Origin: Duganella sp. 1411
GTDB taxonomy: Bacteria; Pseudomonadota; Gammaproteobacteria; Burkholderiales; Burkholderiaceae_D
NCBI RefSeq assembly: GCF_017833525.1
Contig: NZ_JAFICD010000008.1
Span: 186,001 to 250,000 of the forward strand
Length of the DNA stretch: 64,000 nt
Reading direction: 5' to 3'
A program made the translations under genes and the position numbers. Below, piece after piece: positions 1 through 64,000 of this stretch. A model generated the notes under the pieces. The model worked only from the letters and a program-made list of their open reading frames with translations, ran no database searches and was not told where the DNA came from. The number at the start of each line of letters is the position of its first letter. Within the stretch, counting starts at the first letter, position 1.

Positions 1-1
1 C

Positions 2-2281
2 ATCGCCAGCCACCCGTTCAACGGTTCCAGCGTCGACCTCAACATCATTCCGCTGTCGGCGCTGGAACGGGTCGAGGTGCTGCGCGACGGCGCCTCGGCC
101 ATCTACGGCACCGACGCCATCGGCGGCGTGATCAACTTCATCACCAAGCGCGAGGTGCGGGGCCTGACCGTCAGCGTCGAGCGCTTCCAGCCGCAGGCCA
201 GCGGCGCCGGCGCCGAATCGCGCCTGAACCTGTCGGGCGGCTTCGGCGACCTCGACAAGGACGGCTACAACTTCTTCGGCGTGGTCGACTTGCACAAGCA
301 GACCGCGCTGGCCGCCGCCGAGCGCGACTTCGCCAGCACCAGCGTGCGGCCCGACCGCGGCGTCAACAACAGCAGCGGCACCTCGCAGCCGGGCAACTTC
401 TTCTCCGACAACGGCATCACCGGCAACCCGTACTACGCCGGCGGCTGCGTCGGCAAGGGATTGATCGCCAACACCGCCAACGGCACCTGCCGCACCGACA
501 CCACGCAATACATCCAGGCGATTCCGAAGACGCAGCAGGAATCCTTCCTCGGCAAGGCCACCTTCAAGCTCGGCGGCGACAACCTCGCCAGCGTCGAATA
601 CCTGCACAGCCGCAGCACCAACGCCAGCGCCATCGCGCCGTCGCCGCTGACGGGCCTGACCTTGACCTCGGCCAGCCCCTACTACCCGGGCGGCAGCGCC
701 GGCGTGCCGGCCGTCGCCGGCCTGAGCGGCGAGGACCTCAGCGTCAACTGGCGCACCGTGGCCGCCGGCAACCGCATGGGCTACGACACCAGCATCTCCG
801 ACCGCCTGGTGCTCGGCGCGGAAGGCCTGGTGGCCGGCTGGGACTACAACGTCGGCCTGACCTGGGCCATCAGCAAGGCCAGCAGCGCCTTCACCGGCGG
901 CTACACCAACGACTCGCTGATGCGGGCGGGCGTGCTCAGCGGCGTGCTGAATCCGTTCGGCGCGCAATCGGCCGCCGGCCAGGCCTACCTCGACGCGGCC
1001 CAGCTGCGCGGCGAATACCTGTCGGCCAAGATGACCAGCGTCGGCGTCGACGCCAAGGTCAGCCGCGAGATCTACCGCTTGCCGGCGGGCGCGGTCGGCT
1101 TCGCGCTGGGCACCGAGTTCCGTCACGACAAGGCCAGCTACGATGTCAACACCGAGCTGGCCTCGCAGGCGTCGAGCTCGGGCTACGCCGACGCCCAGGA
1201 CCAGGCCGGCCAGCGCAACATCGCGGCGCTGTACTCGGAGCTGAGCGTGCCGCTGGCCAGGGACGTGGAGTTGTCGATGGCCGCCCGCTACGACCACTAC
1301 AACGATGTCGGCGGCAGCTTCAACCCCAAGATCGGCCTGCGCTGGCAACCGGCCAAGCAGTTGATGCTGCGCACCTCGTACAACACCGGCTTCCGCGCGC
1401 CGACCCTGTACGACCTGCACGGCCCGGCCACCTCCACCTTCACCAGCAATTCGTACGACGATCCGGTGCTGTGCCCGGGCGGCACCGCGGTGGCGGGCGC
1501 CAATCCCAACCTGGCGTGCAACCAGCAGCAAACCATCCGCAGCGGCGGCAACATCGGCCTGAAGCCGGAGAAATCCAAGACCTTCAGCCTCGGCGCGGTG
1601 TTCGAGCCGACCAATGCCGTCAGCATGTCGCTCGACTACTTCAACATCAAGATCAAGGACAAGATCGGCACGGTGTCGGAAACCACCATCTTCGACAACT
1701 ACGACAAGTACGCCAGCTACTTCGTGTACTCGGCCGACGGCAAGACCTTGCAGTATGTGAACGCGGTGCTGGACAACCTGGGCGAGGTGCACACCTCGGG
1801 CATCGACGCCAGCCTGCGCTGGAAGCTGCCGCGCGGCGCGGCCGGGGATGTCAGCTTCGTGGTCGATGGCACCTGGGTGCACAGCTATGAATATCAGAAC
1901 GAACCCGGCGGCGCCTACGTTCAAAACGTCGGCGTGTACGCGGAGAATACCCCGGTGTTCCGCTGGAAGCACAACGCCGCGATCAATTGGAAGAACGGGC
2001 CGTGGGGCGCGAGTTTCGCCAACAAGTATATGAGCGGATATGTCGATCAGAACGACGTCGCCGAGGCGTATTACCACAAGGTGCGGGCGTATTCGACGTA
2101 TTCGCTGTCGGTCAGCTATGCGGGGATCAGGAATACGGATTTGACGGTGGGGATCAAGAATCTGTTCGACACCAATCCGCCTTATACCAACCAGGGCACG
2201 ACGTTCCAGAGTGGTTACGATCCGCGTTACACGGACCCGCTGGGCCGGACGTTTTATGTGAAGGCGACGTATAAGTTCTAA
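2..2281 (+). CDS. TonB-dependent receptor, 5' truncated by the window edge
   Basis: This is an outer-membrane active transporter driven by TonB. Its reading frame is open from base 2, so the signal peptide, TonB box and start of the plug lie outside the window; about 759 residues are visible. The plug is recognisable from VEVLRDGASAIYGTDAIGGV near the left edge, followed by a long alternating beta-barrel with many Gly/Tyr/Asp loops. It ends in the terminal Phe (KATYKF) typical of outer-membrane barrels. The C-terminal block with GYDPRYTDPLGRTFY is closely matched by the receptor at 35515-38220, so the two belong to one subfamily. The substrate cannot be read from the sequence. The downstream gene is convergent, with a nested palindrome between them. 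Confidence 0.93.
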   Translation: MASHPFNGSSVDLNIIPLSALERVEVLRDGASAIYGTDAIGGVINFITKREVRGLTVSVERFQPQASGAGAESRLNLSGGFGDLDKDGYNFFGVVDLHKQTALAAAERDFASTSVRPDRGVNNSSGTSQPGNFFSDNGITGNPYYAGGCVGKGLIANTANGTCRTDTTQYIQAIPKTQQESFLGKATFKLGGDNLASVEYLHSRSTNASAIAPSPLTGLTLTSASPYYPGGSAGVPAVAGLSGEDLSVNWRTVAAGNRMGYDTSISDRLVLGAEGLVAGWDYNVGLTWAISKASSAFTGGYTNDSLMRAGVLSGVLNPFGAQSAAGQAYLDAAQLRGEYLSAKMTSVGVDAKVSREIYRLPAGAVGFALGTEFRHDKASYDVNTELASQASSSGYADAQDQAGQRNIAALYSELSVPLARDVELSMAARYDHYNDVGGSFNPKIGLRWQPAKQLMLRTSYNTGFRAPTLYDLHGPATSTFTSNSYDDPVLCPGGTAVAGANPNLACNQQQTIRSGGNIGLKPEKSKTFSLGAVFEPTNAVSMSLDYFNIKIKDKIGTVSETTIFDNYDKYASYFVYSADGKTLQYVNAVLDNLGEVHTSGIDASLRWKLPRGAAGDVSFVVDGTWVHSYEYQNEPGGAYVQNVGVYAENTPVFRWKHNAAINWKNGPWGASFANKYMSGYVDQNDVAEAYYHKVRAYSTYSLSVSYAGIRNTDLTVGIKNLFDTNPPYTNQGTTFQSGYDPRYTDPLGRTFYVKATYKF

Positions 2282-2300
2282 ACGGTTGATTGAGACGTGG

Positions 2301-2368
2301 ACCCGCACCCCGGACGCGTGGGGTCGTACCCCGGACGGGGTACGACCCCTTGTGGCCGCGGTGCGGGT
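2301..2368. repeat. Nested palindrome, family A copy 1
   Basis: A perfect 13-bp inverted repeat GGGGTCGTACCCC (2320-2332) / GGGGTACGACCCC (2337-2349) with a 4-nt loop sits inside an outer inverted repeat ACCCGCACC (2301-2309) / GGTGCGGGT (2360-2368). The tail resembles the other four copies (33791, 45049, 46568, 57029). It lies between two convergent genes, six bases from the tldD stop codon, and may act as a bidirectional terminator or a REP-like element. Confidence 0.85.
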
Positions 2369-2374
2369 TGGGGC

Positions 2375-3835
2375 TTACGCGGTGCCGCCCACCGTCACGC
2401 CGTCGATGCGCAACGTCGGCTGGCCGACGCCGACCGGCACGCTCTGGCCTTCCTTGCCGCACACGCCCACGCCCGGGTCCAGCCGCATGTCGTTGCCGAT
2501 CATCGACACGCGGTTCAACACCTCCGGCCCGTTGCCGATCAACGTCGCGCCCTTGACCGGATAGGTGATCTTGCCGTTTTCGACCATGTACGCCTCGCTG
2601 GCCGAGAACACGAACTTGCCGTTGGTGATGTCCACCTGGCCGCCGCCGAAGTTGACCGCGTACAGCCCGTTCTTGACCGAGGCCAGGATTTCGCCCGGGT
2701 CCTTGTCGCCGCCCAGCATGTAGGTGTTGGTCATGCGCGGCATCGGCAGGTGCGCGAACGATTCGCGCCGCGCGTTGCCCGTCACCGGCATCTTCATCAG
2801 GCGCGCGTTCATCGTGTCCTGGATGTAACCCTTCAAAATGCCGTCCTCGATCAAGGTGGTGCACTGGGTCGGATTGCCTTCGTCGTCGATGTTGAGCGAA
2901 CCGCGGCGATCGGCCAGCGTGCCGTCGTCAACCACCGTCACGCCCTTGGCGGCGACGCGCTCGCCGATGCGGCCCGAGAAGGTCGACGAGCCCTTGCGGT
3001 TGAAGTCGCCCTCGAGGCCGTGGCCGATCGCCTCGTGCAGCAGGATGCCGGGCCAGCCAGGTCCGAGCACGACCGTCATCGGGCCGGCCGGCGCCGGGCG
3101 CGCGTCCAGGTTGACCACCGCCGACTTGACCGCCTCGGTGGCGTAGAAGTCGAGCAGGGCGTCGCTGAAATAGCCGTAGTCGTAGCGCCCGCCGCCGCCG
3201 GACGAGCCCACCTCGCGGCGGCCGTTCTGTTCGACGATGACCGTCAGCGACACCCGCACCAGCGGGCGGATGTCGGCCGCCAGCACGCCGTCGCTGCGCA
3301 CCACCAGCACCACGTCGTATTCGCCGGCCAGGCCGGCCATGACCTGCACCACGCGCGGGTCCTTGGCGCGCGCCATCTTTTCCACCCGCTCGAGCAGCTT
3401 GACCTTGGCGCCCGCGTCCAGCGAGGCCAGCGGGTCGTGCGGCAGGTACAGCGAGCGGCCGCCGGTCGGCGTCATCGCGCCGGCCACCTTGATCTTGCCG
3501 GCCCCGGCGCGGGCGATGGTGCGGGTCGCGGCGGCCGCGTCCATCAGCGCCGCTGCCGAGATCTCGTCCGAATACGCGAAGGCGGTCTTGTCGCCGGAGA
3601 CGGCGCGCACGCCGACGCCCTGGTCGATCGAGAAGCTGCCGGTCTTGACGATGCCCTCCTCCAGGCTCCAGCCCTCGTTCTTGGTGAACTGGAAATACAG
3701 GTCGGCATAGTCGACCTTGTGCGTGAACATCGCGCCCAGCGTCTTGAGCAGCTTGGCCTCGTCCAGTCCGAACGGCGTCAGCAGGATATCGCGCGCGACC
3801 GCCAGGGTGGCCAGGTTCGGTTCAAAAGGCTTCAT
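2375..3835 (-). CDS. tldD: Metalloprotease TldD
   Basis: TldD is the zinc protease that with TldE (PmbA) cleaves modified peptides and CcdA-type antitoxins in the cytoplasm. The 486-residue length fits the family. The metal-binding HExxxH motif is seen as HEAIGH at about residues 267-272, and the C-terminal beta-rich TldD domain ends with a Cys-containing [16 protein letters not shown] stretch, also typical. The ATG at 3835 is chosen because GGAG lies just upstream and the family N-terminus ([19 protein letters not shown]) begins here. It is the last gene of a minus-strand run with the carbon-nitrogen hydrolase and yhdP, an order common in Burkholderiales. The partner pmbA is not in the window. 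Confidence 0.95.
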
Positions 3836-3867
3836 GATGGGGCTCCGGTTCGAATTTGTATTGGCTA

Positions 3868-4665
3868 TCACATGGTGCGGTGCTTCAGCGCCGGCAGGCT
3901 CTGGCGCACGCCGTCGATGAACAGCGGGTCGATCTCGCCCTGCACCACGCCCTCGCCCTCGGCCAGCACGTCCTTGATGGCGCCCCACGGGTCGACCAGC
4001 ATGCTGTGGCCCCAGGTGCGGCGGCCGTTGGGGTGGGTGCCGCCCTGCGCCGCCGCCAGCACGTAGCACTGGTTTTCGATGGCGCGCGCGCGCAGCAGGA
4101 TTTCCCAGTGCGCCTGGCCGGTGGTGTAGGTGAACGCGGCCGGCACGACGATCAGGGCCACCGGCCCCATCGCGCGGTACAGCTCGGGGAAGCGCAGGTC
4201 GTAGCAGACCGACATGCCGACCTTGCCGAACGGCGCGTCGACCACGCCGACGTGCTTGCCCGGCACGATGGTTTTCGATTCGTTGTACGACTCGGTGCCC
4301 TTGCTGAAGCCGAACAGGTGGATCTTGTCGTAGCGCCCGACGTGCTCGCCCCGGGCGTTGTAGACCAAGGTGGTGTTGACGACCTTTTGCGGGTCGTCGG
4401 AGGCCAGCGGCAGGGTGCCGCCGATCAGCCAGATCTCCAGCTCGCGCGCCAGCGACGACATGAAGTCCTGGATCGGCCCGCTGCCGAGCGGCTCGGCCAC
4501 GGCCACCTTGTCGCTGTCGTCCAGGCCCATGATGGCCCAGTACTCGGGCAGCAGCACCAGGGTGGCGCCCTGGTCGGCGGCCTGCGTCACCAGCCGGCGC
4601 GCGGTGGCGATGTTCTCCGTCACGGACGGCGAGGAAATCATTTGTACTGCGGCGACTTTGGTCAT
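3868..4665 (-). CDS. Carbon-nitrogen hydrolase family protein (Nit/deaminated glutathione amidase-like)
   Basis: This is a 265-residue nitrilase-superfamily amidase. The catalytic Glu-Lys-Cys triad is visible: Glu in LLPEYW (residue 41), Lys in RYDKIHLF (114) and Cys in [10 protein letters not shown] (154). Length and motifs fit the Nit1/Nit2 branch, whose members hydrolyse deaminated glutathione or omega-amides, so a metabolite-repair role is inferred; the substrate is not proven. A TTG five codons upstream is possible, but the ATG at 4665 (MTKVAAVQM) is the usual family start. The gene lies 24 bp downstream of yhdP and 32 bp upstream of tldD on the same strand, so the three are probably cotranscribed. 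Confidence 0.9.
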
Positions 4666-4689
4666 GGCGGTTCCGTTCAAAATAAGGAC

Positions 4690-7600
4690 TTAGTGCGCGG
4701 CCGGCGGCGGTTCCGCCTTGGCCCCGTCGAGCTTGGTGACGACCGGCGCCTTCCATGGTCCGGTGACCTGCATATGATAGGTCAGCGCCCGCATCACCGG
4801 CGCGCTGAGGAACAGTTGCGCCAGGAAGCTGCCCAGGCCGATGACCGGGTTGACGGCCAGCGCGTACACCAGCGGCGCCGTGCCCAGGTTCACTTCCGGG
4901 ATCACGACCACGTGCAGGTTGGTCGTCTCGTTGGCGATGTCGGCGCTGCCGTCCATCAACACTGTAGCGGCCACGCCGTGCATTTTCAAGTTGTCGGTCT
5001 TGGCGATGCCCTGGTGGACGGTGGCGTTGGCGCTGATGCCGTCGAACGCCAGGCCCTCCGAAAAGACGTCGTGGAAATCGAGCTTGAGCAGGCGCGGCAA
5101 GGCCTGCAGGCTCAGCACGCCCAGCAGCTTGGCCGCGCCCGGGTCCTGCTTGAGGAACTGGCCTTTTTCGACGTTCATCGTGATCTGGCCCTCCAGGCTC
5201 GGCAGGTCCAGCGAGTACGGCAAGCCTTTCCAGGCGATGTCGCCGTTGAGCGTGCCCTTGCCGCCTTTGACGGTGCCGGCGAAACCGAAGCGGTCCAGCA
5301 GCTTGCCGGCGTCGGCGATGTCCAGCTTGAAATTCAGGCTGGTGTTGTGCGCGCCCTCGCGCGTGACCCATTTGCCGCTGCCGGTCAGCTCGCCGTCGGC
5401 GTTGGCCAGCGCCAGCTTGTTGATGCGCCACTCGCGCGTTTTTTCGTTCGGCAGCTGGGCGTTGCTCGCTTGCAGCTCCAGCTGGCCCAGCGGCTTGTTG
5501 AACAGTTCGAACCGCTCGATCACCACGTCCAGCGCCGGGATGGTGGCCGCCGCGCTCTTGCCGTCCGACAGCAAATCCTGCACCTCGGTGGACGCCGACG
5601 CCGGGATCACCAGCGACGACAGGCGCGCCGTCACCTTGCCCAGGCCGTGGCCGGTGGACGGTTCGCTCCACGTCAGGTAACCGTTGGCCTGGGTCGAGTC
5701 GACGCTGGCCTGCCACACCGTCTTGTGGCGGCTGACCCCGACGACGACGTTCTCCAGCTTGCGGCCGCCGATGACCAGCTCGCTGCTGCGGGCGGCGATG
5801 GTGTCGGGCACCACGTACTGGGCGAAGTCGGCGCCGTCGGCCGGCGCGGCGCCCTCCAGCGGCGCGCCCTGCGGCCCGGCGACGGCGTTGCCGAAGTCCA
5901 GCCAGGCGTCGACGTTCAGCGCCGGCAGGCTGATGTTGACCGCCATGCCGCTGTCCGGTTCCGGCGCCGGCGTGTTGACGCCGATGCCGCCGCGCACCAC
6001 TTTCCACGGGGTCTTGCCGATTTTCTGGCGCTGGTAGCGCGCCGCGACGCCGCCGCCGAGGGCGATGCGGATCTCGTCGTGCAGCGCGTTGTTGGCGTCC
6101 GGCGTCAGCCCGCTGGTCAACAGGAAACGCAGCGGCATCGTCTCCGGCGCCGCCTTGGCCACCGGCGCCGGCAAGTCCAGCGCCAGCCCGGCCAGGGTCG
6201 AATCGACCGCCACCGTCAGCTGGTGGTCGCGCACGGTGACGGTGCCGTTGTAGCGCGTGGCGCCGGAAAAATGGCTGCCCAGCCGCTGCATCGCCGGCAT
6301 CGTATAAGTCTTGCGGAAACCGTCGGCCGTCAGCATGCCGCCCAGCTTGATGACGATGGCGTTGTCGCGCTGGGTGCCGCCGGTGATCGACACCGGCCCG
6401 TCGAGGAAGATGCCCGACAGCTGGTTCAGGTTGACGCCGCGCTCGTTGAATTCGATCTTGCCCTGCGACGCCTGCACCGGCGGCAAGTCGTTCATCAAGG
6501 TGATGTCGTTGTTGTTCAATTGCAGCGAGCCCTGCACCTTGGCGTCGATCAGGTGCGACAGCGGCAATTGCAGCTTGAGCGCCAGGGTGGCGTTGCCGCT
6601 GGCCTGGGTATCCTCGGTGAAGTGCGAGATCCAGTTCAATACGGGGCTGTTGGCGACATATTTCAGGAATTCCTGCATGGGCGCGGCGGCGTTGCCATCG
6701 ATCTCCAGCATCGAATCGTGGATCGTCAAGTCCGGGATCACCGCCTTGACGCCGCTCAGCGCGGCGCCGCCGGTGGTGGCGCTGTCGCCGCGGATCTCCA
6801 TGCGGGCGCGCTCGAACACGAAGCTGCCCTTGATGTGCTCGGCCTGCGGCCACAGCGGCAGCGGCTTGCCGTCCTTGCCCAGCACCTTGCCGTCCTGCAG
6901 ATAATGGTTCGGCGAATAATTGAGCTTGCCCTCGGTCAGCTTGCCGGCCACGCGGAACTCGCCGCGCGCGGCGTGCTCGCCGTGGAAGGGGAAATGCGCC
7001 AGCTCGCCGCGCAGGCGCACGCTGACGTCGCTGGCGACGCCGCCCTCGAGCGCGCCGGTCAGCCAGGCGCGCAGCTCGTGCGGCGTCTGCATCGGCAGGT
7101 AGCGGTCGATGCGGTTGAGCTCGAAACCGTCGAGGGTGCCGGTCAGGTCGGCCTTGCCCATGCCCTTGCCGGCCAGCGGCATCGTGTGGGTGCCGCGCAG
7201 CGTGCCGCTCAAGCCCTGCTGCAGGAAGGCCAGGTCGTCGATGCGCAACAACAGCTGGTTGTCCGGCTCGAACGACCAGCTGGCCTTGAGCTTGAGGCTG
7301 TCGAACGGCATGGCCGCCTCGCTGAACTGGGCCGGCATTTGCAGCACCAGCTGCTGCGAATCGAGGCTGAAGCGGCCGCCCTTGTCGGTGGCGTCGACCG
7401 CGCCGGTCAGGTTGTCGAAACCGGGCAGGCCGGGCACGGCGGCGGTGGCCGGCGACCTGGCGGTTTTCGGCTGCGCCGGGCGCGGCGGCTGCGGCTGCAG
7501 GCCGACGCCCACCAGGTCGCCCTTGATGCGGTACGACTGCACGGCCGGCAAGGTGCCGGTCCATTCGGCCGAGAAGTTGCGCAGCAGCCCGCGCGGGGCG

Positions 7601-8868
7601 GTGTCGGCCAGCAGCTTGCGCTGCGCGGCGGTCAGCGGCAGGCGTTCGGCCAGGCCGGCCACCGTGCGCAGGTCGAGCTGCGGCGCGCGCAGCGCGACCC
7701 GCTCCGGCTGCGGTCCGGCCGCCGCGACATAGGTTTCCGACAACGACGTCGGCGCCATCACCAGGCCGTCGGCGGTGGTCAGGGTCAGATTGGTCAGCTC
7801 GACGCTGTGGCCGCGCGCGCCGAACTTGAGCCGGCCGGCGCCCTTGGCCACCGGCGTGGCCAGCGGCGGCAAGTCCTCGCGGGCGGCGACGCGGCCGGTC
7901 AGCTCGCGCAGGTCGAGCAGCGGCAAGTCCTGGCCCAGCACCGCCGAGACGTCGCGCAGGCCGACATCGGCGGTGACGGACGTCAGGCGCGTCTGGTCGA
8001 AGCCGAGCCAGGCGCGCAGCGAGCCGCCGCCGCTGTTGAGCACGAACGGGAAGTCGATCCAGGCTTTCCACGCGGCGACGTCGGTGTCGCGGATATCGGC
8101 GTACAGCTCGCCCTTCCACATCGACACGTTCGACACCCGGCTGGCGAAGGCCGGATGGGTGAAGTCGGCGCGCAGGTCGAGCGGCGCGGCCAGCGCGGCC
8201 GGCGGCGTGGCCTTCAGCGCGAACTGGTGGTGCAGCCATTTGTTGCGCAGCACAAAGGTGACGCCGTCCAGCGCCAGCGGCGGCGGCGGACCGGCGCGCG
8301 CCAGGTCGGTCCAGCGCACCCGGCCCTCGCGGATGACGATCTCGCGCTGCGACAGCAGCCAGTCGGCGGCCTTGCCGTCGCTCGGTTTGTTCGGATCGAG
8401 ATACATGCCGGCCGCGAACAGGCGGCCGTCGGCCTCGCGCCGGAGGTCGAGGTCGGGACGGGTCAGCACCAGCGATTCGAAGCGCGGCCCGCCGGCCAGC
8501 ACGCTCCACCACGACAACGTGGCCGACACGCCCGGCAGCGCCAGCGCCTGCCGGCCCTGGCCGTCGTGCAGCACGACGTCGCCCAGGTACAGGCTGGGGC
8601 GCAAACCGTTCCACGAGGCGTAGATGCGGGAGATGGTGACCTGGTTGCCGGCGGCGCGGCTGGCGGCGCGCTCGATATCGCCCTTGTAGTGGTCGATGTT
8701 CGGCAGCACGGCGTAGCGCAGCGCCAGGAACAGGATGGTGAAGGCGAAATACAGCAGCAGCGCCAGCTTGACCGTGAAGCCCAGCGCGTGGTGGGTGGCC
8801 AGGTTGCAGAAGCGGTAGGCGGCACGAAGCCGATGCCAGCGCGCGAGCAATGGGCCCTCGCCTGTCAT
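4690..8868 (-). CDS. yhdP: YhdP family AsmA-like protein (DUF3971)
   Basis: A large, 1392-residue protein with one N-terminal membrane segment (about residues 32-54) and a very long periplasmic part made of repetitive beta-rich AsmA/DUF3971 sequence. In Escherichia coli YhdP, TamB and YdbH bridge the inner and outer membranes and carry phospholipids to the outer membrane; the same role is inferred here. The length slightly exceeds the E. coli protein (about 1270 residues). The ATG at 8868 is preferred over in-frame starts at 8892 and 8922 because a strong AGGAG lies just before it. It heads the yhdP / hydrolase / tldD run and is divergent from glnE, the order generally seen in this lineage. 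Confidence 0.92.
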
Positions 8869-9073
8869 GGTCTCCTCTTCTTGTTTTTGCATCAATAAGC
8901 TAATAAACAGGCCATGCGTCAAATAAAATCGCTACACTCGGCTTTTTCAAGCGCCCCAGCCTGCGCATTCTACCGCATCGCACCGCTAACACAGCGCCTG
9001 TTAGCCCCTCTTTGCGGCGGTTTTACGCGTGCCGGCCGGCGCCAACTTATTAGTATGGGGAAAATAGCAGTCT

Positions 9074-11851
9074 ATGAACGCACCGTCAGTGACACCCTCC
9101 GCCTCCCGCTTCTATCAACGCTGGCTGGCCGCCGCGCCCGACCGCGCCGCCAAGGCCGATGAGTTGGCGCAGCTGTCGCTGGCCGCGATCGACCTGGACG
9201 CGTATCTGGCGCGCGAGGCCGCCGCCGTGCCCGAGGGCGCGCCGCCGCTGCCGCTGCAGCGCGCCATGCGCCGCCTGCGCAACCTGCTGGTGTGCGTGCT
9301 GATCCGCCGCGACCTGGCCGGCCAGGCCAATCTGGCCGAGGTGGTCGAAACCATGACCCGCCTGGCCGACTTCGCCATCCAGCGCCACCTGCGCGAGCTC
9401 GACGCCGAGATGCGCGCCGCCCACGGCGTGCCGACCGGGCGCGAATCGGGCCTGCCGCAGCAGCTGATCGTGCTGGCCATGGGCAAACAGGGCGGGCGCG
9501 AGCTCAACGTCTCGTCCGACATCGACCTGATCTTCGTCTATCCGGAGGACGGCGACACGGTGGTGGCCGCGCCGGGCCAGCGCAGCCTGTCCAACCACGA
9601 GTACTTCATCCGCCTGGGCAAGAAACTGATCGCCGCCATCGCGGAGATCACGGAAGATGGCTACACGTTCCGGGTAGATATGGCGTTGCGGCCCAACGGC
9701 GGCTCCGGTCCGCTGGCGGCCAGCTTCAACATGGTGGAGCAATACCTGATCGTCCAGGGCCGCGAGTGGGAGCGCTACGCCTGGGTCAAGGCGCGCGCCG
9801 TCACCGGCCTGGCCGACGACATCGCCGCGCTGGAGGCGATCGCGCGGCCGTTCGTGTTCCGCCGCTACCTCGACTTCGGCGTCATCGACGCCATCCGCAA
9901 CATGCACGCCCAGATCCGCGCCGAGGTCAACCGCCAGGAGCGGCTGCACCCGGACCGCAGCAACAACGTCAAGCTGGGCCGCGGCGGCATCCGCGAAATC
10001 GAGTTCCTGGCGCAGGTGTTCCAGCTGATCCGGGGCGGCCGCGACGCCGCCCTGCGCGACCGCTCGACCCGCACCACCTTGCGCATCATCGCCGAAAAAG
10101 GCTTGCTAAGCCACGCCATCGTCTATCAACTGCTCGCTTCCTACACCTTCCTGCGCAATCTGGAGCACCGTTTGCAATACCTGGACGACGCCCAGACGCA
10201 CACGCTGCCGGCCAACGAGGCCGACCAGCTGCTGGTGGCGCAAATGATGGGCCTGGCCGACGCGGCCACCCTGCTGACCCAGCTGGAGGCGCACCGCCAG
10301 TTCGTCGCCGGCCAGTTCGACGAGATGTTCTCCGACAAGACCAGCGGCAGCGAGAACGACATCAACCCGCAATCGAGCAACGAATGCGCCGATCCCGACA
10401 ACCGCGACGCCATGATCGCCCGCTTCGGCGAGCTCGGCTTCGACGCGCCCGAGGTGGCCACCAAGCGCCTGGTCGCCACCTGGCAGGCGCCGCGGCTGCA
10501 ATCGCTGCCCGAGGCCAGCCGCAATCGGCTGCTGGGCCTGGTCAACGCGGCGCTGCCGCTGATCGTCCAGTGCTCGGCCGAATCGAGCGGCGGCAACCAG
10601 CTGGCCACGCTGGGCCGCCTGCTCGACTTCCTCGAGGCGGTGGCGCGCCGCTCGGCCTACCTGTCGCTGCTGACCGAGTACCCGCACACCCTGGCGCGCG
10701 TGATCCGCATGGTGCACGCCAGCGGCTGGGCGGCGCAATTCCTCAGCCTGCACCCCATCCTGCTCGACGAGCTGCTCGACGACCGCGTGCGCAACGCCGT
10801 GTTCGACCAGGCCGCCGTGGTGCGCGACCTCGACGTGCAACTGGCCGCCGCCCCCGGCGACACCGAGCGCCAGATGGACATCCTGCGCGAAATCCACCAC
10901 GCCCAGCTGTTCCACCTGCTGGCGCAGGACCTGGCCGGCGACCTGACGGTGGAAAAGCTGGCCGACCACCTGTCGGCGCTGGCCGACACCATCGTCGACG
11001 CCGCCATCCGGGCGATCTGGCAAACCATCGCCACCCGCCACCGCGAGGTGCCGCGCTTCGCCGTCATCGCCTACGGCAAGCTGGGCGGCAAGGAGCTGGG
11101 CTACGTGTCCGACCTGGACGTGATCTTCCTGTATGACGACCCGGACCAGGACGCCCCGGCCCAGTACGCCAAGCTGGCGCAGCGTTTTATTACCTGGATG
11201 ACATCGCAAACGCCGGCCGGCATCCTGTTCGACATCGACACCGCGCTGCGCCCGGACGGCGCCAGCGGCATGATGGTGTCGAGCGTGGCCTCGTTCGAGA
11301 AGTACCAGAACAGCGCCGCCTGGGTGTGGGAGCACCAGGCGCTGACGCGCGCGCGCTTTTGCGCCGGCGACGCCGCCATCGGCGAGCGTTTCGAGCAGAT
11401 CCGCGAGGCGGTGCTGCGCCAGCAGCGCCCGGCCGACGGTCCGCTGCGGCGCGAAGTGGTGGCCATGCGCAAGCGGATGGTCGACGCCAAGCCCAACCAC
11501 AGCCAGCTGTTCGACCTGAAACAGGACCCGGGCGGCATGATCGATATCGAATTCATCGTCCAGTATCTGGTGTTGCAGCACGCCTCGACCTACCCGCAAC
11601 TGACCACCAACATCGGCAATATCACCCTGCTTAAAATGTTCGGCGAGCTCGGTTTGATCCCGGCCGAGCTGGCCGCGAGCGTCGGCGATGCTTACCGACA
11701 GTTACGTAAACTGCAGCACCAGCTGCGCCTGCAGGGCCAGGACCTGGCCAGGGTCGACCCGGCGCTGATGGCGGCCCATGTGCCCCACGTGTTAGCGCTC
11801 TGGCAACTCATCTTTGGGTCTCACGTTGCCGACCAACAACAATCCTCTTGA
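9074..11851 (+). CDS. glnE: Bifunctional glutamine synthetase adenylyltransferase/adenylyl-removing enzyme
   Basis: GlnE attaches AMP to, and removes it from, a tyrosine of glutamine synthetase, switching the enzyme with nitrogen status through PII. The 925-residue protein has the two expected nucleotidyltransferase domains: an N-terminal one with GKQGGRELNVSSDIDLIF near residue 137 and a C-terminal one with GKLGGKELGYVSDLDVIF near residue 668. Each keeps the paired Asp residues that bind metal. A GRGGIREIEFLAQ motif lies between them. The target is encoded in the same window (glnA, 42808-44223) and retains the modified Tyr. The gene is divergent from yhdP; no obvious NtrC box was seen in the 205-bp gap. 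Confidence 0.97.
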   Translation: MNAPSVTPSASRFYQRWLAAAPDRAAKADELAQLSLAAIDLDAYLAREAAAVPEGAPPLPLQRAMRRLRNLLVCVLIRRDLAGQANLAEVVETMTRLADFAIQRHLRELDAEMRAAHGVPTGRESGLPQQLIVLAMGKQGGRELNVSSDIDLIFVYPEDGDTVVAAPGQRSLSNHEYFIRLGKKLIAAIAEITEDGYTFRVDMALRPNGGSGPLAASFNMVEQYLIVQGREWERYAWVKARAVTGLADDIAALEAIARPFVFRRYLDFGVIDAIRNMHAQIRAEVNRQERLHPDRSNNVKLGRGGIREIEFLAQVFQLIRGGRDAALRDRSTRTTLRIIAEKGLLSHAIVYQLLASYTFLRNLEHRLQYLDDAQTHTLPANEADQLLVAQMMGLADAATLLTQLEAHRQFVAGQFDEMFSDKTSGSENDINPQSSNECADPDNRDAMIARFGELGFDAPEVATKRLVATWQAPRLQSLPEASRNRLLGLVNAALPLIVQCSAESSGGNQLATLGRLLDFLEAVARRSAYLSLLTEYPHTLARVIRMVHASGWAAQFLSLHPILLDELLDDRVRNAVFDQAAVVRDLDVQLAAAPGDTERQMDILREIHHAQLFHLLAQDLAGDLTVEKLADHLSALADTIVDAAIRAIWQTIATRHREVPRFAVIAYGKLGGKELGYVSDLDVIFLYDDPDQDAPAQYAKLAQRFITWMTSQTPAGILFDIDTALRPDGASGMMVSSVASFEKYQNSAAWVWEHQALTRARFCAGDAAIGERFEQIREAVLRQQRPADGPLRREVVAMRKRMVDAKPNHSQLFDLKQDPGGMIDIEFIVQYLVLQHASTYPQLTTNIGNITLLKMFGELGLIPAELAASVGDAYRQLRKLQHQLRLQGQDLARVDPALMAAHVPHVLALWQLIFGSHVADQQQSS

Positions 11852-11930
11852 TTAAGTGCAGTACTATGTTAGGCGAGAATAATTAGAGCGCAAGCCGCCA
11901 CCGTGGTCTCATTCAACCAGGAGAATCGAC

Positions 11931-12386
11931 ATGAAAACATTATTGGGCGCCGTGGCATTGAGCCTGCTGGCCGTGTCCACCAGCGCGTTCGCCGCCGACA
12001 AAGGCAGCAAGGACGAAGCCGTCGCGATGGTCAAGCGGGCCGTCGCATTGATTAAATCCGAGGGCAAGGACAAAGCCTTCGCCGCCATTTCCGATCCGGC
12101 CAATACCTCGTTCCACGACCGCGATTTATATGTCTACGTTTATGATTTAAACGGCGTCGCATTAGCCCACGGGAATAACCCTAAAATGGTCGGCAAGCCA
12201 TTAATTGGCCTCAAGGATAATGAAGGCAAGCCGATGATCAAGGAAATGGTCGATCTCGCCAAAACCAAAGGCAGCGGCTGGGTCGATTTCAAATGGCCGA
12301 ATCCCGTCACCAAGGCCGTCGAATCGAAATCCGGTTATGTCGAGAAGGTCGACGATATGCTGGTCGGTTCCGGCATTTATAAATAG
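11931..12386 (+). CDS. Periplasmic single-Cache domain protein
   Basis: A 151-residue secreted protein. An N-terminal signal peptide (MKTLLGAVALSLLAVSTSAFA) precedes a compact domain with VYVYDLNGVALAHGNNPKMVGK and GSGWVDFKWPNP, features of the single-Cache (sCache_2) ligand-binding fold. In other proteins this fold is the sensory part of chemoreceptors and kinases; here it stands alone without a membrane anchor, so it may be a soluble periplasmic binding or sensor accessory protein. An AGGAGA precedes the start. Codon use is richer in A/T at third positions (TTA, GAT, ATT) than in glnE before it. A strong terminator follows, so it is probably monocistronic. Confidence 0.85.
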   Translation: MKTLLGAVALSLLAVSTSAFAADKGSKDEAVAMVKRAVALIKSEGKDKAFAAISDPANTSFHDRDLYVYVYDLNGVALAHGNNPKMVGKPLIGLKDNEGKPMIKEMVDLAKTKGSGWVDFKWPNPVTKAVESKSGYVEKVDDMLVGSGIYK

Positions 12387-12418
12387 CCGAACAAGCCGCC
12401 ACCATTCAAGGCACCACC

Positions 12419-12443
12419 GCCGGGACGCGTCCCGGCTTTTTTT
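12419..12443 (+). terminator. Rho-independent terminator after the Cache gene
   Basis: A perfect 18-base palindrome GCCGGGACGCGTCCCGGC is followed directly by seven T residues, 33 bp after the stop codon. Confidence 0.9.
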
Positions 12444-12602
12444 CGTCCGTCTTTTTGTTGGCAAGGGCGTTTCACCTGGAAATCATGCTTGAAATTGGCA
12501 CGTAAAAGCCAAAAACCAGCTTGCGCCGGGCGGGAACTCTTCGCTGGCCTCCCCTGTCTATCGAACGGTGACATCCCGTTCATCATCACAAGGAGACGGA
12601 CA

Positions 12603-15524
12603 ATGATAAAAGAAAGATTGCTCGCCCGTTCGGTGCGGATACTCTGCGCCGGCGGCCTGGTATTCGGCACTTATAACGCCAATGCCCAGGAATCTGCTGA
12701 ACCCATGCAGAAAGTGCTGATTACCGGCTCCCGTATCGCCTCCCCCGCCGCTGAATCGCCGTCGCCATTGCAGATATTAAGCTCGGCCGATATAGCGGCC
12801 TCGGGCGCGACAAATCTGCAGGAATTACTTCAAAAGAATCCGACCATGGGCACGCCCACCGTCAGCCGGACCAATTCTAATTTCCTCACATCAAGCGCCG
12901 GCGTCACCACGATTAATTTGCGCAATCTCGGCGATTCGCGCACGCTGGTATTGGTCAACGGGCGCCGCTTTGTCTCCGGCGTGCCCGGCGACAGCGCGGT
13001 CGACCTCAACAGCATTCCCACGGACTTTATCGACCGGGTGGAATTATTAACCGGCGGCGCCTCGGCGACCTATGGCTCGGACGCGGTGGCCGGCGTGGTT
13101 AATATTATTCTGAAGAAAAATTTCAACGGCGTGCTGCTCGACGCGCTGGCGGGAAAAAGCCAGGAAGGCGACGACTATAAGAAGAAAATCGCTTTAACTT
13201 TCGGTATCACCAGCGCCGATGGCGCGAGCAACCTGATGGGGCATTTCGGCTACTCGAAACAGGGCGCGGTGGCCTCGCGCGACCGCGAACGCTCGGCGCT
13301 CGACCAGACCTCGTCGATCCGCCAGGGGCATCCCGAGCTGGCCTTCGTGGCGCGCCGGCCCAACTTTTCCGGCTACGCGCCGCAAGGCCATTTCCTCGGC
13401 GACAGCGAGGATTTCACCTATGATGCGAATAACAACATTATTCCGTGGAATCAAAACGGCGCGCCCGGCAGCGGCGCCGGCGCCACCGGCTTCAACCGCT
13501 CGGACTACCGCCTGATCGCCGTCCCGGTCGAACGCTACCTGTTCGCCACCACCGGCAACTGGGCCTTCAATCCCGACCACGGCGCCTTCTTCGAGGGCAC
13601 CTACGCCTCGTCCCGCGCCGCCAGCAACATCGAGCCGTTCCCGCTGGGATCGGACAATGTCTACAAGCCCGACGGCCGGGTGCCGGCCGCCTCGCTGGTC
13701 AACGGCGCGCTGGTGCGCAATCCGCTGGTGCCGCAATATCTGTACGACCGCATCAGCGACACCGACGGCGACGGCGTGCCGGATTACTTCTTCACCCGCC
13801 GCCTGTCCGAGTTCGGCCCGCGCCACTCCGCCGTCGACCGCGACACCTTCCGCCTGGCCACCGGGCTCAAGGGAACGCTGCGCGGCTGGAACTATGAAAC
13901 CTACCTGACCTACGGCAAAACCAAGGAGGCCCAAAGCTCGACCGGGCAAGTCAACGTCATGAGCCTGCGCAACGCGCTCGAGGCCATCCCCGACGTCGAC
14001 GGCACCCCGGTGTGCCGCGACGTGCGCTCGCGGCAGGAGGGTTGCGTGCCGATCAACCTGTTCGGCTACAACAGCATCACGCCGGACGCGCTCAAGTATG
14101 TGACGGCGCCCGGCTCGCTGTTGACCACCATCACCCAGCGGCTGGTGGGCGGCTCCGTCAGCGGCGAGGTGCCCGGCCTGGCGGCCGGCGCCATCGGCGT
14201 GGCCGCCGGCTTCGAGTGGCGCTCGGAGGAATCGAGCGCCATTCCCGATCCGCTGACGCAGTCCGGACTGAACGCCGGCAACGCCACGCCGCCCACCATG
14301 GGCGAGTTCACGGTGCGCGAGGTGTTCGTCGAAACGCGCGTGCCGCTGCTCAAGGCGCGCCCGTGGGTGCGCGAGTTGAGCGCGCTGGCCACGTTCCGCC
14401 ACGGCGACTATTCGACCGTCGGCGCCACCAACAGCTGGAACGCCGGCCTGGAATGGTCGATCACCCCCGACATCAAGCTGCGCGCGACGCGGGCGCAGTC
14501 GACCCGGGCGCCCAACATCAACGAGCTGTACCAGGCCCCCAGCCAGGACTTCCCCACCGGCCTGGTCGATCCGTGCGAGGGCGTGTCCTCCAGCGGCACC
14601 GGCGCGCTGGCCGTCAATTGCCGCAACGCGCCGGGCGTGGCCGCCAACATGGCCGCCCATGGCGGCGTCTTCACGTTGAACCAGGCGGACCAGCAGGGCA
14701 TCAGCGGCTACAACCGGGGCAATCCCGACCTGGCGGCCGAAACCGGCCGCTCGACGACGGTCGGCCTGATCCTCACGCCGCGCGCGATTCCGCTGCTGAG
14801 CCGGGCCGTCTTCACGCTGGACTACTTCAAGATCAAGATCGCCGACGCCATCGTCTCCACCGACCGCCAGTACGCGCTCGACCAGTGCTACAACCAGAAC
14901 AACCCGCAATTCTGCGCCTTCATCACGCGCCGCCCCGCCGCCGTCGGCAACCTCAGCGCCGGTTCGATCCGCTACAGCGACATCGCCGCCACCAACAGCG
15001 GCGGCTTCGGCACCGAAGGCGTCGACCTGACCGCCTCCTGGAGCGGCCGCGCGGGACCGGGCACGCTGAGCGCGCGCCTGGCCCACACCTGGCTGCGCAA
15101 GCTGTGGCAGCAGGCCACGCCGGACGCCGACAAGAACCACGACGTCGGCGAGGTCACGGCCAACAACGTCAACGCGCCGCGCAACCGGGCCACCTTGAAC
15201 CTGGCCTACAAATGGGGACCGTACGGCGCCAGCTGGACCAGCACCTACACCGGCCCGGTGTCGCTGGACGACCAGTTCCTCAAAAGCCTGAGCATCGCGC
15301 CGGGCACGGTCGGCGTCGGCTCGCGCACCTACAACGATGTCCAGTTCACCTACGACGTGCGCAAGGCGGTCCAGCTGTACCTGGGCGTCGACAACCTGTT
15401 CAACGCCAAGCCGCCGCCCATCATCAGCGGCCTGCCCGGCAACCAGACCGGCACCGAGACCGACACCTCGACCTACGACGCCATCGGCCGCCGTTTCTAC
15501 GCGGGGCTGCGCGTGTCGCTATGA
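12603..15524 (+). CDS. TonB-dependent receptor, first of a tandem pair
   Basis: A 973-residue outer-membrane receptor. A signal peptide ending in NANA is followed by QKVLITGSRI (TonB-box-like segment), the plug with NLRNLGDSRTLVLVNGRRF and GGASATYGSDAVAGVVNII, then the barrel. The ATG at 12603 is chosen because AAGGAGA lies just upstream and the MIKERLLARSVR start matches the other receptors here. The protein is highly similar over its whole length to the next gene, so the two are probably a tandem duplication. Its first 200 or so codons use A/T-ending codons much more often than the rest. The barrel does not close on Phe but on VSL, as in its neighbour. No TonB, ExbBD or regulator is adjacent; the ligand is unknown. 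Confidence 0.95.
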   Translation: MIKERLLARSVRILCAGGLVFGTYNANAQESAEPMQKVLITGSRIASPAAESPSPLQILSSADIAASGATNLQELLQKNPTMGTPTVSRTNSNFLTSSAGVTTINLRNLGDSRTLVLVNGRRFVSGVPGDSAVDLNSIPTDFIDRVELLTGGASATYGSDAVAGVVNIILKKNFNGVLLDALAGKSQEGDDYKKKIALTFGITSADGASNLMGHFGYSKQGAVASRDRERSALDQTSSIRQGHPELAFVARRPNFSGYAPQGHFLGDSEDFTYDANNNIIPWNQNGAPGSGAGATGFNRSDYRLIAVPVERYLFATTGNWAFNPDHGAFFEGTYASSRAASNIEPFPLGSDNVYKPDGRVPAASLVNGALVRNPLVPQYLYDRISDTDGDGVPDYFFTRRLSEFGPRHSAVDRDTFRLATGLKGTLRGWNYETYLTYGKTKEAQSSTGQVNVMSLRNALEAIPDVDGTPVCRDVRSRQEGCVPINLFGYNSITPDALKYVTAPGSLLTTITQRLVGGSVSGEVPGLAAGAIGVAAGFEWRSEESSAIPDPLTQSGLNAGNATPPTMGEFTVREVFVETRVPLLKARPWVRELSALATFRHGDYSTVGATNSWNAGLEWSITPDIKLRATRAQSTRAPNINELYQAPSQDFPTGLVDPCEGVSSSGTGALAVNCRNAPGVAANMAAHGGVFTLNQADQQGISGYNRGNPDLAAETGRSTTVGLILTPRAIPLLSRAVFTLDYFKIKIADAIVSTDRQYALDQCYNQNNPQFCAFITRRPAAVGNLSAGSIRYSDIAATNSGGFGTEGVDLTASWSGRAGPGTLSARLAHTWLRKLWQQATPDADKNHDVGEVTANNVNAPRNRATLNLAYKWGPYGASWTSTYTGPVSLDDQFLKSLSIAPGTVGVGSRTYNDVQFTYDVRKAVQLYLGVDNLFNAKPPPIISGLPGNQTGTETDTSTYDAIGRRFYAGLRVSL

Positions 15525-15561
15525 GTTATGGCCAAAGTCAACCGTGCGGGCACATTTGTGG

Positions 15562-15580
15562 CTGCACCACAACGGTGCAG
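15562..15580 (+). promoter_or_regulatory. Perfect NtrC-type box / hairpin upstream of the second tandem receptor
   Basis: CTGCACC ACAAC GGTGCAG contains TGCACC-N5-GGTGCA (15563-15579), the full NtrC consensus. It lies about 150 bp before the receptor start. No GG-N10-GC sigma-54 promoter was found between the box and the gene, and no T-run follows that would make it a terminator. It could be an NtrC site or a chance hairpin. Confidence 0.45.
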
Positions 15581-15667
15581 GGTGACTATCAATTTGATAT
15601 TGTTGGTTTTTTGATTCTATTGACTTTTTGTGTTTACAGGCCCAATCCCGACTGAGTACAGTGGCAG

Positions 15668-15689
15668 GTCGAAAAAATATTATTTCGAC
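15668..15689. promoter_or_regulatory. 22-bp palindrome, candidate operator of the second tandem receptor
   Basis: GTCGAAA (15668-15674) and TTTCGAC (15683-15689) flank an A/T-rich 8-bp centre, 39 bp upstream of the receptor start. The position fits a repressor or activator site, but no known consensus was recognised. Confidence 0.35.
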
Positions 15690-15727
15690 AATTCGCGCAG
15701 ACCACTCAAATACTCAGGGAGTTGGAA

Positions 15728-18652
<2,925 letters not shown>

Positions 18653-18680
18653 CCGGCCGTCACCGCCGCGCGTCGACCAA

Positions 18681-18714
18681 AAGCCTTCCCGATCCTGTCG
18701 GGAAGGCTTTTTTT
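18681..18714 (+). terminator. Rho-independent terminator after the tandem receptors
   Basis: A perfect 12-bp stem AAGCCTTCCCGA / TCGGGAAGGCTT with a 5-nt loop is followed by five T residues, 28 bp after the stop codon. Confidence 0.92.
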
Positions 18715-18883
18715 GTGAATAAAAACAACATTAGGATACAGTCAAGTAATGCAAAACGTTGTATTTTTTGTTTGGCAATGAAGTTTTTGGATTCCGGCAA
18801 CTATACTGAAACTAGTTGAACGTTATTGTTTCAACGAAAAAATACGGCAATCAGGCCTAACTGTATAGTTATCGGGAGTGAGC

Positions 18884-21742
18884 ATGTCAAAAATAGCATT
18901 GAAAGTAGGTGTCGCCGCGGTCGCGCTGACCCTGGGCTCGTCCAACGTCGTGCTGGCGCAGGATGGCGACGCGAAATCGCTGGAAAAAGTCGTCATCACC
19001 GGTTCGAACTTGAAGCGTATCGATACCGAAACGTCGACCCCGGTGCAAATCATGCGCCGCGAGGAAATCGCCCGTCTCGGCGTCAACTCGGTCAAGGAGG
19101 CGCTCGAAACACTGACCGCCTCGAACGGCGCGCTGTCCGACATCGGCGGCTCCAATTCCTTCGCCGGCGGCGCCTCGGCCGTTTCACTGCGCAATCTCGG
19201 CAAGCAGTCCACGCTGGTGCTGCTCAATTCGCGCCGCGTCGCCCCGTACGCGCTGGCCGACTACAACGAAGTGTTCACCAACCTCGATGCGCTGCCGCTC
19301 GACGCCATCGAGCGCATCGAAGTGCTGCGCAACGGCGGCTCGTCGATCTACGGCTCCGACGCCGTCGCCGGCGTCATCAACATCATCACCCGCTCCGACT
19401 ACCAGGGCGTGCAGGCGCGCGCCAGCTACGACCAGTCGCTCAAGAACCAGCAGTTCAAGACCAAGACCGCCAGCATCACCGCCGGCATCGGCGATTTCGA
19501 CAAGGACAAGTTCAATGTGCTGGCCAACATCGAGGTGTTCAAGCGCGGCGAGGTGATCTGGCGCGATGTGGTCAACGACATCAATCCCGCCTACGGCGAC
19601 AAATTCTCGGCCGTCGCGCCAAATAGCGGCCTGATGTTCGGTAACCGCGGCGCGCCGTCGACCTACTCCTACCCCGGCAACCTGATCGGCCAGGGCGGCG
19701 TGCCCGGTTGCGCCACCGTCAACAGCGCCGGGCTGTGCGTCTACGACCGCTTCAGCCGCTTCGAAGCGGTACCGAAGTCAGACCGCGTCAACGGCCTGCT
19801 GTCGGGCAAACTGAACCTCGGCGGCGGCACCGAGGCCTTCGCCGAAGCGCTCTACTCGCACACCAAGACCAATTACACCAACGCCTTCGGCACCTACGGC
19901 TCGACCACCGCCAACGCCATCTGGGGCGATCCGTCCACCGGCAACGGCAAAAGCTTCATCTACCAGTACCTGCCGGCGAGCCATCCGCTCAACACCACCG
20001 GCGGGGACGTCGAGTTCCGCTACCGCTGGGCCGACGCCCCCGCCTACCGCGAGACCGACAGCGACCAGTACCGCGTGCTGGGCGGCCTGAAAGGCACGTG
20101 GAACAACTACGACTGGGAAACGGCGGCCGGCGTCATGGGCAGCAAGACCAAGGACCGCACCTACGGCTCGCTCAGCGACAGCGGCTTCAAGAAGGAGGTT
20201 GGCGACTACAACAACTTCGACCCGGACACCGGCAGCATGCTCGATCCGAACTTCTTCAACCATGGCTACAAGATCGGCCAGGTCAACTCGCCGGAAGTGC
20301 TCAACACCTTGTTCCCGGCCCAGGGCTACGACGGCAAGATCACCCAGTACTTCGCCGACGCCAAGATCAGCGGCGAGCTGGGCAAGATCGGCGAGCGCGC
20401 CATCGGCGTGGCCGCCGGCGTTGAAGTGCGGCGCGAGAGCTTCCGGATCACCCCCACCGCCAACCTGCTCGCCGGCGACATCGTCAGCTACGGCGTGGCC
20501 ACCGCCGACGCCTCGCGCACCACCGAGGCGGCGTTCACCGAGATCAACCTGCCGGTCACGTCGAGCATCGACATCACCGGCGCCGCCCGCGTCGACAAGT
20601 TCCCCGGCTTCAAAGCGCACGCGTCGCCGAAACTGGCGGCGACGTGGAAAGCGACGCCGGCGTTGATGTTCCGCGGCACCGCCGAATCGGGCTTCCGCGC
20701 GCCGAACCTGACCGAAAGCGCGCAATCGAGCAAGTTCGCCTTCAGCCCCAGCGTGGCCGATCCCAAGCGCTGCGGCAAGGCCCAGGCGCTGGGCAGCGAC
20801 CTGCGCAACCAGTCGGCCGCGCTGCCGGCCAGCGATCCGAACAAGGCGCTGCTGCTGGCGCGCGCCGACACCGTCGAAGGCAACGAATGCGCCGTCGGCT
20901 TGCCCAGCATCGTGCGCAACAACCCCAACCTGAAACCGGAAACGACCCACATGGGCACGGTCGGCTTCGTGCTCGAACCGTTCAACGGCACCAACATCTC
21001 GCTGGACTACTGGAAAATCGAGCGCAAGGACGAGATCGGCAACAAGAGCACCGACGAGCTGCTGGCCTCCGAAGCCGACCAGCCCGCCGGCGTCGTCAAC
21101 CGCGCGCCTTTGTCGGCCGACAAGACCTTCACCGCCGCCGAGCAAGCCCAGTACGGCGTGACCGCGGGCCGCCTGGTTTCGACCACGGGTTCGTTCCTGA
21201 ACGTGGCCCGCACCAAGACCAGCGGCTTCGACCTGTCGGCCAACACCCGCTTGAACACCGGCATCGGCCGCCTGGACCTGGGCGCCAACGCGACCTACCT
21301 GCTGGACCTGAAGAACTACAGCTCGGCGCTGAACAACTACGGCGACAACCTGGCGGGCCGCTATGGCTATTCGAAAACCTCGGCCAACTTCAACGCCGCG
21401 CTGAAAACCGGCGACTTCAGCAACAGCCTGCGCCTGATCTACCAGAGCAAGACCGCGCTCAACGACGACTACTTCGACGAAACCTACACGCTGGCCGGGT
21501 GCGCGTCGCGCAAATGGAGCGTCGACGAGTGCCAGATCAAAGCGTACAAGCGGCTCGACTGGAACCTCAGTTACACCGGGGTCAAGGACTTGACCGTGTC
21601 GCTGTTCGTGCGCAACCTCACCAACAACCGCCCGCCGGTTGATTTGCGCGCCTTCAACTCGGCCGGTGGCGTGATCCCGCAGGACAACCAGGACGTCAGC
21701 CGCCGTTCGGTCCGCCTGACGGCGGAGTACAAGTTCTACTGA
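18884..21742 (+). CDS. TonB-dependent receptor, third in the cluster
   Basis: A 952-residue outer-membrane receptor of a different branch from the two before it. The signal peptide (MSKIALKVGVAAVALTLG, ending near LAQ) lacks the ER-LSRSVR motif of the others. Then come LEKVVITGSNLKR, the plug with SLRNLGKQSTLVLLNSRRV and GGSSIYGSDAVAGVINII, and a barrel ending TAEYKFY. The ATG at 18884 is preferred over a GTG at 18878, since GGGAG overlaps that GTG. The upstream region holds overlapping short inverted repeats (TGAAAC/GTTTCA and GTTGAA/TTCAAC, 18807-18835) that could form alternative hairpins. It converges on gap across a shared terminator. Confidence 0.95.
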   Translation: MSKIALKVGVAAVALTLGSSNVVLAQDGDAKSLEKVVITGSNLKRIDTETSTPVQIMRREEIARLGVNSVKEALETLTASNGALSDIGGSNSFAGGASAVSLRNLGKQSTLVLLNSRRVAPYALADYNEVFTNLDALPLDAIERIEVLRNGGSSIYGSDAVAGVINIITRSDYQGVQARASYDQSLKNQQFKTKTASITAGIGDFDKDKFNVLANIEVFKRGEVIWRDVVNDINPAYGDKFSAVAPNSGLMFGNRGAPSTYSYPGNLIGQGGVPGCATVNSAGLCVYDRFSRFEAVPKSDRVNGLLSGKLNLGGGTEAFAEALYSHTKTNYTNAFGTYGSTTANAIWGDPSTGNGKSFIYQYLPASHPLNTTGGDVEFRYRWADAPAYRETDSDQYRVLGGLKGTWNNYDWETAAGVMGSKTKDRTYGSLSDSGFKKEVGDYNNFDPDTGSMLDPNFFNHGYKIGQVNSPEVLNTLFPAQGYDGKITQYFADAKISGELGKIGERAIGVAAGVEVRRESFRITPTANLLAGDIVSYGVATADASRTTEAAFTEINLPVTSSIDITGAARVDKFPGFKAHASPKLAATWKATPALMFRGTAESGFRAPNLTESAQSSKFAFSPSVADPKRCGKAQALGSDLRNQSAALPASDPNKALLLARADTVEGNECAVGLPSIVRNNPNLKPETTHMGTVGFVLEPFNGTNISLDYWKIERKDEIGNKSTDELLASEADQPAGVVNRAPLSADKTFTAAEQAQYGVTAGRLVSTTGSFLNVARTKTSGFDLSANTRLNTGIGRLDLGANATYLLDLKNYSSALNNYGDNLAGRYGYSKTSANFNAALKTGDFSNSLRLIYQSKTALNDDYFDETYTLAGCASRKWSVDECQIKAYKRLDWNLSYTGVKDLTVSLFVRNLTNNRPPVDLRAFNSAGGVIPQDNQDVSRRSVRLTAEYKFY

Positions 21743-21760
21743 TCCGCTCGGCACCGCCAT

Positions 21761-21799
21761 AAAAAAAGCCCTCCCGGCGCGAACCGGGAGGGCTTTTTT
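21761..21799. terminator. Bidirectional terminator between the receptor and gap
   Basis: AAAAAAAGCCCTCCCGG and CCGGGAGGGCTTTTTT form a long stem around CGCGAA. A-runs and T-runs on both sides allow it to work for both convergent genes. Confidence 0.92.
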
Positions 21800-21814
21800 A
21801 TCGGATGAAACGAA

Positions 21815-22825
21815 TTACTTCGCGGTCATCAGCGCCACGGTGGTGTCGAGCATGCGGTTCGAGAAGCCCCACTCGTTGTCGTACCACGACGACACCTTGA
21901 CCAGGCGGCCCGACACCTTGGTCAGGGTCGAGTCGAAGTTCGACGACGCCGGGTTGTGGTTGAAGTCGATCGACACCAGCGGCTCGGTCTGGTAGGTCAG
22001 CACTTCCTTGAGCGCGCCCTCGGCGGCGGCCTTCATGATCGCGTTGACTTCGTCGACGGTCGTGTCGCGCTTGGCGATGAACGACAGGTCGACCAGCGAG
22101 ACGTTGATGGTCGGCACGCGGATCGCGAAACCGTCGAGCTTGCCGTTCAGTTCCGGCAGCACCAGGCCGACCGCGGCGGCGGCGCCGGTCTTGGTCGGGA
22201 TCATGCTCATTGTGGCCGAACGGGCGCGGCGCAGGTCTTCGTGCATCACGTCGCTCAGCACCTGGTCGTTGGTGTAGGCGTGCACGGTCGTCATCAGGCC
22301 GGTTTCCAGGCCGATCGCGTCGTTGAGCGGCTTGACCAGCGGCGCCAGGCAGTTGGTGGTGCACGAAGCGTTCGAGATCACGGTGTCGGTCGACTTCAGC
22401 ACGTTCTGGTTGACGCCGTAGACGATGGTGGCGTCGACGTCCTTGCCGCCCGGCGCCGAGATGATAACCTTCTTGGCGCCGCCCTTGAGGTGGGCCGAGG
22501 CCTTCTCTTTGGTGGTGAAGAAGCCGGTGCACTCGAGCACCACGTCCACGCCCAGGTCGCCCCATGGGATTTCAGCCGGGTTGCGCTGCGCGAACACGCG
22601 GATCACGTCGCCGTTGACGATCATGTTGTCGCCGTCGACTTCCACCGTGCCGGGGAACTTGCCGTGGGCGGTGTCGTAGCGGGTCAGGTGGGCGTTCGAC
22701 TTGGCGTCGCCCAGGTCGTTGATGGCCACGATCTGGATGTCCTGCTTTTTGCCGCCTTCGTAGAAAGCGCGCAGCACATTGCGGCCGATGCGGCCGTAGC
22801 CGTTGATTGCAACTTTGATCGTCAT
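21815..22825 (-). CDS. gap: Glyceraldehyde-3-phosphate dehydrogenase, type I
   Basis: This is the NAD-dependent glycolytic enzyme that converts glyceraldehyde-3-phosphate to 1,3-bisphosphoglycerate. The 336-residue protein has the N-terminal Rossmann motif INGYGRIGR, the active-site [12 protein letters not shown] with catalytic Cys155, and TVHAYTNDQ carrying the catalytic His. The ATG at 22825 ([11 protein letters not shown]) has AGGAG 9 bp upstream. It follows tkt by about 50 bp on the same strand and the two are probably cotranscribed, linking glycolysis and the pentose phosphate pathway. Burkholderiales often continue this cluster with pgk and other Calvin/glycolytic genes, but here a convergent receptor follows. 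Confidence 0.97.
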
Positions 22826-22874
22826 ACTCTGCTCCTGATTAAAAAAATAAGGTAGTCCGGTCTGCAATTATAGA

Positions 22875-24869
22875 TTATGCAATGACCAGTTTGACTTTCG
22901 CCACGACGTTCTCCACCGTGAAGCCGAAATGCTTGAACAGCACGCCGGCCGGGGCCGACTCGCCGAAGCTGTCGATGCCGACCACGGCGCCTTCCAGGCC
23001 GACGTATTTGTACCAGAAATCGGTCACGCCGGCCTCGATGGCCACGCGCGGCACGCCTTTGGTCAACACGGCGGCCTTGTAGGCGGCGTCCTGGCGGTCG
23101 AACACGTCGGTCGACGGCATCGACACCACGCGCGCGGCGATGCCCTCGGCGGCCAGCGCCGAGGCGGCGGCCACCGCCAGCTCGACTTCCGAGCCGGTGG
23201 CGATCAGCGTGACCTTGGCGTCGGCCACTTCGCTCAGCACGTAGCCGCCGCGGGCGACGTCGGCGATCTGCTGCGGCGTGCGCTCCTGGTACGGCAGGTT
23301 CTGGCGCGAGAAGATCAGGGTCGACGGACCGTTCTTGCGCTTGACCGCCTCGCCCCACGCCACCGCCGATTCGACGGTGTCGCACGGACGCCAGTTGTCC
23401 AGGTTGGGGATCAGGCGCATCGACGAGATGTGCTCGACCGACTGGTGGGTCGGGCCGTCCTCGCCCAGGCCGATCGAGTCGTGGGTGAACACGAAGATCG
23501 AGCGCAGCTTCATCAGCGCGGCCATGCGCAGCGCGTTGCGGCTGTAGTCGGAGAACGTCAGGAACGTCGCGCCGAACGGGATGTAACCGCCGTGCAGGCT
23601 GATGCCGTTCATGATCGCGCTCATGCCGAATTCGCGCACGCCGTAGTTGACGTGGTTGCCCGGCTTGCCCGAACGCACAGGGATCGATTCCTTCCAGTTG
23701 GTCAGGTTCGAGCTGGTCAGGTCGGCCGAGCCGCCCAGGAATTCCGGCAGCACCGGCGCCAGCGCCTGGATGGCGTTCTGGCTGGCCTTGCGGGTGGCGA
23801 TGTTTTCCTTCTTTTCCACGCAGGCGGCGATGGCGGCGGCCAGCGCGCCGTCGAACGCGGCCGGCAGCTCGCCCTTCATGCGGCGCGTCAGTTCGGCCGC
23901 CTCGGCCGGGAACTTGGCGCTGTAGTCGGCGAACAGCGCGGTCCATGCGGCTTCCTGCTGGGCGCCGGCCGCTTTCGCGTCCCACGCGGTGTAGAGCTCG
24001 GCGGGAATCTCGAACGGCGCCGGGCTCCAGCCGATGTATTCGCGCACGGCGGCGATTTCCTTGTCGCCCAGCGCGGCGCCGTGGACCTTGTCGCCGCCCT
24101 GCAGGTTGGGCGAACCCTTGCCGATGACGGTCTTGCAGCAGATCAGGGTCGGCTTGGTGGCGGTCTTGGCGGCGGCGATCGCGGCCGACACGGCGGCCAC
24201 GTCGTGGCCGTCGACGGCGCGGATCACGTTCCAGCCGTACGCTTCGAAGCGGGCCGGGGTGTCGTCGGTGAACCAGCCCTCGACCTTGCCGTCGATGGAG
24301 ATGCCGTTGTCGTCGTACAGCGCGATCAGCTTGTTCAGGCCCAGGGTGCCGGCCAGCGCGCACACCTCGTGCGAGATGCCTTCCATCAGGCAGCCGTCGC
24401 CGAGGAAGGCGTAGGTGTAGTGGTTGACGACGTCGTAGCCGGGCTTGTTGAATTCATTGGCCAGCAGATACTCGGACAGCGCCATGCCGACCGCGTTGGC
24501 GATGCCCTGGCCCAGCGGGCCGGTGGTCGTTTCCACGCCCGGGGTGACGTCCACTTCCGGGTGGCCCGGGGTTTTCGAATGCATCTGGCGGAACGAACGG
24601 AGGTCGTCCATCGTCACCGCGTAGCCGCTCAGGTGCAGCAGCGCGTAGTGCAGCATCGAGCCGTGGCCGTTGGACAACAGGAAACGGTCGCGGTTGGCCC
24701 ATTTGGGGTTGGCCGGGTTGTGGCTGTAATGGCCACTCCACAGCGCAACGGCGATCTCTGCCATGCCCATCGGCATGCCTGGGTGGCCGGAATTGGCCTT
24801 CTGGACGGCGTCCATTGCCAGCGCGCGGATCGCGTTAGCCATTTGGGTGTGCGGGAGCGTAGTGTTCAT
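22875..24869 (-). CDS. tkt: Transketolase
   Basis: A thiamine-diphosphate enzyme moving two-carbon units between sugar phosphates in the pentose phosphate pathway. The 664-residue length is normal. Visible motifs are the N-terminal [17 protein letters not shown] and [16 protein letters not shown], the GDGCLMEG diphosphate/Mg-binding motif, [17 protein letters not shown] and, in the pyrimidine-binding domain, [15 protein letters not shown]. It is upstream of gap on the same strand. The 232-bp gap to the divergent rsmE holds no other gene that can be supported. Confidence 0.97.
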
Positions 24870-25101
24870 CGTGTAAGTATGTGCGGGAGGTTTGGAATCC
24901 TGGAGCTGCCAACTGCCGTGCTGCTGAACGCAGTATTCTACCAGAGCCTACCCCGGCGGCCCAAAATTGGCGGATTTGCAACACCCGGCCGGCAAAACCC
25001 GGCGGCGGCGAGGGCGCGGCGTGCGGCCGCCGGCCCAAGTAAGTCACCCGGACGCTGGCGTAGCGACTAAAATTGTCGGTCATCCCAGACCGGACTTTCG
25101 C

Positions 25102-25827
25102 ATGCCCCGCTTTTACATCCCCCAGCCGCTGGCCGTCGGCCAGCTGGTCACCCTGCCCGACCCCGTCGCCCACCACATCCAGGTGCTGCGCCTGGCCGAG
25201 GGCGACCTGGTCACGCTGTTCAACGGCGAGGGCGGCGAATACAGCGCCACCTTGACCCGCATCGAGCGCCGCGGCGCCAGCGTCGAGATCAAGGCGCACC
25301 ACCCGCGCGACATCGAGCTGCCGTTCGCCATCACCCTGGCGCAGGCGCTGCCGGAGGGCAGCAAGATGGACTGGATCATCGAAAAGGCGATCGAGCTGGG
25401 CGTGTCGGGCTTCCAGCCGCTGGCCGCGCAGCGCTGCGTGGTGCGGCTGTCGGCCGAGCGCGCGGAAAAAAAGCTGGGCCACTGGCGCGGCATCATCGAA
25501 TCGGCGTCCGAGCAGAGCGGGCGCAACCGCCTGGCCCGGCTGGCGCCGCTGCAGGACTATAAACAGTGGATCACCCAGCAGGACATGCACCGGCGCATCA
25601 TCCTGACGCCGCGCGCGCAGCAGTCGCTGCCGGACTGGGCGCGCCACCAGGGGCCGCAGGCGGTCACGCTGGTGATCGGCCCGGAGGGCGGCCTGAGCGA
25701 GCAGGAGGAAGAGGCCGCGCTGCGCCACGGCGCGCTGGCGCTGGCGATGGGGCCGCGCATCCTGCGCACCGAGACGGCGGCGCTGGCGGCCGTCGGCGCG
25801 CTCAGCGCGATCTGGGGCGGCATGTAA
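25102..25827 (+). CDS. rsmE: 16S rRNA (uracil-1498-N3)-methyltransferase
   Basis: RsmE methylates U1498 of 16S rRNA in the assembled small subunit, using S-adenosylmethionine. The 241-residue protein has the N-terminal PUA-like part (MPRFYIPQPLAVGQ, DPVAHHIQVLRL) and a C-terminal SPOUT knot with LVIGPEGGLSEQE and GPRILRTETAALAA. The frame is open far upstream, but the ATG at 25102 is the family start. It is followed by a separate promoter region for the flavodoxin gene. Confidence 0.95.
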   Translation: MPRFYIPQPLAVGQLVTLPDPVAHHIQVLRLAEGDLVTLFNGEGGEYSATLTRIERRGASVEIKAHHPRDIELPFAITLAQALPEGSKMDWIIEKAIELGVSGFQPLAAQRCVVRLSAERAEKKLGHWRGIIESASEQSGRNRLARLAPLQDYKQWITQQDMHRRIILTPRAQQSLPDWARHQGPQAVTLVIGPEGGLSEQEEEAALRHGALALAMGPRILRTETAALAAVGALSAIWGGM

Positions 25828-25836
25828 CCCCTACCT

Positions 25837-25856
25837 TTTGGTGAGTATTTACCAAA
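25837..25856. promoter_or_regulatory. 20-bp palindrome overlapping a -35 box, candidate operator of the flavodoxin gene
   Basis: TTTGGT (25837-25842) and ACCAAA (25851-25856) flank GAGTATTT. TTTACC at 25848-25853 and TAATCT at 25872-25877 are 18 bp apart and could be the -35 and -10 elements, so a bound protein would block them. No named regulator can be assigned. Confidence 0.4.
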
Positions 25857-25912
25857 CGCCCGCGCATCGACTAATCTATGGCTTCCGTTTAACTTTTTAT
25901 TGAAGAGGCCAC

Positions 25913-26464
25913 ATGAGCAAAATCGTCATCGTCTATCACTCCGGTTATGGACATACCAAACGTGTTGCGGAATACGTCAGTGAAGGTGCCGGTGGCGAAT
26001 TGCTGGCGATCGACGCCGAGGGCAACCTGCCCGACGGCGGCTGGGAAAAACTGGCCGCGGCCGACGCCATCATCTTCGGCACGCCGACCTATATGGGCGG
26101 CCCCAGCTGGCAGTTCAAGAAATTCGCCGACGCCAGCTCCAAGGTCTGGTTCGGCAGCGGCTGGAAGGACAAGGTCTTCGGCGGCTTCACCAACAGCGCC
26201 AGCTTCAGCGGCGACAAGCAAAACACCCTGGTCTACCTGAACACGCTGGCCTCGCAGCACGGCGGCATCTGGGTCAGCCTCGGCATGCTGCCGTCCAACA
26301 CCAAGGCCGCCCAGCGCACCGACCTGAACAACATCGGCGGCTCGGTCGGCGCCATGGCGCAATCGCCGTCGGACGCCGGCGTCGATGAAATCCCGCAAGG
26401 CGACCTCGACACCGCCAAGGCCTACGGCGCCCGCGTCGCCGGCATCGCCGCGCGCCTGAAGTAA
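25913..26464 (+). CDS. Flavodoxin-fold NAD(P)H:quinone oxidoreductase-like protein (WrbA-like)
   Basis: A 183-residue cytoplasmic flavoprotein. The N-terminal IVIVYHSGYGHTKRVAEYV is the FMN phosphate-binding loop of flavodoxins, and IIFGTPTYMGGPSWQFKKF with FGGFTNSASFSGDKQNTL are typical of the NADPH-dependent FMN reductase/WrbA group. It probably reduces quinones or nitro-compounds with two electrons as protection against redox stress. It is shorter than E. coli WrbA by about 15 residues and lacks the exact WrbA signature, so the family name only is given. A palindrome sits on its promoter and a terminator follows. Confidence 0.85.
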   Translation: MSKIVIVYHSGYGHTKRVAEYVSEGAGGELLAIDAEGNLPDGGWEKLAAADAIIFGTPTYMGGPSWQFKKFADASSKVWFGSGWKDKVFGGFTNSASFSGDKQNTLVYLNTLASQHGGIWVSLGMLPSNTKAAQRTDLNNIGGSVGAMAQSPSDAGVDEIPQGDLDTAKAYGARVAGIAARLK

Positions 26465-26485
26465 GCCGGCTGGCACCGCCGCCCC

Positions 26486-26522
26486 ACCCGCGCGCGCCGC
26501 CAGGCCGCGCGGGTTTTTTTTT
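26486..26522 (+). terminator. Rho-independent terminator after the flavodoxin gene
   Basis: The stem ACCCGCGCG / CGCGCGGGT encloses a GC-rich loop and runs into nine T residues. Confidence 0.88.
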
Positions 26523-26602
26523 GTCGGCAAGGCGCGGCGGGCGGGCTATAATTTTTCTTCTGGCAACCGCCAGTTTCCACCATAAAAGAAAAGAGGCCGC
26601 CC

Positions 26603-27883
26603 ATGGCTGACCCCGAAATCGCGATCCTGGAAGCGGCCGCCGTCCAGGCCGCCAAAGCCGGCAAGGAGGAGGACGCCGCGCGCCTGTGGGCGCGCCTGCT
26701 CGAGCTGGCGCCGGCGCACGCGCCGGCCCTGTCGGCGCTGGGCAGGCGCGCCTTCCGCCACGGCGACCACGCCACCGCCCGCCTGGCCTTCGAGCGCCTG
26801 GTGCGCGCCGACCAGGACGATCCGCAAAATTGGATCAGCCTGGCGCTGGCGTGCCAGGCGCAAAAGGACGAGCAGGCCGAGGAAACGGCGATCCACAACG
26901 CGCTGGTGGCCGATCCGTCCAACATGGTGGCGCTGATCCTGCGCGCCAACCTGCTCGAGCGCCACGGCAAGACGCACCAGTCGGCCAAGGTGTACGGCGC
27001 CGTGGCCCAGGTGGCGCCGCCGCTGGAGCGGCTCGAACCGGGCCTGCGCACCGCCGTCGAACACGCCCGCCACTATGTCGACAACTACCAGGCCGGGTTC
27101 GGCCGCTTCCTCGACGGCTTCCTCGAGCAGCAATACCGGCAGCACGCCGGCGCGGACCTGGGCCGCTTCCGCGAATCGATCGACATCATGGTCGGACGCA
27201 AGCGCCGCTACGAGTCCGAGTCGATGCTGTACCACTACCCCGGCCTGCTACCGCAAGCGTTCCTGCCGCGCGCCGACTTCCCGTGGCTGGACGCGATCGA
27301 GGCCGGCACCGACGCCATCCGCGACGAGTTCCTGCGGGTGCTGGAAGCCGAACAAGACTTCGTGCCCTACCTGACCTATCCGGACGACGTGCCGCACAAC
27401 CAGTTCGCCGAACTGAACAACTCGCCGCGCTGGAGCGCCTTCCACCTGCTCAAGGACGGCGCGCCGGTGGACGGCAACGCCGCCCGCTGCCCGCGCACGA
27501 TGGCCTTGCTGGGCCAGGCGCCGCAGCCCGACCAGCCCGGCCGCACGCCGACCGCGATGTTCTCGCTGCTCAAGCCCAAGACGCGCATCCCGCCGCACGT
27601 CGGCGTCAGCAACGCCCGCCTGGTGACCCACCTGCCGCTGATCGTGCCGCCCGGTTGCGGCTTCCGCGTCGGCAACGAAACGCGCCAGTGGGTGCCGGGC
27701 CGGGCCTGGGTGTTCGACGACACCATCCAGCACGAGGCGTGGAACGACAGCGACCAGCTGCGCGTGGTGCTGATCTTCGACATCTGGCATCCGCAGCTGT
27801 CGACGGCCGAGCGCGAGATGATCACCGCGCTCACGCGCGGCATCAACGATTTCCGCCAGCAGCAAGGCGGCTTCGACCTCTGA
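26603..27883 (+). CDS. TPR protein with C-terminal aspartyl/asparaginyl beta-hydroxylase domain
   Basis: A 426-residue two-part protein. About 160 N-terminal residues are alpha-helical repeats of the TPR type (for example AARLWARLLELAPAHAPALS and ARLAFERLVRADQDDPQNW). The remainder is an aspartyl/asparaginyl beta-hydroxylase (LpxO/AspH-like) cupin, with RIPPHVGVSNARLVTHLPL and FDDTIQHEAWN carrying the histidines that bind Fe(II) and the 2-oxoglutarate site. Such enzymes hydroxylate Asp/Asn side chains or lipid A acyl chains; the TPR part suggests a protein substrate, but this is inference. AAGAGG precedes the ATG. It is convergent with the next receptor. Confidence 0.88.
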   Translation: MADPEIAILEAAAVQAAKAGKEEDAARLWARLLELAPAHAPALSALGRRAFRHGDHATARLAFERLVRADQDDPQNWISLALACQAQKDEQAEETAIHNALVADPSNMVALILRANLLERHGKTHQSAKVYGAVAQVAPPLERLEPGLRTAVEHARHYVDNYQAGFGRFLDGFLEQQYRQHAGADLGRFRESIDIMVGRKRRYESESMLYHYPGLLPQAFLPRADFPWLDAIEAGTDAIRDEFLRVLEAEQDFVPYLTYPDDVPHNQFAELNNSPRWSAFHLLKDGAPVDGNAARCPRTMALLGQAPQPDQPGRTPTAMFSLLKPKTRIPPHVGVSNARLVTHLPLIVPPGCGFRVGNETRQWVPGRAWVFDDTIQHEAWNDSDQLRVVLIFDIWHPQLSTAEREMITALTRGINDFRQQQGGFDL

Positions 27884-27895
27884 CGGCGCGCCAAA

Positions 27896-27925
27896 AAAAA
27901 ACGGCGAACCGAGGTTCGCCGTTTT
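27896..27925. terminator. Bidirectional terminator between hydroxylase and receptor
   Basis: AACGGCGAACC (27900-27910) pairs with GGTTCGCCGTT (27913-27923); an A-run precedes and a T-run follows, so both convergent genes can end here. Confidence 0.88.
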
Positions 27926-27943
27926 GATTGATACCGGTTGCGA

Positions 27944-30856
27944 TTAGAAGCGCGCGGTCAAGCTCATGAAGATCTTGCGGCCGAGGGCGTCGTACATCGA
28001 TGGGAACGTGTTGGCGTTACCCACGCCGGTGCCGGCCGAGGCGGTCAGCGGAGGATCCTTGTCGAACAGGTTGTTGATACCCGCCGTCAGCGAAATCTTC
28101 TTGGTCAGCGCGTAGCTGGCGGCGAAGTCGATGTAGCTGCGCGCGCCCAGCGTGCTTTCAACCGGGAACACGGTGCCCTTGATCAGCGGGTTGTCGCTGG
28201 TCTTTTCCAGGTCCACTTCCTTGAAGTAGCGCCAGGTCAGCGCCAGGTCGGCCTGCCATGGGGTGTTCCAGTTCAGGCGCAGCTTGTGACGCCATTTCGG
28301 ACGGGCCTGGCCGCACTTGCCGGCGCCGTTGTACAGGCCGGCGCAATCGTAGGAACCTTCGCCCGGCATTTCTTCGACCTCGAAGCTCTTCAGGTAGGTG
28401 CCGTTCATGACCACACCCATGCGGCCGTAGGCGCCGATCTTCTGGTCGTAGCTGAAGCCCAGGTCCAGGCCCTTGGTGCGCAGGCTGCCGATGTTGGTGT
28501 TGGTGCCGATGATCGACGCTTCCGGCAGCAGCCACAGCGTGCCCAGGCGGTCGCGCGTGATCTGCGAGCAGAAGGCGGCGTCGCCGGTCTCCAGGCACTT
28601 GCTCAGCGTCGTCGTCGGGCTGACGTTGCTGATGGTGTCGTCGACCTTGATGTCGAAGTAGTCCGCGGTCAAGGTCAGGTTGCGCATCGGCGCGATGACC
28701 AGGCCCAGCGTGTTCGACTTCGAGGTTTCCGGCTTCAGGTTCGGGTTGCCGCCGGCCAGGTAGTTGTATTGGCCGGCCGGGCTGTCCTGGATATTGCCGT
28801 ACTGGGCGGCGGTCACGCCGGTGCGGGCGCATTGCGCCAAGGTGGCGGTCGGCTTGGTGCCGGCGCATGGATCTTCGTCGTTGTCGTACAGGTTGTTACC
28901 CGCTGGCGAGAACAGCTCGATGATGTTCGGCGCGCGCACGGCTTTTTGATGCGAAGCACGGACCTTGACCATCGCCATCGGCTGCCATTCCAGGCCCAGG
29001 CCGTAGGTGTTGGCCGACACGCCGGTGTCGATCTTGGTGTGGCGGAACGACAGGTTGGTCGACAGCAGTTCGGCGAACGGCTTGTCTTCCAGCAGCGGCA
29101 CGCGCAGTTCGCCGAAGATGTCCTTGACGACGTAGCGGCCCTTGACCGGGCTCACCGGACCGCCAGCACCGTCGAGGTCGAAGTTCTGCGACGGACCGTC
29201 GGGATTGAGCTCGATCTGTTCGACACGGCGCTCGGCGCCGAACGACACGCCCACGCCGCTCTTGGTGCCGGGCACCTTGATGCCGTACTCGCCCAGGTCG
29301 GCGCCGATGGTGCCGCTCTGGACTTGTTGCTGCGTATAGCCGAACTGCTGGCCGGGGATCTGGATGTAAGCCAATTGCTCGGGGGTGACCGCGCCCAGCG
29401 CCCATGGATTGTACGGCACGCATTTCGGGTCGGTGCCGGCCACGGTGGCGGCGCAGGTGGCCACGCCGTTGACGTTGACCACGTCCAGCGCCTTGGCGCC
29501 GCGCTCTTTCGAGAAGTAGTTGTCCGAGCTGCCCGAGAAGCGCACTTTCGACGTCTGCGCGTACACGTCGTAGGACCACTTGCCCACTTCGCCCTTGGCG
29601 CCGAACAGCATGCGGTACGAGGTGTTGGTGAACAGCGCATCGCGGCCGCCGCCTTCGACGTTGCGGCGCTGGATGACGACGTCGGTCGAGTCGCCCGGCG
29701 CGAACAGGCTCATGGCGTTGCGCATGGCCGGGGTCAGCATCGGATTGTCGTACTTGATGTTGTAGACGTTGCCGAACAGGCCGCCCGGGGCGATCTGCGC
29801 GTCGCTCTTGTCGTCGTGGAAGGCGAAGTTGCTGTACACACGCAGCTTGTCGGTCACGTCGTAACGGGCCGACGCGGCCACGCCATAGCGTTCGTCCGGA
29901 CGCTGCAGGTGGTTGATCGGGCCGAAGTTGTAGGCGTCCAGGTTGCCGTTGTAGAGGCGCGGGTCGCCCGAGGCGGTGGTGGTGTAGACGGTGTTGGTCT
30001 TGGTGTTGGTGAAGCGGCCGGTGGCGTTGGTGCCCGAGCCGCCGCAGGCGAAGCCGGCGGCCGACGCGGACAGCGAGCAGGCGCTGAAGTCACGCTCCGA
30101 TTGCAGCAGGGCGTCGTCTTTTTTGTAGCTGAAGAACAGGGTGGCGTTACCCTTGCCGTCGGCGAAGTTACCACCGATGAGCAGCGAGGCGTCCTTGGAA
30201 CGGCCGTCGAAGCGCTTGTTGTCCGGAACGGCGAACTGGCTCGGGTTGGTGGCCGCGCGCTTGGCGACGATGTCGGCCACGCCGCGCGGGTTGTTCTGCT
30301 GATGGTTGTAGCCACTGCCGTTCAGTTCGACCTGCACGCCTTCGAAACTGTCGTTCATGATGAAGTTGACCACGCCGGCCACCGCGTCGGCACCGTAGAC
30401 GGCGCCGGCGCCGCCGGTCATCACTTCCACCCGCTTGATCAGCGCCGAGGGAATTTGGTTCAAGTCGGCGGCCGAGGTGCCGGGCGAGCCGGCCGGCATG
30501 CGGCGGCCGTCGACCAGCACCAGGGTGCGGTTGTCGCCCAGGCCGCGCAAGTTCACGGTCGCGGTGCCGGTGGCGCCGTTGACGACGTTGCCCGATTGCG
30601 AAGCGAACACCTGCGGCAGGTTGTTGAGCAGGCTCTCAACGTTGCGCACGCCGTCGATCTTGATGTCCTTCGATCCGAGCACGACCATCGGGCTGATGCC
30701 GTCGGTGTTCAGGGTCGGGATGCGCGAACCGGTCACTTCAACCTTTTGCATCGCCTCGGGGGCGGCTTCCTGCGCGGTGGCGGCTTGCATACCCAGCGCG
30801 AGGCCGCTGACGAACATCACGCGGATCGAGCGAGACAGTACTGTTTCCTTGATCAT
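27944..30856 (-). CDS. TonB-dependent receptor
   Basis: A 970-residue outer-membrane receptor. The signal peptide MIKETVLSRSIRVMFVSGLA (cleavage near ATA) shares its first residues with three other receptors here. MQKVEVTGSRIP, the plug with NLRGLGDNRTLVLVDGRR and GGAGAVYGADAVAGVVNFI, and a barrel ending SLTARF follow. Several Cys pairs in extracellular loops suggest loop disulfides. Spacing of AAGGG to the ATG is acceptable. The upstream 500 bp are AT-rich and contain a small open frame of doubtful status. No transport partner or regulator is adjacent and the ligand is unknown. Confidence 0.95.
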   Translation of the reverse strand: MIKETVLSRSIRVMFVSGLALGMQAATAQEAAPEAMQKVEVTGSRIPTLNTDGISPMVVLGSKDIKIDGVRNVESLLNNLPQVFASQSGNVVNGATGTATVNLRGLGDNRTLVLVDGRRMPAGSPGTSAADLNQIPSALIKRVEVMTGGAGAVYGADAVAGVVNFIMNDSFEGVQVELNGSGYNHQQNNPRGVADIVAKRAATNPSQFAVPDNKRFDGRSKDASLLIGGNFADGKGNATLFFSYKKDDALLQSERDFSACSLSASAAGFACGGSGTNATGRFTNTKTNTVYTTTASGDPRLYNGNLDAYNFGPINHLQRPDERYGVAASARYDVTDKLRVYSNFAFHDDKSDAQIAPGGLFGNVYNIKYDNPMLTPAMRNAMSLFAPGDSTDVVIQRRNVEGGGRDALFTNTSYRMLFGAKGEVGKWSYDVYAQTSKVRFSGSSDNYFSKERGAKALDVVNVNGVATCAATVAGTDPKCVPYNPWALGAVTPEQLAYIQIPGQQFGYTQQQVQSGTIGADLGEYGIKVPGTKSGVGVSFGAERRVEQIELNPDGPSQNFDLDGAGGPVSPVKGRYVVKDIFGELRVPLLEDKPFAELLSTNLSFRHTKIDTGVSANTYGLGLEWQPMAMVKVRASHQKAVRAPNIIELFSPAGNNLYDNDEDPCAGTKPTATLAQCARTGVTAAQYGNIQDSPAGQYNYLAGGNPNLKPETSKSNTLGLVIAPMRNLTLTADYFDIKVDDTISNVSPTTTLSKCLETGDAAFCSQITRDRLGTLWLLPEASIIGTNTNIGSLRTKGLDLGFSYDQKIGAYGRMGVVMNGTYLKSFEVEEMPGEGSYDCAGLYNGAGKCGQARPKWRHKLRLNWNTPWQADLALTWRYFKEVDLEKTSDNPLIKGTVFPVESTLGARSYIDFAASYALTKKISLTAGINNLFDKDPPLTASAGTGVGNANTFPSMYDALGRKIFMSLTARF

Positions 30857-32083
30857 TATATTGAATTCCCTTGGTGTGTTTATTAGACGTTTTCCTGCAT
30901 CTTTTGAACGACGAGTAAAACGACCCTTTTATTTTTTAAGCATTGATAGTCTGGATAAAACCATTCAATACTGCCCTGCTCTTTCAAAACCTTTTCACTG
31001 CCGGTGGCAAAGTCCGGGAAAGGATCATGGGCGAATAATCCTGAACTTTGCCGCCATTCATAAAAACATAGCAGCTCGGCCATTGTCAATGAACCTGAAG
31101 GCGGGCCGGGGCGGCCGCCGCGCGGACATTTTCGCGCGCACCAATTTGGGGCACCGGTTCGAGCCATCGCTCAGGGAGGAATTTTATTGTCAATGAGACA
31201 TCTTTTGGACTTGTATCGTCTTCACAACAACGCGCACCGGAATCGGGAGAAATATTTTTATTTAGGCATCTTTAATGTTTTTTTTGATAATTTTCATTTC
31301 ACTAAAAAACAACAAAAAAGCTATTCTGCCAAGCTTTCCACTCGGAAGTAATGTGGCTGCCGGGGTTTGCACCAAAAGGCGCCGGCGTCAAGCCCGCGCC
31401 GCAGAAAATCAAGGGTTGCCACTTCATTCGCAAAACAAAGAACATCGAAAACCGCGCATCGCCGACGCCGCGCGCGCGTAATGTTGGTAGTTGCCGCGCC
31501 GCCGGCTTCGGCGCACGAGCGCGCCGGCCGTATAAAACGCGGACGGCGGCCAAAGTGGTGCAAGTCGCCTTTTAGCAACAAACGCCGTCGTTGTCGCCAC
31601 ACAAACCATTTCTTAATCGCAACGTTTAGATTTTGACAAAGCGCTATCTTGCTTGCCCGATGGAATGAGAATCGGGTGCGGAAAACCGCGGCCCGGCCAT
31701 GCGCGGGATGCGCGGAATAAATAGCGTTGAAATATACGCGCGCATCGAATGAATATATCGAAAGCGCCGGCGGGACCATGCGCGATATTATCCAGCGCGC
31801 TATCGGCGGGCCGCGCCATATAATCGCGGCGGCCGCCGGCGGCCTTAACGGCGCGCGCCGCGGCGGCCGCTCCCTGAACTTAATATTCTATAAGCGGGCT
31901 CGCGGCGTTTTATATTTCCCACAAGCGCGATCGGCCGCATTTCAACAGGCGCAGCGGCCCCCGCAAGCTGCATCCGGCCGGCAATATTGGTAAAATACGG
32001 GCTTACACGGGCCGGGCCCCGGGCCACGCCCGCGCCGGACCGCCGACCATGGCGCCTAGACAGCGCCCGCCGAGGAATCGATC
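30857..32083. other. 1.2 kb region without a convincing gene
   Basis: The left half (to about 31340) is much more AT-rich than the rest of the window. It holds a 66-codon minus-strand frame (30883-31083, MAELLCFYEWRQ...QENV) ending 26 bp before the receptor; its third-position GC is only about half and its ribosome site is weak, so it is not called as a gene. The right half alternates AT-rich words with dense GC palindromes (GGCGCGCGCC near 31851, GCGGCCGC near 31864). A possible extended -10 (TGGTAAAAT, ending near 31995) could serve the oxidoreductase that starts at 32084. No RNA gene or mobile-element remnant was recognised. Confidence 0.6.
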
Positions 32084-33742
32084 ATGCTGCGTTTAAACGA
32101 AGTCAAGCTCCCGCTCAACCACACCGAACAAGAACTGCCGGCCGCCATCCTGGCGCGCCTCGACATCCCGGCCGACGCCCTGCTCGGCTTTACCGTGTTC
32201 AAACGCAGTTACGACGCGCGCAAGAAAACCGCGATCGTGCTGATCTACTCGCTCGACGTCGACGTCAAGGACGAGGCCGCACTGCTCAAGCGCCTCAAGC
32301 ACGACGCCCATCTGATGCCGTCGCCGGACACGTCGTATAAATATGTCGCCGCCGGCGAGCAACTGGCCGGCCACGACCGCAACCCGCGCCCGGTGGTCAT
32401 CGGCACCGGGCCGTGCGGCCTGTTCGCGGCGCTGATCCTGGCGCAGATGGGGCTGCGGCCCATCATCCTCGAGCGCGGCAAGCAGGTGCGCGAGCGCACC
32501 GTCGACACCTTCGGCTTCTGGCGCAAGCGCGAGCTGAACCCGGAGTCGAACGTGCAGTTCGGCGAAGGCGGCGCCGGCACCTTCTCGGACGGCAAGCTCT
32601 ACAGCCAGATCAAGGACCCGAAACACTACGGCCGCAAGGTCCTCACCGAGTTCGTCAAGGCCGGCGCGCCGGAGGAGATCATCTACGTCAGCAAGCCGCA
32701 CATTGGCACCTTCCGGCTGGTCAAGATGGTCGAGCAGATGCGCGCCAACATCGAGGCCATGGGCGGCGAATACCGTTTCGGCAACAAGGTGGTCGACATC
32801 GAGATCGAACCGCTGGGCGACAACCCCGGCGACGGCGGCCAGGTGCGCGGCCTGACCCTCGAGAGCGGCGAGAAGATCGCCACCAACCACGTGGTGCTGG
32901 CGATCGGCCACAGCGCGCGCGACACCTTCGAGATGCTGTACGAGCGCGGCGTGTACATCGAGGCCAAGCCGTTCTCGATCGGCTTCCGGGTCGAGCATCC
33001 GCAATCGCTGATCGACACCTGCCGCTTCGGCCCCAACGCCGGCCATCCGATCCTCGGCGCGGCCGACTACAAGCTGGTGCACCACGCCTCCAACGGCCGC
33101 GCCGTCTACAGCTTCTGCATGTGCCCGGGCGGCACGGTGGTGGCGGCCGCGTCCGAACCGGGGCGCGTGGTCACCAACGGCATGAGCCAGTACTCGCGCA
33201 ACGAGCGCAACGCCAACAGCGCCATCGTGGTGAGCATTTCGCCGGAGGTCGACTATCCGGGCCACCCGCTGGCCGGCATCGAATTCCAGCGCCGGCTGGA
33301 GGAAAAAGCGTTTGAATTGGGCGGCGGCACCTACAACGCCCCGGGCCAGTTGATGGGCGACTTCGTCGCCGGCCGCGCCTCGACCGAATTCGGCGCCGTG
33401 GTACCGTCGTACAAGCCGGGCGTGCACCTGACCGACCTGGCGCAAATCCTGCCGGAGTTCGCCGTGACGGCGCTGCGCGAAGCCTTCCCGGCGTTCGACA
33501 AGCAGGTGCGCGGCTACTTCAAGCACGACGCCGTGCTGACCGGGCTGGAGACGCGCACCTCGTCGCCGATCCGCATCAAGCGCCGCGACGACACGCTGCA
33601 AAGCCTCAACACGCGCGGCCTGTTCCCGGCCGGCGAGGGCGCCGGTTACGCCGGCGGCATCCTGTCGGCGGGCGTGGACGGCATCAAGGTGGCCGAGGCG
33701 GTGGCGCTGTCGATGGCGGCCGATAATGCGGCCCAACCCTGA
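32084..33742 (+). CDS. FAD-dependent oxidoreductase (COG2509-type)
   Basis: A 552-residue flavoprotein of the uncharacterised FAD-dependent dehydrogenase family. A roughly 95-residue N-terminal extension (KRSYDARKKTAIVLIYSL) typical of the family precedes the dinucleotide-binding VVIGTGPCGLFAALI (about residues 104-118). FGEGGAGTFSDGKLYSQI and the C-terminal GLFPAGEGAGYAGGILSAGVDG, which contacts FAD, are both present. The substrate is not known for the family. It is convergent with the histidine kinase; a nested palindrome lies between. Confidence 0.9.
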   Translation: MLRLNEVKLPLNHTEQELPAAILARLDIPADALLGFTVFKRSYDARKKTAIVLIYSLDVDVKDEAALLKRLKHDAHLMPSPDTSYKYVAAGEQLAGHDRNPRPVVIGTGPCGLFAALILAQMGLRPIILERGKQVRERTVDTFGFWRKRELNPESNVQFGEGGAGTFSDGKLYSQIKDPKHYGRKVLTEFVKAGAPEEIIYVSKPHIGTFRLVKMVEQMRANIEAMGGEYRFGNKVVDIEIEPLGDNPGDGGQVRGLTLESGEKIATNHVVLAIGHSARDTFEMLYERGVYIEAKPFSIGFRVEHPQSLIDTCRFGPNAGHPILGAADYKLVHHASNGRAVYSFCMCPGGTVVAAASEPGRVVTNGMSQYSRNERNANSAIVVSISPEVDYPGHPLAGIEFQRRLEEKAFELGGGTYNAPGQLMGDFVAGRASTEFGAVVPSYKPGVHLTDLAQILPEFAVTALREAFPAFDKQVRGYFKHDAVLTGLETRTSSPIRIKRRDDTLQSLNTRGLFPAGEGAGYAGGILSAGVDGIKVAEAVALSMAADNAAQP

Positions 33743-33790
33743 CGCGGCCAAACCCGGCTCGCTTTAAGCAAGCGCGGGCGGCACCGCGAT

Positions 33791-33818
33791 GGGGTCGTAC
33801 CCGGTTGGGTACGACCCC
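33791..33818. repeat. Nested palindrome, family A copy 2
   Basis: GGGGTCGTACCC (33791-33802) and GGGTACGACCCC (33807-33818) form a perfect 12-bp stem with a GGTT loop. The tail GTGGCCGCGCGGGTT to the right matches the other copies. It lies between two convergent genes, 26 bp from the kinase stop codon. Confidence 0.85.
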
Positions 33819-33844
33819 GGGTGGCCGCGCGGGTTGGCGGGTGC

Positions 33845-35203
33845 TTACGCCCCCACCCCCACCGGCAGCCGGATATGGATGCGGCACCCCGGCGCATCCG
33901 GCGACACCGCCACCTGCCCGCCCATCTGGTGCACGATCGTGTAGACGATATGCATGCCCAAGCCGGATCCGCCCTGCCCGCGCTTGGTGGTGAAAAACGG
34001 TTCGAACAGCCGCTCGCGCGCCTCCGCCGTCAGGCCGACGCCGTCGTCGGCGAACTCCAGCAGCAACCAGCGCGCGCCCGCCTCGACCACGTCGCGCCCG
34101 GTCAGGACGATGGCGCCGGGGCCGCCGTTCGGATAGCCGTGCCTGGCGGCGTTCATCAGCAGGTTCGACAGCACCTGCGACCAGCGCCCGGCGTCCAGCC
34201 GCACGCGCAGGTCGGCGCCGATGTCGACGCCGACCCGCAGGCCGACCTTGCGCAGCTCCGGACCGTGCGCCGAGACCACGCTGAGCACGTGGTCGCGCAA
34301 CCCCAGCTCGACCACACGGGTGCTGCCCTGGTCGACCGCCAGCTGCTTGAAGTCGCCGATCAGATCGGCGGCGCGCGCCAGGTTGCGCTCGACCAGCAGC
34401 GCCGCTTCGCGCAGCCGCTGCGCCGTGGCCACCAGCGCCGAGCGGCTGACGCGCTCGCCGCTGACGCATTTGACCAGTTCCTCCGCATACGAACTCAGGC
34501 TTGACGACGCCGTCACCGCCACGCCGATCGGTGTGTTGACCTCGTGCGCCACGCCGGCCACCAGCGCGCCGAGCGCGGCCATCTTCTCCTGCTCGACCAG
34601 GATCGCCTGCGCCGCCAGCAGCGCCTCGCTGCGCTGTTGCACCGTGTGCTCGAGCAGCCGCTCGCGCTCCTGGTGCTGCAGCTCGGCCGCGCAGCGCGTG
34701 GCGAAGATCGACAGCAGCGACAGCGCCAGCAGGCGCTTGTCGTCGGAGATGGCGCGCGTGTCGATGGCCGACAGGATGCCCAGCGTGTTGCCCTCGGTAT
34801 CGATCATCGGCATGCCGATATAGCTTTCGGCGCCCATGTCGACCAGCAGCGTGTCGCGCGGGTAATCGGCCTGGATGCCGCTGGCGTGGAAGCACATGCT
34901 CTGGTCGGTCACGTCCTGGCATGGCGTGTGCAGCAGGCTGTATTCGAGATTCGGCAGATAGTCGCCGCCGCCCCACAGCGCCAGCGTGCGGATGCCCTGG
35001 TGGCCGTCGGCCATGGCGATCAGGCGGCCGGCGATGACGTAGCGCACATCGAGCGCCGCGGCCAGCTCGCGCACCATGAGGCGCAGGAAATCGTCGCCGC
35101 GCGCCCGCGAGGTCGAGGCCGTGATCGCGCGCAGCGCCGCCTCGGCCGGCGCGCGGCCGTGGGCGCTACCGCACAAGGGCCCCGGCGGCAACTCGTCACT
35201 CAT
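33845..35203 (-). CDS. GAF-domain sensor histidine kinase
   Basis: A 452-residue cytoplasmic kinase. An N-terminal GAF-like domain (about 20-165; YIGMPMIDTEGNTLGILSAID) is followed by a coiled linker, the HisKA box ALVAGVAHEVNTPIG with phospho-acceptor His220, and an HATPase with NLLMNAARHGYP, FADDGVGL and GGSGLGMHIV. No membrane segment is seen, so the signal is probably cytoplasmic. No response regulator is adjacent, making it an orphan kinase. The ATG at 35203 is chosen over an upstream GTG because a run of G residues acts as ribosome site and MSDELPPG begins the domain-rich part. Confidence 0.9.
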   Translation of the reverse strand: MSDELPPGPLCGSAHGRAPAEAALRAITASTSRARGDDFLRLMVRELAAALDVRYVIAGRLIAMADGHQGIRTLALWGGGDYLPNLEYSLLHTPCQDVTDQSMCFHASGIQADYPRDTLLVDMGAESYIGMPMIDTEGNTLGILSAIDTRAISDDKRLLALSLLSIFATRCAAELQHQERERLLEHTVQQRSEALLAAQAILVEQEKMAALGALVAGVAHEVNTPIGVAVTASSSLSSYAEELVKCVSGERVSRSALVATAQRLREAALLVERNLARAADLIGDFKQLAVDQGSTRVVELGLRDHVLSVVSAHGPELRKVGLRVGVDIGADLRVRLDAGRWSQVLSNLLMNAARHGYPNGGPGAIVLTGRDVVEAGARWLLLEFADDGVGLTAEARERLFEPFFTTKRGQGGSGLGMHIVYTIVHQMGGQVAVSPDAPGCRIHIRLPVGVGA

Positions 35204-35514
35204 CGCATCCCCCCAAATGGACAGGTTTTCGATTGTACCGTCGTTCGTACGGATGAACACGGTTTAACTTTTATCGAGCTCTAGCACGAAATTGCCATAA
35301 CGTTCCAAAAACTTTGTATTTTTGTGTAAAAAACGGGCTTTTTTATGTAAAAACCGTAGGAAGTGTTGTTTATGTCAGACTTGTTACAGAGGCACAATTG
35401 ACCCGTGCGCCCTCCGGGTGGTCTTATGGCAACCCTGAATAATTTACCCATGGATTATTCAGCCCGGGTCGTTTAATGATAAAGAAACAACAAGATCTCT
35501 TAGGAGTTGAAGCA
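35204..35514. other. Divergent intergenic region between the histidine kinase and a receptor
   Basis: The 311 bp are AT-rich around 35280-35400 and must contain the promoters of both divergent genes. The one clear structure is the inverted repeat CTGAATAAT / ATTATTCAG at 35435-35462. No open frame with a good ribosome site was seen. Confidence 0.5.
35435..35462. promoter_or_regulatory. 9-bp inverted repeat upstream of a receptor
   Basis: CTGAATAAT (35435-35443) and ATTATTCAG (35454-35462) are perfect complements separated by 10 nt, 52 bp before the receptor start. It may be an operator or a leader hairpin. Confidence 0.45.
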
Positions 35515-38220
35515 ATGATGATGGAAACCGTTATTTCGCGTTCGCTGCGGCTGATGTTTGCCGGCGGCGCCGCGTTCGTGCTGGCACAACCGGCAATCGC
35601 TCAACAAGCAGCAGACGCGCCGATCCAGCGCGTGGAAATTACCGGTTCGGCAATCAAGCGTATCGACGCCGAGACCGCCGTACCAGTGACCGTCGTGAAG
35701 ATGGCCGACCTGAAAAAAGAAGGCATCACCACCGTTGAACAGGTGCTGGCCAATCTGAGCGTCTCGCAGTCGACCCAGGGCACCAGCCAGGTGGTCGGCT
35801 CCGGCACCGGCGGCGCCTCGTTCGCCGACATGCGCGGCATCGGCGCCAACAAGACCCTGATCCTGCTCAACGGCCGCCGCCTGGCCAACAACGCCTTCGA
35901 CAGCTCGGCGCCCGACCTGAACATGATCCCCTTCGCCGCGCTCGAGCGCGTCGAGGTGCTGCGCGACGGCGCCTCGTCGCTGTACGGCTCCGACGCGGTC
36001 GGCGGCGTGATCAACTTCATCACCAAAAAAGACTGGCAAGGCGGCACCGCCACCGTCGGCGTGGACAGCCCGCGCAAGGACGGCGGCACCGGCCGCAACG
36101 CCAACCTCGGCTACGGCTTCGGCGACCTCGAGCAGGACCGCTACAACATCTTCGCGATGGTCGACCACCAGGGGCAAAACGCCATCGGCGGCACCCAGCG
36201 CGACTACAACAAGCGCTACGCGGGCGGCCTGTCGGCATCGACCAGCCCGGCCAACTACTACCAGGCCGACGCCAGCGGCAATCCGGCCGGTCCCGGCTGC
36301 TCCAGCAGCCCGAACCTCATCCCAGGCAGCAACGGCGCCTGCCAGATGACCACCTCGTCCTTCGTCAACTACGTTCCGAAGAGCGAGCGCACCACGGGCC
36401 TGATCCGCGGCACCTTCAAGCTGACCGACAACCATGAGCTGGGCGTGGAATACCTGACCACCCAGAGCAAGGTGCAAAGCGCGATCGCCCCGGTCCCATA
36501 CGGCGGCCTGTACATCAACCGCAACCGTCCGGACGGCACCCCCAACCCTTACTACCCCGGCAACGGCGGCGTGCCCAACAGCATCGCGCTGGACCCGAAC
36601 TTCATGGACATCGGCGGTTCGATCACGCCGGGCGTACAGCCCGGCTTCGTGCACGCCCGCTGGCGCGATCTGCCGAACGGCTCGCGCGCCGACGAAAACA
36701 TCAACCGCCAGGAACGCCTGGTGGTGAGCCTCAAAGGCGTCGTGGCCGGCTGGGACTACGAGACCGCGCTGTCGTACAACATGAACAAGGTCAAGGAAAA
36801 CCTGTACGGCTACAGCGACGGCGGCATCATCTCGCAAGGCGTACGCGACGGCGTGATCAACGTCTTCGGCGACCAGAGCGCGGCCGGCACGGCGCTGCTC
36901 AACAGCGCAGCCCTGAGCGGCAACATCATGAACGCGCGCGGCCTCAGCAAAGGCGCCGACGTCAAGTTCAGCCGCGAAGTGGGCGACTGGTTCAACACCA
37001 CCCACCAGGCCGGCCTGGCGGTCGGCGCGCAGTACGAGCACCAGGAATTCCGCAGCGCGGCCAACACCCCGTTCGCGGAAAAGGTGATCGCCTCGACCGG
37101 TATCGATCCGCTGACCCTGAACGAAGGCTCGCGCAGCGTGTCGGCCTTCTACTCCGAGCTGAACGTGCCGTTGCTGAAGAACCTGGACCTGACCGCCGCC
37201 TTCCGTTACGACAAATACAGCGACTTCGGCCACACCACCAATCCGAAGTTCTCGTTCGTCTACCGTCCGCTGACCTCGCTGCTGATGCGCGGTTCGTACT
37301 CGAAGGGCTTCCGCGCGCCGTCGCTGTATGAGATCAACGCGGCGAACTCGTACACCAACGCCGCCAACACCATGGACGATCCGATCAACTGCCCGGGCGG
37401 CAATCCGATCCCCGGCAAATCGGCGGCGGCCAACTGCGGCCAGCAGTTCCAGGTGCTCAACGGTGGTAACCAGCACCTGAACCCGGAGCGCTCGAAAACC
37501 GGCACCGTCGGTCTGGTGTGGGAGCCCGTCAACAACCTGTCGCTGTCGGCCGACTACTGGTCGATCCGCCTGACCCAGCAGATCAACAACCTGCAGGACA
37601 ACGACGTGCTGAGCGACCCGGTCACCTTCGCGCCGTACTACCACCGCAATCCGTCGGGCGACCTGGCGGTGGACGGTTCGCAGTGCCCGAACCCGATCAC
37701 CTGCGGCTACCTGGACCTGCGCACGCAGAACCTGGGCGACATGAACACCAACGGTGTCGACCTGTCGGCGGCCTACAAGCTGCGCACCAAGGACTACGGC
37801 CTGTTCAACTTCTCGTACAGCGGCACCTGGGTGCACAAGTACGAGTACCAGAACTTCGTCGGCGACACGATGCGCAACCGCCTGGGCGAATACTCGGGTG
37901 ACGCCGTGGTCTTCCGCTGGCAGAACACGGTCAACGTGAACTGGAGCGAAGGCAAGTTCGGCGCCGGCCTGTCGGCGCACTACAAGTCCGGCTACATCGA
38001 CCAGGATCCGACCAACCACGTCGCCTCGTACACCACGTTCGACGGCTACGGTTCGTGGGAAGCGATCAAGGGCCTGACCCTGACCGCCGGCGTGCGCAAC
38101 CTGTTCGACCGCGATCCGCCGCTGTCGTACCAGACCACCGCCTTCCAGGCTGGCTACGATCCACGCTACACGGACCCAACCGGCCGCACCCTGTACCTGC
38201 GCGCCACCTACAACTTCTAA
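35515..38220 (+). CDS. TonB-dependent receptor
   Basis: A 901-residue receptor of the same subfamily as the truncated one at the left edge. AGGAG precedes three consecutive ATG codons at 35515. METVISRSLRLMFAGG begins the signal peptide (cleavage near AIA); then QRVEITGSAIKR, the plug with MRGIGANKTLILLNGRRL and VEVLRDGASSLYGSDAVGGV, and a barrel ending AGYDPRYTDPTGRTLY and LRATYNF. The terminal Phe and Tyr-rich strands are classical. It is followed by a bidirectional terminator shared with corA. Confidence 0.95.
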   Translation: MMMETVISRSLRLMFAGGAAFVLAQPAIAQQAADAPIQRVEITGSAIKRIDAETAVPVTVVKMADLKKEGITTVEQVLANLSVSQSTQGTSQVVGSGTGGASFADMRGIGANKTLILLNGRRLANNAFDSSAPDLNMIPFAALERVEVLRDGASSLYGSDAVGGVINFITKKDWQGGTATVGVDSPRKDGGTGRNANLGYGFGDLEQDRYNIFAMVDHQGQNAIGGTQRDYNKRYAGGLSASTSPANYYQADASGNPAGPGCSSSPNLIPGSNGACQMTTSSFVNYVPKSERTTGLIRGTFKLTDNHELGVEYLTTQSKVQSAIAPVPYGGLYINRNRPDGTPNPYYPGNGGVPNSIALDPNFMDIGGSITPGVQPGFVHARWRDLPNGSRADENINRQERLVVSLKGVVAGWDYETALSYNMNKVKENLYGYSDGGIISQGVRDGVINVFGDQSAAGTALLNSAALSGNIMNARGLSKGADVKFSREVGDWFNTTHQAGLAVGAQYEHQEFRSAANTPFAEKVIASTGIDPLTLNEGSRSVSAFYSELNVPLLKNLDLTAAFRYDKYSDFGHTTNPKFSFVYRPLTSLLMRGSYSKGFRAPSLYEINAANSYTNAANTMDDPINCPGGNPIPGKSAAANCGQQFQVLNGGNQHLNPERSKTGTVGLVWEPVNNLSLSADYWSIRLTQQINNLQDNDVLSDPVTFAPYYHRNPSGDLAVDGSQCPNPITCGYLDLRTQNLGDMNTNGVDLSAAYKLRTKDYGLFNFSYSGTWVHKYEYQNFVGDTMRNRLGEYSGDAVVFRWQNTVNVNWSEGKFGAGLSAHYKSGYIDQDPTNHVASYTTFDGYGSWEAIKGLTLTAGVRNLFDRDPPLSYQTTAFQAGYDPRYTDPTGRTLYLRATYNF

Positions 38221-38234
38221 GCTGAAGTCGTAAC

Positions 38235-38278
38235 AAAAAAACCACCCCGCGGCCTGCGCCACTGGGGTGGTTTTTTTT
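38235..38278. terminator. Bidirectional terminator between receptor and corA
   Basis: ACCACCCC (38241-38248) pairs with GGGGTGGT (38264-38271). Six A residues precede and eight T residues follow. Confidence 0.9.
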
Positions 38279-38292
38279 CGTCCTGGTTTTCG

Positions 38293-39261
38293 TTACAGCC
38301 AGCCGGCCTTTTTGAAGCGCCGGTACAGATACAGGCACACCGAGACCATCACCGTCAGCGCGAACGGATAGCCGTACTTCCACTCGAGCTCGGGCATGAA
38401 CTTGAAGTTCATGCCCCACACGCCGGCGAACGCGGTGCAGATCGCGAAGATCGCCGCCCACGCCGCCAGCCGCTTGTTCACTTCGCTCTCCTCGATCGCC
38501 GTCATCGACAGGTTGACCTGGATCGCGGTGGCGATGGTGTCGCGGATGGTGTCGAGCGAGGCGCTGATGCGGTGCAGATGGTCGTGCACGTCGCGGAAGT
38601 ATTCCTGGGTGTCCTGGCACATCGACGGCACCCGGCCGCCGTGCAGGCGGCCGACCGCCTCCATCAGCGGCACCACCACGTGGCGCACGGTGGTGACCTT
38701 GCTTTTGAGCTCATACAGGCGCTCGATGTTGTCGCGCTGCTTGCCGCGGCTGAAGATGAGCTCCTCGATTTTTTCCAGTTCCGTCTCCAGCATGTCGAGC
38801 ACGGGGAAGTAGCGGTCGACCACCGCGTCCATCAGCGCGTACAGCACGAACGCCGGGCCCAGGCGCAGCATGTGCGGCTCCTTCTCGGCGCGCGCGCGCA
38901 CGCCGAGGAAGCCCTGCTGGGTCTCGCCGTCGCGCGACGACAGGATGTAGTCCTGGCCGACGAAGATGTCGACCTCGCCGACGGCGACCTCGCCGTCGCG
39001 GCATTCGATGGTCTTGACCACCACGAACAGCGAATCGCCGTACTCCTCGATCTTGGGCCGCTGGTGGCCCCGGCTGGCGTCCTCGACGGCCAGCTCGTGC
39101 AGGCCGAATTCCTCCTTCATCACGGCCAGCTCGTCGGGCTTGGCGTCGCGCAAGGCGACCCAGACGAACGTCTCGGGCCGCTCGATGTAGTCGCTGATTT
39201 CCTCGACTGGAATGTCGTCCAGCTTCTGGCCGTCCTGATAGGCCACACAATTAATCAACAT
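38293..39261 (-). CDS. corA: Magnesium/cobalt transporter CorA family protein
   Basis: An inner-membrane divalent cation channel of 322 residues. A large cytoplasmic N-terminal funnel domain precedes two C-terminal membrane segments. The hallmark GMN motif is present (VWGMNFKFMPEL, about residues 283-285) at the end of the first segment, and the protein ends with basic residues after the second. The ATG at 39261 (MLINCVAYQDG) is the family start; the ribosome site is weak. It follows ntrC on the same strand but is separated by a palindromic repeat and a terminator, so it is probably transcribed on its own. Confidence 0.93.
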   Translation of the reverse strand: MLINCVAYQDGQKLDDIPVEEISDYIERPETFVWVALRDAKPDELAVMKEEFGLHELAVEDASRGHQRPKIEEYGDSLFVVVKTIECRDGEVAVGEVDIFVGQDYILSSRDGETQQGFLGVRARAEKEPHMLRLGPAFVLYALMDAVVDRYFPVLDMLETELEKIEELIFSRGKQRDNIERLYELKSKVTTVRHVVVPLMEAVGRLHGGRVPSMCQDTQEYFRDVHDHLHRISASLDTIRDTIATAIQVNLSMTAIEESEVNKRLAAWAAIFAICTAFAGVWGMNFKFMPELEWKYGYPFALTVMVSVCLYLYRRFKKAGWL

Positions 39262-39273
39262 ACGTGTATTCCA

Positions 39274-39309
39274 TAAAAAAAAGCCCCTGGCCTCGTCAGC
39301 CAAGAGCTT
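39274..39309 (-). terminator. Rho-independent terminator downstream of ntrC
   Basis: Read on the minus strand, AGCTCTTGGC and GCCAGGGGCT form an imperfect stem followed by eight T residues, between the palindromic repeat and corA. Confidence 0.75.
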
Positions 39310-39318
39310 ACATTAAGA

Positions 39319-39404
39319 CGGGGTCAGGTCCACCATTTCTACACGAACCCGGCGCTAGTGGCTGCCACGGACCCGCTCGTGTAGAAATGGTGGACCTGAC
39401 CCCG
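39319..39404. repeat. Long perfect inverted repeat, family B copy 1
   Basis: Two perfectly complementary 28-bp arms (39319-39346 and 39377-39404) surround a 30-nt loop. Each arm contains GGGGTCAGGTCCACCATT. The same sequence occurs at 60642-60746. It lies just downstream of ntrC. Such palindromes are often moved by REP-associated transposases, but none is encoded here. Confidence 0.9.
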
Positions 39405-39414
39405 GAGTTATGGC

Positions 39415-40941
39415 TTAGTCGTCCTTCGCGCCGTCGATGCCGAGCTCGGCGATCTTGCGCGTGATGGTGTTGCGGCCGATGCCCAGCCGTACGGCGGCGT
39501 CGTTCTTGCGCCCGTGCGTGTGCTTGAGCGCCGTGCGGATCAGCGCCGATTCGAATTGCCGCCCCAGCACCGCCATCACCTCCTGCTGGCCGCCGCTGAG
39601 CATGGCCGCGGCCTGCGCTTCCAACAGTCCCAGCCAGGCGTCCGGCGATCCCGGCAGCGCGTGCGCGCCGCCCGCCTCCGGCGTCGCCACCGGCACCACC
39701 GTGCCGTGGTGCTGGATCGCGCCGTAGCTCTCGGCCGGGGCCGACAGGCCGGCGCCGGCGCCCGCGCCCGCGCCCGCGCCGCCGCCCTGCTCCTGCGTCA
39801 GCTCCAGCGGCAAGTCCTTCACTTCCACCGTCTGCCCCGGCGCCATGACCGTGATCCAGTTGCACAGGTTTTCCAGCTGGCGCACATTGCCCGGCAGGTC
39901 CAGGCCGCTGAGGAATTGCAAGGTGGCGTCGCTCATGCGCTTGGCTTCCACGCCCAGCTGCTTGGCGCTTTGCACCAGGAAGTGGCGCACCAAAATAGGG
40001 ATGTCCTCGCGCCGCTCCCTCAAACTGGGCAAACGCAGCCGGATGACGTTGAGGCGGTGGTACAAGTCTTCGCGGAACAGGCCTTCGCGCACGCGCTGCT
40101 CCAGATTTTGGTGCGTCGCGGTGATCACCCGCACGTTGGCCTTGAGCGGCTGGTGCCCGCCGACTCGGTAGAAGTGGCCGTCCGACAGCACCCGCAACAG
40201 CCGCGTCTGCAGGTCGAACGGCATGTCGCCGATCTCGTCGAGGAACAAGGTGCCGTTCTCGGCCTGCTCGAAGCGGCCGCGCCGCGTCGTTTGCGCGCCG
40301 GTGAAGGCGCCGCGCTCATGGCCGAACAGTTCCGATTCGAGCAGGTCCTTGGGGATCGCCGCCGTGTTGAGCGCGATGAACGGCTGCTGCGCGCGCGGGC
40401 TGTGCTTGTGCAGCGCGCGCGCCACCAGCTCCTTGCCCGAGCCCGATTCGCCGGTGATCAGCACCGTCACGTTCGATTGCGACAGGCGGCCGATGGCGCG
40501 GAACACTTCCTGCATCGCCGGCGCCTGGCCGAGGATCTCGGGCGTCTCCGACGGCCCCGATTCGACGCTGGTCTCGCGCAGGCTCTCGTCGAGCGCACGG
40601 CGGATCAGCTCGACGGCCTTGTCGATGTCGAACGGCTTGGCCAGGTATTCGAAGGCGCCGCCCTGGAACGCGGCCACGGCCGAGTCCAGGTCCGAGAAGG
40701 CGGTGATGATAATGACCGGCAGCCCGGGGAAGCGCGACTTCACCAGTTGCAGCAGGTCGAGGCCGGAGTCGCCCGGCATGCGGATGTCGGACACCAGCAC
40801 CTGCGGCGTCTCGAACTCCAGCGCGGCGATGGCGTCGCGCGCGTTGGCAAAACTCTTGGTGGCCAGGTTTTCCCGTGCCAGCGCTTTTTCCAGTACCCAG
40901 CGGATCGATTCGTCGTCGTCTACTATCCAGATTGGCTTCAT
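39415..40941 (-). CDS. ntrC: Nitrogen regulation response regulator NtrC
   Basis: NtrC activates sigma-54 promoters when nitrogen is short. The 508-residue protein has a receiver domain with phospho-acceptor Asp52 (VSDIRMPG), an AAA+ domain with Walker A GESGSGK (164-170) and the sigma-54 contact loop GAFTGA (211-216), and a C-terminal Fis-type helix-turn-helix (KNDAAVRLGIGRNTITRKI). The linker before the DNA-binding domain is longer than usual and contains a Gly-Ala repeat encoded by a hexanucleotide tandem repeat near 39761-39780. It follows ntrB by 69 bp. Candidate target boxes are visible upstream of glnA. Confidence 0.97.
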   Translation of the reverse strand: MKPIWIVDDDESIRWVLEKALARENLATKSFANARDAIAALEFETPQVLVSDIRMPGDSGLDLLQLVKSRFPGLPVIIITAFSDLDSAVAAFQGGAFEYLAKPFDIDKAVELIRRALDESLRETSVESGPSETPEILGQAPAMQEVFRAIGRLSQSNVTVLITGESGSGKELVARALHKHSPRAQQPFIALNTAAIPKDLLESELFGHERGAFTGAQTTRRGRFEQAENGTLFLDEIGDMPFDLQTRLLRVLSDGHFYRVGGHQPLKANVRVITATHQNLEQRVREGLFREDLYHRLNVIRLRLPSLRERREDIPILVRHFLVQSAKQLGVEAKRMSDATLQFLSGLDLPGNVRQLENLCNWITVMAPGQTVEVKDLPLELTQEQGGGAGAGAGAGAGLSAPAESYGAIQHHGTVVPVATPEAGGAHALPGSPDAWLGLLEAQAAAMLSGGQQEVMAVLGRQFESALIRTALKHTHGRKNDAAVRLGIGRNTITRKIAELGIDGAKDD

Positions 40942-41010
40942 GTGTTTGTGTTATCCCGCAATATGGATCGTCAATCAAGGGACTCGGTACCCGCCCCTGC
41001 TTGCCTCGGC

Positions 41011-42123
41011 TTATGGCAACGGCAGCAGGATACGGAAATCCGTATATCCAGGCCGGCTCTCGCACTCGATCACGCCCATGTGCTGCTGCACAAAAGTCTG
41101 CGCCAGCGTCAGGCCCAAACCGCTGCCGCCCTCCCGGCCCGACACCAGCGGGTAGAAAATACGGTCGCGGATCTGGGGTGCGATACCCGGTCCATTGTCA
41201 ATGATATGCAAGTCTAATGCCAGCCCGTAGCGGACCTTGGCCAGGGTCACCTGGCGCGCCACGCGGGTCTTCAAAATGATCTGCGCGGCGCCCGCCTCGA
41301 TTTGCGAAGCGAGCGCTTGCGCGGCGTTGTGGGCGATGTTGAGCACCGTCTGGATCAGCTGCTCCTTGTCGCCGCGGAACTCGGGGATCGAGGCGTCGTA
41401 GTCGCGCAGGATCGTCAGGCCGGACGGGAACTCGGCCAGCATCAGGCTGCGCACGCGCTCGAGCACCTCGTGGATGTTGACGTCGCCGACGATGTGCGGC
41501 CGCCGGTGCGGCGCCAGCAGCCGGTCGACCAGGGTTTGCAGGCGGTCGGCCTCCTTGATGATGACCTGCGTGTATTCGCGCAGCTGCACCGCGTGCAGCG
41601 CCGGCAGCTCCATCTCCAGCAGCTGGGCGGCGCCGCGGATGCCGCCCAGCGGGTTCTTGATCTCGTGCGCCAGGTTGCGGATCAGTTCCTTGTTGACCTG
41701 GCTCTGGTCGAGGATGCGCTCCTCGCGGTCGAGCTTGAGGTGCTGCAGGTGCTCGCGCAATTCGATCAGGATGTGGTCGGGCGGCTCGTCGAGCGCCGAG
41801 ACGATGCTGTGCACGTGCAGCGGGTCGCGCCCGGCCCGCTCCAGGGTCAAGTCCTGGCGCAGGTCGGAGAACTTGTGCTCGCGCGCCTGGGCGCAGATGT
41901 GATCGAGCTCGTCGGGGTTGAGGAATTGCGCCGTCAGCTTTTGGCGCGACAGCGCCTTCAGGGAACTTTCCAACAGGTTCTCGGCCGCCGCGTTGGCGTA
42001 GGCGATGTGGCCCTGGGCGTCGAGCAGCACCACGGCCGAGGCCAGCAGTTCAAGGCCGGCCAGCGCCGGCGGGCGGTTCATGGCGGCCACCGCGCGGGCG
42101 GCGATATTGCTGACCAGGCTCAT
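41011..42123 (-). CDS. ntrB: Nitrogen regulation sensor kinase NtrB
   Basis: The cytoplasmic histidine kinase/phosphatase partner of NtrC, controlled by PII. The 370-residue protein has a PAS domain near the N-terminus (ASAVVLLDAQGHIAYANAAA), the H-box NLAHEIKNPLGG with His153, and an HATPase with IAHNAAQAL, DNGPGIAP and GGSGLGLTLA. It lies 25 bp downstream of the DUF4124 gene and upstream of ntrC, on the same strand as glnA; this matches the enteric glnA-ntrB-ntrC order with one extra gene. Confidence 0.96.
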   Translation of the reverse strand: MSLVSNIAARAVAAMNRPPALAGLELLASAVVLLDAQGHIAYANAAAENLLESSLKALSRQKLTAQFLNPDELDHICAQAREHKFSDLRQDLTLERAGRDPLHVHSIVSALDEPPDHILIELREHLQHLKLDREERILDQSQVNKELIRNLAHEIKNPLGGIRGAAQLLEMELPALHAVQLREYTQVIIKEADRLQTLVDRLLAPHRRPHIVGDVNIHEVLERVRSLMLAEFPSGLTILRDYDASIPEFRGDKEQLIQTVLNIAHNAAQALASQIEAGAAQIILKTRVARQVTLAKVRYGLALDLHIIDNGPGIAPQIRDRIFYPLVSGREGGSGLGLTLAQTFVQQHMGVIECESRPGYTDFRILLPLP

Positions 42124-42148
42124 AGCGGGCTCGATTTCAAGTCGTGTT

Positions 42149-42682
42149 TCATTTGATATTCGCGATCTCTCGTTTCAGGGCGTCGACATTCTTTTCCGAG
42201 CGGCTGATGCTGTCACGCATGGCGGCCACTCGCTCCTGGTACTTGGCGTAGTTGCGTTCGTCGCCGCGCCGTTCCGGCTCGCCGCCGTTGAACTCCTTGC
42301 GCAACTCGGCCAGCTTCTGCGTTTCGTTTTTCAGTTCGTCTTCCAGTATCGCGCGGCGGTCGGCGTCGCGGGCGCGCTGCTCGGCGCCGTCGACGCGGGG
42401 GAAGTCGCCCGGCGTGGCGGCCGGCGCGGCCGGCGTCGCAGCCGTGCCGCCTGCGCGCGCCGGCGCGCCCTGCCGCTTCGGCGGCGCCGGTATCGCCAGG
42501 CCCGGCAAGTCCATCGCCTTGCAGTAATTGCCGCGATACACGTCGGTGTATTCGGTGCTGCCGTTGGGCGGGGTGCATTTATAGATGACGCCCTGCGCCC
42601 GCGCGGCGCCGGCGGCGGCCAGCGCCAAAGCCAGCGCCGCGCCAACGTTGGCTAAACCGCATCGTTTCAAACTCGTTGTCAT
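42149..42682 (-). CDS. DUF4124 domain-containing secreted protein
   Basis: A 177-residue protein with a signal peptide (hydrophobic GAALALALAAAGAARA), a short DUF4124-like segment (VIYKCTPPNGSTEYTD), a Pro/Ala-rich linker and a charged, probably coiled-coil C-terminus (EDELKNETQKLAELRKEF). The function of the family is unknown. The ATG at 42682 gives a normal signal peptide; an upstream ATG at 42751 has a G-rich stretch before it but lies inside the glnA terminator hairpin and would add an unlikely leader. The gene lies between glnA and ntrB on the same strand, so it may be read through from glnA together with ntrBC. Confidence 0.8.
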   Translation of the reverse strand: MTTSLKRCGLANVGAALALALAAAGAARAQGVIYKCTPPNGSTEYTDVYRGNYCKAMDLPGLAIPAPPKRQGAPARAGGTAATPAAPAATPGDFPRVDGAEQRARDADRRAILEDELKNETQKLAELRKEFNGGEPERRGDERNYAKYQERVAAMRDSISRSEKNVDALKREIANIK

Positions 42683-42731
42683 TCTTAATCCATGGGTGGA
42701 ACGCTCCATCCTGAATATACAACATCCAAAC

Positions 42732-42771
42732 AAAAACGCGGGGAAAGCCATGGCTCCCCCCGCGTTTTTTG
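42732..42771 (-). terminator. Terminator or attenuator between glnA and the DUF4124-ntrBC genes
   Basis: AACGCGGGG and CCCCGCGTT arms surround the small palindrome AGCCATGGCT, with T-runs on both sides. On the minus strand it follows glnA by about 37 bp and could reduce readthrough into ntrBC, giving high GlnA and low NtrBC levels. Confidence 0.75.
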
Positions 42772-42807
42772 CTTCACCACAAGCATCGGCCAGCCGATGC
42801 GTTGCGA

Positions 42808-44223
42808 TTACAGCGAGTAGTACATGTCGAACTCGGCAGGGTGGGTCGTCATGCGCATGCGCTGGACGTCCTGCATTTTCAGTTCGATGTAAGCGTCGAT
42901 CATCGAATCGCTGAACACGCCGCCACGGGTCAGGAACTCACGGTCTTTGTTCAGCGCGTCGAGCGCTTCTTCCAGCGACGAGCAGACGGTCGGGATCAGC
43001 GCGTCTTCCTCAGGCGGCAGGTGGTACAGGTCTTTCGATGCCGCTTCGCCCGGGTGGATCTTGTTGGCGATACCGTCCAGGCCGGCCATCAGCAGCGCGG
43101 CGAAGCACAGGTACACGTTCGCCAGTGGGTCCGGGAAACGGGTTTCGATACGGCGGCCTTTTGGATTGGCCACGTGTGGAATACGGATCGAAGCCGAACG
43201 GTTACGGGCCGAGTAGGCCAGCTTGACCGGCGCTTCGAAGCCTGGAACCAGACGCTTGTACGAGTTGGTGCCCGGGTTGGTGATCGCGTTCAGCGCCTTG
43301 GCGTGCTTGATGATGCCGCCGATGTAGTACAGCGCCGTTTCCGACAGGCCGGCATAGCCGTCGCCGGCGAACAGGTTGACGCCGTCCTTCCAGATCGACT
43401 GGTGCACGTGCATGCCCGAACCGTTGTCGCCAACGATAGGTTTTGGCATGAAGGTGGCGGTCTTGCCGTAGCTGTGGGCGACGTTCCAGACCACGTATTT
43501 CAGGTTCTGGGTCCAGTCGGCGCGCTCGACCAGGGTCGAGAACTTGGTGCCGATTTCGTTCTGGCCGGCGCCGGCCACTTCGTGGTGGTGCACTTCGACC
43601 GGGATGCCCAGCGATTCGAGGATCAGGCACATTTCCGAACGCATGTCCTGGAAGCTGTCGACCGGAGGAACCGGGAAGTAGCCGCCCTTGACGGTCGGAC
43701 GGTGGCCGCTGTTGCCGCCTTCGATTTCCTTGTCGGTGCTCCACGACGCTTCGTCGGAGTCGATCTTGACGAAGCAGCCGGACATGTCGATCTTCCAGCG
43801 CACGCTGTCGAAGATGAAGAATTCCGGCTCAGGGCCGAAGTAGGCGGTGTCGCCCATGCCCGACGATTTCAGGTACGCTTCGGCGCGCTTGGCGATCGAA
43901 CGCGGGTCGCGGTCGTAGCCCTTGCCGTCCGACGGTTCGATGACGTCGCACTGCATGAACAGCGTGGTCTCTTCCATGAACGGATCGATGTTCGCGGTGT
44001 TTGGATCTGGCAGCAGAATCATGTCCGATGCTTCAATGCCCTTCCAGCCGGCGATCGAGGAACCGTCGAATGCGTGACCCGATTCAAACTTGTCCATGTC
44101 GAAGTGCGACACGGGCACGGTGACGTGCTGTTCTTTGCCACGGGTATCGGCGAAACGGAAATCAACGAATTTGACTTCGTTTTCCTGGACCATTTTCAAG
44201 ACTTCTGCGGCTGTCATTGCCAT
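42808..44223 (-). CDS. glnA: Glutamine synthetase, type I
   Basis: The ATP-dependent enzyme joining ammonia to glutamate. The 471-residue length and motifs are those of the adenylylated beta-type [23 protein letters not shown] with metal-binding Glu, the [14 protein letters not shown] block, [17 protein letters not shown] and [10 protein letters not shown]. Tyr400 in [11 protein letters not shown] is the site modified by GlnE, which is encoded at 9074-11851. AGGAG lies 7 bp before the ATG. Upstream are a sigma-54 promoter and three NtrC-type boxes, so nitrogen-limited activation is expected. Downstream follow a terminator hairpin, a DUF4124 gene and ntrBC. Confidence 0.98.
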
Positions 44224-44267
44224 GCGTATCTCCTAAAGGAATGTGTATAACTGGTGCGCTCGTTATA

Positions 44268-44283
44268 AGCAGTATCCATGCCA
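44268..44283 (-). promoter_or_regulatory. Candidate sigma-54 promoter of glnA
   Basis: On the minus strand TGGCAT-GGATA-CTGCT matches the -24/-12 pattern with the obligatory GG-N10-GC spacing. The predicted start, near 44257, gives a leader of about 34 nt with AGGAG before the ATG. Confidence 0.75.
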
Positions 44284-44389
44284 GCCCGAAACTCATCACC
44301 ATATGTTCATAGCGTCTTGGAACTCGCCGCCAAAAGAGACTAAAACCGGCGGGCCAGCCAAGCTGCCACTATTTACGGCAGATCAATGC

Positions 44390-44406
44390 GGCACCATGGT
44401 GGTGCA
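44390..44406. promoter_or_regulatory. NtrC-type box A upstream of glnA
   Basis: GGCACC-ATGGT-GGTGCA matches 11 of 12 consensus positions (TGCACC-N5-GGTGCA). It lies about 140 bp upstream of the predicted glnA start, the normal distance for an NtrC enhancer. Confidence 0.75.
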
Positions 44407-44418
44407 ATATTCTCAAAC

Positions 44419-44435
44419 CGCACCAATTTCGTGCA
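44419..44435. promoter_or_regulatory. NtrC-type box B upstream of glnA
   Basis: CGCACC-AATTT-CGTGCA matches 10 of 12 consensus positions and starts 29 bp beyond box A. Confidence 0.65.
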
Positions 44436-44457
44436 ATTTCCGCTTTCGCCGGAAAAT

Positions 44458-44474
44458 TGCACGGCTTTGGTGCG
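44458..44474. promoter_or_regulatory. NtrC-type box C between glnA and the rhodanese gene
   Basis: TGCACG-GCTTT-GGTGCG matches 10 of 12 consensus positions. It is also only some 30 bp from the -10 box of the divergent rhodanese gene, so it could act on either side. Confidence 0.6.
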
Positions 44475-44477
44475 CCA

Positions 44478-44508
44478 TTGTCTCCGACGTGCACAGGACG
44501 CCTATAAT
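44478..44508 (+). promoter_or_regulatory. Candidate sigma-70 promoter of the rhodanese gene
   Basis: TTGTCT (44478-44483) and a perfect TATAAT (44503-44508) are 19 bp apart, 29 bp before the ATG. The spacing is slightly long. Confidence 0.5.
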
Positions 44509-44537
44509 AAACTCAATCTTATTTGGAGGGATATGCC

Positions 44538-44996
44538 ATGAGCAAAATAGACGAGATTCTGGCCCTCGCCCGCGGGCGTAGCAAGGACTGGCCGTATGCC
44601 GGCGCGGTGACGCCGCAGGAGGCCTACGAGCTGTTAAGCACGGACAACGCGGTCAAACTGGTGGATGTGCGCACCAACGCCGAGCGCGACTGGGTGGGCC
44701 GGGTGGCCATTCCGGAAGCCCAACATGGTGCGGTCCAGTGGAGCCTGTATCCGGGCGGCATCGCCAACCATGAATTTATCGAGCAATTGAACTCGGTGGC
44801 ACGCAAGGACCAGGTGATATTGTTCCTGTGCCGCTCGGGCGTGCGCTCGCGTGGTGCGGCCAAGCTGGCCACCGAGCACGGCTATCAGCACTGCTACGAC
44901 ATCCTCGAAGGCTTCGAGGGCGACAAGGACGAGCAGCACCACCGCAGGAACCTCGGCGGCTGGTGCAAGGCCGGCCTGCCGTGGACCGGCGCGTAA
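44538..44996 (+). CDS. Rhodanese-like domain protein
   Basis: A 152-residue single-domain sulfurtransferase-type protein. VTPQEAYELLSTDNAVKLVDVRTNAE opens the rhodanese fold and the active-site loop is LFLCRSGVRSRGAA with Cys98 as the expected persulfide carrier. GGAGG lies 8 bp before the ATG. It is divergent from glnA and shares its regulatory region, but nothing in the sequence ties it functionally to nitrogen. The sulfur acceptor is not known. Confidence 0.9.
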   Translation: MSKIDEILALARGRSKDWPYAGAVTPQEAYELLSTDNAVKLVDVRTNAERDWVGRVAIPEAQHGAVQWSLYPGGIANHEFIEQLNSVARKDQVILFLCRSGVRSRGAAKLATEHGYQHCYDILEGFEGDKDEQHHRRNLGGWCKAGLPWTGA

Positions 44997-45048
44997 TTCA
45001 TACCCTCACACCCGCGACGCGCTTCGAACCGCCGCCGTCACCGGTCGT

Positions 45049-45077
45049 GGGGTCGTACCCCGCACGGGGTACGACCC
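45049..45077. repeat. Nested palindrome, family A copy 3
   Basis: GGGGTCGTACCCC (45049-45061) and GGGGTACGACCC (45066-45077) pair over 12 bp with a GCAC loop. A GTGGCCTCGGGTT tail runs into the stop codon of the next minus-strand gene. Confidence 0.85.
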
Positions 45078-45092
45078 GGCCGTGGCCTCGGG

Positions 45093-46478
45093 TTAAACCG
45101 GCACCGCCTGCGCGGCGGCCGGCGCCCCCTCCTCCATCAAGAACTGGATCCGCTTGCGCACGAACTGGATGTGGCTGCGCAAACCATACAGGCCGTCGGC
45201 GAACGACAGCGGAATCGAAATCTGGTTGACCAGCTCCTCGATCTCGTCGAGCCGCTTGAGCTGCGCCTCGTACACCTGCATGCGCGTCGCCTCCGGCGCG
45301 CTCTCGACCTGCTGCTCGACCGTGCGCAGCTGTCCATACCAGCGGTACACGCGCGAACGGATGCGCCACACGTACAACGGCGGAATGATGCGCGACAGCG
45401 GTATCACCAGCGCGCTCAGCGCCAGCACCACCACCCACATGCGGTCGAAGAAATTGGCCAGCCAGAACGTCATATAGCGCTGCAGCAGCGGCGGGCCGTT
45501 CTTGTAGAACTTGGCCGCCTCGGCGTCGACCGGGATCTCGGTGTACTTGGCCGACGGGAATTGCCCCTGCTGCTGGAACCAGCCGGCGCCGTTATGAATG
45601 CCGCTGGCCGCCTGCACGAACAAATCCACCAGCGCCGGATGCAGATCGTCGCGCGCCACCAGCGTGGCGGTCGGCGCGATCAGGTTGTAATTCTCGGAAG
45701 GAATATCGCGCCCCAGGTCGACGATCCCCTGCGGCAGCACCACGTGCGTGAGGAACGGCAGCTTGCGCGCGTAGGCCTCGGCCTGGCTGAAGTTGAACAG
45801 CTTGATGCCGGGGGTTTGCAGCAGCATCTGGATCAGCGGCGCTTCCGGTGCCGAGGTGAACACCAGGCCGTCGATGCGGCCTTCCAGCAGCTCCACCGTG
45901 GCCGGCGTGTTGGCCAGCGAAAAGCGTTCGACGTCTTCCTTCTCCAGGCCGTTCAATGACAGCACCTGGCGGAACAGGCGCGGCGCGCCGGCGCCTTTGG
46001 GGCCGAAGTTGATCTTCTTGCCCTTCAACTGGCTGAGCTGGGTGATCGGCGGCTGGCCCTTGGTTTCTCGCAGAAACAGCCACAGCGGCTCGACGAACAG
46101 GCTGCCCAGCGAGGACAGGCCTTCGCGCTCGGCCGCCTCCTCATTGGTCGAGCCGCTTTGGACGAAGGCGATGTCGACTTCGCCGGCGCGCAGGCGGCGC
46201 AGGTTCTCGCCGGAGCCGGCCGATGGCACCAAGGTGACCTTGACGCCGTGCTTGGCCAAGGCGGCAGCGTATTTCTTGCCGAATTCCTCGTAGGCGCTGT
46301 TTTCCTGGCCGGTGGCCAGGCGCACGCTGCGCGGCGGGGCCGGATCGACCAGCCAGTAGGCCAGCAGGCAGACGCCGACGATCAGCGCGATGGTGGGGGC
46401 GGAGGCGACGAACAAGTCCCGCAGCGAGAATTGCGTGAACTTGAGGATTTTGGACATGTGGTGGCGCATTGGTTTCAT
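45093..46478 (-). CDS. TAXI family solute-binding protein, membrane anchored
   Basis: A protein of about 461 residues with one N-terminal membrane segment (about 24-44), a periplasmic TAXI-type substrate-binding domain (SVRLATGQENSAYEEFGKKY, RLRAGEVDIAFVQSGS, LKGKKINFGPKGAGAPRLF) and a second membrane segment near residue 365, followed by a charged cytoplasmic tail. TAXI proteins normally serve TRAP transporters, but no TRAP permease is encoded nearby and the C-terminal membrane anchor is unlike a free periplasmic binder, so it may be sensory or structural. The start is uncertain: ATG codons at 46478, 46469 and 46457 are all possible. Confidence 0.85.
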   Translation of the reverse strand: MKPMRHHMSKILKFTQFSLRDLFVASAPTIALIVGVCLLAYWLVDPAPPRSVRLATGQENSAYEEFGKKYAAALAKHGVKVTLVPSAGSGENLRRLRAGEVDIAFVQSGSTNEEAAEREGLSSLGSLFVEPLWLFLRETKGQPPITQLSQLKGKKINFGPKGAGAPRLFRQVLSLNGLEKEDVERFSLANTPATVELLEGRIDGLVFTSAPEAPLIQMLLQTPGIKLFNFSQAEAYARKLPFLTHVVLPQGIVDLGRDIPSENYNLIAPTATLVARDDLHPALVDLFVQAASGIHNGAGWFQQQGQFPSAKYTEIPVDAEAAKFYKNGPPLLQRYMTFWLANFFDRMWVVVLALSALVIPLSRIIPPLYVWRIRSRVYRWYGQLRTVEQQVESAPEATRMQVYEAQLKRLDEIEELVNQISIPLSFADGLYGLRSHIQFVRKRIQFLMEEGAPAAAQAVPV

Positions 46479-46550
46479 GGGCTCATACCATGCCAACAAA
46501 TGAGCAATTATGCAAGGGGAATACGGGCGCGGGTGGATTGGCGGCGCCTT

Positions 46551-46629
46551 AACCCGCAAGGCCAACCGGGGTCGTACCCGACCGGGTACGACGGGGACGC
46601 CGAGTCCCCTGCGGATCGCCGTGCGGGTT
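46551..46629. repeat. Nested palindrome, family A copy 4, with an extra hairpin
   Basis: The core GTCGTACCC (46571-46579) / GGGTACGAC (46584-46592) is joined to an extra hairpin GGGGAC (46593-46598) / GTCCCC (46604-46609). Both are enclosed by the outer repeat AACCCGCA (46551-46558) / TGCGGGTT (46622-46629). It ends six bases before the stop codon of the penicillin-binding protein gene. Confidence 0.82.
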
Positions 46630-46634
46630 GAAAA

Positions 46635-49600
46635 TCAACCGCCGCAAGCCTGGAGCGGAGCCGTCACCACGGTATCCGGCACCCCGCCCGCCTTGACCAC
46701 CACCGGCGGCGGCACCGCCCCCGGCTTGGCCACCGGATTGGGCTCGATCAGCGGCATCAGGCTGGGCGCCAGCACCACCAGCAACTGCACCGGCAACGCG
46801 CTGGTGAAGTCGTAATGCTTCGATTCCGGCCCGTGCACATACGCCGTCATGCTGCCGAAGAAGCGCTCGCCGATATTGAACACGAACGTCGCCGACCGGT
46901 TCACATAGCGCGATTCGATCAAGCGTCCGCCGCCGCCATACACGTCGAAGCGCTGGTCGCCGGTGCCGGTCTTGCCGCCGACCGGCAGCACCGTGCCGTC
47001 CGACTTGACGAACGCCATGCGCGCCCGCTTGGCCGTGCCGTCCGACACCACGCCGCGTATCGCGTCGGCCACCACGCGCGCCACCTCCGGCGACAGCACC
47101 TGCTCGTTGGAGGTCGGCTTGGCCTTGGTCACCACCGTCTCGTACGGCGTGCCCTTGGCGAAGTGCAGCGACGAGATCCGCTGCGTGCTCTTGCGCACAC
47201 CGCCGTTGACGATAATGCCCATCATCTCGGCCAGCGCCGCCGGCCGGTCGGCCGAGGCGCCCAGGGTCGTCGCGTACGACGGCACCAGCGACTCGAACGG
47301 ATAGCCCATCTTCTTCCACTGCTTGTGGATTTCCATGAACCCTTCGACCTCGATCAGGCCGGCGATACGGCGGTCCTGCGCGTGCTTGCGGTGGGTCTTG
47401 AACAGCCATTGATACACTTCCTGGCGTTCCTTCTCGCTGGCGGCGGTCATCTGCGACAAGGTGGCACCCGGATGCACGCGCATGTACGCGGCCATCCACA
47501 GCTCCAGCGGGTGCACGCTGGCCAGGTAGCCGCGGTCGGCCAGCGACCACTTGTCGATCGCGTACTGGTCGTACAGCTTTTCGACGCGCTCCTCGGTCAC
47601 CTCGTTCTGCGATGGCAGGTTGTCATGCAGGAAGTCGCCAAACTGCTTCATCGTCGCCGCCGGATAGACGGTGCGGTGGATCACCGCCAGCCGCGTCGGC
47701 GTGCTGCGGATGTTGGCCAGCAGTATCTTGTCGACATCGGCCGCCGGCTTGCCCTTGTACTTGGCGTAGAAGCGCGTCAGGAACTCCTTGCCCTCCTTGT
47801 CGGCGAAGCGCGCCAGGTAGCCGGCGCGGCGCGGATCGTCGGCGTCGGCCAGCAGCGAGGCCGACGAGCCCGGCGTCTGGAACATGTAGAACTTGGCGAC
47901 GTCGCGCATCAGCCGCACGAACACCAGGTTGGTCGAGTGGCGCAGCGCCTCGGTCACGGTGAGGATCTTGCCGTTGTCTTCCTTGGAGAAGTTGCCGAAG
48001 TAATGCAGGCCGCCGCCGGTGAAGAAGCCTTCGCCCGGATTGCCGGAATACTTGCGCTCCATGGCCGCGTTGAGCATCGGCGTCAGTTCGCGCTCGGCGC
48101 TGCCGACCGGGTGCGCCTTGAGGTAGTCGACCGCCCACGCCGACAGCTTGTCTTGCGGATCGACCGGGATCACGCTCAGGGTTTCCGCGTTCATGCCGCG
48201 ATACTTCTTGTTGAGCTGGTCGATGATGTCCAGGTACGTGACCAGCGTGCGCAGCTTGGCCGTCGAACCGAGGTCGAGCTTGGCGCCCTCGTTGATGTCG
48301 AGCGGCTGGTCGTAATTGTCGGTCTGCAAGCGCAGCATGTTGTTCTGCTCGCCCTTTTCCAGCAACGTGAAGCTGTACACGACGTTGGCCGGATCGCCGT
48401 TGCCCAGCATGCCCTTGCCGGTCAGGCCGGCGGCGGCGGCGCGCTCGGGGTCGCGCAGGTCGCGCAGCACCTGCGTCACCGCCATCTGCGCCTTGGCGTC
48501 GAGCGTGCTGACCACGTTCAAGTCCAAACGGTCGAGGTTGTACATGCGGTTGTCGCCCAGCAGGTTGGCCAGGTGGTTGCGGATCGCGTTCGAGGCCTTG
48601 CGCGAGACGAAGGTCATCGCCGGCGCCGCCTGCAGGCCGTTGCCCTTGGCCGGATGCAGCGGCTGCTTGAGCGCGACGTCGCGCATCGCCGCCGTGATGA
48701 CGCCGTCCTGCGCCAGGATGCGCAGATGGCTGTCGGCCAAGATCTCGAGGTCGTCGGCGCCGTCGCCCAGATAGTAGCTGGGGCGGCGCTGCGCGATCAT
48801 CAGGCTCAGCGCTTCCTTGAACACCAGCGCCGTCTCGGCGTCCGGATTGGCCAGGTCGCCGCCCAGCAGGCGGTTGACGTCGGCGAACTCGCGGCCGTAC
48901 CACACCCACATGCCGTCGCCGATGCCGTTGACCTCGCCGTAGCCGGGCTTGGCCGACAGCGGCACCGTGTTCAGGTAATCGATGACGATGCGGCGGCGCG
49001 CCTTGGTCGTGTCCGGCCCGTCCTGGTACGAGCGCAGGCTGGCCGACACCATCTGTTGCAGCTTGTCCTTCATCGAGCCGGTGCGCCCTTCCGGCGAGTG
49101 GCGGTATTTCTCGATCTGCGTGGCCAAGGTGCTGCCGCCGGCCGCGCGATGGCCGCCGGCCACCGAGCTGACGCTTTTCTCGATGACGGCCTTGCCCAGC
49201 CGGTCCCACTCGACGGCCGGATTGCGTTTCGGATAGGTGTTGTCGAGCAGCTCGCGGTTCTCGATGTACAGCAGGCTGTTGACCAGCGCCAGCGGCGCCT
49301 GCTCGAACTTGTTGTAGATGCGTTCCGGATAGCTGGCCGCGAACAGTTCCTGCGCGCGGCAGTCGTAGATCGTCAGGCCGGTCTTGGTCTTCTCGTGGTA
49401 CGTGGCGAAGATGCCCATGTCGGCCAGCTCGGCCATCTTGGGCGAGATACGGGCCTGCGCGCTGACCTGGTAGTCGCGCGTGCGCAGCTTGCCGAGATAG
49501 TCCGGCAGGCTGGCGTAGCCGAGCCGTTCGTCGTACGGGCTGTCGTGCGGGAAGCGGATCGAATTGCTCGGTCCCGCCTGCATCTTGTAGGTCATCTTGC

Positions 49601-49913
49601 CGGCCAGGTCGGTGAAGACGCGCGCCTGCATGGTGGAGGTGCGGCTCTCGTGCACGCCCCAGTACACCGCGAACGAGGCGCCCACCAGCAGCACCAGGAT
49701 GAAGGCGTTGCGCGAGCGCTTGCCCTTGACCGGGCGGTCCGGCGGCGGCGCGTCCATCTGCGCCTGCGCCAGATGCGCTTCGGTTTCTTCGGGGGTGAGT
49801 GGCGGCACGACATGCAGATGCCGGGTGCGACGATAGCCTAAGGCGGCCGCGCCTGCGCGCAACTTGCGCACTGCGCGAACCAGGGGCCGGCGGAAACGAC
49901 GATTGCTTAACAT
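46635..49913 (-). CDS. Divergent class A penicillin-binding protein (GT51 transglycosylase plus transpeptidase)
   Basis: A 1092-residue inner-membrane cell-wall synthase. It has a basic cytoplasmic tail, one membrane segment (about 68-87), a transglycosylase domain and a penicillin-binding transpeptidase domain. The transglycosylase keeps a Glu in LLYIENRELL and GGSTLATQIEK, but the usual EDxxFxxHxG pattern is altered. The transpeptidase triad is clear: GSTAK with Ser550, STN at about 660-662 and KTG at about 981-983 in GGKTGTG. The protein is larger than usual for the family. The ATG at 49913 is preferred over an in-frame TTG nine bases upstream. It probably polymerises and cross-links peptidoglycan; a special role cannot be read from the sequence. 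Confidence 0.88.
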   Translation of the reverse strand: MLSNRRFRRPLVRAVRKLRAGAAALGYRRTRHLHVVPPLTPEETEAHLAQAQMDAPPPDRPVKGKRSRNAFILVLLVGASFAVYWGVHESRTSTMQARVFTDLAGKMTYKMQAGPSNSIRFPHDSPYDERLGYASLPDYLGKLRTRDYQVSAQARISPKMAELADMGIFATYHEKTKTGLTIYDCRAQELFAASYPERIYNKFEQAPLALVNSLLYIENRELLDNTYPKRNPAVEWDRLGKAVIEKSVSSVAGGHRAAGGSTLATQIEKYRHSPEGRTGSMKDKLQQMVSASLRSYQDGPDTTKARRRIVIDYLNTVPLSAKPGYGEVNGIGDGMWVWYGREFADVNRLLGGDLANPDAETALVFKEALSLMIAQRRPSYYLGDGADDLEILADSHLRILAQDGVITAAMRDVALKQPLHPAKGNGLQAAPAMTFVSRKASNAIRNHLANLLGDNRMYNLDRLDLNVVSTLDAKAQMAVTQVLRDLRDPERAAAAGLTGKGMLGNGDPANVVYSFTLLEKGEQNNMLRLQTDNYDQPLDINEGAKLDLGSTAKLRTLVTYLDIIDQLNKKYRGMNAETLSVIPVDPQDKLSAWAVDYLKAHPVGSAERELTPMLNAAMERKYSGNPGEGFFTGGGLHYFGNFSKEDNGKILTVTEALRHSTNLVFVRLMRDVAKFYMFQTPGSSASLLADADDPRRAGYLARFADKEGKEFLTRFYAKYKGKPAADVDKILLANIRSTPTRLAVIHRTVYPAATMKQFGDFLHDNLPSQNEVTEERVEKLYDQYAIDKWSLADRGYLASVHPLELWMAAYMRVHPGATLSQMTAASEKERQEVYQWLFKTHRKHAQDRRIAGLIEVEGFMEIHKQWKKMGYPFESLVPSYATTLGASADRPAALAEMMGIIVNGGVRKSTQRISSLHFAKGTPYETVVTKAKPTSNEQVLSPEVARVVADAIRGVVSDGTAKRARMAFVKSDGTVLPVGGKTGTGDQRFDVYGGGGRLIESRYVNRSATFVFNIGERFFGSMTAYVHGPESKHYDFTSALPVQLLVVLAPSLMPLIEPNPVAKPGAVPPPVVVKAGGVPDTVVTAPLQACGG

Positions 49914-50028
49914 ATGATTCAAACCGGTCAGCTGTTTCAGTAAAACCTACTAGTCACCATTGCACCACATCGGCGCTGTGGTGACCGGTGATGACGCACA
50001 ATATATTGCAACCGATGTTTATTTTTCG

Positions 50029-50070
50029 CAAAAAAACAACGGCGTTTCTCCCCAGGGGAAAAACGCCGTC
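50029..50070 (-). terminator. Rho-independent terminator of the five-gene minus-strand run
   Basis: ACGGCGTTTCTCCCC and GGGGAAAAACGCCGT arms form a long stem; on the minus strand it is followed by GTTGTTTTTTT. It lies downstream of the CinA/MoaB-like gene. Confidence 0.85.
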
Positions 50071-50106
50071 AATGGTTGTGACCGTTACGTGACGCGGGCG
50101 CATTAT

Positions 50107-50150
50107 CGAAGCGCTACCGAAGCGCCACCGAAGCGATATCGAAGCGCTAT
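50107..50150. repeat. Four tandem 11-bp units
   Basis: CGAAGCGCTAC, CGAAGCGCCAC, CGAAGCGATAT and CGAAGCGCTAT follow one another without spacers, about 40 bp downstream of the CinA/MoaB-like gene. A degenerate fifth unit follows. Confidence 0.8.
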
Positions 50151-50190
50151 CAAGCGATGACGCCGTGCTATCAGGCGATACCGGCGCGCA

Positions 50191-50976
50191 TTAAATGTTG
50201 TTGAACTCTACACCGAGCCTGGTCAGTTCCTCGCACATGCGCTGGAACGCCTCCAGTGTTTGCGCCGGTTCGCCTTTGACGCCGAGCTCGATGTGGCGGC
50301 GCGTGTTGGCGTCGCCCACGCTCGGCAGGCTGAACACCTTCACGCGCGGGTATTGCGCCTCGAGCTCGACCATCAGCGGCGTCAGCGCCGACTCGGCCGT
50401 CTCGTACACCAGCACCGACTGCTCCAGGTGCGGCTCGCGGTTGAACAGGTCGGCGTAATGGTGGTCGAGCACCCACTCGATCATCGGCCAGGCCATCACC
50501 GGGAAGCCCGGCACGAAGTAATGCTTGTGCAGCGCGAAGCCGGCGATGTTGTTGTACGGATTAGGGATCAGCGCCGCGCCCTGCGCGAACTCGGCCATCT
50601 TGAGGCGGTGCAGGTTCTCGGCAGAGTTCAGGTCGACCTCGTGCCCGGCCTCCTGGCCCATCTGCACGATGCGCTGCTGGATGTTGCGCTTGCCCTCTTC
50701 GTGCAGCACCAGCGGCAGGCCCAGCGCGTTGGCGGCGGCCAGCCGCGTGTGGTCGTCCGGCGTGGCGCCGATGCCGCCGCAGCAGAACACGATGTCGTCG
50801 CTGGCGAAGGTGCGCTTGAGCGTGGCCGTGATGCGCGTCGGATCGTCGGCCAGGATTTCGGCCCAGGCCAGCTGCAGGCCGCGCGCGGCCAGCAATTGCA
50901 CCACTTTCGGGAAGTGCTGGTCGACGCGCCTGCCGGACAGGATTTCGTCGCCGATGATGATGAGTCCGATCGCCAT
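50191..50976 (-). CDS. Competence/damage-inducible CinA N-terminal (MoaB/molybdopterin-binding-like) protein
   Basis: A 261-residue protein built on the MoaB/Mog-type molybdopterin-binding fold found at the N-terminus of CinA: IIIGDEILSGRR at the start and FCCGGIGATPDDHTRLA in the middle. The C-terminal deamidase domain of full CinA is absent. Its biochemical role is uncertain; related proteins are annotated as nucleotide or molybdopterin binding. It is the last gene of a tight minus-strand run and lies 16 bp after the EI24 gene. Confidence 0.85.
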   Translation of the reverse strand: MAIGLIIIGDEILSGRRVDQHFPKVVQLLAARGLQLAWAEILADDPTRITATLKRTFASDDIVFCCGGIGATPDDHTRLAAANALGLPLVLHEEGKRNIQQRIVQMGQEAGHEVDLNSAENLHRLKMAEFAQGAALIPNPYNNIAGFALHKHYFVPGFPVMAWPMIEWVLDHHYADLFNREPHLEQSVLVYETAESALTPLMVELEAQYPRVKVFSLPSVGDANTRRHIELGVKGEPAQTLEAFQRMCEELTRLGVEFNNI

Positions 50977-50992
50977 GATAGTTCCGCTTTCT

Positions 50993-51835
50993 TCAGAGTT
51001 CCACCGGCGCCGGGTCGGCCTTCATGGCCTCGGCGGCGCGCATGCGCGCCAGCGCTTCGAGGCAATAATAGGCGAACCACAGCGCGGTGAAGATAAACAC
51101 CAGCACATACAGCCAGATCGACGCGGCTGCCAGGAAGGGGAAGAATACCACCGCCATCACCCCGCCCAGCCAGATCGCGCCCGGCAGCGCGCCGGCCGCG
51201 CCGGACACCACGCCGATGGCGATCAGCGGCCAGCGGTGCCCGGCCAGCAATTGGCGGCGCTCGTCGGCGCTGGCGTAGTCGGCCAGCACGTCGTAGACCA
51301 TCATGCGGCTGGTCAGCCAGCCCCACAGCAGCGCCTGCACGAACACGGCCAGCGGCGGAAACACGTACAGCGGCAAGGTCAGCAGCCACAGGCCGATGAA
51401 CGCGGCCATGCCGCCCAGCGCCACGCCGACGCTGCCGAGCACGCTGCCGCCGTTGCGCTGCTCCAGTTGCGGATAGTGGCGCCCGCCGATATGGCGCAGG
51501 ATCACCGGCATGGCGATGACGCCGATGAAGATCAGCGCCGTCAAGATCATCAGCGGCAGCAACAGCAGCATCGCTATCAACGGCACAACGACTGTTTTCA
51601 AAGCGCCAAGTCCGAGCGAGCTCAACAAGCTACCGCTGTAGCTGAACACGCCATATTGCGAGAACGTCGCGTGGACGAAATCGATCAGCGGCTGCAGGCC
51701 CAGGTACAGCAGCACCGCCCACACGCCGACCGCCAGCAGGAACGGCGCCACGCTCATCAACAGCAGCTTGCCGTGCCACTGGGCGCCGAACGCGCGGCCC
51801 CAGGCGCGCAGCACGGAAGAGAAGCCGCCGGCCAT
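50993..51835 (-). CDS. EI24 domain membrane protein (CysZ-like)
   Basis: A 280-residue inner-membrane protein with several long hydrophobic stretches (for example LLLMSVAPFLLAVGVWAVLL, LLLLPLMILTALIFIGVIAM and VLVFIFTALWFAYYCL), consistent with the EI24/CysZ family. CysZ proteins carry sulfate, but this branch in betaproteobacteria has no proven substrate. Its ATG overlaps the stop codon of the upstream fatty acid hydroxylase gene (TGATG), a sign of translational coupling. Confidence 0.85.
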   Translation of the reverse strand: MAGGFSSVLRAWGRAFGAQWHGKLLLMSVAPFLLAVGVWAVLLYLGLQPLIDFVHATFSQYGVFSYSGSLLSSLGLGALKTVVVPLIAMLLLLPLMILTALIFIGVIAMPVILRHIGGRHYPQLEQRNGGSVLGSVGVALGGMAAFIGLWLLTLPLYVFPPLAVFVQALLWGWLTSRMMVYDVLADYASADERRQLLAGHRWPLIAIGVVSGAAGALPGAIWLGGVMAVVFFPFLAAASIWLYVLVFIFTALWFAYYCLEALARMRAAEAMKADPAPVEL

Positions 51836-52830
51836 CAGACGCTATCCTTGCGCGCGTACTCGACCATGCGCTTGAGCGCCAGCCAGTGCTGCGAAAAGAA
51901 ACCCTTGCCGTATTCCCGGCCCGGCCGGACGACGCCGTCGGCGCCGGTTTGCGGCAACTGGTCGCGGATGCCGGTGGCGACGAAGCGCGGCGTGAAATTG
52001 GCGGTGCGGAAGATGATGTCCCAGATCGGCAGCAGCACGGCGAAATTGCAGCCGCCCAACGTGCCCTGGCCGTGCGATTCATGGCCGACGCCGATCGCGT
52101 GGTGCATGCGGTGGTAGCGCGGCGACACCAGCAGCCACTCGCCGACCCGGCCGAAGTGGATGCGCACGTTGGCGTGCTGCAGGCTTTGCAGGATGCGCGA
52201 CACCGACACCAGCATCACATATTGAGAAGGCTCGACGCCGATGCCCAGCGCGATCACGCCCATGTAGACGTCGCGCAGCAGGTCGTCGAGCAGATGGTTG
52301 CGGTTGTCGCTCCACAGGTTCATGTTCTGCTGGCTGTGGTGCAGGCCGTGCAGCGCCCACCACCAGTTGAAATGGTGGGAGGCGCGGTGATACCAGTAGT
52401 CGAAGAAGTCGAGCACGACGAAATACACCAGGAAGGCGCCCAGCGGGCTGATGCCAGGCCACAGCGACTCCAGGTTGATCGGCTGGAAGTTATCGAAGCG
52501 CAGCATCGCCGCCACGCTGTCGAGCAGCGGGTCGAGCGTGAAGAAGATCAGCACCGAGAACAGGCCGATGCGGTGCAGCACCGTGTAGATGAAATCGTTC
52601 CAGCGCGCGCGCGGATCGGTGAACTTGTGCACCGGGATCATCGCCTCGAGCGGGCGCAGCACGAGGAACAGCAAGGTCAGCTCCAGTATGCCGATCAGCA
52701 GCCATTCGGTGCCCTCGAAGGCTTCCTCGATGAATTCGCCAAAGCCGAGCTGGAACACCAACGGCTGGATCACCGTCTCGAACAACCAGCCCTGGGCCAG
52801 GCCCAGCCAGTCAGAAAAAAAATGAATCAT
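51835..52830 (-). CDS. Sterol desaturase/fatty acid hydroxylase family protein
   Basis: A 331-residue membrane-bound di-iron enzyme. Hydrophobic segments flank three histidine clusters that bind the iron: HRASH (148-152), HGLHH (161-165) and HRMHH (240-244). The family hydroxylates or desaturates lipids, sterols or carotenoids; the substrate here is unknown. The gene lies 10 bp downstream of the deacetylase and overlaps EI24 by one base. No clear ribosome site precedes its ATG, which also suggests coupling to upstream translation. Confidence 0.9.
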   Translation of the reverse strand: MIHFFSDWLGLAQGWLFETVIQPLVFQLGFGEFIEEAFEGTEWLLIGILELTLLFLVLRPLEAMIPVHKFTDPRARWNDFIYTVLHRIGLFSVLIFFTLDPLLDSVAAMLRFDNFQPINLESLWPGISPLGAFLVYFVVLDFFDYWYHRASHHFNWWWALHGLHHSQQNMNLWSDNRNHLLDDLLRDVYMGVIALGIGVEPSQYVMLVSVSRILQSLQHANVRIHFGRVGEWLLVSPRYHRMHHAIGVGHESHGQGTLGGCNFAVLLPIWDIIFRTANFTPRFVATGIRDQLPQTGADGVVRPGREYGKGFFSQHWLALKRMVEYARKDSV

Positions 52831-52840
52831 AGGGGATGCG

Positions 52841-53632
52841 TCATGGATGATGCTTGAAAATGGTTTGGTAATCCGGGTGCTCGCGCAGCGTGGCGAAGCA
52901 AAAGCCTTTTTGCTCCAGGCCGCTGATCAGGGGCTCCAGGTTGGCCGGCGCCCACGCGTCCTGGCGCGACCAGATGCCCATGTGCGCGACGAAAATGTCG
53001 CCGTCGCGCAAATCGCGCAGCGACTTCCGCAACAATACCGCATTCGGGTAGGCCGCGCTCGACAGCTCATCGCCGGAGAAGCCGGCCGGCGCCCAGCCGA
53101 CGTGGGCGTAGCCGCAGGCCTGGGCCGCCGCCAGGGTGCCGGGCGAGGTGCGCCCGGCCGGCGCGCGCCAGACCGGATCGAGGTGCTTGCCGGTCAGCTC
53201 GGCGAAACGGCGGTCGACCCGCTTGATTTCTTCGCAATACTGGGCCGGCGTCAAGGTGCGCGGCTTGCCGGCGGAGGCGCCGAAGCCGGGCTTGACCTTG
53301 AAGCCGTCGGCGCCGTCCTTGAGCAGCACGTCATGGTCGAAGGTGTGCGAACCGAACGCATGGCCCTCGGCCACGCGCGCCTTCCAGTACGCCGACCACG
53401 CCGGATCGAGCGAATAGTCGCCGCGCACGGTTTTTTCGTTGGCGAGGAAGAAGGTGGCGCGGATGTTGTGGCGCTTGAGGGTGTCGGCGATCAGCTCGGC
53501 CTGCGACTGGCTGCCGGTGTCGAACGTCAGGTAGATGGTGCCCTTGCAGGCCGCGGGCGCGGCGCCGGCGGCCGGCAAGGCCTGCAGCGCCGCCACGGTG
53601 GCCAGCGCGGCCAGGACGGCGGCGCGGCTCAT
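52841..53632 (-). CDS. Polysaccharide deacetylase family protein with altered motif 1
   Basis: A 263-residue secreted protein: signal peptide (AVLAALATVAALQALPAAGA) followed by a NodB-type domain. Motif 1 reads TFDTG (36-40) where active enzymes usually have TFDDG, so the Asp that normally helps bind the metal is Thr. Motif 2 is SHTFDHD with two His (96 and 100), and motif 3 is RAPAG (156-160). Activity on acetylated sugars is therefore plausible but not certain. The ATG overlaps the stop codon of the preceding beta-propeller gene (TAATG), so the two are translationally coupled. Confidence 0.87.
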   Translation of the reverse strand: MSRAAVLAALATVAALQALPAAGAAPAACKGTIYLTFDTGSQSQAELIADTLKRHNIRATFFLANEKTVRGDYSLDPAWSAYWKARVAEGHAFGSHTFDHDVLLKDGADGFKVKPGFGASAGKPRTLTPAQYCEEIKRVDRRFAELTGKHLDPVWRAPAGRTSPGTLAAAQACGYAHVGWAPAGFSGDELSSAAYPNAVLLRKSLRDLRDGDIFVAHMGIWSRQDAWAPANLEPLISGLEQKGFCFATLREHPDYQTIFKHHP

Positions 53633-54600
53633 TAGCGCTGGGCGGAGTTGACGAAGAACACGCCGTGCGGCGAGCGCCCGACCGGGATCGTCTTGATCAG
53701 CTTGCGCGTGGCCAGGTCGATCACCGCCACTTTTTTGATCCAGCGCAAGGTGACCCACATGGTCTTGCCGTCGGCCGTCACCTCCATGCAGTCCGGACCG
53801 CCCGGCACGTTGATCTGGCCGACGTTTTCCAATGTCTTCTGATCAATGATGTTGATCGAATTGGAAACCCGGTTCGACACATAGGTGTAGCGGCCGTCGC
53901 CGGCCGAGCGGAAGTTGTGCGCGCCCTGCCCGGTCTTGATGCGCTTGACGGTTTTCTGCGCCTTCCAGTCGATCACCTCGACGTAATCGCTGCCCATGAT
54001 GCCGACCAGCAGATATTTGTCGTCCGGCGTCATGGCGATACCGGCCGGCAGCTTACCGACCGGCATGGTCCACTTGATGGTCTGCGTGGTCAGGTCGATG
54101 GCGCTGACCTGGTCGCTGCCCTGCTGGGTGATGAAGACCATGTTGCTGGCCGCGTTGAAGGCCATGTGGCTGGGCAGCTTGGCCAGCGGCAGGCGCTTGG
54201 CCAGGGTCATGTTGGTGCCGTCGTAGCGGTACAGGTCGACACGGTCCAGGCGCAGCGAGTTCGACACGAACCACTTCTGGTCCGGCGAAAAGCCGATCTG
54301 GTAGGGGTCGAGGATGTCCTTGACGGTGCGCTGGATCTGGCCGCTCTTCGGATCGAGGAAGATCAGTTCGTTGCCGACCGAGCTGGCGACGATGAGCGAC
54401 TTGTTATCCGGCGTCGCCATCAGGTGGTGCGGCTCCTTGCCGACCGGGAAGGTGGACAAGTCCTGGTAGGTGGCCTGGTCCAGCAACTGGACGGTGGCAT
54501 CACGCGAGTTGAGCACAACGACAACATTAGCCTGCGCGCTGCCGATGGCGGTCGCGGCGCAGACACAGGAGAAAACCAGACGGCGGACACTGCGGAGCAT
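53632..54600 (-). CDS. YncE-type beta-propeller protein
   Basis: A 322-residue secreted or periplasmic protein. An N-terminal signal (CVCAATAIGSAQA) is followed by repeated blades with a YVTN/NHL look: VVVLNSRDATVQLLD, LMATPDNKSLIVAS, YVSNRVSNSINIIDQ and MEVTADGKTMWVTL. Such propellers usually bind partner proteins or ligands rather than catalyse. It is the first gene of the minus-strand run and is coupled to the deacetylase. It is divergent from the FKBP gene. Confidence 0.88.
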   Translation of the reverse strand: MLRSVRRLVFSCVCAATAIGSAQANVVVVLNSRDATVQLLDQATYQDLSTFPVGKEPHHLMATPDNKSLIVASSVGNELIFLDPKSGQIQRTVKDILDPYQIGFSPDQKWFVSNSLRLDRVDLYRYDGTNMTLAKRLPLAKLPSHMAFNAASNMVFITQQGSDQVSAIDLTTQTIKWTMPVGKLPAGIAMTPDDKYLLVGIMGSDYVEVIDWKAQKTVKRIKTGQGAHNFRSAGDGRYTYVSNRVSNSINIIDQKTLENVGQINVPGGPDCMEVTADGKTMWVTLRWIKKVAVIDLATRKLIKTIPVGRSPHGVFFVNSAQR

Positions 54601-54763
54601 GAAGAAATCGCTTGAAAAGACTAAACGTTTATTTTACGTGCAAACGGGGCCGTCACAAGATAAATGCGGACAATTATTCCTATCCTTGCCCGAGCGCGGC
54701 GGCCGAACCACAGCGGGCTGCTACAATTGTCGGCTGTCTTTAACGTATAGGGAAGGAAACACC

Positions 54764-55120
54764 ATGACCACCATCACCACCGAATCGGGCCTGCAGTACA
54801 TCGAACTGACCGCCGGCGAAGGCGCCGAGGCCAAGGCTGGCCAAAACGTCACCGTCCACTACACCGGCTGGCTGCGCAACGACGACGGCACCAAGGGCGC
54901 CAAATTCGACTCGAGCAAGGACCGCAACGACCCGTTCGAATTCGCGCTGGGCGCCGGCATGGTCATCCGCGGCTGGGACGAAGGCGTGCAAGGCATGAAG
55001 ATCGGCGGCGTGCGCCAGCTGATCATTCCGTCGGAGCTGGGCTACGGCGCGCGCGGCGCCGGCGGCGTGATTCCGCCGAACGCGACGCTGATCTTCGACG
55101 TCGAATTGCTGGGCGTTTAA
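54764..55120 (+). CDS. FKBP-type peptidyl-prolyl cis-trans isomerase
   Basis: A 118-residue cytoplasmic prolyl isomerase with a single FKBP domain: VTVHYTGWL, GMVIRGWDEGVQGMKIGG and RGAGGVIPPNATLIFDVELL. No signal peptide is present. GGAAGG precedes the ATG; a longer upstream reading frame overlaps the divergent gene and is rejected. It presumably helps protein folding. Confidence 0.93.
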   Translation: MTTITTESGLQYIELTAGEGAEAKAGQNVTVHYTGWLRNDDGTKGAKFDSSKDRNDPFEFALGAGMVIRGWDEGVQGMKIGGVRQLIIPSELGYGARGAGGVIPPNATLIFDVELLGV

Positions 55121-55159
55121 TTTTTTTCAAGCGTCATGCGTTGTCGGCGGCGCATGCAT

Positions 55160-55266
55160 GGCGGATTACGCTGCGCTAATCCGCCCTACGTGTTTCCGAG
55201 GTCGACGCACGGCCGCGTGCCCATGGAGGCACGTAGGGCGGATTAGGCGGCACGCCGTAATCCGCC
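55160..55266. repeat. Inverted pair of a dispersed GGCGGATTACG palindrome
   Basis: The left unit (55160-55191) and the right unit (55231-55266) are near-complements and each is itself palindromic around a GCGGATTA / TAATCCGC core. Sequences of this kind (GTAGGGCGGATTAG...CGTAATCCGCC) are widespread in proteobacterial intergenic regions. It fills the gap between the convergent FKBP and anti-sigma-like genes. Confidence 0.8.
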
Positions 55267-55297
55267 AAGCGCCGCCAGCGGCCCATGCGAACGGCCG

Positions 55298-56071
55298 CTA
55301 CCGCTGCCAATTGCGCCGCAACGCCTCCAGCTCCGCGCGCGTATCGAGCATGCCGCCGACGATGCGCTGGTCGATCGCCTCCAGCACCGCCGTCGGCATT
55401 TCCGTCCCCGCCATCCGGTACGCGGCCGTCTGCGCCGACGGCCGCACATTCTGCACCATCACCGGTATCCGCCACTCCGCGCTGGCGCGGCAGGCCACGC
55501 CCACCAGATCCTGGCTCAAGCCCACCACGGTAAAGGTGCGGCAATACCCGCCCTCGTTCGACAGGAAACTGAGCCCGACCCGCACGTCGCCCTCGGACGG
55601 CGCGGCGCCGCCCATTTGCTGGGTCAACACGGTGTCGAGCTTGCCCTGCGCGACCAGCATGCCGTTGCGGCTGATGACCGTGGTCGGCAGTTTGTCCGGA
55701 TCGGTCAGCCAGGCCGGCTGCCAGGCGGCCAGGCCGAACTTGCCGAGCGCCAGCCCCAGCACCAGCATCGCCGTCAGCGCGCCCCACTCGCGCCAGCCCA
55801 GATGGCGCCGGACCGCCTTGCGCGCGGCCTGCTGCGTGGCCACGCGCTGCGCGCGCACCGCCGCCAGCTGCACCACCTTGGCCTGCTGCGAACGCATCGC
55901 CGCGTTCGACGGCGCCTGGTCGGCGAACACGTCGTCGCGCGCGGCGCGCAGCCGCGCCACGCGGCGGGCGATGCTGCTGTCGCGCCGCATCGCGTCCTCG
56001 ACGGCGCGGCGGGTCGCGTCGTCCAGTTCGCCGACGGCGTAGGCAATCAGTGTCTCGTCTGAAAAGCTCAT
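55298..56071 (-). CDS. Anti-sigma factor-like membrane protein
   Basis: A 257-residue protein with a cytoplasmic N-terminus (MSFSDETLIAYAVGELDD) that resembles anti-sigma domains, a single membrane segment at about 97-116, and a periplasmic part of about 140 residues. The zinc-binding HCC motif of ZAS proteins is absent. No ECF sigma factor gene is adjacent, so the partner is unknown and the annotation rests mainly on layout. GGA lies before the ATG at 56071. It might be a membrane sensor of another kind. Confidence 0.65.
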   Translation of the reverse strand: MSFSDETLIAYAVGELDDATRRAVEDAMRRDSSIARRVARLRAARDDVFADQAPSNAAMRSQQAKVVQLAAVRAQRVATQQAARKAVRRHLGWREWGALTAMLVLGLALGKFGLAAWQPAWLTDPDKLPTTVISRNGMLVAQGKLDTVLTQQMGGAAPSEGDVRVGLSFLSNEGGYCRTFTVVGLSQDLVGVACRASAEWRIPVMVQNVRPSAQTAAYRMAGTEMPTAVLEAIDQRIVGGMLDTRAELEALRRNWQR

Positions 56072-56274
56072 GTTCACGTCCTTAGTCGCTCCATCATAAA
56101 CCTTTTTTCCGCCCGGTGCGGCGCCGTCAGGATCGCGTAAGCCCTTTAAATACAAGGGTTTTATTGCGCCGCAGCGTGGCGCGGCAACTACTGTAAGGCC
56201 TACTTCCTACAGAAACCATTACATTTGACAATATTTATGCTAATCTGCGCGCTCTAATAACCAAGGAGGTAGTA

Positions 56275-56562
56275 ATGAAAAAAGGCGAATTGATTGCAGA
56301 ATTTGCGAAACGCACGGAGATGTCTGCTGCTGCCGCCAACGGTGCGGTGAACACTCTGATCGCGATCGTGACCGAGCGTCTGAAAAAAGGCGACACCGTC
56401 GGCATCACCGGCTTCGGCACCTTCTCCGTCGCTAAACGCGCTGCACGCAAAGGCCGCAACCCTGCCACCGGCGAAGCGATCAAGATCGCTGCGTCGAAAA
56501 CCCCGAAATTCTCGGCTGGCGCGACCCTGAAGTCGGCTGTCAACCCGACCAAGAAGAAGTAA
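56275..56562 (+). CDS. HU family DNA-binding protein
   Basis: A 95-residue histone-like protein. The N-terminal helices (MKKGELIAEFAKRTEMSAAA) are followed by GFGTFSVAKRAARKGRNPAT, the arm that bends DNA around an inserted Pro, and a Lys-rich tail. AAGGAGG lies 6 bp upstream of the ATG. A TTGACA at 56225-56230 and an extended TGCTAATCT nearby could form the promoter. Expected to organise the nucleoid. Confidence 0.95.
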   Translation: MKKGELIAEFAKRTEMSAAAANGAVNTLIAIVTERLKKGDTVGITGFGTFSVAKRAARKGRNPATGEAIKIAASKTPKFSAGATLKSAVNPTKKK

Positions 56563-56597
56563 GCGCGGGCTGTGTTCGTGCCCGCGAGGGCACCGGA

Positions 56598-56650
56598 AAC
56601 GGCGGCTCATGGCCAGGTCCCCGACCTGCCATGGCCGCCGTTCTGTTTTT
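56598..56650 (+). terminator. Terminator after the HU gene
   Basis: AACGGCGGCTCATGGC and GCCATGGCCGCCGTT arms form a long hairpin followed by TTCTGTTTTT. Confidence 0.85.
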
Positions 56651-56731
56651 GAGGAAGCCCTCTAGCGGCTTTCGCGCCCGCCCCGGTTATGATGGCGCAT
56701 CCCCACCCAGCCACCATACCAAGGAGATGTA

Positions 56732-56983
56732 ATGAGCTTACAAGAGCAATTTGAACAAGCCCAGGCGGACTCGAAGAACCTGCCGGAACGTCCCGACAAC
56801 ATGACCTTGCTGAAGATCTACGCGCTGTTCAAGCAGGCCTCCGTGGGTGACGCCAGCGGCGAGCGTCCGGGCTTCACCGACATGGTCGGGCGCGCCAAGT
56901 TCGACGCCTGGGACGCGCTCAAGGGCACCAGCCAGGACGAGGCCAAGCAGCAGTACATCGACCTGATCGAAGACCTGAAGTAA
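56732..56983 (+). CDS. Acyl-CoA binding protein
   Basis: An 83-residue four-helix protein that binds long-chain acyl-CoA. Characteristic residues are in MTLLKIYALFKQASVGD and RAKFDAWDALKGTSQDEAK, with the Tyr and Lys positions of the family. It is a soluble cytoplasmic carrier. AAGGAG lies 8 bp before the ATG. It is convergent with the PHA-system gene; a nested palindrome and a terminator lie between. Confidence 0.93.
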   Translation: MSLQEQFEQAQADSKNLPERPDNMTLLKIYALFKQASVGDASGERPGFTDMVGRAKFDAWDALKGTSQDEAKQQYIDLIEDLK

Positions 56984-57028
56984 GCCCAACCCCGCCTGCC
57001 GTTGGCGAGACGCCAGCGCCGCCACTGA

Positions 57029-57056
57029 GGGGTCGTACCCCACTGGGTACGACCCC
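57029..57056. repeat. Nested palindrome, family A copy 5
   Basis: GGGGTCGTACCC (57029-57040) and GGGTACGACCCC (57045-57056) pair perfectly with a CACT loop. The tail GGCCGCGGGTT leads directly into the terminator at 57077. Confidence 0.85.
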
Positions 57057-57076
57057 GGTCGGGGCCGCGGGTTAAA

Positions 57077-57100
57077 AAAAAGCCCCTGACGGGGCTTTTT
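57077..57100. terminator. Bidirectional terminator between ACBP and PHA-system gene
   Basis: AAAAAGCCCC and GGGGCTTTTT form a perfect 10-bp stem with a TGAC loop. Confidence 0.92.
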
Positions 57101-57105
57101 CACAT

Positions 57106-57387
57106 TCAGGCCGGCGCGAACACGGCGCGCATCTTGTCGGCCACCTTGCCCTCGATCTGCGACGAGAACGCGCTGAACAGGAATCCCAGCGCGATTTGCA
57201 GATGCGCCCGGCTCGGCTCCAGGGTCAGCGTGCCGTCGACGCCGCTGCGCTCGAAACGCAGCACGTCGCCGTCCCAGCGGCAGGCCAGCTCGAATTGTTC
57301 GGCCAATTTGTCGGCCACCTGCTGCGCCGCCGCGCGGGCCTGCTCCGGCGCAAGGTTGTGTTCCTGAACGATGTTAATGTCCGCCAT
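57106..57387 (-). CDS. Polyhydroxyalkanoic acid system family protein
   Basis: A 93-residue small protein of the PHA-granule-region family: MADINIVQEHNLAPEQARAA, LEPSRAHLQIALGF and a C-terminal IEGKVADKMRAVF. Members are found near PHA synthesis genes and their precise role is not settled. GAGGAAG precedes the ATG. Intracellular phaZ lies 2 kb to the right, so a PHA-linked function is reasonable. Confidence 0.85.
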   Translation of the reverse strand: MADINIVQEHNLAPEQARAAAQQVADKLAEQFELACRWDGDVLRFERSGVDGTLTLEPSRAHLQIALGFLFSAFSSQIEGKVADKMRAVFAPA

Positions 57388-57501
57388 GCGGCTTCCTCAA
57401 TCAAATCTGCAAAGCCGACATCATGCCAGTTGGCTTGCCGCCGCGCCAGCCCGCGACGTCCACAAACGCATTTGCTTATTTGTATTGTATATAAGCGCAA
57501 T

Positions 57502-57530
57502 TTGTGAGAAGCAGCGAATTACCTTAAAAT
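57502..57530 (+). promoter_or_regulatory. Candidate sigma-70 promoter of fdxA
   Basis: TTGTGA (57502-57507) and TAAAAT (57525-57530) are 17 bp apart, in an AT-rich stretch 77 bp before the ATG. Confidence 0.5.
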
Positions 57531-57606
57531 ACAGTGCTTTGCTGAGGTTAGCCGCGCCATCCAACCGCCGCCGACGCCGCTGCACACCAACATTGATAGG
57601 ACTGTT

Positions 57607-57930
57607 ATGACCCACGTTGTCACCGAATCTTGCATCAGCTGCCGCTACACGGACTGCGTCGATGTTTGCCCGGTAGATTGTTTCCGCCAAGGCCCAAACT
57701 TCCTCGCCATCGATCCGGACGAGTGCATCGACTGCGCCGTGTGCGTGGCCGAGTGCCCGGTCAACGCCATCTTCGCCGAGGAAGACGTGCCCGGCGACCA
57801 GCAGCAGTTCATCAAAATCAACGTCGATCTCGCGCGCCACTGGCCGTCGATCACCAAGACCATCCCGCCGCTGCCGGAAGCCGACCAGTTCAAGGACGTC
57901 AAGGAAAAACTGCACCTGCTGGTACGCTAA
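57607..57930 (+). CDS. fdxA: Seven-iron ferredoxin
   Basis: A 107-residue electron carrier with one 3Fe-4S and one 4Fe-4S cluster. Cys residues occur at 9, 12, 17, 21 and 25 (CISCRYTDCVDVCPVDC) and at 40, 43, 46 and 50 (CIDCAVCVAECP). The C-terminal extension rich in acidic residues is typical of FdxA. It lies about 110 bp upstream of a ferredoxin-NADP reductase on the same strand, a natural redox partner. Confidence 0.93.
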   Translation: MTHVVTESCISCRYTDCVDVCPVDCFRQGPNFLAIDPDECIDCAVCVAECPVNAIFAEEDVPGDQQQFIKINVDLARHWPSITKTIPPLPEADQFKDVKEKLHLLVR

Positions 57931-58043
57931 AACGGGTTTGTCTTGGCCGGGCAGCCCCGGGCAGCGTCATTCGCGAGCGCCACGTTGAGCGCCGCACAGG
58001 CTCGTGTCCGCCCAACCACCATTGAAATCACAGGAATATACGT

Positions 58044-59108
58044 ATGAATAGCACTGTCACTTCCCCAGGCGTCATCGAAGCCGATGCCGTCATCATCGGC
58101 GCCGGTCCGGTCGGCCTGTTCCAGGTCTTCGAACTGGGCCTGCTGGAAATCAAAGCCCACGTCATCGATTCGCTGGGCGCGGTGGGCGGACAGTGCGTGG
58201 AACTGTATCCGGACAAGCCGATCTACGACATCCCGGCTGTGCCGTCGTGCACCGGCCAGGAATTGACCGACAACCTGCTCAAGCAGATCGAGCCGTTCGA
58301 GCCGACCTTCCACCTGGGCCAGGAAGTGACCAAGGTCGAGCGCCGCGACGACGGCCGTTTCGACGTTGAAACCAGCGTCGGCACCCGCTTCACCACCAAG
58401 ACCATCTTCATCGCCGCCGGCGTCGGCTCATTCCAGGCGCGCACGCTCAAGGTCGACGGCATCGAAGTGTTCGAAGGCTCGCAGCTGCACTACAAGGTCA
58501 AGGACCCGGCCATCTTCGAAGGCAAGAACCTGATCATCTGCGGCGGCGGCGACTCCGCGCTGGACTGGGCGCTGAATTTCGTCGGCAAGGCCGAATCGGT
58601 CGTTTTGCTGCACCGCCGCGAAGATTTCCGCGCCGCCCCGGCCTCGGTCGCCAAGATGAAAGCCTTGTGCGACGACTACGAGATGCAGCTCATCATTGGC
58701 CAAGCCACCGGTTTCGAGTCGAAAGACAACAAATTGAGCGAGCTCAAGGTCACCGGCGCCGACGGCGTCACCCGCCGCGTGCCGCTGGACATGCTGCTGG
58801 TGTTCTTCGGCCTGTCGCCGAAGCTGGGCCCGATCGCCGAATGGGGCCTGGACATCGAGCGCCGCCAATTAAAGGTGCAAAACACCGAGAAGTTCGAGAC
58901 CAACGTCCCGGGCATCTTCGCGGTGGGCGACATCAACACCTATCCGGGCAAGAAAAAGCTGATCCTGTCGGGCTTCCACGAGGCCGCGCTGGCCGCGTTC
59001 GGCGCCGCGCCGTATATCTTCCCGGACAAGAAGATTCACATGCAGTACACCACCACGTCGCCGAAGCTGCACAAGGTGCTCGGCGTGGAGACCCCGGTCT
59101 TCGATTAA
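58044..59108 (+). CDS. Ferredoxin-NADP reductase (thioredoxin reductase-like)
   Basis: A 354-residue flavoprotein. FAD binding is shown by [16 protein letters not shown] at residues 16-31, NADPH binding by [15 protein letters not shown] near 163-177, and the C-terminal [18 protein letters not shown] contacts FAD. The redox-active CxxC of thioredoxin reductases is missing, which fits the ferredoxin reductase branch. AGGAA precedes the ATG. It should exchange electrons between NADPH and ferredoxin, for which fdxA next door is a likely partner. Confidence 0.92.
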
Positions 59109-59164
59109 GCGATTGACTGCCGTGGAAACAACGGCGAGGTGGGGCGTAGGAGCGTGTCCTACAT

Positions 59165-59191
59165 AAAAGCAGCGGAAACGCTGCTTTTTTT
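59165..59191 (+). terminator. Terminator after the ferredoxin reductase gene
   Basis: AAAAGCAGCG and CGCTGCTTTT arms surround a GAAA loop and are followed by further T residues. Confidence 0.93.
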
Positions 59192-59271
59192 ATGGACTCG
59201 GCGGTACTATTATCTGACCAATGGCGTATTGTGTGGGGTAGCGGCGCTTTCTCAGCGGTATCTAGAAATGC

Positions 59272-59299
59272 TTGGCGCCACAAACAAATACTCTATAAT
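59272..59299 (+). promoter_or_regulatory. Candidate sigma-70 promoter of phaZ
   Basis: TTGGCG (59272-59277) and a perfect TATAAT (59294-59299) are 16 bp apart, 55 bp before the ATG. Confidence 0.6.
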
Positions 59300-59354
59300 T
59301 GGCTTATGATGTGATGTATTGGTGCACCGCACCATGCTTTGACCGGGAAGACCT

Positions 59355-60590
59355 ATGCTCTACCAACTGCACGAAATGCAACGCACACTCCTTTCGCCCC
59401 TGATGCAATGGGCGGACGCGACGTCCAAGATCCTGACCAATCCGGTCTCGCCGCTGGCGCACACGCCGTTTTCGCAACGGATCGCCGCCGGTTACGAGTT
59501 GATGTACCGGCTGGGCAAGGACTACGAAAAGCCGGCGTTCGAGATCGACGCCACGGTCATCGATGGCGAGACGATCGGCATCATCGAACAAGTGGTGGTC
59601 AACAAGGCCTTTTGCCGGCTGATCCACTTCAGGAAGGACCTGGACGAGCAGCGCGTCAAGGCGCTGGGCCAGCCGACCGTGCTGCTGGTGGCGCCGCTGT
59701 CGGGCCACCACTCGACCTTGCTGCGCGACACCGTGCGCGGGCTGCTGGTCGACCACGACGTCTACATCACCGACTGGACCGACGCGCGCATGGTGCCGCT
59801 GTCGGAGGGGCCGTTCCACCTGGACGACTACATTTATTATGTGCAGGACTTCATCCGCCTGCTGGGACCGGACCTGCACGTGATCTCCGTGTGCCAGCCG
59901 ACGGTGCCGGTGCTGGCGGCCATCGCGCTGATGGCCACCGAGCAAGACCCCAAGCTGCCGAAGACGATGACGATGATGGGCGGCCCGATCGACCCGCGGC
60001 GCTCGCCGACGGCGGTCAACAACCTGGCCACCGAAAAGAAGTTCTCGTGGTTTGAAAACACCGTCATCTACGCGGTGCCGCCCAACTATCCGGGCTTCGG
60101 GCGCAAGGTGTATCCGGGCTTCCTGCAGCACGCCGGCTTCGTCGCGATGAATCCGGGCCGGCACGCGCAAAGCCACCGCGAGTTCTACATGCACCTGGTC
60201 GAAGGCGACGACGAGCCGGCCGAGAGCCACCGCAAGTTCTACGACGAGTACAACGCCGTGCTGGACATGCCGGCCGAATACTATCTGGACACGATCAAGA
60301 CGGTGTTCCAGGACTTCGCGCTGCCGATGGGCACGTGGAAGGTCGGCGGCAAGCTGGTGCGCCCACAGGACATCACGACGGTGGCGCTGTTCACTGTCGA
60401 GGGCGAGCTGGACGACATTTCCGGCGCCGGCCAGACGCAGGCGGCGCACGACCTGTGCACCGGCATCCCGGCCGAGATGCAGCAGGACTACGTCGCCCCT
60501 GGCGCCGGCCACTACGGCATCTTCTCCGGGCGCCGCTGGCGCGAAATGATCTGCCCGAAGATCACCGAGTTCATCCAAAAACACGGTTGA
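59355..60590 (+). CDS. phaZ: Intracellular polyhydroxyalkanoate depolymerase
   Basis: PhaZ breaks down PHA granules in the cytoplasm. The 411-residue protein has the alpha/beta-hydrolase fold with a cysteine nucleophile: VISVCQPTVPVLAA places Cys180 where lipases have Ser, as in the PhaZ1 group of Cupriavidus. DWTDARMVPLSEGPFHLDDY and a late APGAGHYGIFSGRRWRE, carrying the catalytic His, are other hallmarks. No signal peptide is present. A good promoter precedes it and a terminator follows. PHA synthesis genes are not in the window. Confidence 0.94.
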   Translation: MLYQLHEMQRTLLSPLMQWADATSKILTNPVSPLAHTPFSQRIAAGYELMYRLGKDYEKPAFEIDATVIDGETIGIIEQVVVNKAFCRLIHFRKDLDEQRVKALGQPTVLLVAPLSGHHSTLLRDTVRGLLVDHDVYITDWTDARMVPLSEGPFHLDDYIYYVQDFIRLLGPDLHVISVCQPTVPVLAAIALMATEQDPKLPKTMTMMGGPIDPRRSPTAVNNLATEKKFSWFENTVIYAVPPNYPGFGRKVYPGFLQHAGFVAMNPGRHAQSHREFYMHLVEGDDEPAESHRKFYDEYNAVLDMPAEYYLDTIKTVFQDFALPMGTWKVGGKLVRPQDITTVALFTVEGELDDISGAGQTQAAHDLCTGIPAEMQQDYVAPGAGHYGIFSGRRWREMICPKITEFIQKHG

Positions 60591-60607
60591 TCAGCACTCC
60601 CCGACAA

Positions 60608-60636
60608 GATCCCTGCCCCGGCAGGGATTTTTTTTG
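60608..60636 (+). terminator. Terminator after phaZ
   Basis: ATCCCTGCC and GGCAGGGAT arms with a 2-nt loop are followed by eight T residues. Confidence 0.92.
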
Positions 60637-60641
60637 CCCCA

Positions 60642-60746
60642 ACTCCGGGGTCAGGTCCACCATTTCTACACAACCCCGACCGTAAAGGGCGAAAACACGC
60701 CCGTACTGTCCAGCTCGTGTAGAAATGGTGGACCTGACCCTGGAGT
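60642..60746. repeat. Long inverted repeat, family B copy 2
   Basis: Two 30-bp arms (60642-60671 and 60717-60746) with one mismatch surround a 45-nt loop. Each arm contains GGTCAGGTCCACCATTTCTA or its complement. The arms match those at 39319-39404 while the loop sequences differ. It lies between phaZ and marR. Confidence 0.9.
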
Positions 60747-60754
60747 ACGCAGGA

Positions 60755-60777
60755 AATATATCATCTTGTGATATATT
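60755..60777. promoter_or_regulatory. Perfect palindrome upstream of marR, candidate MarR operator
   Basis: AATATATCA (60755-60763) and TGATATATT (60769-60777) are perfect complements with a 5-nt spacer. The size and AT-richness match operators bound by MarR dimers. It ends 26 bp before the ATG at 60804, and TATATT in the right arm could be the -10 box. Confidence 0.6.
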
Positions 60778-60803
60778 CTCGTTTTCCGTTTTTTGCCGAC
60801 CTC

Positions 60804-61232
60804 ATGCCATCCCGTTCCCTGCCTCCGCTCGCCAAGGACGACTTCGCCGCGCTGTCCGAGTTCCGCTATCAGATGCGGCGCTTCGAGCGCTTTTCCGAGG
60901 ATGCCGTCCAGGCCCGGGGCATCACGCCGCTGCAATACTTGCTGTTGTTGCACATTAAGGGCTTCCCCGGCCGCGATTGGGCCACCGTCGGCGAACTGGC
61001 CGAGCGCCTGCAGGCCAAGCCGCACGGCGTGGTGGCGCTGGTCACCCGCTGCGAGGCGGCCGGCCTGGTCGCGCGCCAGGTCAGCGACGTCGACCGCCGC
61101 CGCGTCGAAGTCCATCTGCTGCCGCCCGGCGAGGCCATGCTGGCCCAACTGGCCGAACTGCACCGCGCCGAATTGCTCTCGCTCGACGGCATCTTCACCA
61201 TCCCCAAACTCCTCCGCGACCACCATGAATAA
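60804..61232 (+). CDS. MarR family transcriptional regulator
   Basis: A 142-residue winged-helix dimeric regulator. The DNA-binding part is VGELAERLQAKPHGVVALVT followed by the wing SDVDRRRVEVHLL. The ATG at 60804 is preferred to a GTG at 60768, because that GTG lies within the palindrome that is probably its own operator; the ribosome site of the ATG is weak. It overlaps the CLC channel gene by 8 bp, so the two form an operon and the regulator probably controls the channel. The inducer is unknown. Confidence 0.85.
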   Translation: MPSRSLPPLAKDDFAALSEFRYQMRRFERFSEDAVQARGITPLQYLLLLHIKGFPGRDWATVGELAERLQAKPHGVVALVTRCEAAGLVARQVSDVDRRRVEVHLLPPGEAMLAQLAELHRAELLSLDGIFTIPKLLRDHHE

Positions 61233-62988
61233 CCACCTTTACGACAGCCGCCGCGACTTCGACGGCAGCGCCAGGCTGCTGATGATCGGCGCGCTGGCCG
61301 CCGTCGTCGGCGCGCTCAGCACGCTCACCGCCGACCTGCTGCTGCACGCGATCCGCTTCTTCACCAACCTGTTCTTCTTCCAGACGCTGTCGACCACTTT
61401 CATCTCGCCGGCCGCCAACACGTTGGGCGCGTGGGTGATCGCGGTGCCGGTCGCCGGCGGCCTGGTCATCGGCCTGATCGCGCGCTACGGCGCCGAGCAA
61501 ATCCGCGGCCACGGCATCCCGGAGGCGATCGAGGCCATCCTGTTCAAGAACAGCACGATGTCGCCCAAGGTCGCCCTGCTCAAGCCGCTCGCCTCCGGCA
61601 TCGCCATCGGCAGCGGCGGCCCGTTCGGCGCCGAGGGCCCGATCATCATGACCGGCGGCGCGGTCGGCTCGCTGCTGGCCCAGCACTTCCACCTGAGCGG
61701 CGCCGAGCGCAAGACCTTGCTGGTGGCCGGCGCCGTGGCCGGCATGACGGCGGTGTTCGGCACGCCGATCGCCGCGCTGCTGCTGGCCGTCGAGCTGCTG
61801 CTGTTCGAGCTGCGCCCGCGCAGCCTGGCGCCGGTCGCCGTCGCCTGCGCCGTGGCCGGCTTCCTGCGTCCGCTGCTGATCGAGAGCGGCCCGCTGTTCC
61901 CGCTGCATACGGCGGTGCTGCCGCCGTCGGCGCTGGTGTCGTGCCTGATCGGCGGCGTGCTGTGCGGCGCGCTGGCGTGGCTGCTGTCGACCGCGCTGTA
62001 CCGCGTCGAGGACGGCTTCCACAAGCTGCCGCTGCACTGGATGTGGTGGCCGGCGCTGGGCGGCCTGGCGGTCGGCATCGGCGGCTACCTGCAGCCGCGC
62101 GCGCTCGGCGTCGGCTACGACGTCATCGCCGATCTGCTCAACAACCACCTGGCCGCCGGCGTCATCGCCAGCCTGTTGATCGTCAAGGCCGTGATCTGGC
62201 TGCTGGCGCTCGGCTCGGGCACCTCCGGCGGCGTGCTCGCGCCCTTGTTGATGCTCGGCGCCGGCCTGGGCGCGCTGGTCGGCCCCTACCTGCCCGGCGG
62301 CGAGCCGGCCGTCTGGCCGCTGGTGTTCATGGCCGCCACCCTGGGCGGCATGATGCGCGCGCCGGTCATGGCGGTGGTGTTCGCCTTCGAGCTGACGCAC
62401 GACGTCAACGCCCTGCTGCCGGTGCTGGCCACGGCCACCGTCGCCTACGGCTTCACGGTGATCACCATGCACCGCTCGATCCTGACCGAGAAGATCGCCC
62501 GCCGCGGCCACCACATCTACCGCGAGTACGGCGTCGATCCGATGGAGCGCCACAGCGTGGCCGAGGTGATGACGCCGGCGCCGGCCAGCATCGACGCGCG
62601 CCAGACCATCGCCGAGGTGCTCGACAGCCACTTCGGCGCGGACCAGCGCCACCGCGCCTTCCCCGTCACGCGCGACGGCGCCCTGCTCGGCATGCTCGAC
62701 CGCGCGGCCATCGCCAACGCGCGCGAGGGCGCCGTCTTGGCCGGCGACCTGTTCGGCGTCAACCTGCCGATCTTCGCGCTGGCCGACGAGACCTGCCGCG
62801 CGCTGGCCACGCGGCTGGCCGTGCACCAGCTCGAGCGGCTGCCGGTGGTCGACGACGCCGCCAGCCGCCGCCTGATCGGCATCGTCAGCCGCAGCGATCT
62901 GATCAAACCGGCGCTGAGCCTGCACGCGGAGGAGCTCACGCGGCAGACGGTGCGCCCGATCTGGTCGCCGAAACAGCGTCCGCGCTAG
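61225..62988 (+). CDS. CLC-type chloride channel/antiporter with CBS domains
   Basis: A 587-residue inner-membrane protein. About 450 residues of CLC fold are followed by two CBS domains (from [12 protein letters not shown]). The ion-path motifs are GHGIPE (95-100, where ClC-ec1 has GSGIP, so the selectivity Ser is His), GAEGP with gating Glu137, and GGVLAP. The retained Glu suggests proton-coupled exchange. The His variant is seen in other CBS-containing bacterial CLC proteins, so anion preference is uncertain. It overlaps marR and is likely controlled by it. Confidence 0.92.
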
Positions 62989-63032
62989 GGTTTTTCAGGT
63001 TTTTTCGGCCCGGCCGGCGCGGATATCGGATA

Positions 63033-63782
63033 ATGACGCTTTATCGCTCCACGCCAGTCACCGCCGTGCCCACCAACAAAACACTCGCCGACCGCATCGA
63101 AGACGTCCTGCCGCAGACGCAATGCACCAAATGCGGCTACGACGGCTGCCGGCCGTACGCCGAGGCGATCGCCGCCGGCGCGGCCGACATCAACCAATGC
63201 CCGCCCGGCGGCGCCGAGGGCATCGTCCGGCTGTCGGCCGTCACCGGCCGCAAGGTCATCCCGCTCAATCCCGTCAACGGCCTGGAACGCCCGCGCGCGG
63301 TCGCCTACATCGACGAAGCGCTGTGCATCGGCTGCACCTTGTGCATCCAGGCCTGCCCGGTGGACGCCATCGTCGGCGCGGCCAAGTTGATGCACACCGT
63401 CGTGCCGGACCTGTGCACCGGCTGTGACCTGTGCGTCCATCCGTGCCCGGTCGACTGCATCGTCATGTATCCGGTCACCGAGGCCACCGGCTGGACCGCG
63501 TGGAGCCAGGCCGACGCCGACGCCGCGCGCGCGCGGCACGACTTCCGCACCCTGCGCCTCAAGCGCGAGAAAGAGGAAAACGACGCACGCCTGGCCGCCA
63601 AGGCCAACGCCAAGATGGCGGCGGTGGAGGCGCTCGACCCGGCCACCGACGCCGACGCCGCCGAGAAGGAACGCAAGCGCGCCATCATCGCCGCCGCGAT
63701 GGAGCGCGCCCGCATCAAGAAAGAGGAAGCCGCGCGCGCGGCCGCCGACGCCAAGCCAGCAGATGGAAATCCGCCTGAATGA
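63033..63782 (+). CDS. rsxB: RnfB/RsxB-like ferredoxin of the electron transport complex
   Basis: A 249-residue iron-sulfur protein. An N-terminal four-Cys domain (CTKCGYDGC, with Cys at 31, 34, 39 and 56) precedes two 4Fe-4S motifs, [16 protein letters not shown] and [16 protein letters not shown], and a Lys/Glu/Ala-rich, probably coiled C-terminus. It lacks the N-terminal membrane segment of E. coli RsxB, as do many betaproteobacterial versions. The other Rsx subunits are not encoded here. Its stop codon overlaps the nth start (ATGA), the rsxB-nth pairing common in proteobacteria. Confidence 0.9.
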
Positions 63783-64000
63783 ATCCAGCCAAACGCCAAG
63801 AAATGTTCGAGCGCTTCCGCGCCGCCAATCCCAGTCCCAAGACCGAACTTGAATACACCACGCCATTTGAACTGTTGATCGCCGTGCTGCTGTCGGCGCA
63901 GGCCACCGACGTCGGCGTCAACAAGGCCACGCGCAAGCTGTACCCGGTGGCGAACACGCCGGCGCAGATCCTGGAATTGGGCGAGGAGGAGTTGAAGTCG
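63779..64000 (+). CDS. nth: Endonuclease III, 3' truncated by the window edge
   Basis: A DNA glycosylase/AP lyase that removes oxidised pyrimidines. Only the first 74 residues are visible: [18 protein letters not shown], then [20 protein letters not shown], which is the start of the helical domain of Nth, and [12 protein letters not shown]. The catalytic helix-hairpin-helix and the iron-sulfur Cys residues lie outside the window. The start overlaps the rsxB stop codon. Confidence 0.92.

Follow-up and report, generated by a model that had tools for sequence, protein, structure and literature searches.

The intergenic gap between two tandem genes for TonB-dependent receptors, R1 and R2, holds a dyad that matches the NtrC consensus perfectly, found in a 64,000-nucleotide stretch of Duganella sp. 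1411 that was analysed as a whole (the window; Table 1). We put at about even the chance that this dyad is an NtrC-type site of the R2 promoter region, where it would modulate a promoter of the sigma-70 type, probably by repressing it. R2 may thus be a receptor that responds to nitrogen supply without the usual sigma-54 promoter.

The 17-bp box has no mismatch among its 12 arm positions and a 5-bp spacer. An earlier note on this DNA had called it a full consensus match, which is correct for these 17 bp; the 19 bp that the note reported are the extended dyad. The box begins 38 bp past the R1 stop codon (15524) and ends 148 bp ahead of the R2 ATG (15728), in a gap that measures 203 bp, as the note had it.

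Table 1. Features of the window, with positions counted from its first nucleotide
Feature	Position	Strand	Basis or remark
R1, first TonB-dependent receptor, 973 aa	12603..15524	+	Pfam
Overlapping competing inverted repeat TTGTGG-CTGCA-CCACAA	15556..15572	.	Sequence; in predicted fold of own-genome 41-nt fragment
Extended dyad CTGCACC-ACAAC-GGTGCAG	15562..15580	.	7-bp arms here; 8-bp arms in G057, G058, G067
Perfect NtrC-consensus box TGCACC-ACAAC-GGTGCA	15563..15579	.	22.0 bits, top-scoring site in window
Small dyad TATCAATTTGATA	15587..15599	.	Sequence, alignment
Conserved T-rich ATTGTTGGTTTTTTG	15599..15613	+	Invariant 4/4; similar sequence upstream of many single-copy relatives
Predicted sigma-70-type R2 promoter TTTACA-N18-TACAGT	15633..15662	+	18-bp spacer and 53-bp box distance in 4/4
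Inverted repeat GTCGAAA...TTTCGAC, predicted 5' leader	15668..15689	+	Sequence, alignment
R2, second TonB-dependent receptor, 974 aa, gene downstream of box	15728..18652	+	Pfam
ntrC	39415..40941	-	NCBIfam equivalog match above cut-off; GAFTGA at residue 211
Three glnA-promoter NtrC boxes, comparison set	44390..44474 (starts 44390, 44419, 44458)	.	Mismatches 1, 2, 2; 17.5, 20.3, 16.3 bits

The window also carries glnA, ntrB and ntrC together with a GlnE-family gene. Both ntrB and ntrC match above cut-off, and the presence of the pair, with GAFTGA in NtrC, identifies a nitrogen regulator of the sigma-54 type. We scored candidate sites with a matrix made from 90 boxes (65 distinct) in 29 glnA promoters and 30 glnK-linked (Gcw/BMFP) loci of the genus, drawn from 30 of 74 genomes per promoter type, with one glnA locus (L184) excluded. 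Measured by this matrix, whose limit of two mismatches per site favours the consensus, the gap box scores above 88% of the 65 distinct glnA and glnK-linked sites, and its version in one relative (G057; two mismatches) reaches 18.1 bits, above 22% of them. It also outscores each of the three glnA boxes in the window, in agreement with the earlier note. The matrix finds no second good NtrC site in the gap; the glnA of the same genome has three. Between that glnA and its boxes lies a clean sigma-54-like promoter, TGGCATGGATACTGCT (window 44268-44283, minus strand).

An exact copy of the 15-bp core of the gap box is present in the glnA promoter of both G031 and G068, and another lies next to the Gcw/BMFP region of G071. 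We rejected a dispersed repeat, since the 15-mer core occurs just once per genome, in 12 of the 74 genomes. Gcw_chp is presumably linked to glnK-amtB. Another box of this genome (L112), called genic, stands ahead of genes for Gcw_chp and BMFP, and the sigma-54-like TGGCACGCATTCTGCT that accompanies it is conserved in the four close genomes; this box is probably a true nitrogen site.

A 321-bp query against the 74 genus genomes, which include Duganella, Rugamonas and Pseudoduganella, found the whole gap in three relatives (G057, G058 and G067, at 80-85% identity) besides the genome itself. In a 392-genome DNA sample of the family the gap was present in six, all from the genus of the window, and the box in four of these six; the sample gave no further box-bearing genome beyond the four known, so the box is confined to four genomes as far as seen. 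The dyad is kept in all four long gaps, perfect in three and with two mismatches in G057, where the outer box positions have changed as a pair (T to C, A to G), and the loop ACAAC is the same in all. When the four gaps are aligned, 146 of 212 columns (69%) are the same throughout. Around the box, the 26-nt block TTTGTGGCTGCACCACAACGGTGCAG has 24 of 26 columns invariant, a level met or exceeded by eight of 186 windows of the alignment including the block itself, the other seven falling over the promoter -10 region. The distance from the end of the box to TTTACA is constant in the four genomes despite indels near both ends of the gap. The T-rich ATTGTTGGTTTTTTG that lies between them is possibly an upstream promoter element or a regulator site.

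We compared 46 receptor genes in 39 loci, a set without the third copies that G006, G036 and G047 carry, without the fragments of G054 and G052, and without the partial tblastn matches in L062 and L067. The box stands upstream of the four R2 genes (0, 0, 0 and 2 mismatches); the remaining 42 lack any upstream box with fewer than three mismatches, where the upstream starts at the 39 loci are extrapolated from the alignment and some are possibly off. Tandem R1-R2 pairs in G006, G036 and G047 have a gap of 143 bp and no box. One extra match with two mismatches lies directly 3' of R2 in G031 (L068), ahead of the next receptor.

The earlier note had proposed a genome scan to show how rare perfect boxes are. 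The genome (7,633,521 bases in 21 contigs) has just two, and a reversed-pattern control has none; the second sits within a called ORF, and the protein it encodes matches pectate lyase. Allowing one mismatch raises the number of places to 37 (11 for the control), 30 of them called inside genes, and the seven intergenic places include the gap box and a glnA box (L118); the gap box ranks fourth of the 37 by matrix score. With two mismatches allowed, the window has six matches where 4.95 are expected. Because the other perfect box lies in an ORF and 30 of the 37 near-perfect places are called genic, rarity alone is weak evidence, and a perfect box by itself is suggestive at most. At the level of sequence, support for the box comes from its conservation and from a genus-wide test of spacing.

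Perfect boxes with a spacing of 5 number 61, in 43 of the 74 genus genomes, with 41 called intergenic and 20 inside genes by our own ORF caller, which wrongly placed inside genes the boxes in the glnA promoters of at least L227, L228 and L240; the true intergenic count, given errors of this kind, would therefore exceed 41. The same arms at other spacings are equally common among the matches listed. We dropped the idea that perfect boxes in general are mere chance when locations were compared: five of 40 control places are intergenic against 41 of 61 at spacing 5 (Fisher p about 5e-8, or 1.3e-7 when the three R1-R2 gap places are omitted), the controls being the first among the matches listed with a spacing other than 5 and coming from G001-G007 only. 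This excess points to a protein that requires the spacing, and 5 bp is the NtrC geometry.

A sigma-54-like element with at most two mismatches lies within 150 bp of 16 of the 61 perfect boxes, and of one of the 40 controls. For 15 of these 16 boxes the gene was identified, as glnA, Gcw, ureD or urease beta; the remaining one (L231) gave no Pfam match. Such an element is lacking within 150 bp of 31 of the 41 intergenic boxes. Besides the gap box, the group without sigma-54 includes eight places before atpI, one before gdhA, one before an HPP gene, two before NMT1-like transporter genes and four receptor loci. The atpI boxes stand 131-142 bp upstream in eight genomes (L136, L149, L154, L216, L217, L218, L234 and L242), with spacers that vary in sequence and no sigma-54-like element at two mismatches or fewer; downstream of L217 and L136 Pfam finds the ATP synthase I chain. 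An NtrC-type box occurs upstream of HPP-family membrane genes in two genomes, as CGCACCAATAAGGTGCA here (L101) and as a perfect box in G031 (L144).

The perfect boxes before other TonB-dependent receptors (L143, L226, L146 with L221, and L241, in G030, G032, G033, G017 and G069) have no good sigma-54 element; the ORF caller placed the L226 box within a small ORF. Five separate receptor loci thus appear among 35 facing-gene groups (33 clusters, three loci forming the R2-like one), where about 0.6 are expected if receptors make up 1.6% of genes, a share based on 107 plug domains in the Duganella sp. 1411 genome and an estimated gene total. The enrichment has P about 0.0004, or 0.003 for the four loci other than R2, in a calculation that ignores possibly longer upstream regions of receptor genes. 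We offer, tentatively and with considerable doubt, the suggestion that a fair number of NtrC sites in the genus work without sigma-54, at five receptor loci including R2 and at atpI, gdhA, HPP and NMT1-like genes. If true, sigma-70 promoters would tie outer-membrane uptake to nitrogen status. In any case the comparison provides a catalogue of perfect NtrC boxes that lack a sigma-54 promoter.

The earlier note had found no sigma-54 promoter near the gap box, and this holds for anything conserved. Up to 300 bp outward of the box in the four genomes there is no element with two or fewer mismatches to TGGCACGNNNNTTGCW; the best matches there have three to six. No -24/-12 promoter of the form TGGCAYG-N4-YTGCW was found near the box, so by sequence the gap holds no NtrC/sigma-54 enhancer-promoter unit. 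Two sigma-54-like candidates were rejected. The first, GGGCACATTTGTGGCT (15548-15563, three mismatches), is present in the Duganella sp. 1411 genome alone, its -24 GG being absent from G057, G058 and G067. The second, TGGCGTTGGGCCTGCA (15783-15798, two mismatches to a relaxed pattern), lies within R2 and cannot start a full R2 message. Relaxed sigma-54-like matches across the window are below chance (26, with 43.5 expected). A promoter scan of the region gave two promoter-like sites against 0.2 expected.

From these data we infer that NtrC binds and acts here without sigma-54, and likewise the position of the transcript start, the direction of the effect and any response of R2 to nitrogen. Bound to the dyad, about 98 bp ahead of the predicted start of the transcript, NtrC would modulate TTTACA-N18-TACAGT rather than fire a sigma-54 promoter. 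An NtrC of the GAFTGA type should activate with sigma-54 only, and activation of a sigma-70 promoter is unexpected. Repression, or interference with an upstream activator, would be the likelier sense of the effect, because this NtrC carries GAFTGA and because, in Pseudomonas putida, NtrC is reported to repress gdhA directly (PMC5648810). We found no report of NtrC control of TonB receptors in titles or abstract openings among the matches listed, and the word 'TonB' is absent from the main text of a paper on Caulobacter NtrC (PMC10274813).

R1 and R2 are 74% identical in sequence, and their promoters differ. The region upstream of R1 (window 12495-12561) has a dyad TTGGC-N8-GCCAA at 12495-12512, GGGAACTC at 12532 and GTCTAT at 12556; GGAACTC-N16-GTCTAT is found upstream of all 12 R1-type genes examined, and we take it to resemble an ECF sigma promoter. 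Duplication of the receptor may have split its regulation. If NtrC acts at the gap, the difference between the two promoters means that nitrogen status would influence which of these closely related receptors is made. As to what they import, none of the NCBIfam matches listed for R1 or R2 reaches its cut-off and only generic TonB-receptor matches remain, while their PDB matches cover mainly the plug region and give no ligand. The earlier note's reading of the box as an NtrC-type site is supported by its arms, spacing, matrix rank, a fixed distance in four genomes and a core shared with glnA promoters, but the nitrogen-containing ligand that it suggested for the receptor finds no support, R2 giving just those generic matches.

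Several observations count against an NtrC site. The gap has no conserved sigma-54 element and a lone site, and the 42 other receptor genes examined have no box. The loop ACAAC does not vary between the genomes, though an NtrC spacer would be free to do so. The dyad extends 1-2 bp past the NtrC core in the gap, and such extension is zero in 13 of the 16 sigma-54-class boxes.

Lying where it does past the R1 stop, the dyad might act instead as an RNA hairpin, which the earlier note had already considered, serving the R1 message as a 3'-end or processing structure, with the NtrC match a coincidence; we think this unlikely. The stem would have 7 bp here and 8 bp in the three relatives, and box stem-loops do appear in predicted folds of G057, G058 and G067, but the best fold of the Duganella sp. 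1411 sequence lacks one, the TTGTGG/CCACAA repeat being in competition, and fold z-scores are only -0.84 to -2.76. The T-A pair replaced by C-G in G057 fits a stem, yet it is a single paired change among four sequences and equally expected of a symmetric protein site; an outer C/G pair moreover ranks second in frequency among real NtrC boxes (position 1 of the matrix has T in 65% and C in 29%). Seven of the 61 perfect boxes of the genus extend by three or more pairs, and two of these are terminator-like: L130 and L138 (in G009 and G020) lie in inverted repeats with 12-bp arms and A/T-run flanks, the former adjoining a GDPD-family gene. The gap dyad has no T-run. A search for an intrinsic terminator in 15400-15760 and for an Rfam family in the gap found nothing, and the unchanging distance from the R2 promoter speaks for a site that acts as DNA.

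Some different dimeric protein could bind the extended dyad as DNA and regulate R2. The invariant loop and the extended arms would suit it, as would the 31 of 41 intergenic perfect boxes without a nearby sigma-54-like element, eight of them before atpI; against it, no candidate regulator can be named and the box fits the NtrC matrix very well, so that we rate this explanation as distinctly unlikely. A functionless chance match within a conserved gap, for which the second perfect box in coding sequence and the 20 of 61 genus boxes called genic might speak, is highly improbable in view of the conserved block, the fixed geometry in four genomes and the intergenic excess at spacing 5.

The reading that we prefer, an NtrC-type site modulating a sigma-70-type R2 promoter, can be set beside known NtrC systems. 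The gap box has arms and 5-bp spacing like those of the NtrC enhancers of glnA, glnK-linked and urease genes, with a score within their range. The perfect boxes of those genes have a sigma-54-like element within 150 bp, whereas the gap box has no conserved one, and glnA promoters often carry two or three boxes where the gap has a single one. Herbaspirillum seropedicae belongs to the same family as Duganella. Its ntrC mutant shows higher pgi-promoter activity, according to PMC5648810. The same source describes the gdhA gene of Pseudomonas putida, where NtrC is a repressor, as it would probably be at R2, and reportedly so whatever its phosphorylation state; the target there is the gene of a nitrogen enzyme, whereas in the gap it would be that of receptor R2. 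The NtrC of Caulobacter, according to PMC10274813, activates and represses promoters of the sigma-70 type, and differs from the NtrC of the window in that it is without GAFTGA.
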